A DNA stretch of 52,837 bases from Venenivibrio stagnispumantis (lineage in GTDB: Bacteria > Aquificota > Aquificia > Aquificales > Hydrogenothermaceae), in the NCBI RefSeq assembly GCF_900182795.1, contig NZ_FXTX01000011.1, forward strand, positions 1 to 52,837, read 5' to 3'. Within the stretch, counting starts at the first letter, position 1. Each line of letters starts with the position of its first letter. Below the pieces are notes generated by a model that was given only the letters and a program-made list of their open reading frames with translations, did not search any database and had not been told where the DNA came from. Below, piece by piece: positions 1 to 52,837 of the stretch. Position numbers and translations under genes: made by a program.

Positions 1-1
1 A

Positions 2-736
2 ATACAAAAAGAGATAGACAAAATAGAAAAGAAAATAGACCATATAGCAGATGATATACACACAACCACAAGCAAAAACCATAAAGAAAAACTACAAAAC
101 AGATTAAAACATCTATACAAAGAACAAAAAAGAAAACAAAGAAAGATAAAACAAATAAGAAAAGAGATACTAAACATATTCACAAACTGGATAATAGAAT
201 ATGCAAAAATCTACAACATAAAGATAATAGCAATAGAGAAACTATCATTTAAAAAGATACCGGATTGGCAAAGCAGTAAAGCAATAAAAAGATTTACAGA
301 ATGGTTTTACAGCAAGATAAAAGATAAACTCCAATACAAAGCAAAGTTAAAAGGTATAAGAATATTAGAAATACAGCCATCATATACATCTCAATATTGT
401 CATAAATGCAATAAAAAAGCAAAAGCAGACAGATTAACAATTAAATGTGAATGTGGAAAATATGATAGAGATTATAATGCAAGTGTAAATATAGGGAAAA
501 GAGCAATAAAGATAATAAATAGAATAAGAGCTGGCAAGTCAAAATCCGGAGAGTATAACTCAAAGGATACTCCTGCCAGAAATCCGTCTCGTCAGGGGCT
601 TGCCAGTTTTACCGGTCTAATATCAGTATTACCATTAACTATACTTGTAGCATATAGCAGTTTAGTAGAAATCTCGGCAATAAAACTCAAAAGACTAATC
701 AAATGGATAGATACACGAAATTATGGATATGGATAG
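2..736 (+). CDS. tnpB: TnpB-family RNA-guided nuclease (IS200/IS605 OrfB), 5' end outside window
   Basis: This frame is open from the left edge to a TAG at 734-736, so the N-terminal part lies outside the window. The visible part has the hallmarks of the TnpB C-terminal half: a RuvC-II segment IAIEKLSF with the catalytic Glu codon at 236-238, a zinc ribbon with Cys codons at 398 and 407 and again at 446 and 452, and the RuvC-III motif DRDYNASVNI with the Asp codon at 470-472. TnpB proteins are RNA-guided DNA nucleases that keep IS200/IS605 elements in place. The catalytic residues visible here are intact. The second zinc pair is CxC rather than the usual CxxC. The last 65 or so codons run through the probable transposon right end and have no TnpB domain character. 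No tnpA is visible. Confidence 0.85.
   Translation: MQKEIDKIEKKIDHIADDIHTTTSKNHKEKLQNRLKHLYKEQKRKQRKIKQIRKEILNIFTNWIIEYAKIYNIKIIAIEKLSFKKIPDWQSSKAIKRFTEWFYSKIKDKLQYKAKLKGIRILEIQPSYTSQYCHKCNKKAKADRLTIKCECGKYDRDYNASVNIGKRAIKIINRIRAGKSKSGEYNSKDTPARNPSRQGLASFTGLISVLPLTILVAYSSLVEISAIKLKRLIKWIDTRNYGYG
480..610 (+). ncRNA. candidate omegaRNA (reRNA) / right end of the IS200/IS605 element
   Basis: Just after the RuvC-III motif, inside the open frame, the DNA folds strongly. CTGGCAAG at 531-538 is the exact reverse complement of CTTGCCAG at 599-606, closing a 60-nt loop. Inside it GAGTAT (551-556) pairs with ATACTC (567-572), and TGCCAG (574-579) can compete for CTGGCA (531-536). TnpB elements encode a guide RNA from the 3' end of tnpB through the transposon right end, and nested stems in this place fit that. 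The guide would come from the flank just after about 606-615. The exact transposon end is not determined. Confidence 0.5.
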
Positions 737-1904
737 ATGGGACGGTTATAAAAAAAAGAAAAAAAAGAAAAAAATTCCCCATTACGGAGATGTAAAACCC
801 AAAAATTATAGGGCAGTTTATGAGGAAAAGTTTTATAACATTCTATTAAGACTTAGATATCCGGCTATGATTATCATTTTCGCCACCGGATTTGGTGTTT
901 TGGCGATGATGATAATCAACAATCAAACAGATGGAACACATGTATTAAATTTTTTATTTCATACTGTTATATCTATATCCACAGTAGGATATACAGAAGG
1001 CTATACGGAAAATATTGAGATAAATAGACTCTTTTCTGTTCTATATTTGATAATCTTTTTCCCTCTTGCTTACTATTTTGGACTTGCGATGGCGATTAAT
1101 GTATTTTTGCAAAGCAATCTACCTACTATTTATAAATATTGGAGGATGTATAAAGCTATGGAAAAATTAACAGGACATTATATTATTTGCGGATTTAATG
1201 AGATAACAAAAGAAGTTATAAAAAATCTCAAAAAAAGGGGCTTTAAAGTAGTCCTTATAGAACCAAACAACTCAAAGGAAAAAGAGATAATTGATTTTGG
1301 TGTTGAGTATTTTGTTTTTGATGAACCTCACAAAAGAAGTGTGTTGCTTGGTGTTGGAATAGAAAAGGCAAAAGGTTTAATAACAGCATTTGAGGAAAAT
1401 ACTCAAGATTTGGCAGTAATCGTTACTGCAAGACTGATAAGACCTGATAAAGATGAGTTTTATATAATTTCAACTGCTACAAACGAAGGTGCCGGTGAAA
1501 AAATGAAACTTTTGGGAGCAAATGAGGTAATCGTTCCTAATGCAACAATAGGAAGAAGAATCACTTCCTTAGTCCTTCATCCACCATCTCCTACAATATC
1601 AAGATTTTTAGAACAGATAGCTTATGGAGAGAGAACTGATATTGATATAATGGAGATAAAAATATCAGAAAATTCAAAACTTATAGGAAAAACCTTAAAA
1701 GATATAAAAATGAGACAGGAGACAGGAGCCACAATTGTTGCAATTATCAGGGAAGATGGAAAAATGAAAATAGCTCCTTCTGGTGATACAGAAATTAAAA
1801 TAGGCGATTCTTTACTTGTTTTAGGACATCCTAAGGCATTAAAAAGAGCCCAGCAGTTCTTTGAAGAATTTGAAGAAGAAAATCAACATCAAGAGGTAGG
1901 ATAA
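723..1904 (+). CDS. K+ channel with TrkA-type RCK domains
   Basis: This 393-residue protein is a two-helix potassium channel with a cytoplasmic gating ring. TM1 is at about residues 45-66, followed by a pore loop with the filter TVGYTE (87-92; the textbook form is TVGYGD), then TM2 at about 102-130. A RCK/TrkA-N nucleotide-binding domain begins at GHYIICGF (151), and a TrkA-C domain with the typical GxTL and GDSLLVLG segments fills the last 80 residues. This is the MthK/Kch architecture. The start is uncertain: ATG 723 and ATG 729 both lack a clear ribosome-binding site and overlap the end of the tnpB frame. The N-terminus is a lysine run coded by a slippage-prone A tract. The next gene follows after one base. 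Confidence 0.85.
   Translation: MDMDRWDGYKKKKKKKKIPHYGDVKPKNYRAVYEEKFYNILLRLRYPAMIIIFATGFGVLAMMIINNQTDGTHVLNFLFHTVISISTVGYTEGYTENIEINRLFSVLYLIIFFPLAYYFGLAMAINVFLQSNLPTIYKYWRMYKAMEKLTGHYIICGFNEITKEVIKNLKKRGFKVVLIEPNNSKEKEIIDFGVEYFVFDEPHKRSVLLGVGIEKAKGLITAFEENTQDLAVIVTARLIRPDKDEFYIISTATNEGAGEKMKLLGANEVIVPNATIGRRITSLVLHPPSPTISRFLEQIAYGERTDIDIMEIKISENSKLIGKTLKDIKMRQETGATIVAIIREDGKMKIAPSGDTEIKIGDSLLVLGHPKALKRAQQFFEEFEEENQHQEVG
750..774 (+). repeat. A8-G-A8-G-A7 homopolymeric tract inside the channel gene
   Basis: Three runs of 8, 8 and 7 adenines are separated by single G bases near codons 10-18 of the channel gene. They encode a run of lysines. Gain or loss of one A would change frame and truncate the channel. 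Such runs are a classic substrate for polymerase slippage; whether this one varies in the population cannot be seen here. Confidence 0.9.
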
Positions 1905-1905
1905 A

Positions 1906-2262
1906 ATGATAAAATGGGGAAAAGTTTGGTCTGATTTTTTCATTGTTCTTGCTTTAACAAGTAATATAGGATTTATATTCAGTGAAGACCCTTATCAACT
2001 TGTTATTGCTATTACAGTAAATCTAATTGCTACTGTTTTAAAATTTGGAGCTAAAAAGATATTGACTGCAGAAATGCTTTCAGCTTCATTAGTTGCTGAT
2101 TTACATCTTATACCTGCAACTTTATTATATTTCACAGGAACACATCTACCTCTTGCAAAAGCTCTTGCTATAGGTGCTGCCGTTGCAAATGTTATATCAA
2201 TTGTTCTTTTAATTGTTGAGATTGTTTTTGAATATAGAAGAGAAGAAGAAGAGAGATTTTAA
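1906..2262 (+). CDS. small integral membrane protein (DUF6394-like)
   Basis: This is a 118-residue hydrophobic protein with about three to four membrane helices (near residues 10-25, 32-48, 62-78 and 84-106) and a charged C-terminal tail (REEEER). The ATG has a good purine-rich ribosome site (AGAGGTAGGA) and lies one base after the channel stop, so the two genes are surely co-transcribed. The sequence recalls the DUF6394 family, which I associate with channel/TrkA-C genes in chemolithotrophic Bacteria; this family call is from memory. An accessory role for the K+ channel is inferred from position only. Its stop overlaps the convergent lptB stop. Confidence 0.75.
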   Translation: MIKWGKVWSDFFIVLALTSNIGFIFSEDPYQLVIAITVNLIATVLKFGAKKILTAEMLSASLVADLHLIPATLLYFTGTHLPLAKALAIGAAVANVISIVLLIVEIVFEYRREEEERF

Positions 2263-2990
2263 CTAAGTTTAAAATCTTCTCCGAGAAATATTTTTTTCAC
2301 ATCAGGGTCTTCTACTATTTTTGTAGGAGTTCCCTCTGCTATTACTTTTCCATGGGCTATGATATATGCCCTGTCGGTTGTTTTTAATGTTTCCCTTACA
2401 TTATGGTCTGTTATTATTACACCTATATCTCTTTCTACAACGGCTTTTATAAGATTATTTATCTCTTTTACAGAAATTGGGTCTACACCGGCAAAAGGTT
2501 CATCCAAAAGTAAAAATGAAGGATTTGTTATTAATGTTCTGGCTATTTCTAATCTTCTTCTTTCTCCACCGGATAATGTTCCTGCTTTTTGATTTTTAAG
2601 ATGATATATATCAAACTCTTTAAGTAGTTCTTCTGCTTTTTCATAAATTTGGGATTCTGTTAAATCTTGAAATTCAAGAAATATAGTTAGATTTTCTAAA
2701 ACAGTTAAATCCCTAAATATAGAAGGTTCTTGAGGCAAAAAAGATAATCCTTTTAAAGCTCTTTTATAAACCGGTAAATAAGTTATCTCTTCTTCATCTA
2801 TCAAAACTTTACCATTATCAGGTTTTATAAACCCAAGTATTATTTTAAAGGTAGTAGTCTTACCTGCACCATTTGGCCCAAGTAAGCCTACTATCTCTCC
2901 CTGTTTTATATAAAGTGAGATATCATCTACGGCTACTTTTTCTTTATATCTTTTTTTTATATTTTCAAGTTTTAAAACAGAAGCTTTCAT
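2259..2990 (-). CDS. lptB: LPS export ABC transporter ATP-binding protein LptB
   Basis: This 243-residue ABC ATPase matches LptB in length and in all motifs: Walker A GPNGAGKT (38-45), Q-loop near LPQEPS (85-90), signature LSGGE (139-143), Walker B LLLDEP (160-165) and the H-loop in TDHNVRET. LptB powers the Lpt bridge that moves lipopolysaccharide from the inner to the outer membrane, working with LptF, LptG and LptC, which are not in this window. The ATG overlaps the alaC stop in an ATGA arrangement, so translation is coupled. The gene closes a seven-gene minus-strand operon that begins at pgeF. Confidence 0.9.
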
Positions 2991-4183
2991 TGTTTAAATA
3001 ATTTTTTCATATTTGAGATAGCCTGTCTTATTCTTTTTTCATTTTCTACAACTGCAAATCTTACATATCCTTCACCATGTTCTCCAAAACCAACTCCCGG
3101 AGCAACTGCAACTTTTGCCTCGGTTATAAGCATTTTACTGAATTCAATTGAGCCAAGGTGAGCAAATTTTTCCGGTATTTTTGCCCATAAAAACATGGTA
3201 GCTTTTGGTTTTTCTACTTTCCAACCTATTCTATTTAATCCTTGCACAAGAACATCTAATCTTTTACTATAAATATCTCTTGCTTTTTCTACAACAGAGT
3301 AATCTCCTTCTAATGCTACTATACTTGCCACTTGTATAGGTGTAAATGTCCCATAATCAAAATAACTTTTTAATCTTTTTAAGTTATAAACAAGAGTTTC
3401 ATTTCCTACTAAAAATCCAACTCTCCAACCGGCCATAGAAAAGCCTTTGGTCATGGAGTATGTTTCTGCTGCTATATCTTTTGCTCCTTCTACTTGAAGA
3501 ATACTTGGAGCTTTATATCCATCAAAACATAAATCTCCATAAGCAAGGTCGTGGACTATCCACATTCCTTTTTTCTTTGCAAATTTTATAACTTCTTTAA
3601 AGAAATCAATAGTCACTGTCATTGTTGTAGGGTTATTTGGAAAGTTTAGTATAAGGACTTTTGGCTCCGGATAACTATCTTCATAAGATTCATAAATATT
3701 TTTTAAAAATTGTTCTTGTTTTTCGTCATCTGTTCCTTCAAGAGGAAGTGGAACCGTTAAAACACTTGCTCCGGCAATAACCGGTGCATAATAATGAATA
3801 GGATATCTTGGGCTTGGAACTAATGCAATATCTCCCGGTTCAAGCATAGCAAGCATAAGATGGTCTATAGCTTCTTTTGAGCCTATTGTCATTATGGCTT
3901 CTGTTTCTGGGTCTATATCTACATCATATCTTTTTTTATAAAATTCTGCTATTGCTTTTCTAAGTCTTGGAATACCCTGTGACATTGAGTATCTATGAGA
4001 AGTTTTTTTCTTTGCAGCTTCACATAATTTATCTATAATATGTTGAGCCGGAGCCAAATCCGGATTTCCCATACCAAAATCTATAATATCTTCTCCTTCT
4101 TTTCTCATTTTAGCTTTTAGTTCATTAATAGTTGCAAAAACATAATGAGGTAATCTTTTAATCCGCGGAAATTCTTCAGGCAT
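2987..4183 (-). CDS. alaC: alanine/aspartate-type aminotransferase (AlaC-like), PLP-dependent
   Basis: This is a 398-residue fold-type I aminotransferase. Visible landmarks are FPNNPTT (181-187), HDLAYGD with the cofactor-binding Asp and Tyr (211-217), the Schiff-base lysine K246 in SMTKGFS, and the phosphate/carboxylate arginine in GWRVGF. The N-terminal DFGMGNPD signature and overall sequence look like the AlaC/YfdZ group, which makes alanine from pyruvate and glutamate; LL-diaminopimelate aminotransferases are close relatives, so the substrate is not certain. The ATG has an AAGGAG site. It lies 40 bases after the LysM gene and overlaps lptB. Confidence 0.8.
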
Positions 4184-4223
4184 TCTTTCACTCCTTCTCA
4201 GTTTTTAAATTAAGTATTATACA

Positions 4224-5555
4224 TCATTTGGGTAAAACTGCCAGTGGGTCTATCGGTGTTATACCTTTTCTAACTTCAAAATATAAACCACACATATCTG
4301 AATCTTTAATTTTACCAGTTTTACCTATTACATCACCTTTTTTAACCCTTTGTCCTATTTTCACATCTATATCATCTAAATATCCATAAACAGTAGTAAA
4401 ACCATTTTCATGTCTTATTACTACTATATTCCCAAAACCTTTAACATTATCTCCTGTATATATAACTTTTCCATCATAGGTCGCCACAACATCTTTTTTA
4501 CATTCTGTTTTTATATCAAGTCCCAGATGTCTAATTTGCTCACTATTTTCAAATTTAGCAATTATATCACCTTTTACTGGCCATATGAATAGGTTTTCTG
4601 TAGGTAGAGATATTTCTTCTTCCTTAGGTTTTGTTTGAGGTGGTAATTTTTCAGCTTGTGGAATTTTTTCCACTTTTTCAGGAAGATTATTTTTCTCCGG
4701 TTTTTCTTCAGCAGTTTTTTTGCTTACTTCTATTGGTATTTTTATTCTTTCCCCTGCTTTTAAACTTTTTTCGCTTTTTAGATTATTTTCTTCTAAAATA
4801 TCTTGTGGTGAAACATTAAATTTGTCTGCAATTTTTTGTAAAGTATCCCCTCTTTTTACTTTATAAATTACATAATCTTTTTCCGGTTTTTTCTCTAATT
4901 TTTTTGATAATTCTTCCGACTCAATACAGATAATCTGTCCTGCTTTGACTTTATCTGATTTTAGATTATTTAATTTTTTAAGCTGAGAAACAGAAACTTT
5001 AAATCTTCTTGCAATCTCTTTTAAAGATGTATCGTTTTTGGGATTATAAATAACATCACAGGAAGAGATTATATTTAAATTTTCTCTTGATTCTTTCTCT
5101 TCTCTTTCTGATTTTCTTGCTATACATACTTTTGTACCGGCTTTTAACCAGCTATTTCTATCTAAATTATTTAGTTTTTCAAGTTTTTCAACAGGAACAC
5201 CGGTTCTTTTTGCTACATTTTCAAGTCTTCCACCTCTTTTTATCTCATAAATTTCACATTTAGACAAATCTACTTCAGATTTATTTTCCGTAGAACTTTC
5301 TTTTTTATTTTTTTTGGATTTTTCCTCTTCTTTTTGAGATTTTTTTGTAGGTATTTCTATTTTATCTCCGGCTCTTAATTTCCTTGGGTCTTTTATATTA
5401 TTAGCTTTTAATATCTCTTCCTGTGAAACGCCAAATTTTTTTGATATTTTCTCTATAGTATCTCCTTTTTTAACTTCGTAAGTTTCGGCAAAAGATAAAG
5501 TTGTTAATGATAAAACTGCAATTAGTCCTCTTTTAATACTCAATTTTAAATTCAT
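4224..5555 (-). CDS. LysM-repeat protein with degenerate M23/LytM domain (NlpD/EnvC-like)
   Basis: The start is set at ATG 5555, which has a strong AAGGAGG site; the frame is open further upstream but only into acyP. The protein (443 residues) has a signal peptide (cleavage near SFAET), four LysM modules that bind peptidoglycan (each a YxVKxGD-type start and an LKAGxxIxI-type end), a Lys/Glu/Pro linker and a C-terminal M23 domain. In that domain the HxxxD pair is kept (HLGLD), but the catalytic HxH is replaced by GLY in GLYFEVR. That makes it a probable non-catalytic LytM factor that activates amidases during cell separation, as NlpD and EnvC do, rather than an active endopeptidase. Confidence 0.85.
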   Translation of the reverse strand: MNLKLSIKRGLIAVLSLTTLSFAETYEVKKGDTIEKISKKFGVSQEEILKANNIKDPRKLRAGDKIEIPTKKSQKEEEKSKKNKKESSTENKSEVDLSKCEIYEIKRGGRLENVAKRTGVPVEKLEKLNNLDRNSWLKAGTKVCIARKSEREEKESRENLNIISSCDVIYNPKNDTSLKEIARRFKVSVSQLKKLNNLKSDKVKAGQIICIESEELSKKLEKKPEKDYVIYKVKRGDTLQKIADKFNVSPQDILEENNLKSEKSLKAGERIKIPIEVSKKTAEEKPEKNNLPEKVEKIPQAEKLPPQTKPKEEEISLPTENLFIWPVKGDIIAKFENSEQIRHLGLDIKTECKKDVVATYDGKVIYTGDNVKGFGNIVVIRHENGFTTVYGYLDDIDVKIGQRVKKGDVIGKTGKIKDSDMCGLYFEVRKGITPIDPLAVLPK

Positions 5556-5805
5556 TATATCCTCCTTCTTTATCAAGAAATTCATATCTTAAACCATTTA
5601 CAGATGCAAGTGGTGGCCCTTCTTCTATTGCTTCCATAAATGCTTTTAATACTTCTTCATCTCCTTCTGCCATCACTTCCACAGTCCCATCTGCAAGATT
5701 CCTAACAAATCCTTTTACTCCAAATTCATCGGCTTTATTTTTTACAAATCTTCTAAATCCTACACCCTGAACTCTTCCGGCAAATATGATGTGTAATAAA
5801 GCCAT
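5533..5805 (-). CDS. acyP: acylphosphatase
   Basis: At 90 residues this is a complete acylphosphatase. The family signature GRVQGVGFRRF carries the catalytic arginine (second Arg region near residue 19), and VRNLADGTVEV carries the catalytic asparagine. Acylphosphatases hydrolyse acyl-phosphates such as carbamoyl-phosphate and acetyl-phosphate; the cellular role is usually unclear. The ATG has an AGAGGTG site. The 3' end overlaps the 5' end of the downstream LysM gene by 23 bases, and mobB ends four bases upstream. Confidence 0.92.
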   Translation of the reverse strand: MALLHIIFAGRVQGVGFRRFVKNKADEFGVKGFVRNLADGTVEVMAEGDEEVLKAFMEAIEEGPPLASVNGLRYEFLDKEGGYNEFKIEY

Positions 5806-5809
5806 TTTT

Positions 5810-6295
5810 TCACCTCTTTAAATATTTATCTTTAATATAATCAATAAATTCTTTCGGATTGTTTATATCAAATTTTAATGGGTAATCATAATAATCTGTT
5901 ATAACACCTGTTATATCTTTAACCAATAAATCTCTATTTTCTTCTTTTCTTATTACCTCATATTTATCTATATTTGGGTATGCTTTAAAGCCTTCTATTA
6001 GAACCATATCTACATCTTTATCTATATAATTATATATATCTTCTAAATTATAATCTTTAACTCTCACAAATATAGACAATCTTTCCGGTGAGGCTATAAT
6101 TACCTGTTTTGCTCCTGCCTGATAAATTTTGTAGCTATCTTTACCTTCTGTATCTGTTTTTGCTTTTCCTTTTGGGTCATGTTTAATAACTGCTATATTA
6201 TACCCTTCTTCTGTAAGAATATTTACCACTTTCTCCAAGAAAGTTGTTTTTCCGCTATTGTGTGCTCCTACTATAGCTATAACCGGAAATTTCAT
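5810..6295 (-). CDS. mobB: molybdopterin-guanine dinucleotide biosynthesis protein MobB
   Basis: This 161-residue P-loop protein has the MobB layout: Walker A GAHNSGKT (10-17), VIKHDPKG with the conserved His-Asp, a DTEGKDSY segment and the late motif VDMVLIEGFK. MobB binds GTP and helps MobA attach GMP to molybdopterin, giving the dinucleotide cofactor of DMSO-reductase-type enzymes. It looks intact. It lies two bases after accD in the operon. The only mobA-like sequence in the window (37923-38274) is broken, so a functional partner must be elsewhere if this gene is still used. Confidence 0.88.
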   Translation of the reverse strand: MKFPVIAIVGAHNSGKTTFLEKVVNILTEEGYNIAVIKHDPKGKAKTDTEGKDSYKIYQAGAKQVIIASPERLSIFVRVKDYNLEDIYNYIDKDVDMVLIEGFKAYPNIDKYEVIRKEENRDLLVKDITGVITDYYDYPLKFDINNPKEFIDYIKDKYLKR

Positions 6296-6297
6296 AT

Positions 6298-7137
6298 TTA
6301 CTGCCTGTGGGTATGTTTTAATATTGTATAAATTGTTTTTTTCAAATTTTTTCTATCAACAACCATATCTATCTGTCCTTTTTCAAGTAAAAATTCTGAT
6401 TTTTGAAATCCTTCCGGAAGTTGTTGTTTTATTGTCTGTTCTATTACCCTTGGCCCTGCAAAACCTATTAAACTTTCCGGCTCTGCTATTATTACATCTC
6501 CGAGAAAAGCAAAACTTGCAGAAACTCCTCCCATTGTAGGGTCTGTCAAGACAGAGATATATGGAAGTTTAGCTTTATTTAATCTATCTATGGATATTGC
6601 TGTTTTTGCCATCTGCATTAATGAAAGTATACTTTCCTGCATTCTTGCTCCACCGGATGCTGCCACAGAGATAAAAGGTATTTTCTTTTGTATAGCAAAC
6701 TCAACACCTCTTACAAATTTTGCTCCAACAGCACTTCCCATACTTCCGCCCATAAAATTAAAATCCATAGAAGCAATAACAACTTCTTTATCTATCATCT
6801 TTCCATTTGCTATTATAATTGCATCTTCCAAACCGGTTTTTTCTTTTGCCTCTTTTAATCTATCTTTATATTTTTTTGTATCTTTGAAATTTAAAACATC
6901 TACCGGTTTAATTTTTGGGAATAAATCATAAGAGTAAATCTCATCAAGTAATAAATCTACCCTTTCTTTTGCATTCATTCTAAATGCATATCCACAATGG
7001 GGACATATCTTTTGATTTTTTATTAAATCTTCACTAAATAGTAATGTTTTACATTTTTCGCATTTTATCCATTCGCCTTCTTTAATAATAACTTTTCTTT
7101 TACCTTTTAATTTATCTAAAATATCTTTAAATCCCAT
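6298..7137 (-). CDS. accD: acetyl-CoA carboxylase carboxyltransferase subunit beta
   Basis: The 279-residue protein matches AccD in length and order: an N-terminal zinc ribbon with C26, C29, C45 and C48, then a crotonase-fold carboxyltransferase domain with the oxyanion-hole segments GGARMQES and MGGVSASFA. With AccA it transfers carboxyl from biotin-BCCP to acetyl-CoA, the first step of fatty acid synthesis. accA lies separately at 11990-12934. The ATG has an AGGAGA site and begins one base after the pgeF stop. Confidence 0.95.
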   Translation of the reverse strand: MGFKDILDKLKGKRKVIIKEGEWIKCEKCKTLLFSEDLIKNQKICPHCGYAFRMNAKERVDLLLDEIYSYDLFPKIKPVDVLNFKDTKKYKDRLKEAKEKTGLEDAIIIANGKMIDKEVVIASMDFNFMGGSMGSAVGAKFVRGVEFAIQKKIPFISVAASGGARMQESILSLMQMAKTAISIDRLNKAKLPYISVLTDPTMGGVSASFAFLGDVIIAEPESLIGFAGPRVIEQTIKQQLPEGFQKSEFLLEKGQIDMVVDRKNLKKTIYTILKHTHRQ

Positions 7138-7138
7138 A

Positions 7139-7753
7139 TTAATCTCCTATCCATGCAAATGTTAAAATTCTTTCTTCTATATCTTTATTTCTGTATGAAA
7201 AATAATTACAGCTACATTTTGTGCATTCTTCAGTATCAATAATTTCTACATTTTTTAATTTTTCCTTTGCTATATCCTGTAAAGATAAATATATCTTGCT
7301 GTTAGATATTGTAAAAAATTTTTTAGATATATTCAAGCTATTTATAAAATCTTGACTAACTTCGTAACAGCAACTTCTTATACTTGCTCCGATAAAAGCT
7401 TTTAACTTTTTTTCTTTAAATAAATTTAAACTATTTTCTATTATTCCATTAAATAATCCTTTCCAGCCGGCATGGATAACAGCAATCTCATTGCTTGAGA
7501 AAATTACAATCGGCATACAATCTGCTGTTAAAACTCCTATCGGTTTATATTTTTTATCTGTAAATATTCCATCGCTTTCTACCGGAATATTTTCCAAAGT
7601 GGTAATAATATTTGTATGTTTTTGATTTGGAACTACTATATCATCAAATCCAAACTTTTTTGCAAGATTTATCCGGTTTTCTTTGATTTTAAAATTTCCA
7701 TCTTTTTTTTCTGTCCAAACTATATTTGTTTTTCCAAAAGTTAATCTTTTCAT
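7139..7753 (-). CDS. pgeF: PgeF/YfiH-type multicopper-like (laccase domain) protein
   Basis: This 204-residue protein belongs to the YfiH/PgeF/LACC1 family. The three metal ligands are visible: H46 in NQKHTN, C79 in TADCMP and H94 in HAGWKG. The later IGASIRSCCYEV matches the family IGPxIxxxxYEV with Ala in place of Pro. Members act as purine nucleoside phosphorylase/adenosine deaminase-type enzymes and have been linked to peptidoglycan editing. It is short by about 35 residues compared with E. coli YfiH, with the difference mainly at the N-terminus. It is the first gene of the minus-strand operon and is divergent from purL. Confidence 0.85.
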   Translation of the reverse strand: MKRLTFGKTNIVWTEKKDGNFKIKENRINLAKKFGFDDIVVPNQKHTNIITTLENIPVESDGIFTDKKYKPIGVLTADCMPIVIFSSNEIAVIHAGWKGLFNGIIENSLNLFKEKKLKAFIGASIRSCCYEVSQDFINSLNISKKFFTISNSKIYLSLQDIAKEKLKNVEIIDTEECTKCSCNYFSYRNKDIEERILTFAWIGD

Positions 7754-7797
7754 AATATAATATTATCTTACAATTTTTGATAGGAGTAAATGGTAAA

Positions 7798-10047
7798 ATG
7801 GAAGAAAAATTGTTATCTGCCCACGGATTAAATATTCAGGAGTATAAAAGAATTATAGAATTAATAGGTAGAGAGCCTAATGAAGTAGAACTTGGAGTTT
7901 TTGGAGCTTTATGGAGCGAGCATTGCTCTTATAAATCTTCCAAACCATTTTTAAAAGTTTTTCCTACAAAAGCTCCATGGGTATTACAGGGGCCGGGAGA
8001 AAATGCAGGAGTAGTCGAAATAGATGAAAATGTAGCAGTAGTATTTAAAGTAGAAAGCCATAATCATCCTTCTTATATAGAGCCATTTCATGGTGCTGCT
8101 ACCGGTGTTGGTGGAATAATAAGAGATATATTATCTATGGGAGCAAGACCGATAGCATTGGCAGATAGTTTAAGATTTGGAGATTTGAGAAATGATGGAA
8201 AAAGAAAAGGAATAAAAGATACAAAACCTATATTAAAAAGGGTTGTTGAAGGAATAGGCTTTTACGGTAATTGTATAGGAGTGCCTACTGTAGCAGGAGA
8301 AACGGTATTTGATGAAGTATATGCAGGAAACCCTCTTGTTAATGCTTTTTGTCTTGGAATATTAAAAAAGGATAAGATATATAGGGCAAGGGCAACAAAA
8401 ATAGGTCAAAAACTTGTTATGGTTGGCTCTTCTACCGGAAGAGATGGAATTCATGGAGCTACAATGGCATCTGCTGAATTCTCTGCTGAAACAGAATCAA
8501 AAAGACCAAATGTTCAGATAGGAGACCCATTTTTCGGAAAAAGATTAATAGAAGCAACCCTTGAGGTTATGGAAAAAAATCTAATAGCCGGATGTCAGGA
8601 TTTTGGAGCAGCAGGACTTGCAGGCTCAACATCAGAATTTGGTGCAAAATCCAAAATGGGTGTAAATGTTTATCTTGAAAATGTTCCCCTCAGAGAAGAA
8701 GGTATGACTCCTTATGAGATATTACTTTCAGAATCACAAGAAAGAATGCTTTATGCAGTAGATGAAGAAAATGTAGAAGAAGTTATAAAAATAGCCAAAA
8801 AACACGGCTTAGAAGCAGCAGTGATAGGAGAAACAACCGAAGGAAATAGATTAAAAGTATATTACAAAGACCAGATAGTTGTTGATTTACCTATATCTGC
8901 GATAGTAGATGATGCACCGGTATATGATAGACCGAGAAAAGAGCCATCTTATCTAAAAAAAGTAAAATCTTTTAACCAAGATGAACTACCGAAAGTAGAT
9001 TTAAAAGAAGCTATAACAAAAATAATATCTTCTTTAAATATAGCAGATAAAAGCTGGGTTTATAGCCAGTATGACCACGAAGTTGGAACAAATACGGTAG
9101 TTAAACCCGGTAGCGATGCTGCAATAATTAGATTAAAATGGCCTGCAAGACCGGAGCTTTACTCTGAAAAAGCGATTGCAATATCTTCCGATGGAAATGG
9201 AAAATGGGTTTATTTAGACCCTTATGAAGGTGGAAAAAGAGTAGTAACAGAAAGTATAAGAAATTTATATGTATCCGGAGCAAAACCTCTTGCAATTACG
9301 GATTGTATAAACTGGGGAAATCCGGAAAATCCTGAGATATTATGGCAACTTGAACAAGCAACAAAAGGCATGGCAAAAGCCTGTGAAGAACTAAACACAC
9401 CGGTAATAGGTGGAAATGTATCTTTATATAATGAAACAGTTTTAGAAGATAAAAGAATAAATATCTATCCAACACCTGTCGTAGTAGCAGTAGGAGTATT
9501 AGACAAACCTGAATATGCTATCCCCTCATTTTATCAATCAGAAGGAAATTATATTGCAATCGTAGGAGAAATTGATAAAAAACCAAATATAGCAGGAAGT
9601 GAGTTTTTAAAAGAAATTCACGGAAAAGTAGCCGGTGATATTGGAGAAACAAACCTAACCGTAGAGAAAAAATTATTATCATTTATCTTAAGCAATAGAG
9701 AATATATAAAATCTGCCCATGATGTGTCAGATGGTGGATTAATTACAGCTCTCTTAGAGCCTGCATTTGAAAAAGATTTAGGTATTGATATAACAATTAA
9801 TACTCCTTACAGAGAAGATTTTGAGCTATTTGATGAGCTTCGCAGTATTATAGTAATCTCTATATCAGAAAAAGATATTTCAAAACTTGAAGAAGAAGCC
9901 AAAAAAAATGAGATAGGATTTAGAATAATCGGAAAAATTACAGATGATAAAAAATTCAAACTAAAAATTAATGATATACAAATAGAAGAAGATATAAGAA
10001 AGCTAAAACAGCTTTGGAAAGAAGGATTTAAAAAATATGTCATCTAA
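7798..10047 (+). CDS. purL: phosphoribosylformylglycinamidine synthase subunit PurL
   Basis: The start is set at ATG 7798, preceded by AGGAG at 7782-7786; an upstream in-frame TTG at 7777 would overlap that site. The 749-residue product is a small-type PurL, which works with separate PurQ and PurS to convert FGAR to FGAM in purine synthesis. Landmarks are SEHCSYKSSKPFL near the N-terminus, the ATP/Mg segments FKVESHNHPS and GAATGVGGI, and GGNVSLYNET in the second half. Both AIRS-type halves are complete. purQ and purS are not in the window. The stop overlaps the next gene by 11 bases. Confidence 0.95.
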   Translation: MEEKLLSAHGLNIQEYKRIIELIGREPNEVELGVFGALWSEHCSYKSSKPFLKVFPTKAPWVLQGPGENAGVVEIDENVAVVFKVESHNHPSYIEPFHGAATGVGGIIRDILSMGARPIALADSLRFGDLRNDGKRKGIKDTKPILKRVVEGIGFYGNCIGVPTVAGETVFDEVYAGNPLVNAFCLGILKKDKIYRARATKIGQKLVMVGSSTGRDGIHGATMASAEFSAETESKRPNVQIGDPFFGKRLIEATLEVMEKNLIAGCQDFGAAGLAGSTSEFGAKSKMGVNVYLENVPLREEGMTPYEILLSESQERMLYAVDEENVEEVIKIAKKHGLEAAVIGETTEGNRLKVYYKDQIVVDLPISAIVDDAPVYDRPRKEPSYLKKVKSFNQDELPKVDLKEAITKIISSLNIADKSWVYSQYDHEVGTNTVVKPGSDAAIIRLKWPARPELYSEKAIAISSDGNGKWVYLDPYEGGKRVVTESIRNLYVSGAKPLAITDCINWGNPENPEILWQLEQATKGMAKACEELNTPVIGGNVSLYNETVLEDKRINIYPTPVVVAVGVLDKPEYAIPSFYQSEGNYIAIVGEIDKKPNIAGSEFLKEIHGKVAGDIGETNLTVEKKLLSFILSNREYIKSAHDVSDGGLITALLEPAFEKDLGIDITINTPYREDFELFDELRSIIVISISEKDISKLEEEAKKNEIGFRIIGKITDDKKFKLKINDIQIEEDIRKLKQLWKEGFKKYVI

Positions 10048-11017
10048 GGTAAAACATAGACTCATTAATGATAAATTTGAAGACCCGGGTATATTAATAG
10101 AGATACCTACCCTTGGCGAATATATCCTTTTTGATATAGGAAATATTTATAACATAGACAAGGAAATTATAAAAAAATTAAGCAAAATATTTATCACCCA
10201 TACCCATATGGACCATTTTATCGGTTTTGATTATATGTTAAGATTAAAACTTGGAAAACCCCAAACAGTTGAGATTTTTGGAATAAATCCACTTTCTTAT
10301 AATGTATACTCAAAACTTCAAGGATACACATGGAACCTTGTAGATTTAGAACCACAGATAATTTTTAAAGTAAAACAGCTAAATCAAAATATTTATGAAA
10401 GTTATCAATTTGATATAAAGAAAAAATTCCAAAAAGAGCTTATAAAAATAGAGCCGGTAAAAGATAATATAATTTATGAAAATGAGTATTATGCTGTAAA
10501 GTATGCAGTTTTAGACCATAAAATAGATATTCTCGGATATAGTTTTGAGTATAAAGATAGATTATTGCTAAAAAAAGAAAAGATACAGAATCTACCATTA
10601 AAGGGAAAAGAAGTAGGAGATTTTAAAAAATTTTTGCAAGATGAAAATAATAAAGACAAATATTTTAAAATAGGTGATAAAAATTATAGCTGGCAGGAGC
10701 TTAGAGAAGAGTTTAGCTACATCCAAAAAGGAATAAAAATATCTTATATCACAGATGTGATTTATCATGAAAAAAATAAAGAAAAGATTATCCAGCTTGT
10801 TAAAGATTCAGATTATCTATATTGTGAAGCAGTATTTTTAGAAAGGGATAAAGAACAGGCAGAGAAAGTGTATCATCTAACAACAAAACAGACAGCAGAA
10901 ATAGCAAAAGAAGCAAATGTAAAAAATTTGATAGTGTTTCATTTTTCAAGAAGATACGGAAAAAATAAAGAGCTTATAATGAATGAGATTAAAAAATATT
11001 TTGAAAATGTGAGCTGA
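10037..11017 (+). CDS. MBL-fold hydrolase, ribonuclease Z-like
   Basis: This 326-residue protein begins inside the end of purL and carries the metal motif HTHMDH (55-60) followed by FIGFDYMLR, typical of the RNase Z/ElaC group of beta-lactamase-fold nucleases. A later Asp in YITDVIYHE and a His in IVFHFSRRY complete the metal set. RNase Z trims the 3' ends of tRNA precursors. The protein is more divergent than standard RNase Z, and the long region 150-240 is charged and not recognisable, so other phosphodiesterase roles are possible. Its 3' end overlaps the convergent waaF by 29 bases. Confidence 0.75.
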   Translation: MSSKVKHRLINDKFEDPGILIEIPTLGEYILFDIGNIYNIDKEIIKKLSKIFITHTHMDHFIGFDYMLRLKLGKPQTVEIFGINPLSYNVYSKLQGYTWNLVDLEPQIIFKVKQLNQNIYESYQFDIKKKFQKELIKIEPVKDNIIYENEYYAVKYAVLDHKIDILGYSFEYKDRLLLKKEKIQNLPLKGKEVGDFKKFLQDENNKDKYFKIGDKNYSWQELREEFSYIQKGIKISYITDVIYHEKNKEKIIQLVKDSDYLYCEAVFLERDKEQAEKVYHLTTKQTAEIAKEANVKNLIVFHFSRRYGKNKELIMNEIKKYFENVS

Positions 11018-11993
11018 TTTTTTCAATAACCATAGAAGGGGTTATTTTTTCCATACATTCATGGGTAGATATAGGGCATTTATCAGAACCATGTAAACCA
11101 CAGGGTCTGCAAGGAAGGTCTTTTATTTCCACAACTACACCATTTCTATAAGGATAAAATCCAAAATCCGTTATTGTAGGCCCATATATATCTATTACCG
11201 GTGTATTGAAAGCTACTGCCATATGAACCGGTGCAGAATCATTAGAAATAAGAAGTTTTGCATTTTTAATAATTGAGAAAGTTTCTCTTAATGTTGTTTT
11301 ACCTACCAAATTAATAACATTTCTTTTTACTTTTTTCAGTATTTCTTCTGTAAATTCTTCATCTTCTTTTGAGCCAATTAAAACTATATTTTGACCTTCA
11401 TAAGATAATATATCTATAACTTCTGCAAAACCTTTTGCAGTCCATCTTTTTGTTGCCCATTTTGAACCAGGGGCTATCACAATATAATCTTTTTCTACCA
11501 ATTTAAATTTCGTAAAATATTTTTCCTCTTCTTCATCTAAAAATATCTGTGGTATATCTATTATTTTTTTTTCATCATACTCAGGAAGAAATTTTAATAA
11601 TGATAGATTTCTTATTATCTCATGGGTTCCATCAAACCTATGTATAGCTTTATCTGTATATAAAAATGAAAATCCGGCTTTATCAAAACCTATTCTTTTC
11701 GGTATTCTTGCCAAAAATAAAGAATAAGAAGCCCTATGGGAGCGGTGGGGAGATATAGCTATATCAAATTTTTCTTTATAAAGAGTTTTGATAAGATTTA
11801 GGGTAGATTGTTTATTTTTATCAAAAATTATAAGCTTATCAAGATATGGATTATTTTTAAATACATCCTTTCCAAAAGGTTTTGAGATAAGATATATTTT
11901 GCTTTCTTTATATATATTTTTTAATGAAGCAATCAGAGGTGTAGTAAGTATTAAATCACCTAAGAATGCTGTTTGCCATACTACTATTTTCAT
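10989..11993 (-). CDS. waaF: ADP-heptose:LPS heptosyltransferase (WaaF-like, GT9)
   Basis: The 334-residue protein is a GT9 glycosyltransferase. It starts with the family pattern QTAFLGDLILTTPL, has the acceptor-domain RIGFDKAGF segment, and in the C-terminal half the sugar-nucleotide site IAPGSKWATKRW and SNDSAPVHMAVAFNTP. WaaF adds heptose to the LPS inner core. A Cys-rich stretch near the C-terminus (LPCRPCGLHGSDKCP) is common in WaaF-type proteins. The ATG overlaps the accA stop by 4 bases. gmhA (36339) and waaA (22868) supply other steps of the same pathway. Confidence 0.87.
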   Translation of the reverse strand: MKIVVWQTAFLGDLILTTPLIASLKNIYKESKIYLISKPFGKDVFKNNPYLDKLIIFDKNKQSTLNLIKTLYKEKFDIAISPHRSHRASYSLFLARIPKRIGFDKAGFSFLYTDKAIHRFDGTHEIIRNLSLLKFLPEYDEKKIIDIPQIFLDEEEEKYFTKFKLVEKDYIVIAPGSKWATKRWTAKGFAEVIDILSYEGQNIVLIGSKEDEEFTEEILKKVKRNVINLVGKTTLRETFSIIKNAKLLISNDSAPVHMAVAFNTPVIDIYGPTITDFGFYPYRNGVVVEIKDLPCRPCGLHGSDKCPISTHECMEKITPSMVIEKISSHFQNIF

Positions 11994-12934
11994 TTGGTAG
12001 TAAATTTACCCATAGAATAAAATTTTGCCTGTCTTCTTTCTACAAGTTCATTTTTTGGAATATTCATAACGATTTTTAGATTGTCCCTTAAAGCTCTTCT
12101 TAATATTCTATACATCTTTTCCGGCTGAAGATGGGCACCACCCAAAGGCTCTTTTACTATCTGGTCTATTACTCCAAGTTCTAATAAATCTTTTGCTGTT
12201 ATCTTTAAACTTTCTGCTGCAACAGGTGCTTGCTCTGCTGATTTAAATAATATAGAAGCACATCCTTCCGGTGAGATTACAGAATATATTGCATTTTCAA
12301 GCATTAATATTCTATCTGCAACACCAAGAGCTAATGCTCCACCGCTTCCACCTTCTCCTATTACAGTAGCAATAATAGGTGTTTCTAAATCTCCCATAAC
12401 TGCAAGACTCTCTGCTATTGCCTGTGATTGTCCTCTCTCTTCTGCCCCTATTCCCGGATATGCTCCCGGAGTATCTATAAATGTTATAACCGGTAAACCA
12501 AATTTCTCAGCAAGCTTCATAACCCTGATCGCTTTTCTATATCCTTCCGGATGAGGCATTCCAAAATTTCTTTCTATCTTTTCTTTTGTATCCCTACCTT
12601 TTTCATGTCCTATAACAACAACAGACTGTCCTTCAAAAGAAGCAAATCCTGCAATAATTGCTTTATCATCTGCATATCTTCTATCACCGTGAAGTTCAAC
12701 AAAATCTGTAAATAGATGGTTTATATAATCTATTGTATGAGGTCGCTTAGGATGTCTTGCAAGCTGAACCCTTTCCCAAGCAGTAAGCCTACTCATTTTT
12801 TCTCTTGTTAATTTTTTAAACTCTTTTCTAAGTTCAACAAGCTCCTTTATATATTTTGTTTCCCCTTTGTTTATTTTTTCTCTAAGGACTGCTATTTTTT
12901 CTGATAAAGCTTCTATTTTTTTATCTATATCCAT
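11990..12934 (-). CDS. accA: acetyl-CoA carboxylase carboxyltransferase subunit alpha
   Basis: At 314 residues this is a full-length AccA. It has the N-terminal coiled coil, then RHPKRPHTIDYI, FMELHGDR-like FVELHGDRRYADD, GHEKGRDTKEKI, TPGAYPGIGAEERGQ and GEGGSGGALA, all diagnostic. It partners with AccD (6298-7137) to form the carboxyltransferase. The ATG sits 9 bases after the upstream exchanger stop, and the gene is translationally coupled to waaF. Confidence 0.95.
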   Translation of the reverse strand: MDIDKKIEALSEKIAVLREKINKGETKYIKELVELRKEFKKLTREKMSRLTAWERVQLARHPKRPHTIDYINHLFTDFVELHGDRRYADDKAIIAGFASFEGQSVVVIGHEKGRDTKEKIERNFGMPHPEGYRKAIRVMKLAEKFGLPVITFIDTPGAYPGIGAEERGQSQAIAESLAVMGDLETPIIATVIGEGGSGGALALGVADRILMLENAIYSVISPEGCASILFKSAEQAPVAAESLKITAKDLLELGVIDQIVKEPLGGAHLQPEKMYRILRRALRDNLKIVMNIPKNELVERRQAKFYSMGKFTTK

Positions 12935-12943
12935 CTAACTTCC

Positions 12944-13945
12944 TCAACTATTGTTTGTTATCACTAAATAAACATAATATATAAAAAATAAAATACCCAT
13001 TGAAAAGCCAACTGCAAATAATTTTCTGTTGATGTAAGAAAAAATTAAGACTATAAATGCAGAAATAATTGCAAAAACTCCAGATGTAAATGCATGTCCG
13101 GTTATATCCCAGCTTGTAAATACTATACCAAAACTAACAGGTATGGTGCTTTGAAATACCATTGCACCGGCTATATTACCTGCTGCAAGAGTATCTTTTC
13201 CTCTCCATACCCAAAGAACACTATTTATTTTTTCAGGAAGCTCAGTTGCAATAGGTGCTACCAAAAGAGAAAATAATAATGGATTAAGCCCCAAAGCAAC
13301 ACTAATATGCTCTATTCCATGGACAAATATATGTGCTCCAATAACCATCACAACAAGAGAAGTTATAACTTGAAGCCATATGATAGAGATATGAGGATGT
13401 GGATTTTTTGGAGAAAAATAAAGATGCTCTGCTTCTTCCATATCCTCACTTTCCCCTCTTAATGTAAGATAAACATATATTCCATAAAGTATAAGTAAGA
13501 ATACTGCAGTAATTATCCTTACATTATGGGATTCATAAGGAACAACAAAAAGAGCCAAAGAATATGCAAATAAGAAAAATACTAAATCTCTTCTAAGTCC
13601 TGCATGCTCTACATGAAAAGCTAAATCTCTTTTTTTGAGAAAATATCCTACCAAAATTGTAAGTCCAACTAATGGAAATGCCAATGTAGAAAGCATAAAT
13701 GGTGCTCCCAGAATTGCACCTACACCTATATCTTCTCCTTTATTACCGGCAAAAAATACAACAGCTATAATAGGTAAAATTGTTTCAGGCAATGCAGTTC
13801 CAACAGCAGCCAATACACTACCGGTAAAATTTTTAGAAGTTCCAAGTCTATGTCCAAGGGCTTCTATTCCATTTGTAAAAAACTCGGCAGATGCAAGTAT
13901 TAATAAAATACCACCGATAAGTTTAAATAAATCTAAAATCTCCAT
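12944..13945 (-). CDS. CaCA-family cation (Na+/Ca2+-type) exchanger
   Basis: The 333-residue membrane protein has about ten hydrophobic helices and the two alpha-repeats of the CaCA superfamily: AVGTALPETILP (first) and VAPIATELPEKINS (second). In each the acidic residue after the proline is the ion ligand. A hydrophilic His/Glu-rich loop (EDMEEAEHLYFSPKNPHPH) joins the halves. It would exchange Na+ or H+ for Ca2+ or another cation at the inner membrane. The gene follows carB by 12 bases and precedes accA by 9. Confidence 0.85.
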   Translation of the reverse strand: MEILDLFKLIGGILLILASAEFFTNGIEALGHRLGTSKNFTGSVLAAVGTALPETILPIIAVVFFAGNKGEDIGVGAILGAPFMLSTLAFPLVGLTILVGYFLKKRDLAFHVEHAGLRRDLVFFLFAYSLALFVVPYESHNVRIITAVFLLILYGIYVYLTLRGESEDMEEAEHLYFSPKNPHPHISIIWLQVITSLVVMVIGAHIFVHGIEHISVALGLNPLLFSLLVAPIATELPEKINSVLWVWRGKDTLAAGNIAGAMVFQSTIPVSFGIVFTSWDITGHAFTSGVFAIISAFIVLIFSYINRKLFAVGFSMGILFFIYYVYLVITNNS

Positions 13946-13957
13946 TTTTTCCTCTTT

Positions 13958-15535
13958 TTACATTTCTTGCAATGCTTTTACAGATAAGCCTTTTTCTTTA
14001 AAAGACTCTATAGCTATAACAGCAGCATTTGCTCCCCTTATTGTAGTAAAGTAAGGGACTTTATTTGATACAGCGGCTCTTCTTATATAGTAAGCATCTG
14101 ACCTTTCTCTTTTTCCGGAAGGTGTGTTTATAATCATTACAATTTCTCCATTTCTTATTCTATCTACAATATTTGGTCTTTCTTCTGAAAGTTTATTTAC
14201 AAGGTTAGATTCTATATCATTTTGTTTCAAGAATATATGGGTTCCTTTTGTAGCATATATAACAAAACCAAGATTTATTAATTTTTTTGCTATTTCAACT
14301 ATCTGTGGTTTATCTTTATCTGCTACTGATATAAAAACATTACCGGAATCAGGAAGTAATGCTCCTGTTCCTGCCTGTGCCTTATAATATGCAAGACCAA
14401 AATCTTCATCTATTCCCATTACTTCTCCGGTGCTTTTCATTTCAGGCCCTAAGATAGGGTCAACTTCCGGAAATCTATTAAATGGAAATACAACTTCTTT
14501 TACAGCATATCTTTTAAAGCTTTTTGGTAAGAAATCAGATGCCGGATGTTTTTCCTCTATATTAAAAACTTCAGGTACAATTTCCCTTAATTTTTTACCT
14601 ATCATAACTTTTGAAGCAATTTTAGCAAGTGGGTATCCTATTGCTTTACTTACAAAAGGCACTGTTCTTGATGCCCTTGGATTTGCTTCAATAACATAAA
14701 TTTGGTTATCTTTTACTGCATACTGCACATTTATTAATCCTATGGTATTTAATGCCTTTGCAAGCTTTTTTGTTTGTTCTTTCACTTTCAGCACTATCTC
14801 ATCGGGAAGTGAATAATGGGGTATGCAAGTTGCACTATCTCCTGAATGTATTCCGGCTTCTTCTATATGCTCCATAACTGCTCCAACAAGGGCATCTTCT
14901 CCATCACAAACACAATCAACATCAAGCTCTATACTATCTGCCAAGAATCTATCAATAAGAAGCGGTTTATCTTCAGAAACAAATACAGCTTCTTCTATAT
15001 ATTGTAAAAGCTCAGTTTCATCATAAACAAGTCTCATTGCCCTTCCACCAAGGACATAAGAAGGTCTAACCAATACAGGATAACCTATCTCATTAGCTAT
15101 TTTGATGGCTTCTTCTTTTGATTTTGCTATACCGCTTTCCGGCTGTTTTAATCCAAGTTTTATAATTAAATCTCTAAATCTTTCCCTATCTTCTGCTATA
15201 TCTATACTTTCCGGAGAAGTTCCTATTATGGGAACTCCGAATTTTTCAAGGGGTTTTGCAAGTTTAAGAGGTGTTTGACCACCAAACTGGACAACAACTC
15301 CATCAGGTTTTTCTTTTTCTATTATGTTAAGAACATCTTCTAAAACAATAGGTTCAAAAAATAATTTATCAGAAGTGTCATAATCGGTTGAAACTGTTTC
15401 AGGATTGCAATTTACCATTATTGCCTGATATCCTTCTTCTATCAATGCCCATACACAATGGACACAGGCATAATCAAACTCAACTCCTTGACCTATTCTA
15501 TTTGGGCCACTACCAAGAATAATAACTTTTTTCAT
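13958..15535 (-). CDS. carB: carbamoyl-phosphate synthase large chain, separate C-terminal half
   Basis: The 525-residue protein starts at MKKVIILGSGPNRIGQG, which corresponds to the middle of a normal 1,070-residue CarB, and covers the second ATP-grasp synthetase domain plus the C-terminal MGS-like allosteric domain (about 385-525). The start has an AAGGAG site 9 bases upstream and tldD ends just before it, so this is not a broken gene with a lost 5' half. Split CarB is known in Aquifex and some methanogens. The N-terminal half and carA must be elsewhere. The enzyme supplies carbamoyl-phosphate for pyrimidines and arginine. Confidence 0.93.
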   Translation of the reverse strand: MKKVIILGSGPNRIGQGVEFDYACVHCVWALIEEGYQAIMVNCNPETVSTDYDTSDKLFFEPIVLEDVLNIIEKEKPDGVVVQFGGQTPLKLAKPLEKFGVPIIGTSPESIDIAEDRERFRDLIIKLGLKQPESGIAKSKEEAIKIANEIGYPVLVRPSYVLGGRAMRLVYDETELLQYIEEAVFVSEDKPLLIDRFLADSIELDVDCVCDGEDALVGAVMEHIEEAGIHSGDSATCIPHYSLPDEIVLKVKEQTKKLAKALNTIGLINVQYAVKDNQIYVIEANPRASRTVPFVSKAIGYPLAKIASKVMIGKKLREIVPEVFNIEEKHPASDFLPKSFKRYAVKEVVFPFNRFPEVDPILGPEMKSTGEVMGIDEDFGLAYYKAQAGTGALLPDSGNVFISVADKDKPQIVEIAKKLINLGFVIYATKGTHIFLKQNDIESNLVNKLSEERPNIVDRIRNGEIVMIINTPSGKRERSDAYYIRRAAVSNKVPYFTTIRGANAAVIAIESFKEKGLSVKALQEM

Positions 15536-15560
15536 ACAGATTTACTCCTTAAATATCATT

Positions 15561-16949
15561 TTAAATAGCAGTTCCACCTATTGTCATACTTTTTATTCTT
15601 AAAGTTGGTTGGGCATCAGAAACAGGAGCCCTCTGTCCGCTTTTTCCACAGGTGCCAATAGCCCATCCAAGGTCATATCCTACTGCATCTATATCTTGCA
15701 ATGCTTTTGGACCATTTCCTATTAATGAAGCACCTTTTATAGGATATGTAATTTTTCCATTTTCTATCATATAACCTTCCATCACTTCAAAAACAAAATC
15801 ACCATTAACAGTATTAACCTGTCCGCCGCCCATTTTTACAACATACACACCATATTTTGTATCTGCTATTATATCGTGAGGATTATCTTTACCTGCATCT
15901 ATATATGTGTTTGTCATTCTGACAATAGGAATCTGTTTATAACTATCTCTTCTTCCATTTCCGGTTGACTGCTTTCCTTCCTTCATTGCTCTTAATCTAT
16001 CATACATATAACCTTTTAGTATTCCATTTTCTATTAAAACTTTTCTTTGAGCCGGCACTCCCTCATCATCAAAATTAAATGAGCCATTTTTATTTTTTAA
16101 AGTTGCATCATCTATAACGGTAACCAACTCAGAAGCAACTTTTTGTCCGATTTTTCCTGCATAAACAGAAAGACCTTGCGATACCAAATCAGCCTCTAAT
16201 CCATGTCCTACTGCTTCATGAATCATAGTTCCGCCTGCCTCTGAAGATATAACAACTGGCATTGAGCCGGCAGGTGCAGGTTTTGCACCAAGTCCAAGGA
16301 CAGCCCTTTCTGCAGCTTTTGTTGCTACATAATCTATTGGATTTACAAAATCTTCATTAAAAAGCTCATATCCTATGCTTCCACCGGTAGATTCATATCC
16401 TCTATAAAGATTATTTTTGTCAGATGCTACTGCTTCAACAAAAAATACTACTCTTGTTTGGGAATCTTCAACTGTTTCTCCCAAAGAATTTATTATCATA
16501 ATATCTCTTTTTACATCTCTTAAAGTAGCAGAAACCTGCACAATTTTATCACTATATGCCCTTGCTATATCATTAGCCCTAAGAAGTATATCTCTTTTTC
16601 TTGATAATGAAAAATCATCAGGGTCTATTAAGACCTCTACTTTATTTTTTGCATATTTTTGCCCAACTAAAACTTTACCTTCTCCTTCTGCTTTTGCAAG
16701 GGTTTTTGCTATCTTCATAAGATTATCAAAAGATAAATCAGATGTATAACCATAGATAGTTTTGTAATTTTTAATTAATCTAAGACCTACACCAAAATCT
16801 ATACCAAAAGATACTTTCTCTATTTTATTATCTTCAAGATTTAAAGTAGTGCTTCTTAAATCTTCATAAAATATTTCTGCAAATTCTCCACCATCTGCAA
16901 GCAATGCAGATAAAATATATGGTGCTTTTTCTTTTAATATATCTTTCAT
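15561..16949 (-). CDS. tldD: TldD-type metalloprotease
   Basis: The 462-residue protein is TldD, one half of the TldD/TldE protease that degrades unstructured peptides and matures modified peptides. The zinc site HEAVGHGLEADL (HExxxH) is visible near the middle, followed by SVYAGKIGQKVAS and the C-terminal WAIGTCGKSGQRAPVSDAQP that carries the fourth ligand region. Length is normal for the family. The TldE partner is not in the window. It lies between leuS-beta and the carB half on the minus strand. Confidence 0.93.
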   Translation of the reverse strand: MKDILKEKAPYILSALLADGGEFAEIFYEDLRSTTLNLEDNKIEKVSFGIDFGVGLRLIKNYKTIYGYTSDLSFDNLMKIAKTLAKAEGEGKVLVGQKYAKNKVEVLIDPDDFSLSRKRDILLRANDIARAYSDKIVQVSATLRDVKRDIMIINSLGETVEDSQTRVVFFVEAVASDKNNLYRGYESTGGSIGYELFNEDFVNPIDYVATKAAERAVLGLGAKPAPAGSMPVVISSEAGGTMIHEAVGHGLEADLVSQGLSVYAGKIGQKVASELVTVIDDATLKNKNGSFNFDDEGVPAQRKVLIENGILKGYMYDRLRAMKEGKQSTGNGRRDSYKQIPIVRMTNTYIDAGKDNPHDIIADTKYGVYVVKMGGGQVNTVNGDFVFEVMEGYMIENGKITYPIKGASLIGNGPKALQDIDAVGYDLGWAIGTCGKSGQRAPVSDAQPTLRIKSMTIGGTAI

Positions 16950-16962
16950 AAATTATCACCTC

Positions 16963-17799
16963 TTATTTAACAACAATATTTATAATTTTTCCACCGGCAA
17001 ATATTATTTTTACAATTTCTTTTCCTTCTATCCATTTTTGCACATTTTCCAATGCTAACTTTTTTATTTCTTCTTCCGGCATATCAACTTTAACTTTAAT
17101 AGTTGTTCTGACTTTACCATTTATCTGAACCGGTATTTCCTTTTCAGTTTCTTTTATTGCTTCCTCATCTGCTATCGGGAATAGATAATTTATAGTATAT
17201 CCTTCTTTACCTATTAATCTCCATAAATAATCGGCTATAAATGGTGTAAATGGAGATAACATTAATATTAGATTTTCTGCGACCTCTTTTAAAATTACCG
17301 GATTTTTAGATTTATAATCCGAGATTGCATTCATAAGTTCCATTATAGATGCTATTGCAGTATTAAATTGGAGATTTTTTTCTATATCAGACCTAACTTT
17401 TTTTATCGTTTGGTGGAGTTTTCTTCTTATTGCTAAATCTTCTTCATTTAATTCTTTTTTTTCTTCAGATTTTATCAAATCCAAATTTTCAGTTATAAAA
17501 TTCCATACCCTTTTTAAAAATCTATGGGCTCCTTCTATCCCACTTTCTATCCAATCAAAATTATTTTCCGGTGGAGCAGCAAAAAGTATATATAATCTCA
17601 CTGTATCTGCTCCATATTTTGAAATCATCTCATCCGGGTCAACTGTATTATGCTTAGATTTAGACATTTTATCAGATTTTCCATATTTTTCTTCTAATTT
17701 TGATAAAATCTGAATATCTAAGTTAAGTTTTTCAAATAATAACTTAGCATTATCATTTAATGTAAGATGATTTTTTTCTAAAAATTCTTTTAACTTCAT
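16963..17799 (-). CDS. leuS: leucyl-tRNA synthetase beta subunit (split LeuRS)
   Basis: The start is ATG 17799 after an AGAGGTG site; a GTG two codons earlier lies within that site. The 278-residue product contains the KMSKS loop (DKMSKSKHNTVDPDE), the anticodon-binding helices (RFLKRVWNFI through ADYLWRLIG) and the C-terminal domain. It lacks the HIGH motif and editing domain. This is the beta subunit layout of the Aquifex heterodimeric LeuRS, where alpha holds the HIGH and editing parts. The alpha gene is not in the window. No decayed 5' half lies upstream, so the split is natural. Together this is a strong Aquificota marker. Confidence 0.93.
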   Translation of the reverse strand: MKLKEFLEKNHLTLNDNAKLLFEKLNLDIQILSKLEEKYGKSDKMSKSKHNTVDPDEMISKYGADTVRLYILFAAPPENNFDWIESGIEGAHRFLKRVWNFITENLDLIKSEEKKELNEEDLAIRRKLHQTIKKVRSDIEKNLQFNTAIASIMELMNAISDYKSKNPVILKEVAENLILMLSPFTPFIADYLWRLIGKEGYTINYLFPIADEEAIKETEKEIPVQINGKVRTTIKVKVDMPEEEIKKLALENVQKWIEGKEIVKIIFAGGKIINIVVK

Positions 17800-17875
17800 A
17801 AACACCTCTTAAATTACATATAAATTATTGTTTATTTTATCATAGGATAAAGATGAAGTGAAGAAGAGAAGAAAA

Positions 17876-18409
17876 TTAAAGATTTTTTGATATTTCTTCT
17901 AAAAGTTCCAGCAAAACTGTTTTAACATTTTCTTTATCAGTAGCTATAAGTGGAAGAACTTTTACAGATTCATCAAGATCAAGGGCAGTTCTTATATCTT
18001 CCGGACTCCATGCTCCTTTTAAATCTTGTTTATTACATCCAACCACAAAAGGAGCAGGATAACGGGATTCAAAATAGTTTATAATCTTCCTTGCTTCATG
18101 AAATGTAGCAGGGTCAGTGCTATCAACCAAAACGACTAATCCAACCATCCCTTTACCAAGGATATCCCACATAAAATCAAATCTCGATTGACCCGGTGTT
18201 CCAAATAGATATAATGTATGCTCATCATCTATTTTAATCCTTCCAAAATCCATCGCTACAGTAGTATAATCTTTAACATTTTTCTCATCTGATTTTGAGG
18301 TTCTTGCCTCTGTTTTTACCGTTTCAATTTCGCTTATAGTATTTATAAATTGAGTTTTTCCGGCAGCAAAAGGACCAGATACAACTATTTTTATCTTTTT
18401 TTCTGCCAT
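17876..18409 (-). CDS. Ras-like small GTPase (CvnD/MglA-type)
   Basis: The 177-residue protein has the G-motifs of the bacterial small GTPase group seen in actinobacterial conservons (CvnD) and related to MglA: P-loop GPFAAGKT (12-19), switch I threonines in DYTTVAMDFG (about 47-56), FGTPGQ (69-74) in place of DxxG, and NKQDL (126-130). Proteins of this group cycle between GTP and GDP forms and are paired with roadblock proteins that act as regulators. It is the last of six genes whose inner gaps are only 1-4 bases for the last four joints. No membrane anchor is visible. Confidence 0.88.
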   Translation of the reverse strand: MAEKKIKIVVSGPFAAGKTQFINTISEIETVKTEARTSKSDEKNVKDYTTVAMDFGRIKIDDEHTLYLFGTPGQSRFDFMWDILGKGMVGLVVLVDSTDPATFHEARKIINYFESRYPAPFVVGCNKQDLKGAWSPEDIRTALDLDESVKVLPLIATDKENVKTVLLELLEEISKNL

Positions 18410-18412
18410 CTT

Positions 18413-19111
18413 TTATAACCCTCTTATTTTATCCATAATCTTCTTTAATAAAACCTTAGTTAAATCAAAACCTATTTTTCTTTTTTCCGGTTTATATCTT
18501 TTTATAATTCCGGATGCTAAAAATCCATATAAAGCTCTTTTTACTGCTAATTCAGGCAATTTTAATTTTTCTATTATATCGGCTACTTTGTTTTTTCCGT
18601 CTATCAGATGTAATATTCTTTTTTCTATATCTGTAAGATATGCTTTTTTTGCTATTTCTTCCCAATTCTCACTTTTTTCAAAAATAAGACCTAAATCCGA
18701 AATTTTTCTATCAACCTCTTCAGGAGATAACTGTCTACTTAAATACATTATTAACTTCTCGGTAGGAATTTGGGATTTTATATCCGGTGGATACTTGATA
18801 AATCCGGTCGTGAAAGAAAATCTTCCTTCTTTTATTGCAAGAAGGTTAGGTAATCTTGATACTGTAATCTGATACATCTGCTCCCTTGTTATATTATCCT
18901 TTTTTAGAACTGTTTCAAAATCTATATCTAAATAAACATAAAATACTTTTTTAACTTCTCTTATATAAAGAATATCTCCTTCTTTAAAATAAATTGCAAA
19001 AACCCCATCATCTTTTTTCTCTATAACAAGAATTCCATCTTTTTTATCTTTTTTTATAATTTGAAAGATATCAACAAAGTTAAAAACAGAAAGGTCACCA
19101 GCTATAGCCAT
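18413..19111 (-). CDS. DUF4388-domain protein with C-terminal winged-helix-like region
   Basis: This 232-residue protein starts with the DUF4388/PatA-N pattern (GDLSVFNFVDIFQIIKKDKK, then IYFKEGDILYIRE), a domain common in bacterial two-component and gliding signalling proteins. Residues about 165-215 (LTDIEKRILHLIDGKNKVAD, then LAVKRALYGFLASGIIKRY) look like a winged-helix module. It sits between the roadblock gene (4 bases) and the GTPase gene (3 bases). In conservons the small DUF742 protein CvnC occupies this place, so an adaptor or output role is a fair guess. No enzyme motif was seen. Confidence 0.78.
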   Translation of the reverse strand: MAIAGDLSVFNFVDIFQIIKKDKKDGILVIEKKDDGVFAIYFKEGDILYIREVKKVFYVYLDIDFETVLKKDNITREQMYQITVSRLPNLLAIKEGRFSFTTGFIKYPPDIKSQIPTEKLIMYLSRQLSPEEVDRKISDLGLIFEKSENWEEIAKKAYLTDIEKRILHLIDGKNKVADIIEKLKLPELAVKRALYGFLASGIIKRYKPEKRKIGFDLTKVLLKKIMDKIRGL

Positions 19112-19115
19112 TTTA

Positions 19116-19475
19116 TTATCCCAATTCCTGTTCTAATTTTTTTATAGCTCTTTGTATTTCCATAAGTAATAATCCAAGCTTTGCATTTGAAGGAGCTAAA
19201 ACTCCAAGAACTGCTAAATCTTTAACACCGGTAAATATAACATATCCTTTTGAACCTTTTATATAAACCTGTTCCAATAATCCTTTATTTAGCTCGGTAT
19301 TAACTCTTTCTGCAAGAGACAAAATAGCAGCCCCCATTGCAGAAACCCTATCTTCATCAATAGATGGTGGCAAGACAGATGAAATAGGTAATCCATCTAC
19401 ACTAACTAAAACACATCCTTCAGCTCCGGCTTCTCTAACTAACATTTCCAAGGTTTCTTGAAATTTATTTGCCAT
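19116..19475 (-). CDS. roadblock/LC7 domain protein (CvnB/MglB-like)
   Basis: At 119 residues this is a single roadblock/LC7 domain: an N-terminal helix, GCVLVSVDGLPISS, the long helix SAMGAAILSLAERVN, then KGYVIFTGVKDLAVLGVLAP and a C-terminal helix. Roadblock proteins dimerise and control Ras-like GTPases, as MglB does for MglA and CvnB for CvnD. The GTPase gene is two genes downstream in the same operon. The gene starts one base after the upstream linker-protein stop. Confidence 0.88.
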   Translation of the reverse strand: MANKFQETLEMLVREAGAEGCVLVSVDGLPISSVLPPSIDEDRVSAMGAAILSLAERVNTELNKGLLEQVYIKGSKGYVIFTGVKDLAVLGVLAPSNAKLGLLLMEIQRAIKKLEQELG

Positions 19476-19476
19476 T

Positions 19477-20475
19477 TTATTCCTCCAATATATATTTAAT
19501 ATTTTCCAAGAATTTATTTCTTCTTTCTATGTTAGATATTTCTTCGGCAAGTTTATCTATAAATTTAGTTAACTGATTTTTTGTTAATTTATTGTTGTAA
19601 CTTGATAATTCTTTTTTAAAAATAAAATTACCTATTGGACCTATCTCTTTTATAAATGCCTTTTTTATATCTTCTATGGTTTTATCATCCAAATATATTT
19701 CTTCTTTCTTTTCTGTTGTTAATATTTCTTCAATGTCAGGGTTTTTTTCTTCTGCTTGCAAAATCTCTTCAAGGGATGGGATTTTTTCTTCTGACTTTTC
19801 TTTTGATATATCTAATTCTTTTGCAAGAGTTTCTTCTTCCTGAACAGATAATATATCTTCAAGGGATGGTAATTTTTCTTCTTCTTGAATAAAAGAATTT
19901 TCTGTTTGTGTAGATAAGATATCCTCTAATGTTGGCTCTATTTGAGAAGAAGATGTTTTTTCAAGTATTTCTTCTAAGCTTTCCGTTTGCTCTGTAAAAA
20001 AGTGATTATCAACTAATCCTTTTTCCAATTCTTTTTTTATAGTTTCATCTATTTCAGGTTCTTTTTGAGTTTCCGGCTGTGTAGCAGGTTTTTGCTCTAA
20101 TTTTTCATACTGGACAAGCTCATCTTTTAGTAGTAATATCTTTTGTGATATATTTTGTGCTTCTATTTTAAATGTTGGAAGATGTGATTTTGAAAAATTT
20201 ATAAATATAATAGCCAAATCCTTAGATGTATAATATAAAAAGATTGTTATATTTTTATTTTCTGCAAAAAGATACTCTTCTTCAAAACCCGGTATTACTT
20301 CATTTATATCTAATGCTCTTTCCACAAATATTGCCAAATTAACAAAAAATCGTTCTGAACCTATATTTCCTTTATATTCAATTATTTTTCCTTTATAATA
20401 AACTGCTATAAAATCTATCTTTAGATTTAGATAAGCATCTGTCAAAATGTTTTTTATTTTATCTGATATATTCAT
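19477..20475 (-). CDS. roadblock-like protein with repetitive acidic linker
   Basis: I do not recognise this 332-residue protein as a whole. Residues 1-120 have the strand/helix order of a second roadblock/longin-like domain (IDFIAVYYKGKIIEYKG, a helix, then ITIFLYY and LAIIFINFSK). Residues 130-260 are acidic and probably disordered, and contain five copies of a short motif: ESLEEIL (165), PTLEDIL (181), PSLEDIL (203), PSLEEIL (233), PDIEEIL (246). Residues 264-325 (IGPIGNFIF, then LAEEISNIERRNKFL) resemble a C-terminal module found after some bacterial Ser/Thr kinases; that match is from memory. It may be a scaffold for the GTPase system. Gaps of one base join it to both neighbours. Confidence 0.7.
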   Translation of the reverse strand: MNISDKIKNILTDAYLNLKIDFIAVYYKGKIIEYKGNIGSERFFVNLAIFVERALDINEVIPGFEEEYLFAENKNITIFLYYTSKDLAIIFINFSKSHLPTFKIEAQNISQKILLLKDELVQYEKLEQKPATQPETQKEPEIDETIKKELEKGLVDNHFFTEQTESLEEILEKTSSSQIEPTLEDILSTQTENSFIQEEEKLPSLEDILSVQEEETLAKELDISKEKSEEKIPSLEEILQAEEKNPDIEEILTTEKKEEIYLDDKTIEDIKKAFIKEIGPIGNFIFKKELSSYNNKLTKNQLTKFIDKLAEEISNIERRNKFLENIKYILEE

Positions 20476-20476
20476 T

Positions 20477-20845
20477 TTATAACTCGCCTTTTTCTAACTT
20501 CTCCATTATAGTTTTCATACTTATTCTCATTCTTTCAAATGACTCAGCAAGTTCTGACAGTTCATCATTCCCTTCAATTTTAACTTCTGTATCTAAATTA
20601 CCCATACTAACTTCATTCATAGCATTCACAACTTTTTTTATCTTTGATATTATCAATCTATCCATTAAAATTCTTATCATATATACCGGTAAAATGAAAA
20701 ATATTTGAGATATTACTATTGATATAAGAGCTTTTGATAAATCATTGGTTAAGAAAAAAACAAGAACACCAACGAGTACAGCACCAATGAAAGAACCTCC
20801 GAGAACTATAAAAAATATCTGGTCTAAAATGGATTTTTTATTCAT
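20477..20845 (-). CDS. HAMP-only membrane protein
   Basis: The 122-residue protein has two membrane helices (about 10-32 and 38-57) and a HAMP domain (about 58-112) with the typical proline at residue 53 and the MGNLDTEV and DELSELAESFERM pattern. It stops just after the second HAMP helix, with no kinase, methyl-accepting or cyclase output. The periplasmic loop is only about five residues, so it probably senses through the membrane or via partners. In conservons the first gene is a HAMP-containing histidine kinase; this would be a kinase-less counterpart. An ATG with a GAGGGG site follows the ODP-like gene after 33 bases. Confidence 0.83.
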   Translation of the reverse strand: MNKKSILDQIFFIVLGGSFIGAVLVGVLVFFLTNDLSKALISIVISQIFFILPVYMIRILMDRLIISKIKKVVNAMNEVSMGNLDTEVKIEGNDELSELAESFERMRISMKTIMEKLEKGEL

Positions 20846-20878
20846 AATACATACCCCTCAAATTATTATATTATATCA

Positions 20879-21652
20879 TTATCCTTCAAATCTTGTTGTT
20901 GGAATTTTATAAACATCATCCATAATATCAACACCTGTTTGAAGATTTTCAACCCAATTTATAAATTTATTAACCATATCTTTACCTTTAAATATTGCTC
21001 CGTGCTGTGGTGCTATCATTTCTATATCAAGCAGTCTTACCATTTTAGCCCAATTCTTCAAAGCCCTTGAGCTTGCTATATATCTTTTGTGAAATCCTTC
21101 CATATATTTTATATGTTCTTCAAAATTTTCCACAAATATATAATCTTGACCGAGGGAAGCCCCTAAATCTCCGGAATACAAAATTTTAGATACAGGATCA
21201 TAGACCTGAAAATTTCCCGGTGAATGGAGCCAATGGGCAGGAATAATATATAAATCAGATTGTCCTAATCTAACAATTGTTCCGGAATCATCTATCGGTT
21301 TAATCCTATCTACAACTAATCTGTCAACACCAAAATGAGGTATAAATCTTATCCATAATTTTGAAGCAAGTGCAGTAGCTTTTGTTGTCATCAACCATCC
21401 ATTAGCAGCTGCAACAATATCAGGATCTTGATGAGAAAAAAGTATATATTTAAGATTATCTATACCTATAAGCACCCCTATTTCTTGTAGAAGATGTTTG
21501 AAAACTTTATGTCCACCTGGGTCTAAAATCATACCTTCTCCACTATCTACTATAAAATGAACATTAGCCTGAACCATTTCTCCATGTCCAAAATCTTCAA
21601 GTAAGATATTTTTATGAACTCCGTTGTCAAATAAGACAGTCTGATTTTCCAT
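20879..21652 (-). CDS. ODP-like MBL-fold di-iron protein
   Basis: The 257-residue protein is a flavodiiron-type metallo-beta-lactamase domain without the flavodoxin part. Metal ligands visible are HQDPD (H74, D76, D78), H143 in AHWLHSPGNF, D162 in YSGDLG and H227 in APQHG. The HxDxD form, rather than HxExD of flavodiiron NO/O2 reductases, matches the ODP group of oxygen- or iron-sensing di-iron proteins, one of which acts in spirochete chemotaxis. It heads the GTPase operon with an AAGGAGG site (21663-21669). A sensor role is inferred; a hydrolase or reductase role cannot be excluded. Confidence 0.8.
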   Translation of the reverse strand: MENQTVLFDNGVHKNILLEDFGHGEMVQANVHFIVDSGEGMILDPGGHKVFKHLLQEIGVLIGIDNLKYILFSHQDPDIVAAANGWLMTTKATALASKLWIRFIPHFGVDRLVVDRIKPIDDSGTIVRLGQSDLYIIPAHWLHSPGNFQVYDPVSKILYSGDLGASLGQDYIFVENFEEHIKYMEGFHKRYIASSRALKNWAKMVRLLDIEMIAPQHGAIFKGKDMVNKFINWVENLQTGVDIMDDVYKIPTTRFEG

Positions 21653-21687
21653 TTTTGAAAAACCTCCTTATTTTTTATCTTAAATTT

Positions 21688-21716
21688 ATTATAATACTTT
21701 TTCGTAAAATTATAAA
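21688..21716 (-). promoter_or_regulatory. candidate sigma-70-type promoter of the ODP/GTPase operon
   Basis: On the minus strand TATAAT (21688-21693) is preceded at 17 bases by TTTATA (21711-21716), a weak -35. It lies between the end of argD and the AAGGAGG site of the ODP-like gene, so the six-gene operon could have its own promoter. AT-rich sequence makes chance matches common. Confidence 0.35.
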
Positions 21717-22867
21717 CAATTCTTTAAAATTTTTATTGCTTCTTCTATTTCTTCTTTTGTTATAATGAGCGGAGGGACAAATCTTAATGTATTTTTTCCT
21801 GCTGTGCCTATTATTAACCCATTTTGTAATGCTTTTTTTACTATCTCTTTGCTATCTATATTTTCAGGCATATCTACTCCTATCATAAGTCCTATACCTT
21901 TTGCAGATAAACCAATCTCTTTTAATTTTTCTTTAAAAAACTCTCCTTTTTCTAAAACTTCATTTAAGAAATTATCCTTTAAAACTTCTTCTAAAACAAC
22001 TTTTGCAGCAGTTGTAGCTAAATAATTACCTCCAAATGTAGATGCATGGGTTCCCGGGATGAAAGATTTTGCAATATCTTCTTTTGCAATAACTGCACCG
22101 ATAGGGACACCTCCTCCAAGTCCTTTTGCAAGGGTTATAATATCCGGCTCTATATCATAATGCTGGTATGCAAATAATTTTCCGGTTCTTCCTATTCCGG
22201 TTTGAACTTCATCAACAATAAATAATAATCCTTTTTCTCTTGTCAAATTGTAAAGTTCTTTTATAAAATTTTTATCTGCCGGATTTACTCCACCTTCTCC
22301 TTGAATTAACTCTATCATTATACCGGCAGTTTTTTCTAATATTAGCTCTTTGACAGAGTCAATATCATTAAATTTTGCATATTTAAAACCTTCCGGAAGG
22401 GGTTCAAATCCTTCATGATATTTAGGTTGAGCTGTTGCAGTAACTGTGGCTAATGTTCTTCCGTGAAAACTACCTTCAAAAGTTATTATTTCATATCTTT
22501 TTTCTTTTTTATCATAAAAATATCTTCTTGCAAGTTTTATGGCTGCTTCATTGCTTTCTGCACCACTATTGCAAAAAAATACTTTATCACCACAAGAATT
22601 TTGGACAAGTATTTTTGCAACTTCTATCTGTGGTTTTATATGAAATAGATTAGATATATGGATTATTTTTTTTGATTGTTCGCATATTGCCTGTGTTAAT
22701 TTTGGATGATTATATCCAAGAATATTTACTGCTATTCCGGATAATAAATCTAAATATCTTTTTCCATTTTCATCATAAAGATATACACCTTCTCCTTTTT
22801 CAAAAGAAATTGGAAATCTTGTATAATTTTGAAAAAGATATTTTTGAGCTTCTGCAATATAATCCAT
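21710..22867 (-). CDS. argD: acetylornithine aminotransferase
   Basis: At 385 residues this is an ArgD-type class III aminotransferase. Visible are the pyridine-binding CNSGAESNEAAIKLAR, FEGSFHGRT, the cofactor Asp in DEVQTGIGRTG, the Schiff-base lysine in TLAKGLGGGVPIGA and STFGGNYLA. It converts N-acetylglutamate semialdehyde to acetylornithine in arginine synthesis and may also serve in lysine synthesis. argH is at 41384. The gene immediately follows waaA with no spare base. Confidence 0.93.
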   Translation of the reverse strand: MDYIAEAQKYLFQNYTRFPISFEKGEGVYLYDENGKRYLDLLSGIAVNILGYNHPKLTQAICEQSKKIIHISNLFHIKPQIEVAKILVQNSCGDKVFFCNSGAESNEAAIKLARRYFYDKKEKRYEIITFEGSFHGRTLATVTATAQPKYHEGFEPLPEGFKYAKFNDIDSVKELILEKTAGIMIELIQGEGGVNPADKNFIKELYNLTREKGLLFIVDEVQTGIGRTGKLFAYQHYDIEPDIITLAKGLGGGVPIGAVIAKEDIAKSFIPGTHASTFGGNYLATTAAKVVLEEVLKDNFLNEVLEKGEFFKEKLKEIGLSAKGIGLMIGVDMPENIDSKEIVKKALQNGLIIGTAGKNTLRFVPPLIITKEEIEEAIKILKNCL

Positions 22868-24028
22868 CTAATCTCCTTTTATCAGATTTTGTATATTATT
22901 AATATAACATTTAAATATTTTTTGTTGCAAATCTTTAAAAGATAAAAGCTCAGAAGATTGATTATTATTTAAATATTCTATAATTTTTTCTTTTAATTCT
23001 TCTTTATTTTTTACAGAACTAATTATTCCATAATCTTTTAACTGATTATATAAATCTTCCACTTTATAATAATAATTTCCGATAATAACCGGTTTATTTT
23101 CAAGAATAGGTTCTAAAATATTATGTCCGCCAATATTTGCAAATGTTCCGCCTACAAATACAACATCAGCATATTGATAAAATCCAGATAACTCACCTAT
23201 TGTGTCTAAAATCATAACATCTTTTTCCATTTTATCTGTTTTTGTCCGTAGTGAATAATCTATATTTTTTTCTTTTAAAAGATTTTCTATCTCATTTAAT
23301 CTTTCTAAATGTCTTGGAGCAATAATTAGAGCTATATTTTCTATATCTTTTTTAAGTTCTAAGAATGTATCAATCAATATTTTTTCTTCCGGATTATGGG
23401 TAGATGCTCCAATTATTATTTTTTTACCATTTTTATCAAATTTAATATCTTTTCTATTTTCTCCAAGAAATTTTAAATCTCCACAAACAACAACCTTTTC
23501 TTTATCTTTTATATATCTTTTTATCTTTTCTGCATTTTCTTCAGAATTTGTTAAAAAAAGGGAAAAATTATTTAATACCGGCAAGTTTTTGGATATTTTA
23601 CTATTTATAGATACTACTGGAAATTTTTTAGATGAAATCTTTACAAGATTAATCCATACTTCCTTTTCAGTTATGATTAAGATTTTGGGATTATACATTT
23701 TAATAAATCTATTTATAAATATAGGCAAATCAAAAGGTAAAAATCTTACTTTTTCGTTTTGAAAAACAGATGAAGCAAAATCCTTTGCCCTTGGAGAAAA
23801 AATTGTTATAATCACATTTTCTTTTTGTGAAAAATATTTTATAACCGGATATGCAGCTTTTAGCTCGCCTACACTTGCACAATGAAACCATATAGAGCTA
23901 TCCATATAATCTTTATATAAGGTAAATCTTTCTTTTAATCCAAAATCATAACCTTTCCTTTTAAAATAAATGTATATAAATGGTAATGAAAAAATTAATA
24001 ATAAACTATACAAAAATGTGTAAATCAT
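22868..24028 (-). CDS. waaA: Kdo transferase
   Basis: The 386-residue protein is WaaA/KdtA, which adds Kdo to lipid A at the inner membrane. It has an N-terminal membrane helix (about 3-22), the family segment WFHCASVGELKAAYP, TEKEVWINL, and in the C-terminal half IIGASTHNPEEKI and VFVGGTFANIGGHNILEP with the nucleotide-sugar site. Length is slightly below the usual 420. It overlaps the fetB-like stop by 4 bases and abuts argD. Confidence 0.92.
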   Translation of the reverse strand: MIYTFLYSLLLIFSLPFIYIYFKRKGYDFGLKERFTLYKDYMDSSIWFHCASVGELKAAYPVIKYFSQKENVIITIFSPRAKDFASSVFQNEKVRFLPFDLPIFINRFIKMYNPKILIITEKEVWINLVKISSKKFPVVSINSKISKNLPVLNNFSLFLTNSEENAEKIKRYIKDKEKVVVCGDLKFLGENRKDIKFDKNGKKIIIGASTHNPEEKILIDTFLELKKDIENIALIIAPRHLERLNEIENLLKEKNIDYSLRTKTDKMEKDVMILDTIGELSGFYQYADVVFVGGTFANIGGHNILEPILENKPVIIGNYYYKVEDLYNQLKDYGIISSVKNKEELKEKIIEYLNNNQSSELLSFKDLQQKIFKCYINNIQNLIKGD

Positions 24029-24759
24029 CTTTCTGTATATCTAAGTATATATTTATAAGAAAATAAATATCCAAAAATTGCTGTGAATAAAGCAACTGCA
24101 AGCATCATATACATCACAGTTAATTGATAACCCATTACTTTAAATGGTTTTTCTCCGGCAAGAAGCATTCCTACTGCTACTCCCGGTATCCATATTATTC
24201 CGACAGTTTGAAGATTATTTACAATAGGAATTAAAGAAGATTTTATAGATTGCTTAGATACAAAATATAAAGCCTGTTTTAAAGTAGCTCCAAGGGCTAT
24301 AAATCCTTCAATAATATCTATATTATTCTTTATCTCAGATTTTAATCTATCTATGAAAAGAGTATAAGTATTTAAAGCATTTCCTATTATCATTCCACCA
24401 ATTGGTATAACCTGATTTGGCTTTATATCTATAATATTTAATCCTATTAGTAAAAATAATACTAAAAAAGATGAAAGTGTAATTGTTAAAAATGCTATCT
24501 CATATCCTTTATATTCAAGATTTATTCTTCTTTGTGCAGTGTATGTTGCAAATAAACACATAACTAAAAGTATCAAAAATAAAAAAACAGGATTTTGTAA
24601 TTTAAATATAAAATGCAAAGAATATCCAAGAATTAAAAGCTGAATAAATGCTCTGATTGAGTTTATTATTATTAATTTTTCAATACCAAGCTTTTCTTTA
24701 TAAGAATAAAATATTGCCAATAAAACAAGAAAATAAGAAGCTAAAAATTTAAGCTCCAT
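24025..24759 (-). CDS. FetB/YbbM-type ABC permease
   Basis: The 244-residue protein has about seven membrane helices and the UPF0014/FetB signature regions: an early SIRAFIQLLILGY helix, IPIGGMIIGNALN and IPIVNNLQTVGIIWIPGVAVGMLLAG. FetB is the permease of an iron (or metal) exporter and normally pairs with the ATPase FetA. No FetA-like ATPase is adjacent; the only ABC ATPase in the window is LptB. Start and stop overlap hemN and waaA, so it is embedded in that operon. Confidence 0.8.
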   Translation of the reverse strand: MELKFLASYFLVLLAIFYSYKEKLGIEKLIIINSIRAFIQLLILGYSLHFIFKLQNPVFLFLILLVMCLFATYTAQRRINLEYKGYEIAFLTITLSSFLVLFLLIGLNIIDIKPNQVIPIGGMIIGNALNTYTLFIDRLKSEIKNNIDIIEGFIALGATLKQALYFVSKQSIKSSLIPIVNNLQTVGIIWIPGVAVGMLLAGEKPFKVMGYQLTVMYMMLAVALFTAIFGYLFSYKYILRYTER

Positions 24760-26144
24760 TAAATTGCCTTGGAAAATCTTTGCTCTTTTTTATTTCTTGT
24801 GTATATATCAAATACAACCGCTATATTTCTTATTAATAATCTTCCGGCAGGTGTTATATCTATTCTATCCGGATAAAGATTTAATAATCCATCTTCTTGT
24901 TGTTCCTTTAATTTTTCAATTTCATAAGAAAAATATTCATCAAATTTAATATTATATTTTTCTTCTATCTCTGATTTTACCAATCTAAAATGGCACATCA
25001 ATCTCATAATAACATCTCTTCTTATAAAATCATCTTCATTTAATAAAACTCCCCTTTCTATTGGTGGTTTTCCTTCTTCTATCATCTCATAATACTCTTT
25101 CAATCTTTTATGGTTTTGGAAATATCCATCATAAAGCATAGATATAGAAGTAGCACCAAAACCTATCAGTTCTGCATCTGCTTTTGTTGTATATCCTTGA
25201 AAATTTCTGTGTAATGTTCTTTCTCTTTGGGCTATGGCAAGTTCATCATTTGGTTTTGCAAAATGATCCATTCCTATGAATAAATAACCATTGCTTGTTA
25301 ATTGATTTATAGTCATTTGTAATATTCTTAACTTTTCTTGCGGTGGGGGAAGTGTTTTTTCATCTATCATTCTTTGTAATCTTTTAAGCCACGGCACATA
25401 AGCAAAATTAAATACTGCTATTCTATCCGGATTTAGTTTTATCGTTTTTTGTATAGTATCTTGAAATGTTTCAAGGGTTTGATATGGAAGCCCGTAAATC
25501 AAATCTACATTTACACTTTCAAATCCGGCTTCTCTTATCCATTTCATCACATTAAAAATCATCTCTTCCGGTTGAATTCTATTTATTGCTTCCTGCACTT
25601 TTGGATTAAAATCCTGAATACCAAAACTTATCCTGTTAAAACCAAGCTCTTTTAATAAGAATATTCTATCTTTATCAACATGTCTTGGGTCTATTTCTAT
25701 TGATATTTCTGCATTTTTATCAAATTCAAAATATTTTTTTATTTCATTAAATAATGAAATTGTTTGCTCATCAGAAAGATAGTTTGGTGTTCCACCACCC
25801 CAATGAAGCTGGACAACTTTTCTATCTTCATCTATCCATTGTTTTGTATTTTTCATTTCTTGAAATAGATGTTCCAGATAAGGCTCTACTACTTCTTTTC
25901 TTCTTGTTATTATTACATTGCAACCGCAAAAATGACAGGCACTCTCACAAAAAGGTATATGAAAATATAAAGATAAAGGAGTTTTTCTTTCATTTGATTT
26001 TATCAATTTTTCTTTAAAATCTTCATATCCGATTTCATAGCTAAATTCTGTAGCCGGTGGATAGCTTGTATATCTTGGAGCCGGTTTATCATATTTTTTT
26101 ATCAAATCTATATCAAATTTTACTTCTTGGGATAAATTTTGCAT
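24759..26144 (-). CDS. hemN: oxygen-independent coproporphyrinogen III dehydrogenase
   Basis: The 461-residue radical SAM enzyme carries C66, C70, C73 and C75 in [11 protein letters not shown], the CxxxCxxC cluster site with the extra HemN Cys. [12 protein letters not shown] near the N-terminus and [12 protein letters not shown]-like LHWGGGTPN are typical HemN. It converts coproporphyrinogen III to protoporphyrinogen IX without oxygen, which suits a micro-aerophile or anaerobe. The ATG has an AAGGAG site. A 70-base gap separates it from flhG, so a promoter probably lies there, but none is convincing. Confidence 0.93.
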
Positions 26145-26214
26145 CGTTTTCTCCTTTTTATTTAAATTTAGAATCTTTTATAATTTACTGGAGATTTATC
26201 AAAATTTCAACAGA

Positions 26215-27066
26215 TTAACTTCTTTTAATAAAGCTATAAAATTTTTCCCAGAAAGAACTTTTTTCTTTTGGAGGTTTTTCTCCTATTTCATTGGCAACAA
26301 TATTGGTAAGCTGAATACTAAATTTGTCAGAAGGATATTCTGCAGTTATTAAAGTTTTATTCAATACAGATTCTTGAATTAATTTTGAAAATGGAAGATA
26401 ACCGGCAAGTTGGACAGTTATATCTAAGAATCTACTTAGGGAATTATTTAAACTAAAAAATATCTCCTCTGCTTCCTGTTTATTTTCTACCATATTTATT
26501 ATTACTTTAAAATCTTTATATCCGTAAGATTTATAGATTGATTTTATAAATGCATAAGCATCTACCAATGCAGTAGGTTCAGGAGTAGTTACTATATATG
26601 TTTTGTTGGATGCTCTTACAAAATTAGCTATCTTCTCATCTATACCGGCACCTATATCTATCAAAACATAATCATAATAAGAAGATATTTTATCCAGCAT
26701 CTTTATAAAAGAAAAAGAATCAAAATCTCCAAACTCAAATATACTATCTATACCTGAAAATCCAGGCAAAATATCAAATCCATATTTATTTAAAATTATA
26801 TTTTCTATCTTTTCTCCATAAGTTATATCTTTTAATGTCTTTTTTACATTTAAATCAAGTATTATATGGATATTTGCCATTCCTATATCTGCATCAATTA
26901 ATAAAACCTTTTTATTAAAAGAGTTAGCAAGAATATAAGCAAAATTTGCTATTATATTTGTCTTACCAACTCCACCTTTACCGGATGCAATTGATATAAA
27001 TTTTGTATTTTTATTAACTGCTCTATTATTTACAAGCTCTTTTAAATGTTTTAATTGTTCATCCAT
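26215..27066 (-). CDS. flhG: flagellar number regulator FlhG (MinD-like ATPase)
   Basis: The 283-residue MinD/ParA-family ATPase has the deviant Walker A GKGGVGKT (29-36), the switch DADIGMANIH and the DYVLIDIGAG Walker B. The N-terminal LKHLKELVNNR is the DQAxxLR-like helix of FlhG that engages FlhF. FlhG limits the number and position of flagella. It is the last gene of the flhA-flhF-flhG run. The sigma-28 gene that often follows is absent; hemN comes next. Confidence 0.88.
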   Translation of the reverse strand: MDEQLKHLKELVNNRAVNKNTKFISIASGKGGVGKTNIIANFAYILANSFNKKVLLIDADIGMANIHIILDLNVKKTLKDITYGEKIENIILNKYGFDILPGFSGIDSIFEFGDFDSFSFIKMLDKISSYYDYVLIDIGAGIDEKIANFVRASNKTYIVTTPEPTALVDAYAFIKSIYKSYGYKDFKVIINMVENKQEAEEIFFSLNNSLSRFLDITVQLAGYLPFSKLIQESVLNKTLITAEYPSDKFSIQLTNIVANEIGEKPPKEKSSFWEKFYSFIKRS

Positions 27067-27072
27067 TTTAAA

Positions 27073-28191
27073 TCACTCTATAAAAAGATTTGCTAAAAAA
27101 TCTGCATCTAATGGTTTAAAATCATCAGGAACATTTTGTCCTGTACTTACAAAAGATAAAGGTATTCCGGTCTTTATTGGTATATTTAGTAATAATCCAT
27201 GATTTTTTGTCTCATCTATCTTTGTAAAGAATAATCTATCTATCTTAAAATATCTTCTGTATTTATTTACTATCTCTTTTGCTTCATTATTTTTATAATT
27301 TGCTGAGATTACCAAAAATGTCTCCATATTTTCTACTTTGCTAAGGGTTTCTTTAATTTCTCCAAGTTTCCAATAATCATAATGACTTCTACCAACTGTA
27401 TCTATAAATATAATATCGCTTTCTTCTAAAAATTCTTCTACTACTTCCTTCAATTTTTTTGAATCAGAAGTGGCAAAAAATGGTATATTTAATATATTTG
27501 CATATGTTTTTGCCTGAGCAACTGCTCCTACTTTATAAGTATCGGTAGAAATCACTGAAATTTTTAGTCCTTTTTTTAAAACAAGATCCGAAACAATTTT
27601 AAATAGATTAGTTGTTTTACCGACACCGGTAGGTCCAACAAATGTGATTATTTTTACATCTGCACCTATATCAAAATCTGTTTTGAACTGAATACTATTT
27701 TGTATACCTTTTATCAATGATTCTTTTAAATCAAATGAGGTTAAATCATATTTACCGCTATCAATATCAAAACCAGATGCTTCTTTTACTATATTTAGAG
27801 CCACATCTTCTTCTACATCTTTGGAAGTTAATAATCTAATTAGATCTACTGCACTACCTGTAAATTCCTGTAATAGATTTTGAATATTATTTTCTATTTT
27901 TGTTTCTATGATAGGTATCTGTGGCTCTCTATTAATTTTTTTTATTTTTTCTTCAATTAGATTTTCAACCTGATTTAATATCTGCTCAAAATCTATCTTT
28001 TCTTTTATTTCTTCTTTTTTATCCTCTGATTTTTGGACTATTAATCTATATTTTTTCTTTTTAAGGAATGGCAAAAATCTTGATTCTGTAAATACTTCAT
28101 AATTTATTATTTTTACATCTTCTCCAAACTCCCTTTTTGCTTGCTCTAATAATTTTTCTAAGTTTTCTCCTTCATAAATATTAATTTCCAT
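27073..28191 (-). CDS. flhF: flagellar SRP-like GTPase FlhF
   Basis: The 372-residue protein has a basic N-terminal region, a helical N domain and the SRP-type G domain with the P-loop GPTGVGKTTNL, DTYKVGAVAQAK and IDTVGRSHYD (DxxG-like). FlhF places the flagellum at the pole. Its start overlaps the flhA stop by 11 bases and has a GGTGGAT site. Together with FlhG it suggests a defined, probably polar, flagellation. Confidence 0.9.
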   Translation of the reverse strand: MEINIYEGENLEKLLEQAKREFGEDVKIINYEVFTESRFLPFLKKKKYRLIVQKSEDKKEEIKEKIDFEQILNQVENLIEEKIKKINREPQIPIIETKIENNIQNLLQEFTGSAVDLIRLLTSKDVEEDVALNIVKEASGFDIDSGKYDLTSFDLKESLIKGIQNSIQFKTDFDIGADVKIITFVGPTGVGKTTNLFKIVSDLVLKKGLKISVISTDTYKVGAVAQAKTYANILNIPFFATSDSKKLKEVVEEFLEESDIIFIDTVGRSHYDYWKLGEIKETLSKVENMETFLVISANYKNNEAKEIVNKYRRYFKIDRLFFTKIDETKNHGLLLNIPIKTGIPLSFVSTGQNVPDDFKPLDADFLANLFIE

Positions 28192-30265
28192 TTAAATCCA
28201 CCATACCTATTATATTTAATTTTACCTTAGGGTCTATCTCCGAATATGATAAAACATTTAAATTAGGTATGTAAAGCTCTATTAATTTTTTGACAAATCT
28301 TCTTACTGCAGGAGATGTAAGTAATACCGGCTCCTCACCTTTTATTAAAAACTGCTCCATATAAGGCGTTATTTTTGATATTAAATTTTGGATAAAAACT
28401 GGGTCAAAAGATGGCATCTGCCAATTATTTTCTCTTAATTTTTGGTTTATATAATCTTCTACTTTTGCACTTAAAACAATAGCATCAAGACTGCCATTTT
28501 TCGCATATATTGAAGTTATTCTTTTTTGAAGATATTGTCTAACAAACTCTGTTAATAAATCTATATCTTCCGTTTTTCTAATATAATCGGATAATGTTTC
28601 AAGAATACTCAAGATATCATTGATAGGTATTTTTTCTTTAAGAAGATTTTGTAATACCCTATGGATTACATTAAGTGGAACTTGCTCCGGTACAATATCT
28701 TTAACAATAGGATATTTTTTAGCAAGATTATCTATCATATCTTTAACAATAGCTCTTGTTAATATCTCACTTAGATTTTGTTTTAATGTTTCTGATAAAT
28801 GGGTTATAATAACAGTAGGTATATCAACAACTGTATATCCGGCAATCTTTGCTTTATCTTTTAAGCTTTCATCTATCCAGTATGCATTTAATCCGAAAGT
28901 AGGGTCTTTTGTTGGTATACCGTCTATTTTTTCTCTTACATTACCTGTATCTATTGCAAGATATTTGCCTGGTATAACTTCACCTCTTGCTACTTCTATA
29001 CCTTTGATTAATATTCTGTATTCTCCCGGTTTTAATGTGAGATTATCTCTTATATGAATAAGAGGAATTGGTATTCCTAAATCCCTTGTAAGCTGTCTTC
29101 TTAATGATTTTATTCTTTTTAAAAGTTCCCCATTTTGCTCTTCTTCAAGATAAGGAATTAATCCGTATCCTACTTCAAAAGCTATAACATCCGGCTGAGT
29201 GATTATTTCTTCCGGTGGTTCTTCTTTTGTTGCTTCTTTTAGGATTTCTTTTGCTCTTTCTTCTTTTTCTTTTTTCTCTTTTTCTTTTATTGTTAAATAT
29301 GTTAGATAACCGGTTAGAGCTACTATACCTGATAATATACTAAATGGTAAAAATGGCATTCCAGGGATTATTCCCATTATAAATATTGCTCCGGATGCCA
29401 TCCATAAAGCTTTTGGATAAGAAGTAAGTTGGGTAAATATCTCTTTTCCAAGATTTGTTTCGGAAGCAGCCCTTGTAACCATTAAACCGGCAGCTGTTGA
29501 TGTTATAAGTGCAGGTATCTGGCTAACCAAACCATCTCCTATTGTTAATATAGTAAAGTTTTGCAAAGCTGTTTGGAAATCCATTCCTCTTTGGACAACA
29601 CCTATTATGATACCACCTATCATATTGACAAGCGTAATTATGATACCGGCAACTGCATCTCCTCTGATGAATTTAGAGGCACCATCCATAGCTCCATAAA
29701 AATCTGCCTCTTTTCTTATCTCTTCCCTTCTTCTTTGGGCTTCTTTTTCATCTATAAGTCCACTGTTTAAATCTGCATCAATGCTCATCTGTTTACCAGG
29801 CATAGCATCTAAAGTAAATCGTGCTGCAACTTCGGATATCCTTTCTGTTCCCTTAGTTATTACTATATAGTTTATAACTACAAGGATAGCAAAAACTACT
29901 ATACCGACAACATAACTTCCACCAACCACAAACTGCCCGAAAGATTGTATAACATGTCCGGCAACATCTGGCCCTTCATGGCCATGGAGCAATATTCTTC
30001 TTGTAGAAGCGACATTTAAAGATAATCTGAAAAGGGTTGCTATTAAAAGTAAAGAAGGAAATGCAGTTATTTCCAAGGATTTTTTTACATATACAGTTGT
30101 CATTAAAATAATTAAGGAAAAAGTGATACTTGAAGTAAGTAATATATCAAGCAAAAATGCCGGTACTGGCAAAACCATTGAGCCAATAATAACAATAATT
30201 AAAACAACAATAATTGCATCTGAGTATTGCTGTACTCTATTAAATAAAGATAAAACCCCTTCCAA
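28181..30265 (-). CDS. flhA: flagellar export gate protein FlhA
   Basis: The 694-residue protein has about eight N-terminal membrane helices with the FHIPEP-family segments (LLLIATLFRLSLNVASTR, GDAVAGIIITLVN, LVSQIPALITSTAAG) and a large cytoplasmic C-terminal domain. FlhA forms the export gate ring of the flagellar type III system. The start is TTG 30265 after a GAGGA site, two bases after the flgJ stop; no nearer ATG exists. flhB is not in the window. Confidence 0.95.
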   Translation of the reverse strand: MEGVLSLFNRVQQYSDAIIVVLIIVIIGSMVLPVPAFLLDILLTSSITFSLIILMTTVYVKKSLEITAFPSLLLIATLFRLSLNVASTRRILLHGHEGPDVAGHVIQSFGQFVVGGSYVVGIVVFAILVVINYIVITKGTERISEVAARFTLDAMPGKQMSIDADLNSGLIDEKEAQRRREEIRKEADFYGAMDGASKFIRGDAVAGIIITLVNMIGGIIIGVVQRGMDFQTALQNFTILTIGDGLVSQIPALITSTAAGLMVTRAASETNLGKEIFTQLTSYPKALWMASGAIFIMGIIPGMPFLPFSILSGIVALTGYLTYLTIKEKEKKEKEERAKEILKEATKEEPPEEIITQPDVIAFEVGYGLIPYLEEEQNGELLKRIKSLRRQLTRDLGIPIPLIHIRDNLTLKPGEYRILIKGIEVARGEVIPGKYLAIDTGNVREKIDGIPTKDPTFGLNAYWIDESLKDKAKIAGYTVVDIPTVIITHLSETLKQNLSEILTRAIVKDMIDNLAKKYPIVKDIVPEQVPLNVIHRVLQNLLKEKIPINDILSILETLSDYIRKTEDIDLLTEFVRQYLQKRITSIYAKNGSLDAIVLSAKVEDYINQKLRENNWQMPSFDPVFIQNLISKITPYMEQFLIKGEEPVLLTSPAVRRFVKKLIELYIPNLNVLSYSEIDPKVKLNIIGMVDLNGN

Positions 30266-30267
30266 AC

Positions 30268-30543
30268 TTATTCCTCACTTTTTAAGTTTGACTGGTAAGC
30301 TTTTAAGGCATTTAAAAAATAATCCCTAAGATGTAATCCATCATTTTGAGCTATTATCTGGGCTAACTGCATATCAAACATATCCCAGTACATTCTGCTA
30401 CTGAATGAATTTTCTTCTACAGATTTTCTCATCTCTTTTATAATCATTTGGGCAAAGATAGATTCAAAACCTTCCACAACTTTTTCTATATTTTTATTTT
30501 CTTGTAGAGATTTAAAATCAAAAAAAGATTGAATAGGTTCCAT
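30268..30543 (-). CDS. flgJ: FlgJ-like rod-binding protein (no muramidase domain)
   Basis: The product of about 91 residues corresponds to the N-terminal rod-binding domain of FlgJ (VVEGFESIFAQMIIKEMRKS, MYWDMFDMQLAQIIAQNDG). The peptidoglycan hydrolase half of gamma-proteobacterial FlgJ is missing, as in many phyla, so another enzyme must open the cell wall for the rod. The start ATG 30543 has a GTGAGGT site; a GTG at 30555 overlapping flgI would add four residues. Confidence 0.85.
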   Translation of the reverse strand: MEPIQSFFDFKSLQENKNIEKVVEGFESIFAQMIIKEMRKSVEENSFSSRMYWDMFDMQLAQIIAQNDGLHLRDYFLNALKAYQSNLKSEE

Positions 30544-30551
30544 TTTTAACC

Positions 30552-31640
30552 TCACATTACTATAATTTTTGCATGAATTTTACCGGCATTTTTTATTGCC
30601 TGTAATATTGCTATCATATCCCTTGGTGATACTCCAAGGTCATTTAAAGCTTTAACAAGGTCTGAAAGTTTTGGTGATTCTATAGATATTATTCTTCCTT
30701 TTTCCTCTTTTACAGTTGTTGTTGTTACTTCCGCAGTGGTTGTAGTACCACCGGAAAGTGGTGGCGGTTGGGATATTACCGGAGTTTTTTCTACTACAAC
30801 ATATATATTAGAATGAGCTACATAAACAGGAGGGTCTATCTTTATATCTCCGCTCATTATCACAGTTCCTGTTTTTTCATATATCACAACTGTAGGTTCA
30901 GAATCCGATTGAATTTCTAAATCCAGTATTTTTGCAATGAACTCTGTTTTGTTTACATTTTTCGGTAAATTTACAACAACAGATGTAGCATCAACTGCTG
31001 TAGCTATTTTTCCAAATTTATCATTTATTACTTTTGCTATCTGGGAGGATTTTTCAAAATCAGGATTTTTTAAAGATAGAGTTATAAAAGGTATATCTTC
31101 TAAATTTATTGGAAGTTCTTCTTCCATAATTCCACCGTTTACAACTATTCCGGAAGTAGGAAAATTTTTTTCTATTTTTCCACCTTTATTAGATTCACTA
31201 AATCCACCACCGGTAGAAACAGGACCTTGTGCAAAGGCATATATTTTGCCATCAGGGCCATAGAGAGGTGTTCTGATTAAAACACCATTTGCTATACTTT
31301 TTGCATCTGAAATAGAGCTAACAGATACATCAAAACTCATTCCGGGTTTTGCAAAAGGTGGCATATTGGCAGTAACAATTACTGCTGCTGCATTTTTTGT
31401 TTTTACTTGATTAGGGTCTATATATATACCAAATTTTCTTAGCATATTGGCTATTGTTATTAAGGTAAATTTACTTGTTGTCCCATCTCCTGTTCCGTTT
31501 AAACCTACAACAATACCATATCCTGTTAAATAGTTTGTTCTCATTCCGGAAATCTCAACTTCATCTCTTATCTTTACATTATTCTTTCCAAAAGCATTAA
31601 AAGTTATCACAAGAATTAAAAATAATATTATCTTTTTCAC
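30552..31640 (-). CDS. flgI: flagellar P-ring protein FlgI
   Basis: The 362-residue protein has a signal peptide (about 1-18) and the FlgI signatures RTNYLTGYGIVVGLNGTGDGT, NAAAVIVTANMPPFAKPG and GPVSTGGGF. It builds the periplasmic P ring of the flagellar basal body. The C-terminal part has a short Thr/Val-rich insert (TTTAEVTTTTVKEEKG). Its presence with FlgH and FlgA shows a Gram-negative type flagellum. It follows flgH by 16 bases. Confidence 0.95.
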   Translation of the reverse strand: MKKIILFLILVITFNAFGKNNVKIRDEVEISGMRTNYLTGYGIVVGLNGTGDGTTSKFTLITIANMLRKFGIYIDPNQVKTKNAAAVIVTANMPPFAKPGMSFDVSVSSISDAKSIANGVLIRTPLYGPDGKIYAFAQGPVSTGGGFSESNKGGKIEKNFPTSGIVVNGGIMEEELPINLEDIPFITLSLKNPDFEKSSQIAKVINDKFGKIATAVDATSVVVNLPKNVNKTEFIAKILDLEIQSDSEPTVVIYEKTGTVIMSGDIKIDPPVYVAHSNIYVVVEKTPVISQPPPLSGGTTTTAEVTTTTVKEEKGRIISIESPKLSDLVKALNDLGVSPRDMIAILQAIKNAGKIHAKIIVM

Positions 31641-31656
31641 AATAATTACCCCTCAA

Positions 31657-32328
31657 TTAAAATGGCCAAATTTTCTTTATAAATTGTGCAAGCCAACCTG
31701 GTCTTGCTGCTTCATTAAAGTATCCTTCTCCGTTATATTCCACATACATATCAGAAATTCTGGAAGAATCTATTGAGTTATCTTGAAGTATATCTGTAGG
31801 TTTTACTATTCCGGATATCTTTAATGTTTGGTAATCATCATTTACCTTGATAGTTTTTTGACCTACAATAAACATATTTCCATTTGGATATACTTTTACA
31901 ACCCTTGCAGATATAGAAGCTATAAGTTTTGCATTTCTATCTGTTTTTGCAGAACCTTGAAATGTATCTGATTGTTTTTCTGTAATTCCTGCAACCGGCT
32001 CTTTATTAAATACTTTTTTACCCATTAAAACAGGGCTTGGTGCATTTAAATCCATATTGCTATTTTCTGATGTTTTTGTATTTGCACCGGTAGTTGCAGC
32101 TAAATTCTCATAAACTTTTATTGTGATAATATCTCCTACTGCAAAAGCCTTACTGTCAGAGAATAGATTATTATAACTTCCTGTATATAAAGAACCTAAG
32201 GATTTTGGTTTTGTATCTTGCTGGGCTATTTCAGGAGGATTTGGATTATATGGTTTTCCAAAATTAGTTTTAGAACTACATGCAGATAAAACCGGTATCA
32301 TTAATAATAATAATAATCTCCCCTTCAT
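31657..32328 (-). CDS. flgH: flagellar L-ring lipoprotein FlgH
   Basis: The 223-residue protein has a lipoprotein signal with the lipobox LSAC (Cys 17), then the FlgH core: SLYTGSYNNLFSDSKAFAVGD, DIITIKVYENLAATT, and the late GNMFIVGQKTIKVN and ISGIVKPTDI. It forms the outer-membrane L ring. It sits 13 bases after flgA and 16 before flgI. Confidence 0.95.
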   Translation of the reverse strand: MKGRLLLLLMIPVLSACSSKTNFGKPYNPNPPEIAQQDTKPKSLGSLYTGSYNNLFSDSKAFAVGDIITIKVYENLAATTGANTKTSENSNMDLNAPSPVLMGKKVFNKEPVAGITEKQSDTFQGSAKTDRNAKLIASISARVVKVYPNGNMFIVGQKTIKVNDDYQTLKISGIVKPTDILQDNSIDSSRISDMYVEYNGEGYFNEAARPGWLAQFIKKIWPF

Positions 32329-32341
32329 ATTAATTCACCTC

Positions 32342-36294
<3,953 letters not shown>

Positions 36295-36338
36295 CTTTTT
36301 AGCCTCCTGAATGCATATAACAATATTTTACCATATAT

Positions 36339-36923
36339 TTACTTTTCTATTTCACCGGTAAGATACATATCTATGATTTTGCAAATAGTATGTTCTAAAA
36401 CAAGATGGGTTTCCTGTATTCTTGCCGTGTTATCAGATTTAACAATAAATGCCTTATCTACAATTTCTTTTAAAATACCACCATCTTTGCCCAAAAATCC
36501 AACTGTAAATAAACCTTTTTCTTTTGCAACCTTAACTGCTTCAATTACATTCTTAGAATTACCGGATGTTGATATACCTATTAAAATATCTCCTTTCTCT
36601 CCAATGGCTTCCACTTGTTTTGAAAATATATAATCAAATCCATAATCATTTCCTACTGCAGTAAGTATTGATGTATCTGTTGTTAATGCAATAGCTTTAT
36701 AGCTTTTTCTTTCTTTTTCAAATCTTCCTACTATTTCTGCTGCAAAATGCTGGCTATCTGCTGCACTTCCTCCATTTCCACAAATAAGAACCTTAAATCC
36801 TGCTTCTAATCTTTTTGCAAGTAAAATACCAAAATTTACTATATCTTCGGCATATTCATAAACAAATTCTTTCTTTATTCTTGCACTTTCCTCAAATATA
36901 TCAATAACCATATCTTCCATCAT
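36339..36923 (-). CDS. gmhA: phosphoheptose isomerase
   Basis: The 194-residue SIS-domain protein has the GmhA pattern [29 protein letters not shown] and the late [12 protein letters not shown]. It converts sedoheptulose 7-phosphate to heptose 7-phosphate, the first step to ADP-heptose for the LPS inner core, which WaaF (10989-11993) would use. The ATG has a GAGAGGT site. It lies upstream of dnaN on the same strand, 44 bases away. Confidence 0.93.
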
Positions 36924-36936
36924 AATCTATACCTCT

Positions 36937-36960
36937 CATATTGAAATATGATATTATAAT
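36937..36960. promoter_or_regulatory. palindrome and -10 box between gmhA and cysM
   Basis: In the 64-base divergent gap, CATATT and AATATG form a perfect inverted repeat around GA (36937-36950), followed by a plus-strand TATAAT (36955-36960) that would serve cysM. No good -35 is seen. The palindrome could be an operator, but short AT-rich dyads are common here. Confidence 0.3.
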
Positions 36961-36987
36961 CTTATCACAACAAAGGCAGGTAAGTTT

Positions 36988-37935
36988 ATGTGGGTATTAG
37001 GTGAACATGATGAATGCATAAGAAAAACAAGAAATTCTATACTTGAGCTTGTTGGGAATACACCACTTGTAAAGCTTGAAAAATCTTTGCCGGATGATAT
37101 TAAAAATAAGAATATAGAAATTTATATAAAACTTGAAGGTTTTAATCCCGGTGGTTCTGTAAAGGATAGACCGGCAACAAGAATGATTTTAGAAGCAATC
37201 CAATCCGGTAAACTCACAAAGGATAAAGTAATAATAGATGCAACATCAGGAAATACCGGAATAGCTCTTGCAATGGTTGGGACAGCTCTTGGATACAAAG
37301 TAGAACTTGCGATGCCTTCTAATGTAAGTGAAGAAAGAAAAAAAATAATACAGGCTTACGGAGCAAAAATACATTTTACAAATCCTCTTGAAAGCACAGA
37401 TGGAGCCATAATATATGTTAGAAAACTTGTAGAAAAAAATCCGGATAAATATTTTTATATAGACCAATACAATAATGATGCTAACTGGAAAGCCCATTTT
37501 TACTCTACTGCCGTTGAAATATGGAATCAAACAAACGGCAAGATAACCCATTTTATCGCAGGTATTGGAACAGGTGGAACAGTAATGGGAACCGGAAGAA
37601 GATTAAAGATATATAATGAAAATATTCAGGTTATAGGTGTTCAGCCCGATAGTCCATTCCACGGTATAGAAGGATTAAAATATATAGAAACATCTATAAA
37701 ACCGGGAATATTTGATGAAAACAGATTAGATAGAACAATGTTTGTAGGAACTGATATAGCTTATCAAAGGGCAAGAGAGCTTGCAAGAAAAGAAGGAATA
37801 TTTGTAGGACAATCAACAGGAGCAGCATTTGAAGCAGCTATACAGATAGCCAGAGAGATAAAGGAAGGTGTCATCGTATTTATATCACCTGATGGAGGAG
37901 AAAAATATCTAACAACAGCATTATGGGAAGTTTGA
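36988..37935 (+). CDS. cysM: cysteine synthase (CysM/CysK type)
   Basis: The 315-residue PLP enzyme has the Schiff-base lysine K59 in GGSVKDRPA, the asparagine loop ATSGNTGIALAM, the phosphate loop GIGTGGTVMG and the substrate segment QSTGAAFEAA. It makes cysteine from O-acetylserine (or a related donor) and sulfide, a key step in a sulfur-metabolising thermophile. The N-terminal MWVLGEHDECIRKTR extension is short. Its stop lies inside the start of the mobA relic. Confidence 0.9.
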   Translation: MWVLGEHDECIRKTRNSILELVGNTPLVKLEKSLPDDIKNKNIEIYIKLEGFNPGGSVKDRPATRMILEAIQSGKLTKDKVIIDATSGNTGIALAMVGTALGYKVELAMPSNVSEERKKIIQAYGAKIHFTNPLESTDGAIIYVRKLVEKNPDKYFYIDQYNNDANWKAHFYSTAVEIWNQTNGKITHFIAGIGTGGTVMGTGRRLKIYNENIQVIGVQPDSPFHGIEGLKYIETSIKPGIFDENRLDRTMFVGTDIAYQRARELARKEGIFVGQSTGAAFEAAIQIAREIKEGVIVFISPDGGEKYLTTALWEV

Positions 37936-38274
37936 CTTCTGTTTTACTTGTCGGCGGACAAAGTAAAAGAATGGGAAACTTCTTTAAGAAAAATTGTTAA
38001 ATCTTTAATTAAATACTCATCTAACCTAATACTCATAGGCAACAAAGAGATAGATTTATATAAAAAAGAAGCTTTATTTAAAGCAAAAGATTTATATCAA
38101 CAAGGAAAAAAATCTCTTTTCGCATTATTTGAAATTTTAAATGTAAAAATCATAAATCAAGAAGAAATAAGCCATATAGATAAAGATTTATTATCATTTT
38201 GGAGTATAAACACACCACAAGATTATGAAAAAGCAAAAATTGTTAACTCTTCTTTAAAAGCATCTTTAACATAA
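37923..38274 (+). pseudogene. mobA: decayed mobA (molybdenum cofactor guanylyltransferase)
   Basis: ATG 37923 opens a frame reading SVLLVGGQSKRMG, the MobA nucleotide-binding signature, but it stops after about 25 codons. The continuation is in the +1 frame: a strand like SSNLILIGNKE, then directly the C-terminal MobA part (YQQGKKSLFALFEILNVKII, SFWSINTPQDYEKAK). The central part with the catalytic PCDxP region is missing, so both a deletion and a frameshift are present. The full length is about 115 codons against about 190-200 normally. Its 3' end overlaps the antiporter gene by 32 bases. The intact reading frame from 37948 begins at a TTG that is not a real start. Confidence 0.75.
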
Positions 38275-39427
38275 TAGGGGAAGCAAGGGTTGTGATTGCA
38301 ACCACAAATATAACAACAGCATAAATCAAGCTATCAAATAAACCGGACATTCTTCCAAATTCTGCAAATATTAGACCAACTTCACCCCTTGGAAGCATAG
38401 AAAAACCTACGGATAATTTCTCTTGTATAGAACCTTTTACAAAAAATCCGGAAATAATTTTACCGACAAAAGCAATAATCAAAAGAGATACTGCCAATCC
38501 CCAAAAATGAAGAGAGCTAAAATCTATAGCTTTTAAATCAAGCTGTAATCCAACTGACACAAAAAAGATAGGAGTTAATACCCAAACAAGAGGATTTATA
38601 CTATGTTCTATCTTTTCTGTCATTTTTTCATCCGGTTTTAAAAATGTAGCAAAAGGAATAACAAATCTTCTTGATAAAGCCATACCGGCTGTAAATGAAC
38701 CTAAAATTTCAGGAGAACCAAATTTGTGAGAAAGATAAGCAAAGAAAAACACCATACTTAAAATAGTAGGAGGAATAAAATCTATGGTAGCAAGTTTTTC
38801 GGCCAATATTTTAATAAATTTTGCCATAAATTGGGCTAAAATTGGAGCCAATAAAAAGAATGTAGCAATATAAAGAATAAGTTTAAATATCTTATCAATA
38901 TGAATGGAAGATTCCTTAGAAAATTCAAATAAAGTGGCTAAAACAATTACTCCAAAAATATCATCTAAAACTGCAGCACCTAAAACAATTTGGGCAAATC
39001 TTTCTTTCATCTTTTTTAAATCTTCAAGTATTCTAACAGTTATACCAATACTTGTAGCCGTCAAAGTCCCACCGATAAATAAAGATGTTAAAAAAGGTAA
39101 GTCAAGCAAATAACAAGAAACGAAAAATGCTAAAGCCATTGGAGTAAATGCTCCGATAGTTGCAACTATAAATGCAGAAAAACCTACTTTTTTTAATTGA
39201 TGAATATCTGCTTCAATTCCAACTTGAAAAAGTAATAAAATAACACCTATCTCTGCCAATATTTTTATAATATCATTTATTTGAATAATTCCAAGCACAG
39301 ATTGACCAAGCAAAATGCCTACAAATATCTCCCCAAGAACAGATGGAACACCAAATCTATTAAAAATATCCCCAAATAATCTGGCTAAAAACAAAATTAT
39401 TGCAAGATATAAAAATATCTCATGCAT
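38243..39427 (-). CDS. CPA2-type cation:proton antiporter
   Basis: The 394-residue protein has about twelve membrane helices and the Na+/H+ exchanger signatures: FGVPSVLGEIFVGILLGQSV, the ion-binding AAVLDDIFGVIVLA and the late MLPRGEVGLIFAEFGR. It lacks the TrkA-type cytoplasmic domain of KefB/KefC. It would exchange Na+ or K+ for H+ at the inner membrane. Its 3' end overlaps the convergent mobA relic. Confidence 0.88.
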   Translation of the reverse strand: MHEIFLYLAIILFLARLFGDIFNRFGVPSVLGEIFVGILLGQSVLGIIQINDIIKILAEIGVILLLFQVGIEADIHQLKKVGFSAFIVATIGAFTPMALAFFVSCYLLDLPFLTSLFIGGTLTATSIGITVRILEDLKKMKERFAQIVLGAAVLDDIFGVIVLATLFEFSKESSIHIDKIFKLILYIATFFLLAPILAQFMAKFIKILAEKLATIDFIPPTILSMVFFFAYLSHKFGSPEILGSFTAGMALSRRFVIPFATFLKPDEKMTEKIEHSINPLVWVLTPIFFVSVGLQLDLKAIDFSSLHFWGLAVSLLIIAFVGKIISGFFVKGSIQEKLSVGFSMLPRGEVGLIFAEFGRMSGLFDSLIYAVVIFVVAITTLASPIMLKMLLKKS

Positions 39428-39769
39428 TTTAATCCTCCGCTTATTTTATCATTAAATTGTAGCATAATATTTGTTATGCAAAAATTTTAATTCATTTCAT
39501 TATGCAAAATTGATATATCGCAAAATAAAAAATATTTTTCAAAATAAAATATTAGCTTATTCGGATATTCTTATCAGTTAATATTTACTCACTAATTGAA
39601 AGTTTTAAAAGCTGAAAAAAATAAAGCATATCAATTGGCATGAATTTTGCATAAAAATGTAGAAGAATGGAAGATGAATTAAGGGATTTATTAAAAATCG
39701 GCGATTAATCCAATATCTTTTTCTCAAAATTTGCTATTATATTTAAATAAAAAATTTAAAGGGAAGAAT
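39428..39769. other. 342-base intergenic region with sigma-54 promoter and repeated AT motifs
   Basis: No gene of normal size is present. The region holds the start-side of the antiporter, two direct copies of TTATGCAAAA (39474-39483 and 39500-39509), an inverted copy at 39645-39654 that overlaps the -12 box, and two copies of CAAAATAAAA (39521-39530, 39540-39549). A 13-codon frame at 39667-39708 has no convincing ribosome site. Confidence 0.6.
39635..39652 (+). promoter_or_regulatory. sigma-54 (RpoN) promoter upstream of the CcmI-like operon
   Basis: TTGGCATG, four bases, then TTGCA: the GG of the -24 box and GC of the -12 box are exactly 10 bases apart, and only one base of the core consensus (T for C in CACG) differs. 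Transcription would start near 39662, leaving a leader of about 108 bases before ATG 39770. Sigma-54 promoters need an enhancer-binding activator; the repeats upstream are candidate sites. Confidence 0.65.
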
Positions 39770-40186
39770 ATGAAGAAATTATTTATGGCTTTATTTGTTT
39801 TAGTTATAGGATGTCAGAGTTTGCCTCCGGAAGCTTATTTTATAGACAAAAATCAGATTGAAGGAGAGATAAATATTGATAGCTCAATAAAAGATAAATG
39901 TAGCGGAACTTTATTTATAATCGTTAGAAAAGGAATAACTCCTCAACCTCTTGCAGTTAAAAATGTAACAAATCCAAAATTTCCTTATAAATTTTCTGTA
40001 TCTCCGGCAGAGGTCTTATCAGAAGAAAGATTTAAAGAGTTTGAAGGAGAGCTAATATTATCTGCCAGAATATCAAAATCCGGTGCAGTTGTTCCATCTG
40101 AAGGAGATTGCGAATCGGAAGCTATTTTAGTAAAATCAGGAGATAGAAATATCAAATTAACTATAAACAGGGTGATAAAGCAATGA
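39770..40186 (+). CDS. lipoprotein with CcmI/CycH C-terminal-like domain
   Basis: The start ATG 39770 has an AGGGAAG site; the longer frame from 39731 is not needed. The 138-residue product has a lipoprotein signal with VIGC (Cys 15). Residues about 30-130 match the C-terminal periplasmic domain of the cytochrome c maturation protein CcmI/CycH: GTLFIIVRKGITPQPLAVKN, then FPYKFSVS, and ELILSARISKSGAVVPSEGD. That domain binds apocytochrome c. Here it is free of the membrane and TPR parts. No other ccm gene is in the window. It is the first gene after the sigma-54 promoter and overlaps cinA by 4 bases. Confidence 0.75.
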   Translation: MKKLFMALFVLVIGCQSLPPEAYFIDKNQIEGEINIDSSIKDKCSGTLFIIVRKGITPQPLAVKNVTNPKFPYKFSVSPAEVLSEERFKEFEGELILSARISKSGAVVPSEGDCESEAILVKSGDRNIKLTINRVIKQ

Positions 40187-41391
40187 AAGCATTTATTCTT
40201 GTTACCGGCTCTGAATTTACAGAAGGAAGAAAAATAGATAAAAATGGGAATTATATAGCAAAAGAGCTTTTTGAAAGAGGAGTTGATGTTGTTGGTATAA
40301 CATTAGCTCCTGATGATTTTTATCTAATTCAGTATTATATAAAGATTGGACTTGATAAAGCTGATATTGTAATCATATCCGGTGGGCTTGGACCTACATC
40401 TGATGATTTAACAAGGGAAGCAGTATCTTCTGCAATAGGTGTTCCTCTTGTTTATGATGAAGAATGGCTAAAATACTTAAAAAATTATTATTTTGAAAGA
40501 GCTTTGGAATTCACAGATGAAAGAAAAAGTATGGCAAAAATACCTTATGGAAGTGTTCCAATTAAAAGCAAAACAGGTAGAGCCTTAGGATTTTTAAAAG
40601 TTTTAGATGATGTTAAAAAAGCCGTTATAGCAGTTCCCGGTGTTCCTTCTGAAATGAAAGATATGCTTGAAGAAATTTTTGATAGAGTTGGATTAAAAGA
40701 GAAAAAAAGATTTGTTCATCTGTTTAGAACATTTGGGATAAATGAGCTTGATTTAAATTATCTTCTAAAAGATATAGATAATCTTTCTTATAATGTATCT
40801 CCAAAAGGTGTTGATATATTTGTGAAAGATACCCAAAAATTATTCTTAGAAAATAAAATAGCAGTTATAAGAGATAGGCTCGGAAAAAATATATATGCAG
40901 AAGATAATTTAGAAATGGAAGAAGTTGTAGGCAAATTGCTAAAAGAAAATAAAAAAACAATATCTACTGCAGAATCTTCTACCGGTGGTCTGATAGCCTC
41001 AAGAATAGTAAATGTTGCCGGTTCATCTGAATATTTTTTAGGTGGTGTTGTTTCTTACTCAAATGAAGCTAAAATAAATATACTCGGTGTAAAAAAAGAA
41101 GATATTGAAAGATACGGAGCAGTAAGCGAGCCGGTTGCAAAGCAGATGGTGGAAGGAGCAATTAGAATTTTTAAAACAGATTTTGCTTTAAGTGATACCG
41201 GAATAGCAGGGCCAACAGGAGATACACCGGAAAAACCCCTTGGACTTCATTATATAGGATTTTTTAACGGGAAAGAATCAGTTGTTTATAAAGAGATTTA
41301 TAAAGCAGAAAGAAATGATGTTAGATTATATATATCCCAATTTGCATTAAATCTTGTAAGATTATATCTTAGTGAGGAGAAAAATGGCTGA
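40183..41391 (+). CDS. cinA: CinA-family protein (NMN amidohydrolase / ADP-ribose pyrophosphatase type)
   Basis: The 402-residue protein has both CinA domains: an N-terminal MoaB/MogA-like domain (GSEFTEGRKIDKNGNYIAKE, IISGGLGPTSDD) and a C-terminal CinA domain (ESSTGGLIASRIVNVAGSS, GGVVSYSNEAKI, DTGIAGPTGDTPEKPLG). It recycles pyridine nucleotides; the C-domain deamidates NMN and releases ammonia. Length is normal. It overlaps the upstream lipoprotein gene by 4 bases and argH by 8. Confidence 0.92.
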   Translation: MKAFILVTGSEFTEGRKIDKNGNYIAKELFERGVDVVGITLAPDDFYLIQYYIKIGLDKADIVIISGGLGPTSDDLTREAVSSAIGVPLVYDEEWLKYLKNYYFERALEFTDERKSMAKIPYGSVPIKSKTGRALGFLKVLDDVKKAVIAVPGVPSEMKDMLEEIFDRVGLKEKKRFVHLFRTFGINELDLNYLLKDIDNLSYNVSPKGVDIFVKDTQKLFLENKIAVIRDRLGKNIYAEDNLEMEEVVGKLLKENKKTISTAESSTGGLIASRIVNVAGSSEYFLGGVVSYSNEAKINILGVKKEDIERYGAVSEPVAKQMVEGAIRIFKTDFALSDTGIAGPTGDTPEKPLGLHYIGFFNGKESVVYKEIYKAERNDVRLYISQFALNLVRLYLSEEKNG

Positions 41392-42763
41392 AAATAAACT
41401 TTGGGGTGGAAGATTTTCTGAAAATACAGATGCTTTTGTTGAAGAATTTACAGAAAGTGTATCTTTTGATAAAGAACTTGCATTATATGATATAAAAGGT
41501 AGCATAGCCCATGTAAAGATGCTATCAAAACAAGGTATTATTCCAAAAGAAGAAGCAGAAAAAATAATAGAAGGTTTAAATCAGATAGCAGAAGATATAA
41601 AAAAAGGAAGATTTCAGTGGAAAAGGGAACTTGAAGATGTCCATATGAATATAGAAAAAGCATTAATAGAAAGAATTGGAAATATCGGTGGTAAAGTTCA
41701 CACCGGAAGGTCAAGAAATGACCAAGTTATAACAGCATTCAGATTATATCTAAAAGAGCAGATTCAAGAAATTATAGAATTACTTATAAAACTGCAAAAA
41801 TCTTTATTAAAAAAAGCAGAAGAATATATAGATATTGTTATGCCTGCATATACCCATCTTCAAAGGGCACAACCAATTAGAGCTTCCCATTATTTTATGG
41901 CATATCTGGAAATGTTTAATAGGGATATAGAAAGATTTAGAGATAATTTAAAAAGAGTTAATGAGCTTCCTCTTGGTAGTGGTGCAGTTGCCGGTGTAGA
42001 TTTTCCTATTGATAGGGAATTTGTGGCAAAGGAACTTGGTTTTTCTTCTATTATGAGGAATTCAATAGATGCAACTGCAAGTAGAGATTTTGCAATAGAG
42101 TTTTTATCTTGTTCTTCTATCTGCATGGCAAATATGTCCAGATTAAGTGAAGATTTAATTATTTACTCTTCATCAGAATTTAATTTTGTAGAACTTCCGG
42201 ATAAATTAACAACCGGCTCATCTATAATGCCCCAGAAAAAAAATCCTGATGTCCTTGAATTAATAAGAGGTAAAACCGGAAGAGTATATGGAGATTTAGT
42301 TTCACTTCTGACTATTGTTAAAGGTCTTCCTCTTGCATATAATAGGGATTTACAGGAAGATAAAGAACCGGTATTTGATGCTGTTAAAACCTTAAAAGGC
42401 TCTATAATAGGTATAACAAAAATAATAGATGGTCTTAAAATAAAAAAAGAAAATACAGAAAAAGCAGCCGGTGGTTTTGCCCTTGCTACTGATTTAGCAA
42501 ATTATTTAGCAGAAAAAGGCGTCCCTTTCAGAGAAGCCCATCATATAGTAGGTAAAATTGTTGCTTATCTTATTTCACAAAATAGAGAGCTTGAAGATAT
42601 AAAATTAGAAGAACTTAAAAATTTCTCACCTTTATTTGAAGAAGATGCTTTAAATTTATTATCTGCTTATGTTGTTGCCGATAGAAGAAAATCTTTTGGT
42701 GGCACTGCAAAAGAAAGAATTCTCCAGCAGATTAATTACTGGAAAGAAAAACTTCAGGCATAA
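41384..42763 (+). CDS. argH: argininosuccinate lyase
   Basis: The start is ATG 41384 after GTGAGGAG; a GTG at 41372 lies in that site. The 459-residue enzyme has the fumarase/ASL-superfamily signature GSSIMPQKKNPD with the catalytic Ser, the HTGRSRNDQ segment and the THLQRAQPIRASHY segment. It cleaves argininosuccinate to arginine and fumarate. Its placement after cinA and before a symporter, behind a sigma-54 promoter, is unusual. The symporter ATG follows its stop with no gap. Confidence 0.94.
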   Translation: MAENKLWGGRFSENTDAFVEEFTESVSFDKELALYDIKGSIAHVKMLSKQGIIPKEEAEKIIEGLNQIAEDIKKGRFQWKRELEDVHMNIEKALIERIGNIGGKVHTGRSRNDQVITAFRLYLKEQIQEIIELLIKLQKSLLKKAEEYIDIVMPAYTHLQRAQPIRASHYFMAYLEMFNRDIERFRDNLKRVNELPLGSGAVAGVDFPIDREFVAKELGFSSIMRNSIDATASRDFAIEFLSCSSICMANMSRLSEDLIIYSSSEFNFVELPDKLTTGSSIMPQKKNPDVLELIRGKTGRVYGDLVSLLTIVKGLPLAYNRDLQEDKEPVFDAVKTLKGSIIGITKIIDGLKIKKENTEKAAGGFALATDLANYLAEKGVPFREAHHIVGKIVAYLISQNRELEDIKLEELKNFSPLFEEDALNLLSAYVVADRRKSFGGTAKERILQQINYWKEKLQA

Positions 42764-44131
42764 ATGCTTGGTTTATTTATTGTAATATATTTATTAATTA
42801 CAGTTTTAATTGGTGTTTATGCTTCTAAATTTATAAAATCAGAAAAAGATTATCTTTTAGCCGGAAGGTCTCTTCCGCTTTCTTTATCTACTTTTGCTTT
42901 ATTTGCATTATGGTTTGGGTCTGAAACTATTCTCGGAGCTCCTTCTGAATTTGTAGAGAAAGGATTAATCGGTGTAATTGAAGAACCATTTGGTGCTGCA
43001 TTATGTTTATTTTTAGCCGGATTATTAATTATAAAACCACTTTATAGAATGAATTTATTAACATTTGGTGATTTTTTTAAAGTTAGATATGGAAAAAAGG
43101 TAGAGATTATATCTTCATTTTTTTTGATTGTTTCTTATTTTGGTTGGATAGCAGCCCAATTTGTAGCATTTGGGATAGTTTTTAAAACTATTACCGGTTT
43201 AAACACCAATTTATCTATACTTATCGGATTTTTTGTTGTGGTTTTTTATACATATATCGGTGGTATGTGGGCTATTGCTTTAACAGATTTTATCCAAACA
43301 ATAGTTATAATAATTGGCTTATCTTTTGCTTTTTATGAGATTTATAATCAAATTCCTTCTATTTCTGAAATATTTAATAAACTTCCACCGGATTTCTTTA
43401 GATTTTATCCTGAATTTAATTTAAAGGATATTTTAGCTTATATAACTGCATGGATAATAATAGGTCTTGGCTCTCTTCCGGGGCAAGATTTATTTCAAAG
43501 ATTTATGTCTTCTAAATCCGAAAAAGTTGCAGTTTATTCTTCATATTTTGCCGGTTTTATGTATCTTACTGTTGCTTTAATTCCTTTATTTTTAGCTCTT
43601 TTCGGAAAATTTTTAATTCCTACGGAAAATCAGATAGATTTACCAACTATTATAATGCAAAAATGCAGTTTTATTACGCAGGTTTTATTTTTTGGAGCTT
43701 TGGTTTCTGCAATACTTAGCACTGCAAGTGCCGCAATTTTGGCACCTTCTGCTATTTTATCAGAAAATATTCTTAAATATTTATTTCCTTCTTTAACAGA
43801 TAAAACTTTGTTATTTATCACTAAAATCTCGGTTTTATTTGTGGCTTTTTTATCTCTTATAATTGCATTTTCAGGTTCTTCTATTTATGAGCTCGTAGCT
43901 TCATCTTCTGTAATAACTCTTGTATCTTTGTTTGCACCTTTCATATTTGGTTTGTATTCAAAAAAAGTAAGCAGTAAGTTTGCATTGATTTCAATGTTAT
44001 CCGGTTTTATATCTTGGTTTGTTTTAGAATTTATATTTAAATATGAATTTTCTGTTTTAGTAGGATTTTTTATAAGCAATTTTGTTATACTATTTGAAAT
44101 AATCACTAAAAAAGGAGTAAATCATGCTTGA
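42764..44131 (+). CDS. sodium:solute symporter (SSS family)
   Basis: The 455-residue membrane protein has about thirteen helices and the SSS pattern: AGRSLPLSLSTFALFALWFGSE near the N-terminus, GGMWAIALTDFIQTIVII (core TM5-6) and ALVSAILSTASAAILAPSAI with the Na+-site Ser/Ala. It takes up a small organic solute with Na+. The substrate cannot be told from sequence; members carry proline, acetate, pantothenate and urea-like compounds. It starts directly after argH and overlaps the next gene by 8 bases. Confidence 0.87.
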   Translation: MLGLFIVIYLLITVLIGVYASKFIKSEKDYLLAGRSLPLSLSTFALFALWFGSETILGAPSEFVEKGLIGVIEEPFGAALCLFLAGLLIIKPLYRMNLLTFGDFFKVRYGKKVEIISSFFLIVSYFGWIAAQFVAFGIVFKTITGLNTNLSILIGFFVVVFYTYIGGMWAIALTDFIQTIVIIIGLSFAFYEIYNQIPSISEIFNKLPPDFFRFYPEFNLKDILAYITAWIIIGLGSLPGQDLFQRFMSSKSEKVAVYSSYFAGFMYLTVALIPLFLALFGKFLIPTENQIDLPTIIMQKCSFITQVLFFGALVSAILSTASAAILAPSAILSENILKYLFPSLTDKTLLFITKISVLFVAFLSLIIAFSGSSIYELVASSSVITLVSLFAPFIFGLYSKKVSSKFALISMLSGFISWFVLEFIFKYEFSVLVGFFISNFVILFEIITKKGVNHA

Positions 44132-44678
44132 TAAATACTTTTTAGATAAAGAAGATGTAGCTCTTATAATAATTGATATTCAGGATAAACTTGCTTCTGT
44201 TATGGAAGAAAGAGAAAAAGTTATAAATAATACGGTTCATCTTATAGAGTTATCAAAAATGATGAATATTCCCATATCACTAACAGAACAATATCCAAAA
44301 GGGCTTGGGAAAACCGTTCCTGAAATACAACAAGTTTTACCGGAATATAATCCTATCGAAAAACTATCTTTTAACTGCTGTAATGAATCTGACTTTGAAA
44401 ACAAAATAAAACAAATTAACAGGAAAAAATTAATATTAACAGGAATGGAAACCCATATATGTGTATTACAAACTGCTCTTGAGCTTTTAAAAATGGGTTA
44501 TATAGTTCATATTGTAGCTGATGCAGTTTGTTCCAGAAGTAAAGAAAACAAAGAAATAGCCCTTAGATTATTACAGGATGCCGGAACAGTTATTACCTGC
44601 ACAGAAACAATATTATTCCAGATTTTGAAAGTAGCCGGCACAGAAGAGTTTAAAATTATCTCAAAAAGAATAAAATGA
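44124..44678 (+). CDS. isochorismatase-fold hydrolase
   Basis: The 184-residue cysteine hydrolase shows the triad of the family: Asp in LIIIDIQDKL (about residue 18), Lys in IEKLSFN and Cys in GMETHICVLQT with the preceding cis-peptide loop. Family members include nicotinamidase, N-carbamoylsarcosine amidase and YcaC-like enzymes; the substrate is unknown. An AAAGGAG site precedes the ATG within the end of the symporter gene. Ammonia-releasing activity would fit its operon, but this is inference. Confidence 0.85.
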   Translation: MLDKYFLDKEDVALIIIDIQDKLASVMEEREKVINNTVHLIELSKMMNIPISLTEQYPKGLGKTVPEIQQVLPEYNPIEKLSFNCCNESDFENKIKQINRKKLILTGMETHICVLQTALELLKMGYIVHIVADAVCSRSKENKEIALRLLQDAGTVITCTETILFQILKVAGTEEFKIISKRIK

Positions 44679-44698
44679 GATGATGCTAATCATTTTTT
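44672..44698 (+). terminator. weak AT-rich terminator after the hydrolase gene
   Basis: AAAATGA and TCATTTT, ten bases apart, can pair just at the hydrolase stop and are followed by T residues. The stem is AT-rich, so this is a modest candidate for the end of the sigma-54 operon. Confidence 0.35.
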
Positions 44699-44710
44699 AA
44701 CAAAAATTTT

Positions 44711-44716
44711 TATAAT
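44711..44716 (+). promoter_or_regulatory. candidate -10 box for the OsmC gene
   Basis: TATAAT lies 35 bases upstream of the OsmC start, after the weak terminator. The -35 region is poor (AATCAT at 17 bases). A separate promoter for the OsmC gene is plausible but not firm. Confidence 0.35.
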
Positions 44717-44750
44717 ATTTTAAGTAAAACTAAAATAGCAGGAGAGGAAA

Positions 44751-45146
44751 ATGGAAAATAAAGAAAAAGTTGTAAATGTATCCTTAGAAAATGATAATTT
44801 TATAGCTAAATCCGGTGAAAAATCTTTTAATATTTCTGATTTAGGAGTATCTGCTTCTGAATTATATCTAATATCTATTGCCCATTGTTTTGCCACTACA
44901 GTAAAAGCCTACGTAAACCATAAAGGCTTGAAAATTGAAAATCTAAATGTAGAAGTAAAAGGTAAAAAACATGAAAATGAAAATAGATATGAAACTGTTG
45001 AAATAAATGTTTCTTTTGATGGAGATTTAACAAAAGAGCAAATTGAAAGAATATTAGTTATAGGAAAAAGAGGCTGTACAGTTGGAAACAGTTCATCTGC
45101 CGGAGTAAATATCCAAACTAAATATACTGGCTCTATTCCGGTATGA
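44751..45146 (+). CDS. OsmC/Ohr-family peroxidase-like protein
   Basis: The 131-residue protein has the OsmC fold with both redox cysteines: one in LISIAHCFATTVKAY and one in GKRGCTVGNS. OsmC/Ohr proteins reduce organic hydroperoxides. The sequence is closer to the small YhfA-type OsmC group than to Ohr. The ATG has a GGAGAGG site. It stands alone between the hydrolase gene and the convergent low-complexity genes. Confidence 0.87.
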   Translation: MENKEKVVNVSLENDNFIAKSGEKSFNISDLGVSASELYLISIAHCFATTVKAYVNHKGLKIENLNVEVKGKKHENENRYETVEINVSFDGDLTKEQIERILVIGKRGCTVGNSSSAGVNIQTKYTGSIPV

Positions 45147-45283
45147 TAAAATTTTAAAGAATTTTTCTAGTTTGTAGCTCTGAAAGTTCTTCTTTTTAAG
45201 TTTTTTAATATTTAGTTTGAAGATGTAAGTTTTCTATTTTTGAATTTCAGATTTGATATTAATTGGATAATTAATAATAAAGA

Positions 45284-45301
45284 GACGGCATAGGAGCCGT
45301 C
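45284..45301 (-). terminator. GC-rich hairpin terminator after the low-complexity genes
   Basis: GACGGC (45284-45289) and GCCGTC (45296-45301) form a perfect 6-bp stem with a 6-base loop. On the minus strand it is followed by TCTTTATTATT, 14 bases after the stop at 45315. On the plus strand ACTTTT follows, so it may also stop transcription from the OsmC side. It is conspicuous in such AT-rich DNA. The 137 bases between it and the OsmC stop show nothing recognisable. Confidence 0.75.
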
Positions 45302-45314
45302 ACTTTTAAGAAGA

Positions 45315-45527
45315 TTATTTCTTTTCTTCTTTTTTCTCTTCTTTTTTCACAGCTTTTTTAGCTTTGTGAGCTTTGTGAGCTTTTTTAGCTGGAGCTTTTT
45401 TCTCTTCTTTAGCTGGAGCTGCTGCTTCAGCTGCTGGTTTTGCTTCTTGTTTTGCTTCTTCAGCCATAGAAGCAAATCCAAGTCCAAAAACTGCTACTGA
45501 GAGAGTTGCTAATACTAATTTTTTCAT
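45315..45527 (-). CDS. small exported Ala/Lys/Glu-rich protein
   Basis: The start is ATG 45527 after an AGGAGGT site; an upstream GTG lies in that site. The 70-residue product has a signal peptide (MKKLVLATLSVAVFGLGFAS, cleavage near SMA) and a mature part made almost only of Ala, Lys, Glu, Pro and His, with repeated KKAHKAHKAKKA and EEKKEEKK. There is no recognised domain. The high positive charge recalls histone H1-like tails. Its start resembles that of the next gene upstream, which suggests a common origin of the signal peptides. It is the last gene before the terminator. Confidence 0.75.
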   Translation of the reverse strand: MKKLVLATLSVAVFGLGFASMAEEAKQEAKPAAEAAAPAKEEKKAPAKKAHKAHKAKKAVKKEEKKEEKK

Positions 45528-45584
45528 GTCTGACACCTCCTATAAAATAAAGTTTTTTACTTACTTACTTAAACATTTCCTATA

Positions 45585-45842
45585 TTATTTTCCAGCTGGT
45601 TGTTGTGCTGGAGCTTGTTGCTCTTGACCTGCTGCAGGTGCTTGTTGTTCTTGTCCTGCTGGAGCAGCTTGTTGCTCAGCCGGTTGAGCTGGTTGTGCAG
45701 CTGGTTGTTCTGCCGGTTGTTGTGCTGGAGCTTGTTGTTCAGCTGGAGCTTGCTGCTGAGCTGGTTGTTCCTCTTTCTTTTGGCAGCTAAATAATACTGC
45801 AGAAGATAAAACTAATGCAGATGCTAAAACTAATTTTTTCAT
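45585..45842 (-). CDS. small Gln/Pro/Ala-rich lipoprotein
   Basis: The 85-residue product has a lipoprotein signal with LFSC (Cys 20). The mature part is low complexity, built from short PAQQ-, QQAPA- and PAEQ-type units. It has no recognised domain and is probably disordered. It follows the histidine kinase gene on the same strand by 71 bases and has an AAGGAGGAAG site. Codons GCT and CAA/CAG recur, giving a locally higher GC than neighbours. It could be a target of the adjacent two-component system, which is inference. Confidence 0.75.
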   Translation of the reverse strand: MKKLVLASALVLSSAVLFSCQKKEEQPAQQQAPAEQQAPAQQPAEQPAAQPAQPAEQQAAPAGQEQQAPAAGQEQQAPAQQPAGK

Positions 45843-45890
45843 TTCTTCCTCCTTAAAAATTTTAAGTTATAAATATAATAAGTACTAAAA

Positions 45891-45928
45891 ATTACAAAAA
45901 AATTAAATTTAGATTACAAATTTGTAAT
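45891..45928. repeat. ATTACAAA direct repeat and ATTACAAATTTGTAAT palindrome
   Basis: ATTACAAA occurs at 45891-45898 and 45913-45920, 22 bases apart, and the second copy is part of a perfect 16-base palindrome (45913-45928) covering the kinase stop codon. Direct repeats two helical turns apart suit OmpR/PhoB-type regulators, but AT-rich chance repeats or a weak terminator are alternatives. Confidence 0.45.
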
Positions 45929-47293
45929 TTTTGGAAAAGTAATTACAATATTCGTTCCTTCTCCTTCTTTACTGAATATATCCAATTTTGCATTATGTTT
46001 TTCCAATACAACCTTTACAAGAGAAAGCCCAAGACCTGAGCCTGATATAGACCTACTTTCATCAACTTGATAGAATTTATCAAAAATTTTATCTATTTTA
46101 TCTTCTGGTATTCCTATACCGGTATCTGTGATAGATAAAATAATTTTTTCATCTTCTTCTTTTAAAGATATAATCACCTTACCATTTGGTTTATTAAATT
46201 TTATAGCATTATCAATCAGATTTGATACAGCCCTACTTATATATTTTGTATCTCCCTCTATAAATATATTTTCCTGAATATCTGCTTGTAGATTAATACC
46301 TTTTGATTTAGCATAATTCTTAAACAGTTCATATAAGTTTTGAAGAATAGAAGAAAGATTTATCTTTTCTTTTTTTAGTATATAAGCTCCGGATTCTAAT
46401 TTAGAAATCGTAAGCAAATCAACTATCATAGAGTTAAGTCTATCTGTTTCTTCTATAATATATACAACTGTATCTGCACATTTTTTATCTAACTTTTCCT
46501 CTAAAAGTAATAATTCTGCTGAACTTCGTATTCTTGCTATTGGTGTTTTTAAATCATGTGCTATATTTTCTGAGGTTTCTTTTATGGATTTTATTAATGT
46601 TTCTATCTTATCAAAGGATTGGTTTAGAAGTATTGCAAGTTCGTCTACTTCATCTGAAATATATTTAACAGGGATTCTTTTATCTAAGGAAGATGTAGAA
46701 GATATAGCTTTTGCTGTATCTGATATTTTTCTTAATTTTTTAACAAATATAAAAGTTGTGAAAACAGATGCAAAAAATGATAATAAAAATGCAATTATTC
46801 CGGATATATAAAATATTTCTTGAAGTTTATTAAGCATTTTGTTATTATCTAAAATGGATTCGCCAACAACAAAAGTATATTTATCAGAAAGTTTATAAAA
46901 AATTACATAAAAATAATCAATTTTCTTAATTACAAAATTTCCTTTTTTTAATATCCCTGCATCTTCTAATTTTAAAGCTATATCTTTTGTATGAACTGCT
47001 GTATTTGTGCTTAAAATTATATTTCCATTTTTATCATAAATTTTATAAAATAACTCCCTTTCATCAATAACTTCTGCTTCTCTTTTTATCTGTTCTATCA
47101 ACTCTTTTAAACCTTCTTTTTTATAAACAGAATCTGCCCATTTTGCCGTTTCTATCAAATCTTTTTTTACCTGACTATCTAAATAGGCTTCAAAAAATGA
47201 GTAAATGGTAAAAAAAGAGAATGTTAAAGATATTGCAATAATTAAGGAATATACAAAAACAAGTTTAAAGAATATAGTTTTTCTAAGATTCAT
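45914..47293 (-). CDS. sensor histidine kinase (two-component, EnvZ/PhoR type)
   Basis: The start is placed at ATG 47293, overlapping the response regulator stop; ATG 47308 and GTG 47320 are also open. The 459-residue protein has two membrane helices (about 10-32 and 155-180) around a periplasmic sensor region, a HAMP domain, the phospho-acceptor H box ENIAHDLKTPIARIRSS, and HATPase motifs (NLIDNAIKFN, DTGIGIPE, GSGLGLSLVK). The ligand is unknown. It partners the regulator at 47283-47963. Confidence 0.9.
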   Translation of the reverse strand: MNLRKTIFFKLVFVYSLIIAISLTFSFFTIYSFFEAYLDSQVKKDLIETAKWADSVYKKEGLKELIEQIKREAEVIDERELFYKIYDKNGNIILSTNTAVHTKDIALKLEDAGILKKGNFVIKKIDYFYVIFYKLSDKYTFVVGESILDNNKMLNKLQEIFYISGIIAFLLSFFASVFTTFIFVKKLRKISDTAKAISSTSSLDKRIPVKYISDEVDELAILLNQSFDKIETLIKSIKETSENIAHDLKTPIARIRSSAELLLLEEKLDKKCADTVVYIIEETDRLNSMIVDLLTISKLESGAYILKKEKINLSSILQNLYELFKNYAKSKGINLQADIQENIFIEGDTKYISRAVSNLIDNAIKFNKPNGKVIISLKEEDEKIILSITDTGIGIPEDKIDKIFDKFYQVDESRSISGSGLGLSLVKVVLEKHNAKLDIFSKEGEGTNIVITFPKITNL

Positions 47294-47963
47294 CAGTTTT
47301 AAGAACATATCCAAATCCACGGACGGTATGTATCAATTTTTTATCAAATCCTCTATCTATTTTTTCTCGCAGTCTAAATATATGAACATCTACAATATTG
47401 CTATTTATATCAAAGTTTATATCAAATACATTTTGTAAAATCATATTTCTCGTAACAATTTTTTCTGCATTTTTTGCTAAATATTCAAGTAGTTCAAACT
47501 CTTTTGCTGTTAAATCTATCTTTTTATTATTTCTAAAAACTTCCTTTTTTACTAAATCTATCGTTAAATCTGCATATTTAATTTTTGTAAATTCCTCTAT
47601 ATTTTTTGTTCTTCTTATTAATGCATTTATTCTTGCTATTAATTCAGGAAAGCTAAATGGTTTTGTTAAATAATCATCTGCACCAATTGATAGACCTTTT
47701 ACTTTATCTTCAACCGATTCTTTGGCACTTAAAATTAAAATAGGTGTTTTTATTCCTTTTTTTCTAACAGTTTCTATAATCTGGAAACCGCTCATTTTTG
47801 GTAGCATTATATCTAAAATGATAACATCATAATTTTGATACAGAATATAATTTAAGCCTTCTTCTGCATCTTTTGCCTTATCTACCTCAAATCCTTCTTC
47901 TTTTAATTTTTTAGAAATAAGGTTAAGTAATTTATTATCATCTTCTACAACTAAAATTCTCAT
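47283..47963 (-). CDS. OmpR/PhoB-family response regulator
   Basis: The 226-residue protein has a receiver domain with VEDD, the phospho-acceptor Asp in VIILDIMLPKMSG (about residue 51), ILSAKES and LTKPFSF, then an OmpR-type winged helix (ELLEYLAKNAEKIVTR, VDVHIFRLREKI, VRGFGYVL). It overlaps the kinase start by 11 bases or more, so the pair is co-translated. It starts 4 bases after the site-2 protease gene. Confidence 0.93.
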   Translation of the reverse strand: MRILVVEDDNKLLNLISKKLKEEGFEVDKAKDAEEGLNYILYQNYDVIILDIMLPKMSGFQIIETVRKKGIKTPILILSAKESVEDKVKGLSIGADDYLTKPFSFPELIARINALIRRTKNIEEFTKIKYADLTIDLVKKEVFRNNKKIDLTAKEFELLEYLAKNAEKIVTRNMILQNVFDINFDINSNIVDVHIFRLREKIDRGFDKKLIHTVRGFGYVLKTDES

Positions 47964-47967
47964 TTAT

Positions 47968-49035
47968 CTACCCTTTTAAGATATTTTCAATATCTTCCCT
48001 TTTTATTATACCAACAAATGTATTGTTATAAAAAACCGGTAAAAAATCCAGATTATATTGATTCATTAATTTATATGCTTTTACGACCGTATCATCTGTA
48101 AAAACAAAAACAGGTATAGGATAGCTAAAATCTTTTACTTTTTTATCTTTATTTTCATTTATAAAATATTCATCAAAATCATAAAGATTAATAAATCTAA
48201 TTTCTCCATTATCCATTAATACTGGATAGTATTTGTATATAATCGGAATATCTATCAAAGAGATTATACTTTCATTAAAAAATATAGGTTTTAATGGATT
48301 TGTTAGATGTTTTACCCTATATTTTGCTAATTTATAAGCAAGATATGTTTGCTGATATGCAATATTTGCAGAATTTATTAAAAACCAACCAAGAAATCCA
48401 AGCCATAATCCATTTATAATATTTCCGGAGAATAATGATACAAAACCAACTAAAATCAAAATAAAACCAAAAACTTTTCCCGATTGGGAAGCAATTTTTG
48501 TAGCTGTTAGTAAATCTTTTTTTGCCCAGATTATAGCCCTTAAAACTCTTCCACCATCAAGTGGAAAAGCAGGTATTGTATTAAATAACGCAAGTGCAAA
48601 ATTTACCATATATAGATAATTAAAAATTCCGTTTAATAAATCATCTTTTGGATAAAAATAACTAATTGTAAAAAAAATAATGCCTAAAAATATACTCATT
48701 AAGGGGCCGGCTACTGCAATTAAAAATTCTTCTTTTGGAGTGTGTGGCTCTTCCTCTATCATTGCAACTCCACCAAATATAAACAGATTAATATCTTTAA
48801 CCGGTATACCAAAACGAATAGCCATAAGAGAATGGGAAAGTTCGTGAAGTAAAACAGAAGCAAAGAGAAGTATAGCCGAAACCATACCGGTTAAATAATA
48901 AATAATTACATTTTGATTTGGATAAAAAGAGGGATAATAATAATTTGCAAGGGTAAAACTAACAAGAAAAAATATAATAAACCAACTATAATCTAAATTA
49001 ATCTGTATTCCAAAAATTTTAAAAAGCTTTATCAA
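47968..49035 (-). CDS. site-2 protease family membrane peptidase with CBS domains
   Basis: The 355-residue M50 peptidase has six or so membrane helices, the zinc site LLHELSHSLMAIRFG (HExxH) and the third ligand region NTIPAFPLDGGRVLRA. The C-terminal 130 residues include CBS-like repeats (VVKAYKLMNQYNLDFLPVFY, FVGIIKREDIENIL). Such proteins cut membrane-bound regulators; the CBS part may sense nucleotides. The downstream two-component system is a possible context. It overlaps the DUF2227-like stop by 4 bases. Confidence 0.87.
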   Translation of the reverse strand: MIKLFKIFGIQINLDYSWFIIFFLVSFTLANYYYPSFYPNQNVIIYYLTGMVSAILLFASVLLHELSHSLMAIRFGIPVKDINLFIFGGVAMIEEEPHTPKEEFLIAVAGPLMSIFLGIIFFTISYFYPKDDLLNGIFNYLYMVNFALALFNTIPAFPLDGGRVLRAIIWAKKDLLTATKIASQSGKVFGFILILVGFVSLFSGNIINGLWLGFLGWFLINSANIAYQQTYLAYKLAKYRVKHLTNPLKPIFFNESIISLIDIPIIYKYYPVLMDNGEIRFINLYDFDEYFINENKDKKVKDFSYPIPVFVFTDDTVVKAYKLMNQYNLDFLPVFYNNTFVGIIKREDIENILKG

Positions 49036-49517
49036 CGATATTTCCGCCTTTTGGGTCTTAGCTTTTTAATAGCAGAATATATTATATCAGTAATAATATG
49101 CATAAATTCAGCAATTATCAACCCAATAAAAAATGAGAAAACAAATGGATTTTTTAGAAATTCTTTTATCATCTCTTTATTTAAATTTAGACTTTCTTTA
49201 AAAATAAAAGTTTGAACAAAAAAATAAAATATAAAAAAGATTAAAAATAGATAAAACATCTTGAAAACTAATCCTAAAATAGGCAGATGGGAAACTCCTC
49301 TATGGGAAAAAATCTTTACATAAGGTAGCCAGATAAACCTTAAAAATTTCCATCTTTTATTTGGTTTAGAATGATATAAATCATTATCCGGAGATAGCAA
49401 AAATGTGCCTATTAAATATCCACTACTAAATGCTAAAAAATCTTCCGGTTTTAAGTAATAAACAAAAACAGGTAAAGCAGTTAAATTTATAATATCATGG
49501 GTTCTACCGGAAGCCAA
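49032..49517 (-). CDS. DUF2227-like putative metal-binding membrane protein
   Basis: The 161-residue protein has conserved polar motifs near its start (SGRTHDIINL, LSPDNDLYHSKPNKRW, FSHRGVSH) and a hydrophobic helix pair later, ending in a basic tail. These His/Asp motifs match the DUF2227 metal-binding family by memory. The function is unknown. It lies between the OmpA-like gene (9 bases) and the site-2 protease gene (overlap). Confidence 0.75.
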   Translation of the reverse strand: MASGRTHDIINLTALPVFVYYLKPEDFLAFSSGYLIGTFLLSPDNDLYHSKPNKRWKFLRFIWLPYVKIFSHRGVSHLPILGLVFKMFYLFLIFFIFYFFVQTFIFKESLNLNKEMIKEFLKNPFVFSFFIGLIIAEFMHIITDIIYSAIKKLRPKRRKYR

Positions 49518-49526
49518 AAATAACCT

Positions 49527-50318
49527 CTATTCTATATTAACAATAAAGAAATCAGCCCTTCTATTTGTAAATCTATTTATCTCATTATCATTGCTTACTA
49601 AATAATCAGATTTTCCTTTTCCTTCTATTATAATTCTATCAGGCGAGATACCTTTTTTTACAAGATAATTTTTTATAGCCATTGCTCTCTTTTTCGCAAG
49701 TTTATCATTATAATCCTTAGAGCCAATATTATCTGTATAACCTATAATTTTAACTTTTTTGCTATTATCTTCTTTTAATTTTTTAACAATTATATTAAGA
49801 TAAGGTAAATACTCTTTTTTTATAGATGCTTTATTAAATTGAAAATGAATTCTTGCCTGTGTTAATAAAGGTTCTACATTTTCTTTTTTAGTAGTTTCTT
49901 CTTTTGGTTTTATTTCTTCTTGAGGTTTTATTTCTTCTTTTGGTTTAGCTTCTTCTTTAGCAACTTTTTTCTCTATATCCGGCACTTCCGGATTTGTTCC
50001 TCTTGCTATTTCCTGATAGCAAGGCACACCGTCTTTATCATTATCACTATATATTTTAGCTTTAGCTAATGTTATAGATTGCTCAGTTTTTCTTAAATAC
50101 TCAACGGCTTTGAGATTATTTAAATCTATCTCATTTTTTGGATTAACCTCTTTTAATTTATCAAAATAACTTTCTGCCTTGCCAAGTTCATCCGGTGCAC
50201 ATTCTTTTGCATGTAATTCTTTTATCTTTTCTATTTCATATTCTATTGTTTTTATATCTTTAACCTGAGCAAAAGCAAATGATACCGATAATAAAGAAAG
50301 CATGAAGATTTTTTTCAT
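49527..50318 (-). CDS. OmpA-family peptidoglycan-associated protein
   Basis: The 263-residue protein has a signal peptide (1-18), a helical region (about 25-85), a calcium-loop-like DNDKDGVPCYQEIARGTNP (about 88-108), a Lys/Glu linker with repeated KEEIKPQEE-type units and a C-terminal OmpA domain (IHFQFNKASIKKEY, IIGYTDNIGSKDYN, LAKKRAMAIKNYL, NRRADFFI). It would tether the outer membrane to peptidoglycan. It has no beta-barrel. It follows the related helical protein gene with a 4-base overlap. Confidence 0.88.
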   Translation of the reverse strand: MKKIFMLSLLSVSFAFAQVKDIKTIEYEIEKIKELHAKECAPDELGKAESYFDKLKEVNPKNEIDLNNLKAVEYLRKTEQSITLAKAKIYSDNDKDGVPCYQEIARGTNPEVPDIEKKVAKEEAKPKEEIKPQEEIKPKEETTKKENVEPLLTQARIHFQFNKASIKKEYLPYLNIIVKKLKEDNSKKVKIIGYTDNIGSKDYNDKLAKKRAMAIKNYLVKKGISPDRIIIEGKGKSDYLVSNDNEINRFTNRRADFFIVNIE

Positions 50319-50680
50319 TGTCTTGCTCCTTCTTTTTCTTCATATATTTTTGATACAGCCTTTAATGACCATTCTATGGATTTCAATGCTGCTTCTTTAC
50401 TTTTTTCAAGATTTAGCATAGATGCTTCTTCTTTTGCTATTTTATAATAGCTTTCTGCCCTTGCACATTCATAACTTGCTTTTATCTCACATCCAAGCTC
50501 CTGAGCAGTTTTTAAACTATTCTGTGCTTGGTCTAAATATTCTGTTGTTGTATAATTTTTTTCTTCAATCTTATTTTGATTATACTGTGTTGATTCTTCT
50601 TTATTTTTGAATACTCCAAACTCATCTCCTGCATAACTTAAATAGCATATTCCAAATAAAGCTAAAACTATCTTTCTCAT
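50315..50680 (-). CDS. periplasmic helical protein (DUF4398-like)
   Basis: The start is ATG 50680 after an AAGGAG site; a longer frame to 50719 has none. The 121-residue product has a signal peptide (MRKIVLALFGICYLSYAG) and a mainly helical mature part with CARAESYYKIAKEEASMLNL, which resembles the CAPDELGKAESYFDKLKE helix of the downstream OmpA-family protein. Both look like DUF4398-type envelope helices. The function is unknown; a joint envelope role with its neighbour is likely. Confidence 0.75.
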   Translation of the reverse strand: MRKIVLALFGICYLSYAGDEFGVFKNKEESTQYNQNKIEEKNYTTTEYLDQAQNSLKTAQELGCEIKASYECARAESYYKIAKEEASMLNLEKSKEAALKSIEWSLKAVSKIYEEKEGARQ

Positions 50681-50733
50681 TTTAAACTCCTTTTTATGAT
50701 TTAATACATTTTTCGTCAAAATTTTTATAAGCT

Positions 50734-51789
50734 TTAATCAAAAATTTCTTTTAATGCAACTATAAATGCTTCATTTTCTTCAGGTTTTCCAATTGATACT
50801 CTGATACATCCTTCCATCTTTGGTAGATGGGACATATTTCTTGTTAATATTCCTTTCTTTATCAATTCTTTATGCAGATAATCTGCATCTTTAACGCGAA
50901 TTAAAAAGAAATTTGCATCTGATGGATAAACTTTAATATCTTTTATCTTTTCCACTTCTTTTATAACTTTTTCTCTTTCTGCTTTTACTATTTTAATCTG
51001 ATTTTTTATCTCTTTTCTTCCTTCTGTTAAAACAATTTTTGCTATTTCTTGTGATGGGTATGTTATATTAAATGGCAATCTTGCTTTATCTATCTGAGTA
51101 GCTATCTCTTCTTTTGCTATTAGATAACCTACCCTGATTGATGCAAGTCCTATTTTTGATAATGTTCTTAAAACTGCTACATTTTCTTTTTCAATAGCTT
51201 TTTTTAAAAAGCTTTCCTTATCTGAAAAATGTATATAAGCCTCATCTATAACTGTAAAAATTCCTTTATCTATTACATAATTTATCAAGTCTTTATTAAA
51301 ACTATTTCCGGTAGGGTTATTCGGTGAAGCAAAAAAGAATATATCCGGATTTTTTTCTAAGGCTTTATCTATCTGCTCTTTCACTAAATCAAAATTTTCA
51401 TCAAGTTCAAACTCAATTTTATTTTTTCTTGCAACATCAGAAGAAACTTGATACATAGGGAATGTAGGAATAGGATAAGCTACATTTTTATCAATTATTG
51501 TGATTAAGAGATTTATTATCTCATCAGAGCCATTACCTAAAACAAAATTTTCCGGCTTTAAGGATATTCCTTCTTCTTCTTTTATAAAATCTGCAAGGAT
51601 TTCTTTTAATTGCTTTGCTGTCGGGTCAGGGTATCTTTGAAAAGGTATCTCTTTTATTTTATTTGCAATTTTTTCTTTTAACTGCTCTGATAAATCAAAT
51701 GGTGATTCGTTTGAAGATAATTTTATTTTACAGGGTGTTGTTTCTGTTTTATATGCTTTTAAATTTTTTAAATTTTCTAAAAACCTCAT
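50734..51789 (-). CDS. hisC: histidinol-phosphate aminotransferase
   Basis: The 351-residue fold-type I aminotransferase has LSSNESPFD near the N-terminus, LGNGSDEII, the SPNNPTGNS loop, the VIDEAYIHF segment and the lysine motif RTLSKIGLASIRVGYL. This matches HisC, which makes histidinol phosphate. It is slightly shorter than the average but complete. It follows the class IV aminotransferase gene after one base and has an AAGGAG site. Confidence 0.9.
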   Translation of the reverse strand: MRFLENLKNLKAYKTETTPCKIKLSSNESPFDLSEQLKEKIANKIKEIPFQRYPDPTAKQLKEILADFIKEEEGISLKPENFVLGNGSDEIINLLITIIDKNVAYPIPTFPMYQVSSDVARKNKIEFELDENFDLVKEQIDKALEKNPDIFFFASPNNPTGNSFNKDLINYVIDKGIFTVIDEAYIHFSDKESFLKKAIEKENVAVLRTLSKIGLASIRVGYLIAKEEIATQIDKARLPFNITYPSQEIAKIVLTEGRKEIKNQIKIVKAEREKVIKEVEKIKDIKVYPSDANFFLIRVKDADYLHKELIKKGILTRNMSHLPKMEGCIRVSIGKPEENEAFIVALKEIFD

Positions 51790-51790
51790 C

Positions 51791-52531
51791 TCAAACTCCT
51801 TTAACCTCTGACACTTTTATTATCCAATGTAAAGCATTTGTTAAAAATATTTTATCAGCCTGTTTTAAATCTTTTAAATTAAATCTTCCTTCTACTACTA
51901 CAAAACCTTGTTTTTTCCCTTCTTCTATGATTACCCTTCTGGCTATACCATTTAAAACTCCACAATCAAGAGATGGTGTATATAGATATTTTCCTTTTAT
52001 CCAGAATATATTTGCAGATGTTGTTTCTGTGATTTCATCATTCTCATTTAGAATAATAACATCATCATAGCCATTTTCATTTGCATATCTTTTTCCATAT
52101 ATATTTCTTAAATAATTTGCAGATTTTATTTTTAGCAGTGGGTCAAGGCTATGAACTCTAAAAGGTGCAACCGTTAATCTATATGGTTTTTCTACCGGCT
52201 GAAAATCCCTTATTATTATAAGTAGATTTGATTTATAAGATTGAAGTGGATAATATGCACTACCTTCTCCAAAAAGTAGAGTTTTTACATATAAATCTTT
52301 ATTTTCTACTTTTTTTATTGCTTCTTCTATATAATAGATATAATCTTCATAGGTTATTTTTGGAATTTTTATAAAGTTTGCTCCTTCTATAAGACGCTCA
52401 TAATGTTCTTTTATTGTTTTTGGCAATTTATTTTTATATCTAAATGTTTCAAAAACTCCTTCTCCATAAGATATTGCTCTTATAAATTTATAATCTTCTA
52501 AAATTTCTCCATTTAAAAATATCTTTTCCAT
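51791..52531 (-). CDS. pabC: class IV aminotransferase family (aminodeoxychorismate lyase-like)
   Basis: The 246-residue PLP enzyme is a fold-type IV protein: MEKIFLNGEILEDYKF, SYGEGVFETFRY, the Schiff-base lysine in LLKIKSANYLRN and the late TETTSANIFWIKG. Length and sequence suit PabC, which makes p-aminobenzoate for folate, but branched-chain or D-amino acid aminotransferases share the fold. It has a GAGAGGTG site. It lies just upstream of hisC. Confidence 0.75.
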   Translation of the reverse strand: MEKIFLNGEILEDYKFIRAISYGEGVFETFRYKNKLPKTIKEHYERLIEGANFIKIPKITYEDYIYYIEEAIKKVENKDLYVKTLLFGEGSAYYPLQSYKSNLLIIIRDFQPVEKPYRLTVAPFRVHSLDPLLKIKSANYLRNIYGKRYANENGYDDVIILNENDEITETTSANIFWIKGKYLYTPSLDCGVLNGIARRVIIEEGKKQGFVVVEGRFNLKDLKQADKIFLTNALHWIIKVSEVKGV

Positions 52532-52534
52532 TTT

Positions 52535-52819
52535 TCACCTCTCTATTAAATACATCTTTGTAAATGCTTCATTATTGCTATTTTCTGCTTTATAAATATT
52601 TCGCAAAAATACGGCAAATCTTGACTCACTACCTTTATTATAAAGATAACCACTCCATAATATATTAACATCTTTTAGCTCTTTTAAGGTATCTTCCTCA
52701 ACCAATGCCAATATTCTACCATTTTTATTGTAATAATCTATTATACCTTGAGTGAAAAATAAAAATATGTTAAAAATAAACCTCCCAAAAAACATTGGGA
52801 GGTAAATAAATGACACCAA
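52535..52819 (-). CDS. uncertain small frame near the right edge
   Basis: I do not recognise this frame. It begins at TTG 52819 and its first 25 codons read through a strong terminator hairpin, so the N-terminal third is probably not translated. The rest (about 68 codons, 52535-52740) is polar and could encode a short protein (VEEDTLKELKDVN through YLIER), but no start codon with a ribosome site is visible. A minus-strand TATAAT at about 52728 might instead mark a promoter for pabC-hisC. It may be a remnant of a longer gene. Confidence 0.3.
   Translation of the reverse strand: MVSFIYLPMFFGRFIFNIFLFFTQGIIDYYNKNGRILALVEEDTLKELKDVNILWSGYLYNKGSESRFAVFLRNIYKAENSNNEAFTKMYLIER
52781..52802 (-). terminator. 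strong hairpin terminator for a minus-strand gene beyond the right edge
   Basis: CCTCCCAA (52781-52788) and TTGGGAGG (52795-52802) form a perfect 8-bp stem with a 6-base loop. On the minus strand it is followed by TTTATTTTT. It is the clearest intrinsic terminator in the window, and it separates the pabC-hisC unit from the gene to its right. Confidence 0.85.
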
Positions 52820-52837
52820 TTTTAAAAATTTTCTATA

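Follow-up and report, generated by a model that had tools for sequence, protein, structure and literature searches.

Which signal sets a bacterial small GTPase whose operon encodes no kinase? This question is raised by a locus of Venenivibrio stagnispumantis, a thermophilic member of the Aquificota with a 1.56-Mb genome, at which a putative metal-based sensor is encoded at the head of a Ras-like GTPase operon. To our knowledge, the input setting most MglA-type GTPases outside Myxococcus is not known. The stretch of DNA analyzed, here called the window, comprises 52,837 nucleotides. An earlier note on this DNA had proposed a conservon-like module in which an oxygen or iron state is passed through HAMP and roadblock proteins to the GTPase; we compared the locus with related genomes and with ODP loci from other organisms.

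Anatomy of the six-gene operon

The locus is a run of six minus-strand genes at positions 17876-21652, separated by gaps of 33, 1, 1, 4, and 3 bp, and all six reading frames are present as the earlier note had described them. Most of the genes have a purine-rich stretch 5' of the start codon. A promoter and terminator scan yielded 27 promoter-like sites as compared to 25.9 in shuffled sequences, which is no excess, and two terminator-like sites as compared to 1.2, both located within genes. The domains suggested earlier for five of the products (ODP, HAMP-only protein, roadblock/LC7 protein, DUF4388 protein, and Ras-like GTPase) agreed with the Pfam assignments.

The first gene (20879..21652) encodes a protein of 257 aa, named ODP here, which matched PF19583 with 236.9 bits (cut-off 27.2) and the oxygen-binding diiron protein PDB 6qrq with E 1.1e-71. 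The metal-site motifs HQDPD, H, SGD, FH, and PQHG are kept. By sequence similarity, ODP is a stand-alone metallo-beta-lactamase-fold di-iron protein of a characterised iron/oxygen-sensor family, its di-iron site being assigned by homology.

The second gene (20477..20845) encodes a membrane protein of 122 aa (Pfam HAMP, 46.1 bits) which, according to Pfam and hydropathy, consists of two hydrophobic segments, a very short loop, the HAMP domain, and a short coil. A Pfam search of this protein for HisKA, HATPase, or MCP output domains found none, in line with the earlier statement that the operon lacks a kinase. Its input is probably cytoplasmic because the protein has almost no periplasmic part.

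The third gene (19477..20475) encodes a protein of 332 aa, termed the linker protein, for which Pfam gave no match, the C-terminal helices included. Its AlphaFold2 secondary structure and pLDDT values indicate a predicted roadblock-fold N-domain, an acidic and disordered linker, and a C-terminal helical domain. Within the linker the motif [LI]-E-[ED]-I-L occurs five times. The single-sequence AlphaFold2 model of the N-domain, of moderate confidence, has the order helix-strand-strand-helix-strand-strand-strand-helix. Foldseek returned MglB chains as top matches for this domain (best E 1.7e-5, target TM 0.75), and a profile of the N-domain searched against all PDB sequences gave three matches at E<5, all of them MglB (E 0.06-0.09). 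Profile-profile comparison of the linker protein with roadblock was weak (probability 9%). The linker protein, which has 23 homologues in the family of V. stagnispumantis, had already been called roadblock-like, and the predicted fold bears this out. The model and its MglB matches thus indicate that two proteins of roadblock fold are very probably encoded in the operon, the second being the roadblock/LC7 protein of MglB type (19116..19475, 119 aa; PF03259, Robl_LC7, 69.2 bits).

The fifth gene (18413..19111) encodes a DUF4388/PATAN-type protein of 232 aa (PF14332, 74.5 bits). The C-terminal region of this adaptor appears to be winged-helix-like, with the TrmB winged helix matched in 7 of 14 orthologues (best E 1.4e-5). 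In Synechocystis, the pilus motor PilB is a binding partner of PATAN regulators (PMC12288463). Whether the GTPase and type IV pili occur together was considered as a clue to the output and discarded as uninformative: V. stagnispumantis has two copies of pilT, and since nearly every relative has this gene (134 of the 136 genomes of the phylum), it is not evidence for a pilus output.

The GTPase is Group 5-like

The last gene (17876..18409) encodes a GTPase of 177 aa assigned to the MglA family (Pfam Arf/Ras/ATP_bind_1 folds), with the G motifs GPFAAGKT (G1), TTV (switch 1), TPGQ at residue 71 within the FGTPGQ reported earlier, and NKQD at residue 126. Among PDB entries MglA 3t12 was matched with E 1.2e-7. 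A match at E <= 1e-10 was found in 103 of the 136 genomes of the phylum, and usually was an orthologue of 64-91% identity.

Wuichet and Sogaard-Andersen (PMC4316618) have grouped such GTPases, and the excerpts of their work used here define Group 5 by the absence of Arg beside the G2 Thr, by GTPGQ in G3, and by [NT]KxD in G4; they report Group 5 from Aquificae, at times beside PATAN genes. According to the same excerpts, Group 2 comprises the conservon GTPases with NxFD in G4, and Groups 1, 4, and 5 keep [NT]KxD. By these criteria TTV and GTPGQ exclude the operon GTPase from Group 1, and NKQD in place of NxFD excludes it from Group 2. TTV, TPGQ, and NKQD agree with Group 5, as does a roadblock gene located two genes upstream of the GTPase gene, that is, within the four genes allowed. 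Group 5-like is therefore the best assignment, made by motif criteria alone. The operon resembles Group 5 also in its adjoining roadblock and PATAN genes and in its origin from Aquificae; it goes beyond Group 5, as far as the excerpts of PMC4316618 describe it, by the HAMP-only membrane protein, the second roadblock-fold protein with its motif-rich linker, and, in the V. stagnispumantis genome, ODP. Taken together, the operon is an MglA/roadblock/PATAN module of Group-5-like type to which an ODP was added.

The MglA-MglB polarity switch of Myxococcus and Thermus likewise combines a GTPase with a roadblock regulator, and its GTPase regulation has two parts, MglB being stimulated by RomY (PMC9481161). 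However, MglA of this switch uses Group 1 catalysis (intrinsic Arg, TVPGQ), unlike the operon GTPase, and the switch has neither the HAMP protein nor the ODP of the V. stagnispumantis operon.

A conserved five-gene core

The genes for the HAMP protein, linker protein, roadblock protein, DUF4388 protein, and GTPase form a core that is conserved across family f1, which we take to be the Hydrogenothermaceae. The order linker protein-roadblock-DUF4388-GTPase with short gaps was found in 23 loci of this family, with the HAMP gene 5' of the linker protein gene wherever the upstream part was present and the gene was detected. The core is not a chance arrangement, since it recurs in the family. In family f2 a roadblock-DUF4388-GTPase core was found, in some genomes downstream of a gene for a coiled-coil membrane protein.

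The head of the operon differs. Among 21 family f1 relatives with a resolved head, 20 have ndk-DUF4149-HAMP (in one case an insertion of 2.3 kb is present as well), and the remaining relative has an ndk-DUF4149 head in which HAMP was undetected. ODP heads the GTPase operon in none of the 21. Tabulation of neighbourhoods, which the earlier note had suggested, thus upheld the five-gene core and not the six-gene order: ODP is not a conserved operon member, its position at the GTPase operon being confined to the V. stagnispumantis genome. The same note had stated that its proposal would fail if most genomes kept the metallo-beta-lactamase gene apart from the GTPase genes; this separation is what we observed, and a conserved six-gene module has to be given up.

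ODP moved from the cell-division operon

At all 30 ODP loci inspected in other family f1 genomes, the next gene is a co-directional rsmH, mostly at 0-2 bp or overlapping, and ftsL and ftsI come after rsmH where the contig extends that far. Upstream of ODP are c18 and mostly a SurA-like gene (27 of the 30 loci) or a roadblock gene (3 of 30). In V. stagnispumantis, the cell-division locus has the order SurA-c18-rsmH-ftsL-ftsI; ODP is cleanly absent from it, and c18 and rsmH overlap by 4 bp. The ndk-DUF4149 pair stands alone on a third contig. PF19583 was matched once in the V. stagnispumantis genome, hence no second ODP copy was found there, and in the ODP tree the protein groups with its family f1 orthologues, as expected for vertical inheritance. 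Because the old site is empty, the gene is single-copy, and its inheritance is vertical, ODP was relocated within the genome: in the V. stagnispumantis lineage alone, a lineage with a single sequenced member in our genome set, it left the cell-division operon and came to lie first in the GTPase operon. Acquisition of the operon's ODP by horizontal transfer was considered and rejected on account of the tree and the empty old site. ODP and a signalling output gene are co-directional neighbours in V. stagnispumantis, with HAMP 33 bp downstream, and in none of the 30 relatives.

ODPs as probable detached sensors

ODP genes were also surveyed on genome contigs, which gave 80 loci, mostly from outside Aquificota. 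Signalling proteins were the products of the next co-directional gene in 47 of the 80, namely histidine kinases (28 loci), MCPs (12), and GGDEF proteins (7); among more distant genes, the background was 13 of 366 (Fisher 5e-30). The profiles used were built partly from the same loci, so that the count of 47 slightly favors itself. Pfam agreed for a sample of 18 signalling partners, of which three or four belong to Aquificota. Roadblock adjacency outside Aquificota was not seen among the 80 loci. The ODP of Treponema denticola senses oxygen in chemotaxis and is genetically coupled to an MCP without a sensing module of its own (PMC7666581). ODP of V. stagnispumantis resembles the T. denticola pair TDE2498-TDE2496 (PMC7666581; Muok et al. 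2019) in protein family and active-site motifs and in the separation of the sensor gene from the gene for the output protein; the partner of TDE2498, however, is an MCP acting on CheA, whereas the output of the V. stagnispumantis operon is a small GTPase. These data suggest a simple rule, by which an ODP is a detached sensor whose gene lies immediately 5' of the gene for the output protein. Given the survey count and the T. denticola precedent, an ODP heading a HAMP/roadblock/GTPase operon fits this pattern, with a new kind of output.

ODP and roadblock genes joined elsewhere

In three Sulfurihydrogenibium-like genomes (G100, G102, and G104), ODP is preceded at 16-44 bp by a roadblock gene. 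Of the three pairs that this gene forms with the operon roadblock gene, two show 91% DNA identity and one 88%; the likeness extends little past the gene itself, and the copy clusters with operon roadblock copies of the same clade. Judged by sequence, it is a recent duplicate of the operon roadblock gene. Two separate rearrangements within family f1, the relocation and this duplication, therefore joined ODP to roadblock genes. Furthermore, Thermovibrio-type genomes have a distant ODP, about 30% identical to that of V. stagnispumantis. A roadblock gene lies 9-12 bp downstream of this ODP and converges with a GTPase gene and two small genes. Two neighbours in this group (L138 7869-8357 and 7195-7872) were examined as roadblock or PATAN candidates, with no clear assignment.

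Within family f1, ODP and the operon GTPase are both present in 29 genomes and both absent from 6; ODP occurs alone in 5, and the GTPase alone in one, a draft genome. For this co-occurrence p = 6e-4, a value which takes no account of kinship or draft incompleteness. ODP-family genes without the operon GTPase are found in G099, G101, and most of genus g14. Since ODP is kept in genomes without the GTPase and precedes rsmH in 30 of 30 loci, it must have another role or a role in trans.

A proposed kinase-free GTPase switch with an iron/oxygen input

As the best explanation of the full data we propose a kinase-less, membrane-anchored GTPase switch into which the relocated ODP feeds an iron/oxygen signal, and we give this account in its entirety about an even chance. 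The switch would be a small GTPase of MglA/MglB type, with the PATAN/winged-helix adaptor as its partner and the HAMP-only protein holding the module at the membrane. Two proteins of roadblock fold would set the GTPase, namely the MglB-like one and the linker protein with its roadblock head. On leaving the cell-division operon, ODP took the place of ndk-DUF4149, and it is probably co-transcribed with the module. Most likely, it supplies the module with an iron/oxygen signal from the cytoplasm, much as other ODPs appear to serve kinases, MCPs, or diguanylate cyclases. In the cytoplasm ODP may act on the HAMP protein or the roadblock proteins; these would alter the GTPase cycle, and the adaptor may hand the GTPase state onward to transcription or to type IV pili, the latter being conceivable from the PATAN-PilB precedent (PMC12288463). 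GTPase switching and the function of the roadblock proteins as its regulators are assigned by homology, and from the gene arrangement we infer signalling from ODP to the GTPase through HAMP and roadblock proteins.

Coupling of ODP to roadblock/GTPase systems is plausible and independently hinted at, and the data hint that an iron/oxygen sensor can control a bacterial small GTPase. Tentatively, and with some doubt, we suggest that a di-iron sensor was recruited as input of a Ras-like GTPase via a kinase-free HAMP/double-roadblock relay. If true, ODP outputs would gain a fourth class beyond histidine kinases, MCPs, and diguanylate cyclases. The module has the conservon layout but no kinase, and it occurs in a family in which a defined metal sensor and roadblock genes came together two times; it offers a small thermostable system whose input, regulators, and GTPase can all be purified and tested.

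A single relocation may be neutral, and ODP lies at the operon in one genome only. Chance may have placed the gene there, ODP working alone and sharing at most a promoter with its new neighbours; the 30 of 30 relatives with ODP at the cell-division site, the genomes that retain it without the GTPase, and the unrelated housekeeping genes adjoining Aquificaceae-type ODPs are all consistent with this. Against this, three relatives have a copy of the operon roadblock gene immediately before ODP, the product of a second, independent rearrangement, and in a third lineage, too, ODP has a roadblock gene as its partner. Chance landing at such sites is unlikely among ~1,600 genes, a number estimated from genome size. 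We regard neutral relocation as unlikely, while granting it a substantial share of the probability.

The iron/oxygen-fed switch has also to be weighed against a module that reads the nucleotide or energy state, in which the ancestral ndk supplies or reports GTP and ODP is incidental. The ndk-DUF4149 head in 20 of 21 relatives speaks for such a function, yet V. stagnispumantis keeps the core with ndk elsewhere, and the family f2 operon is without ndk; this explanation appears improbable.

Still less probable is that ODP mainly serves cell division as an envelope or oxidative-stress partner, its GTPase link reflecting GTPase control of growth or polarity. The tight co-directional pairing with rsmH at every one of the relatives' loci would be explained thereby, but ODPs elsewhere pair with signalling proteins and not with division genes.

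Comparison with actinobacterial conservons

The operon shares with the conservon CvnA-D the order membrane HAMP protein, roadblock, adaptor, GTPase, and its roadblock gene is a counterpart of CvnB (PF03259 69.2 bits). CvnA, however, is a membrane histidine kinase (HAMP and kinase domains, C-terminal LPxR), whereas the operon HAMP protein has no kinase part. CvnC is a small DUF742 protein. The operon adaptor scores 17.2 bits for DUF742 (E 0.0046), below the cut-off of 27, and this similarity recurred in only 1 of 14 orthologues, so DUF742 was dropped as a conservon mark. Conservon GTPases belong to Group 2 with NxFD according to the excerpts of PMC4316618, in contrast to NKQD here, and conservons are actinobacterial, whereas V. 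stagnispumantis is from a different phylum. Descent from a true conservon by kinase loss is hardly credible: gene order, the small winged-helix-type adaptor, and its sub-threshold DUF742 similarity would agree with it, but a kinase was seen in the operon of no relative, the DUF742 similarity is not reproducible, and G4 is not that of Group 2. The operon is not a conservon; what stands of the conservon-like character claimed earlier is the kinase-less HAMP/roadblock/adaptor/GTPase layout.

Genomic neighborhood of ODP genes

The division genes are headed by the gene of an oxygen/iron sensor in the family to which the window's genome belongs: an ODP gene holds the slot immediately 5' of the cell-division cluster rsmH-ftsL-ftsI (family loci L083-L112, 30 genomes). 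The genome containing the window is the exception, the ODP gene being absent from its rsmH-ftsL-ftsI slot (L135:5297-10008). In three Sulfurihydrogenibium-like genomes, the gene directly 5' of ODP is a roadblock gene that arose recently by duplication of the one in the GTPase operon (L092:8765-9124, L086:8742-9101, and L093:2088-2468). Outside the phylum, histidine kinases, short MCPs or GGDEF proteins are encoded immediately 3' of ODP genes; a tandem ODP pair was observed in seven loci, mostly of Marinospirillum (scanned ODP loci L138-L217).

Components and surroundings of the GTPase operon

Among relatives (operons L033-L055, e.g. L033), nearly all GTPase operons start with ndk, encoding nucleoside diphosphate kinase, and a gene for a DUF4149 membrane protein; their products may provide the GTPase with GTP or report GTP to it. 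The window's own genome encodes both at L136:6521-7430. An additional DUF4388 protein is encoded with no adjoining GTPase or roadblock gene (G000:C7:23714-24085; L137:7697-8470).

The acidic linker of the linker protein contains the short motif [LI]-E-[ED]-I-L five times (residues 167-255; window 19711-19977), a candidate multivalent binding motif that is retained in looser form by the relatives' linker proteins.

Located 3' of the operon are a leucyl-tRNA-synthetase-like fragment of 280 aa with KMSKS (window 16963-17805) and the C-terminal half of the carbamoyl-phosphate synthase large subunit (window 13958-15535), both of which read as split genes. Split genes for these two proteins are also known from Aquifex.
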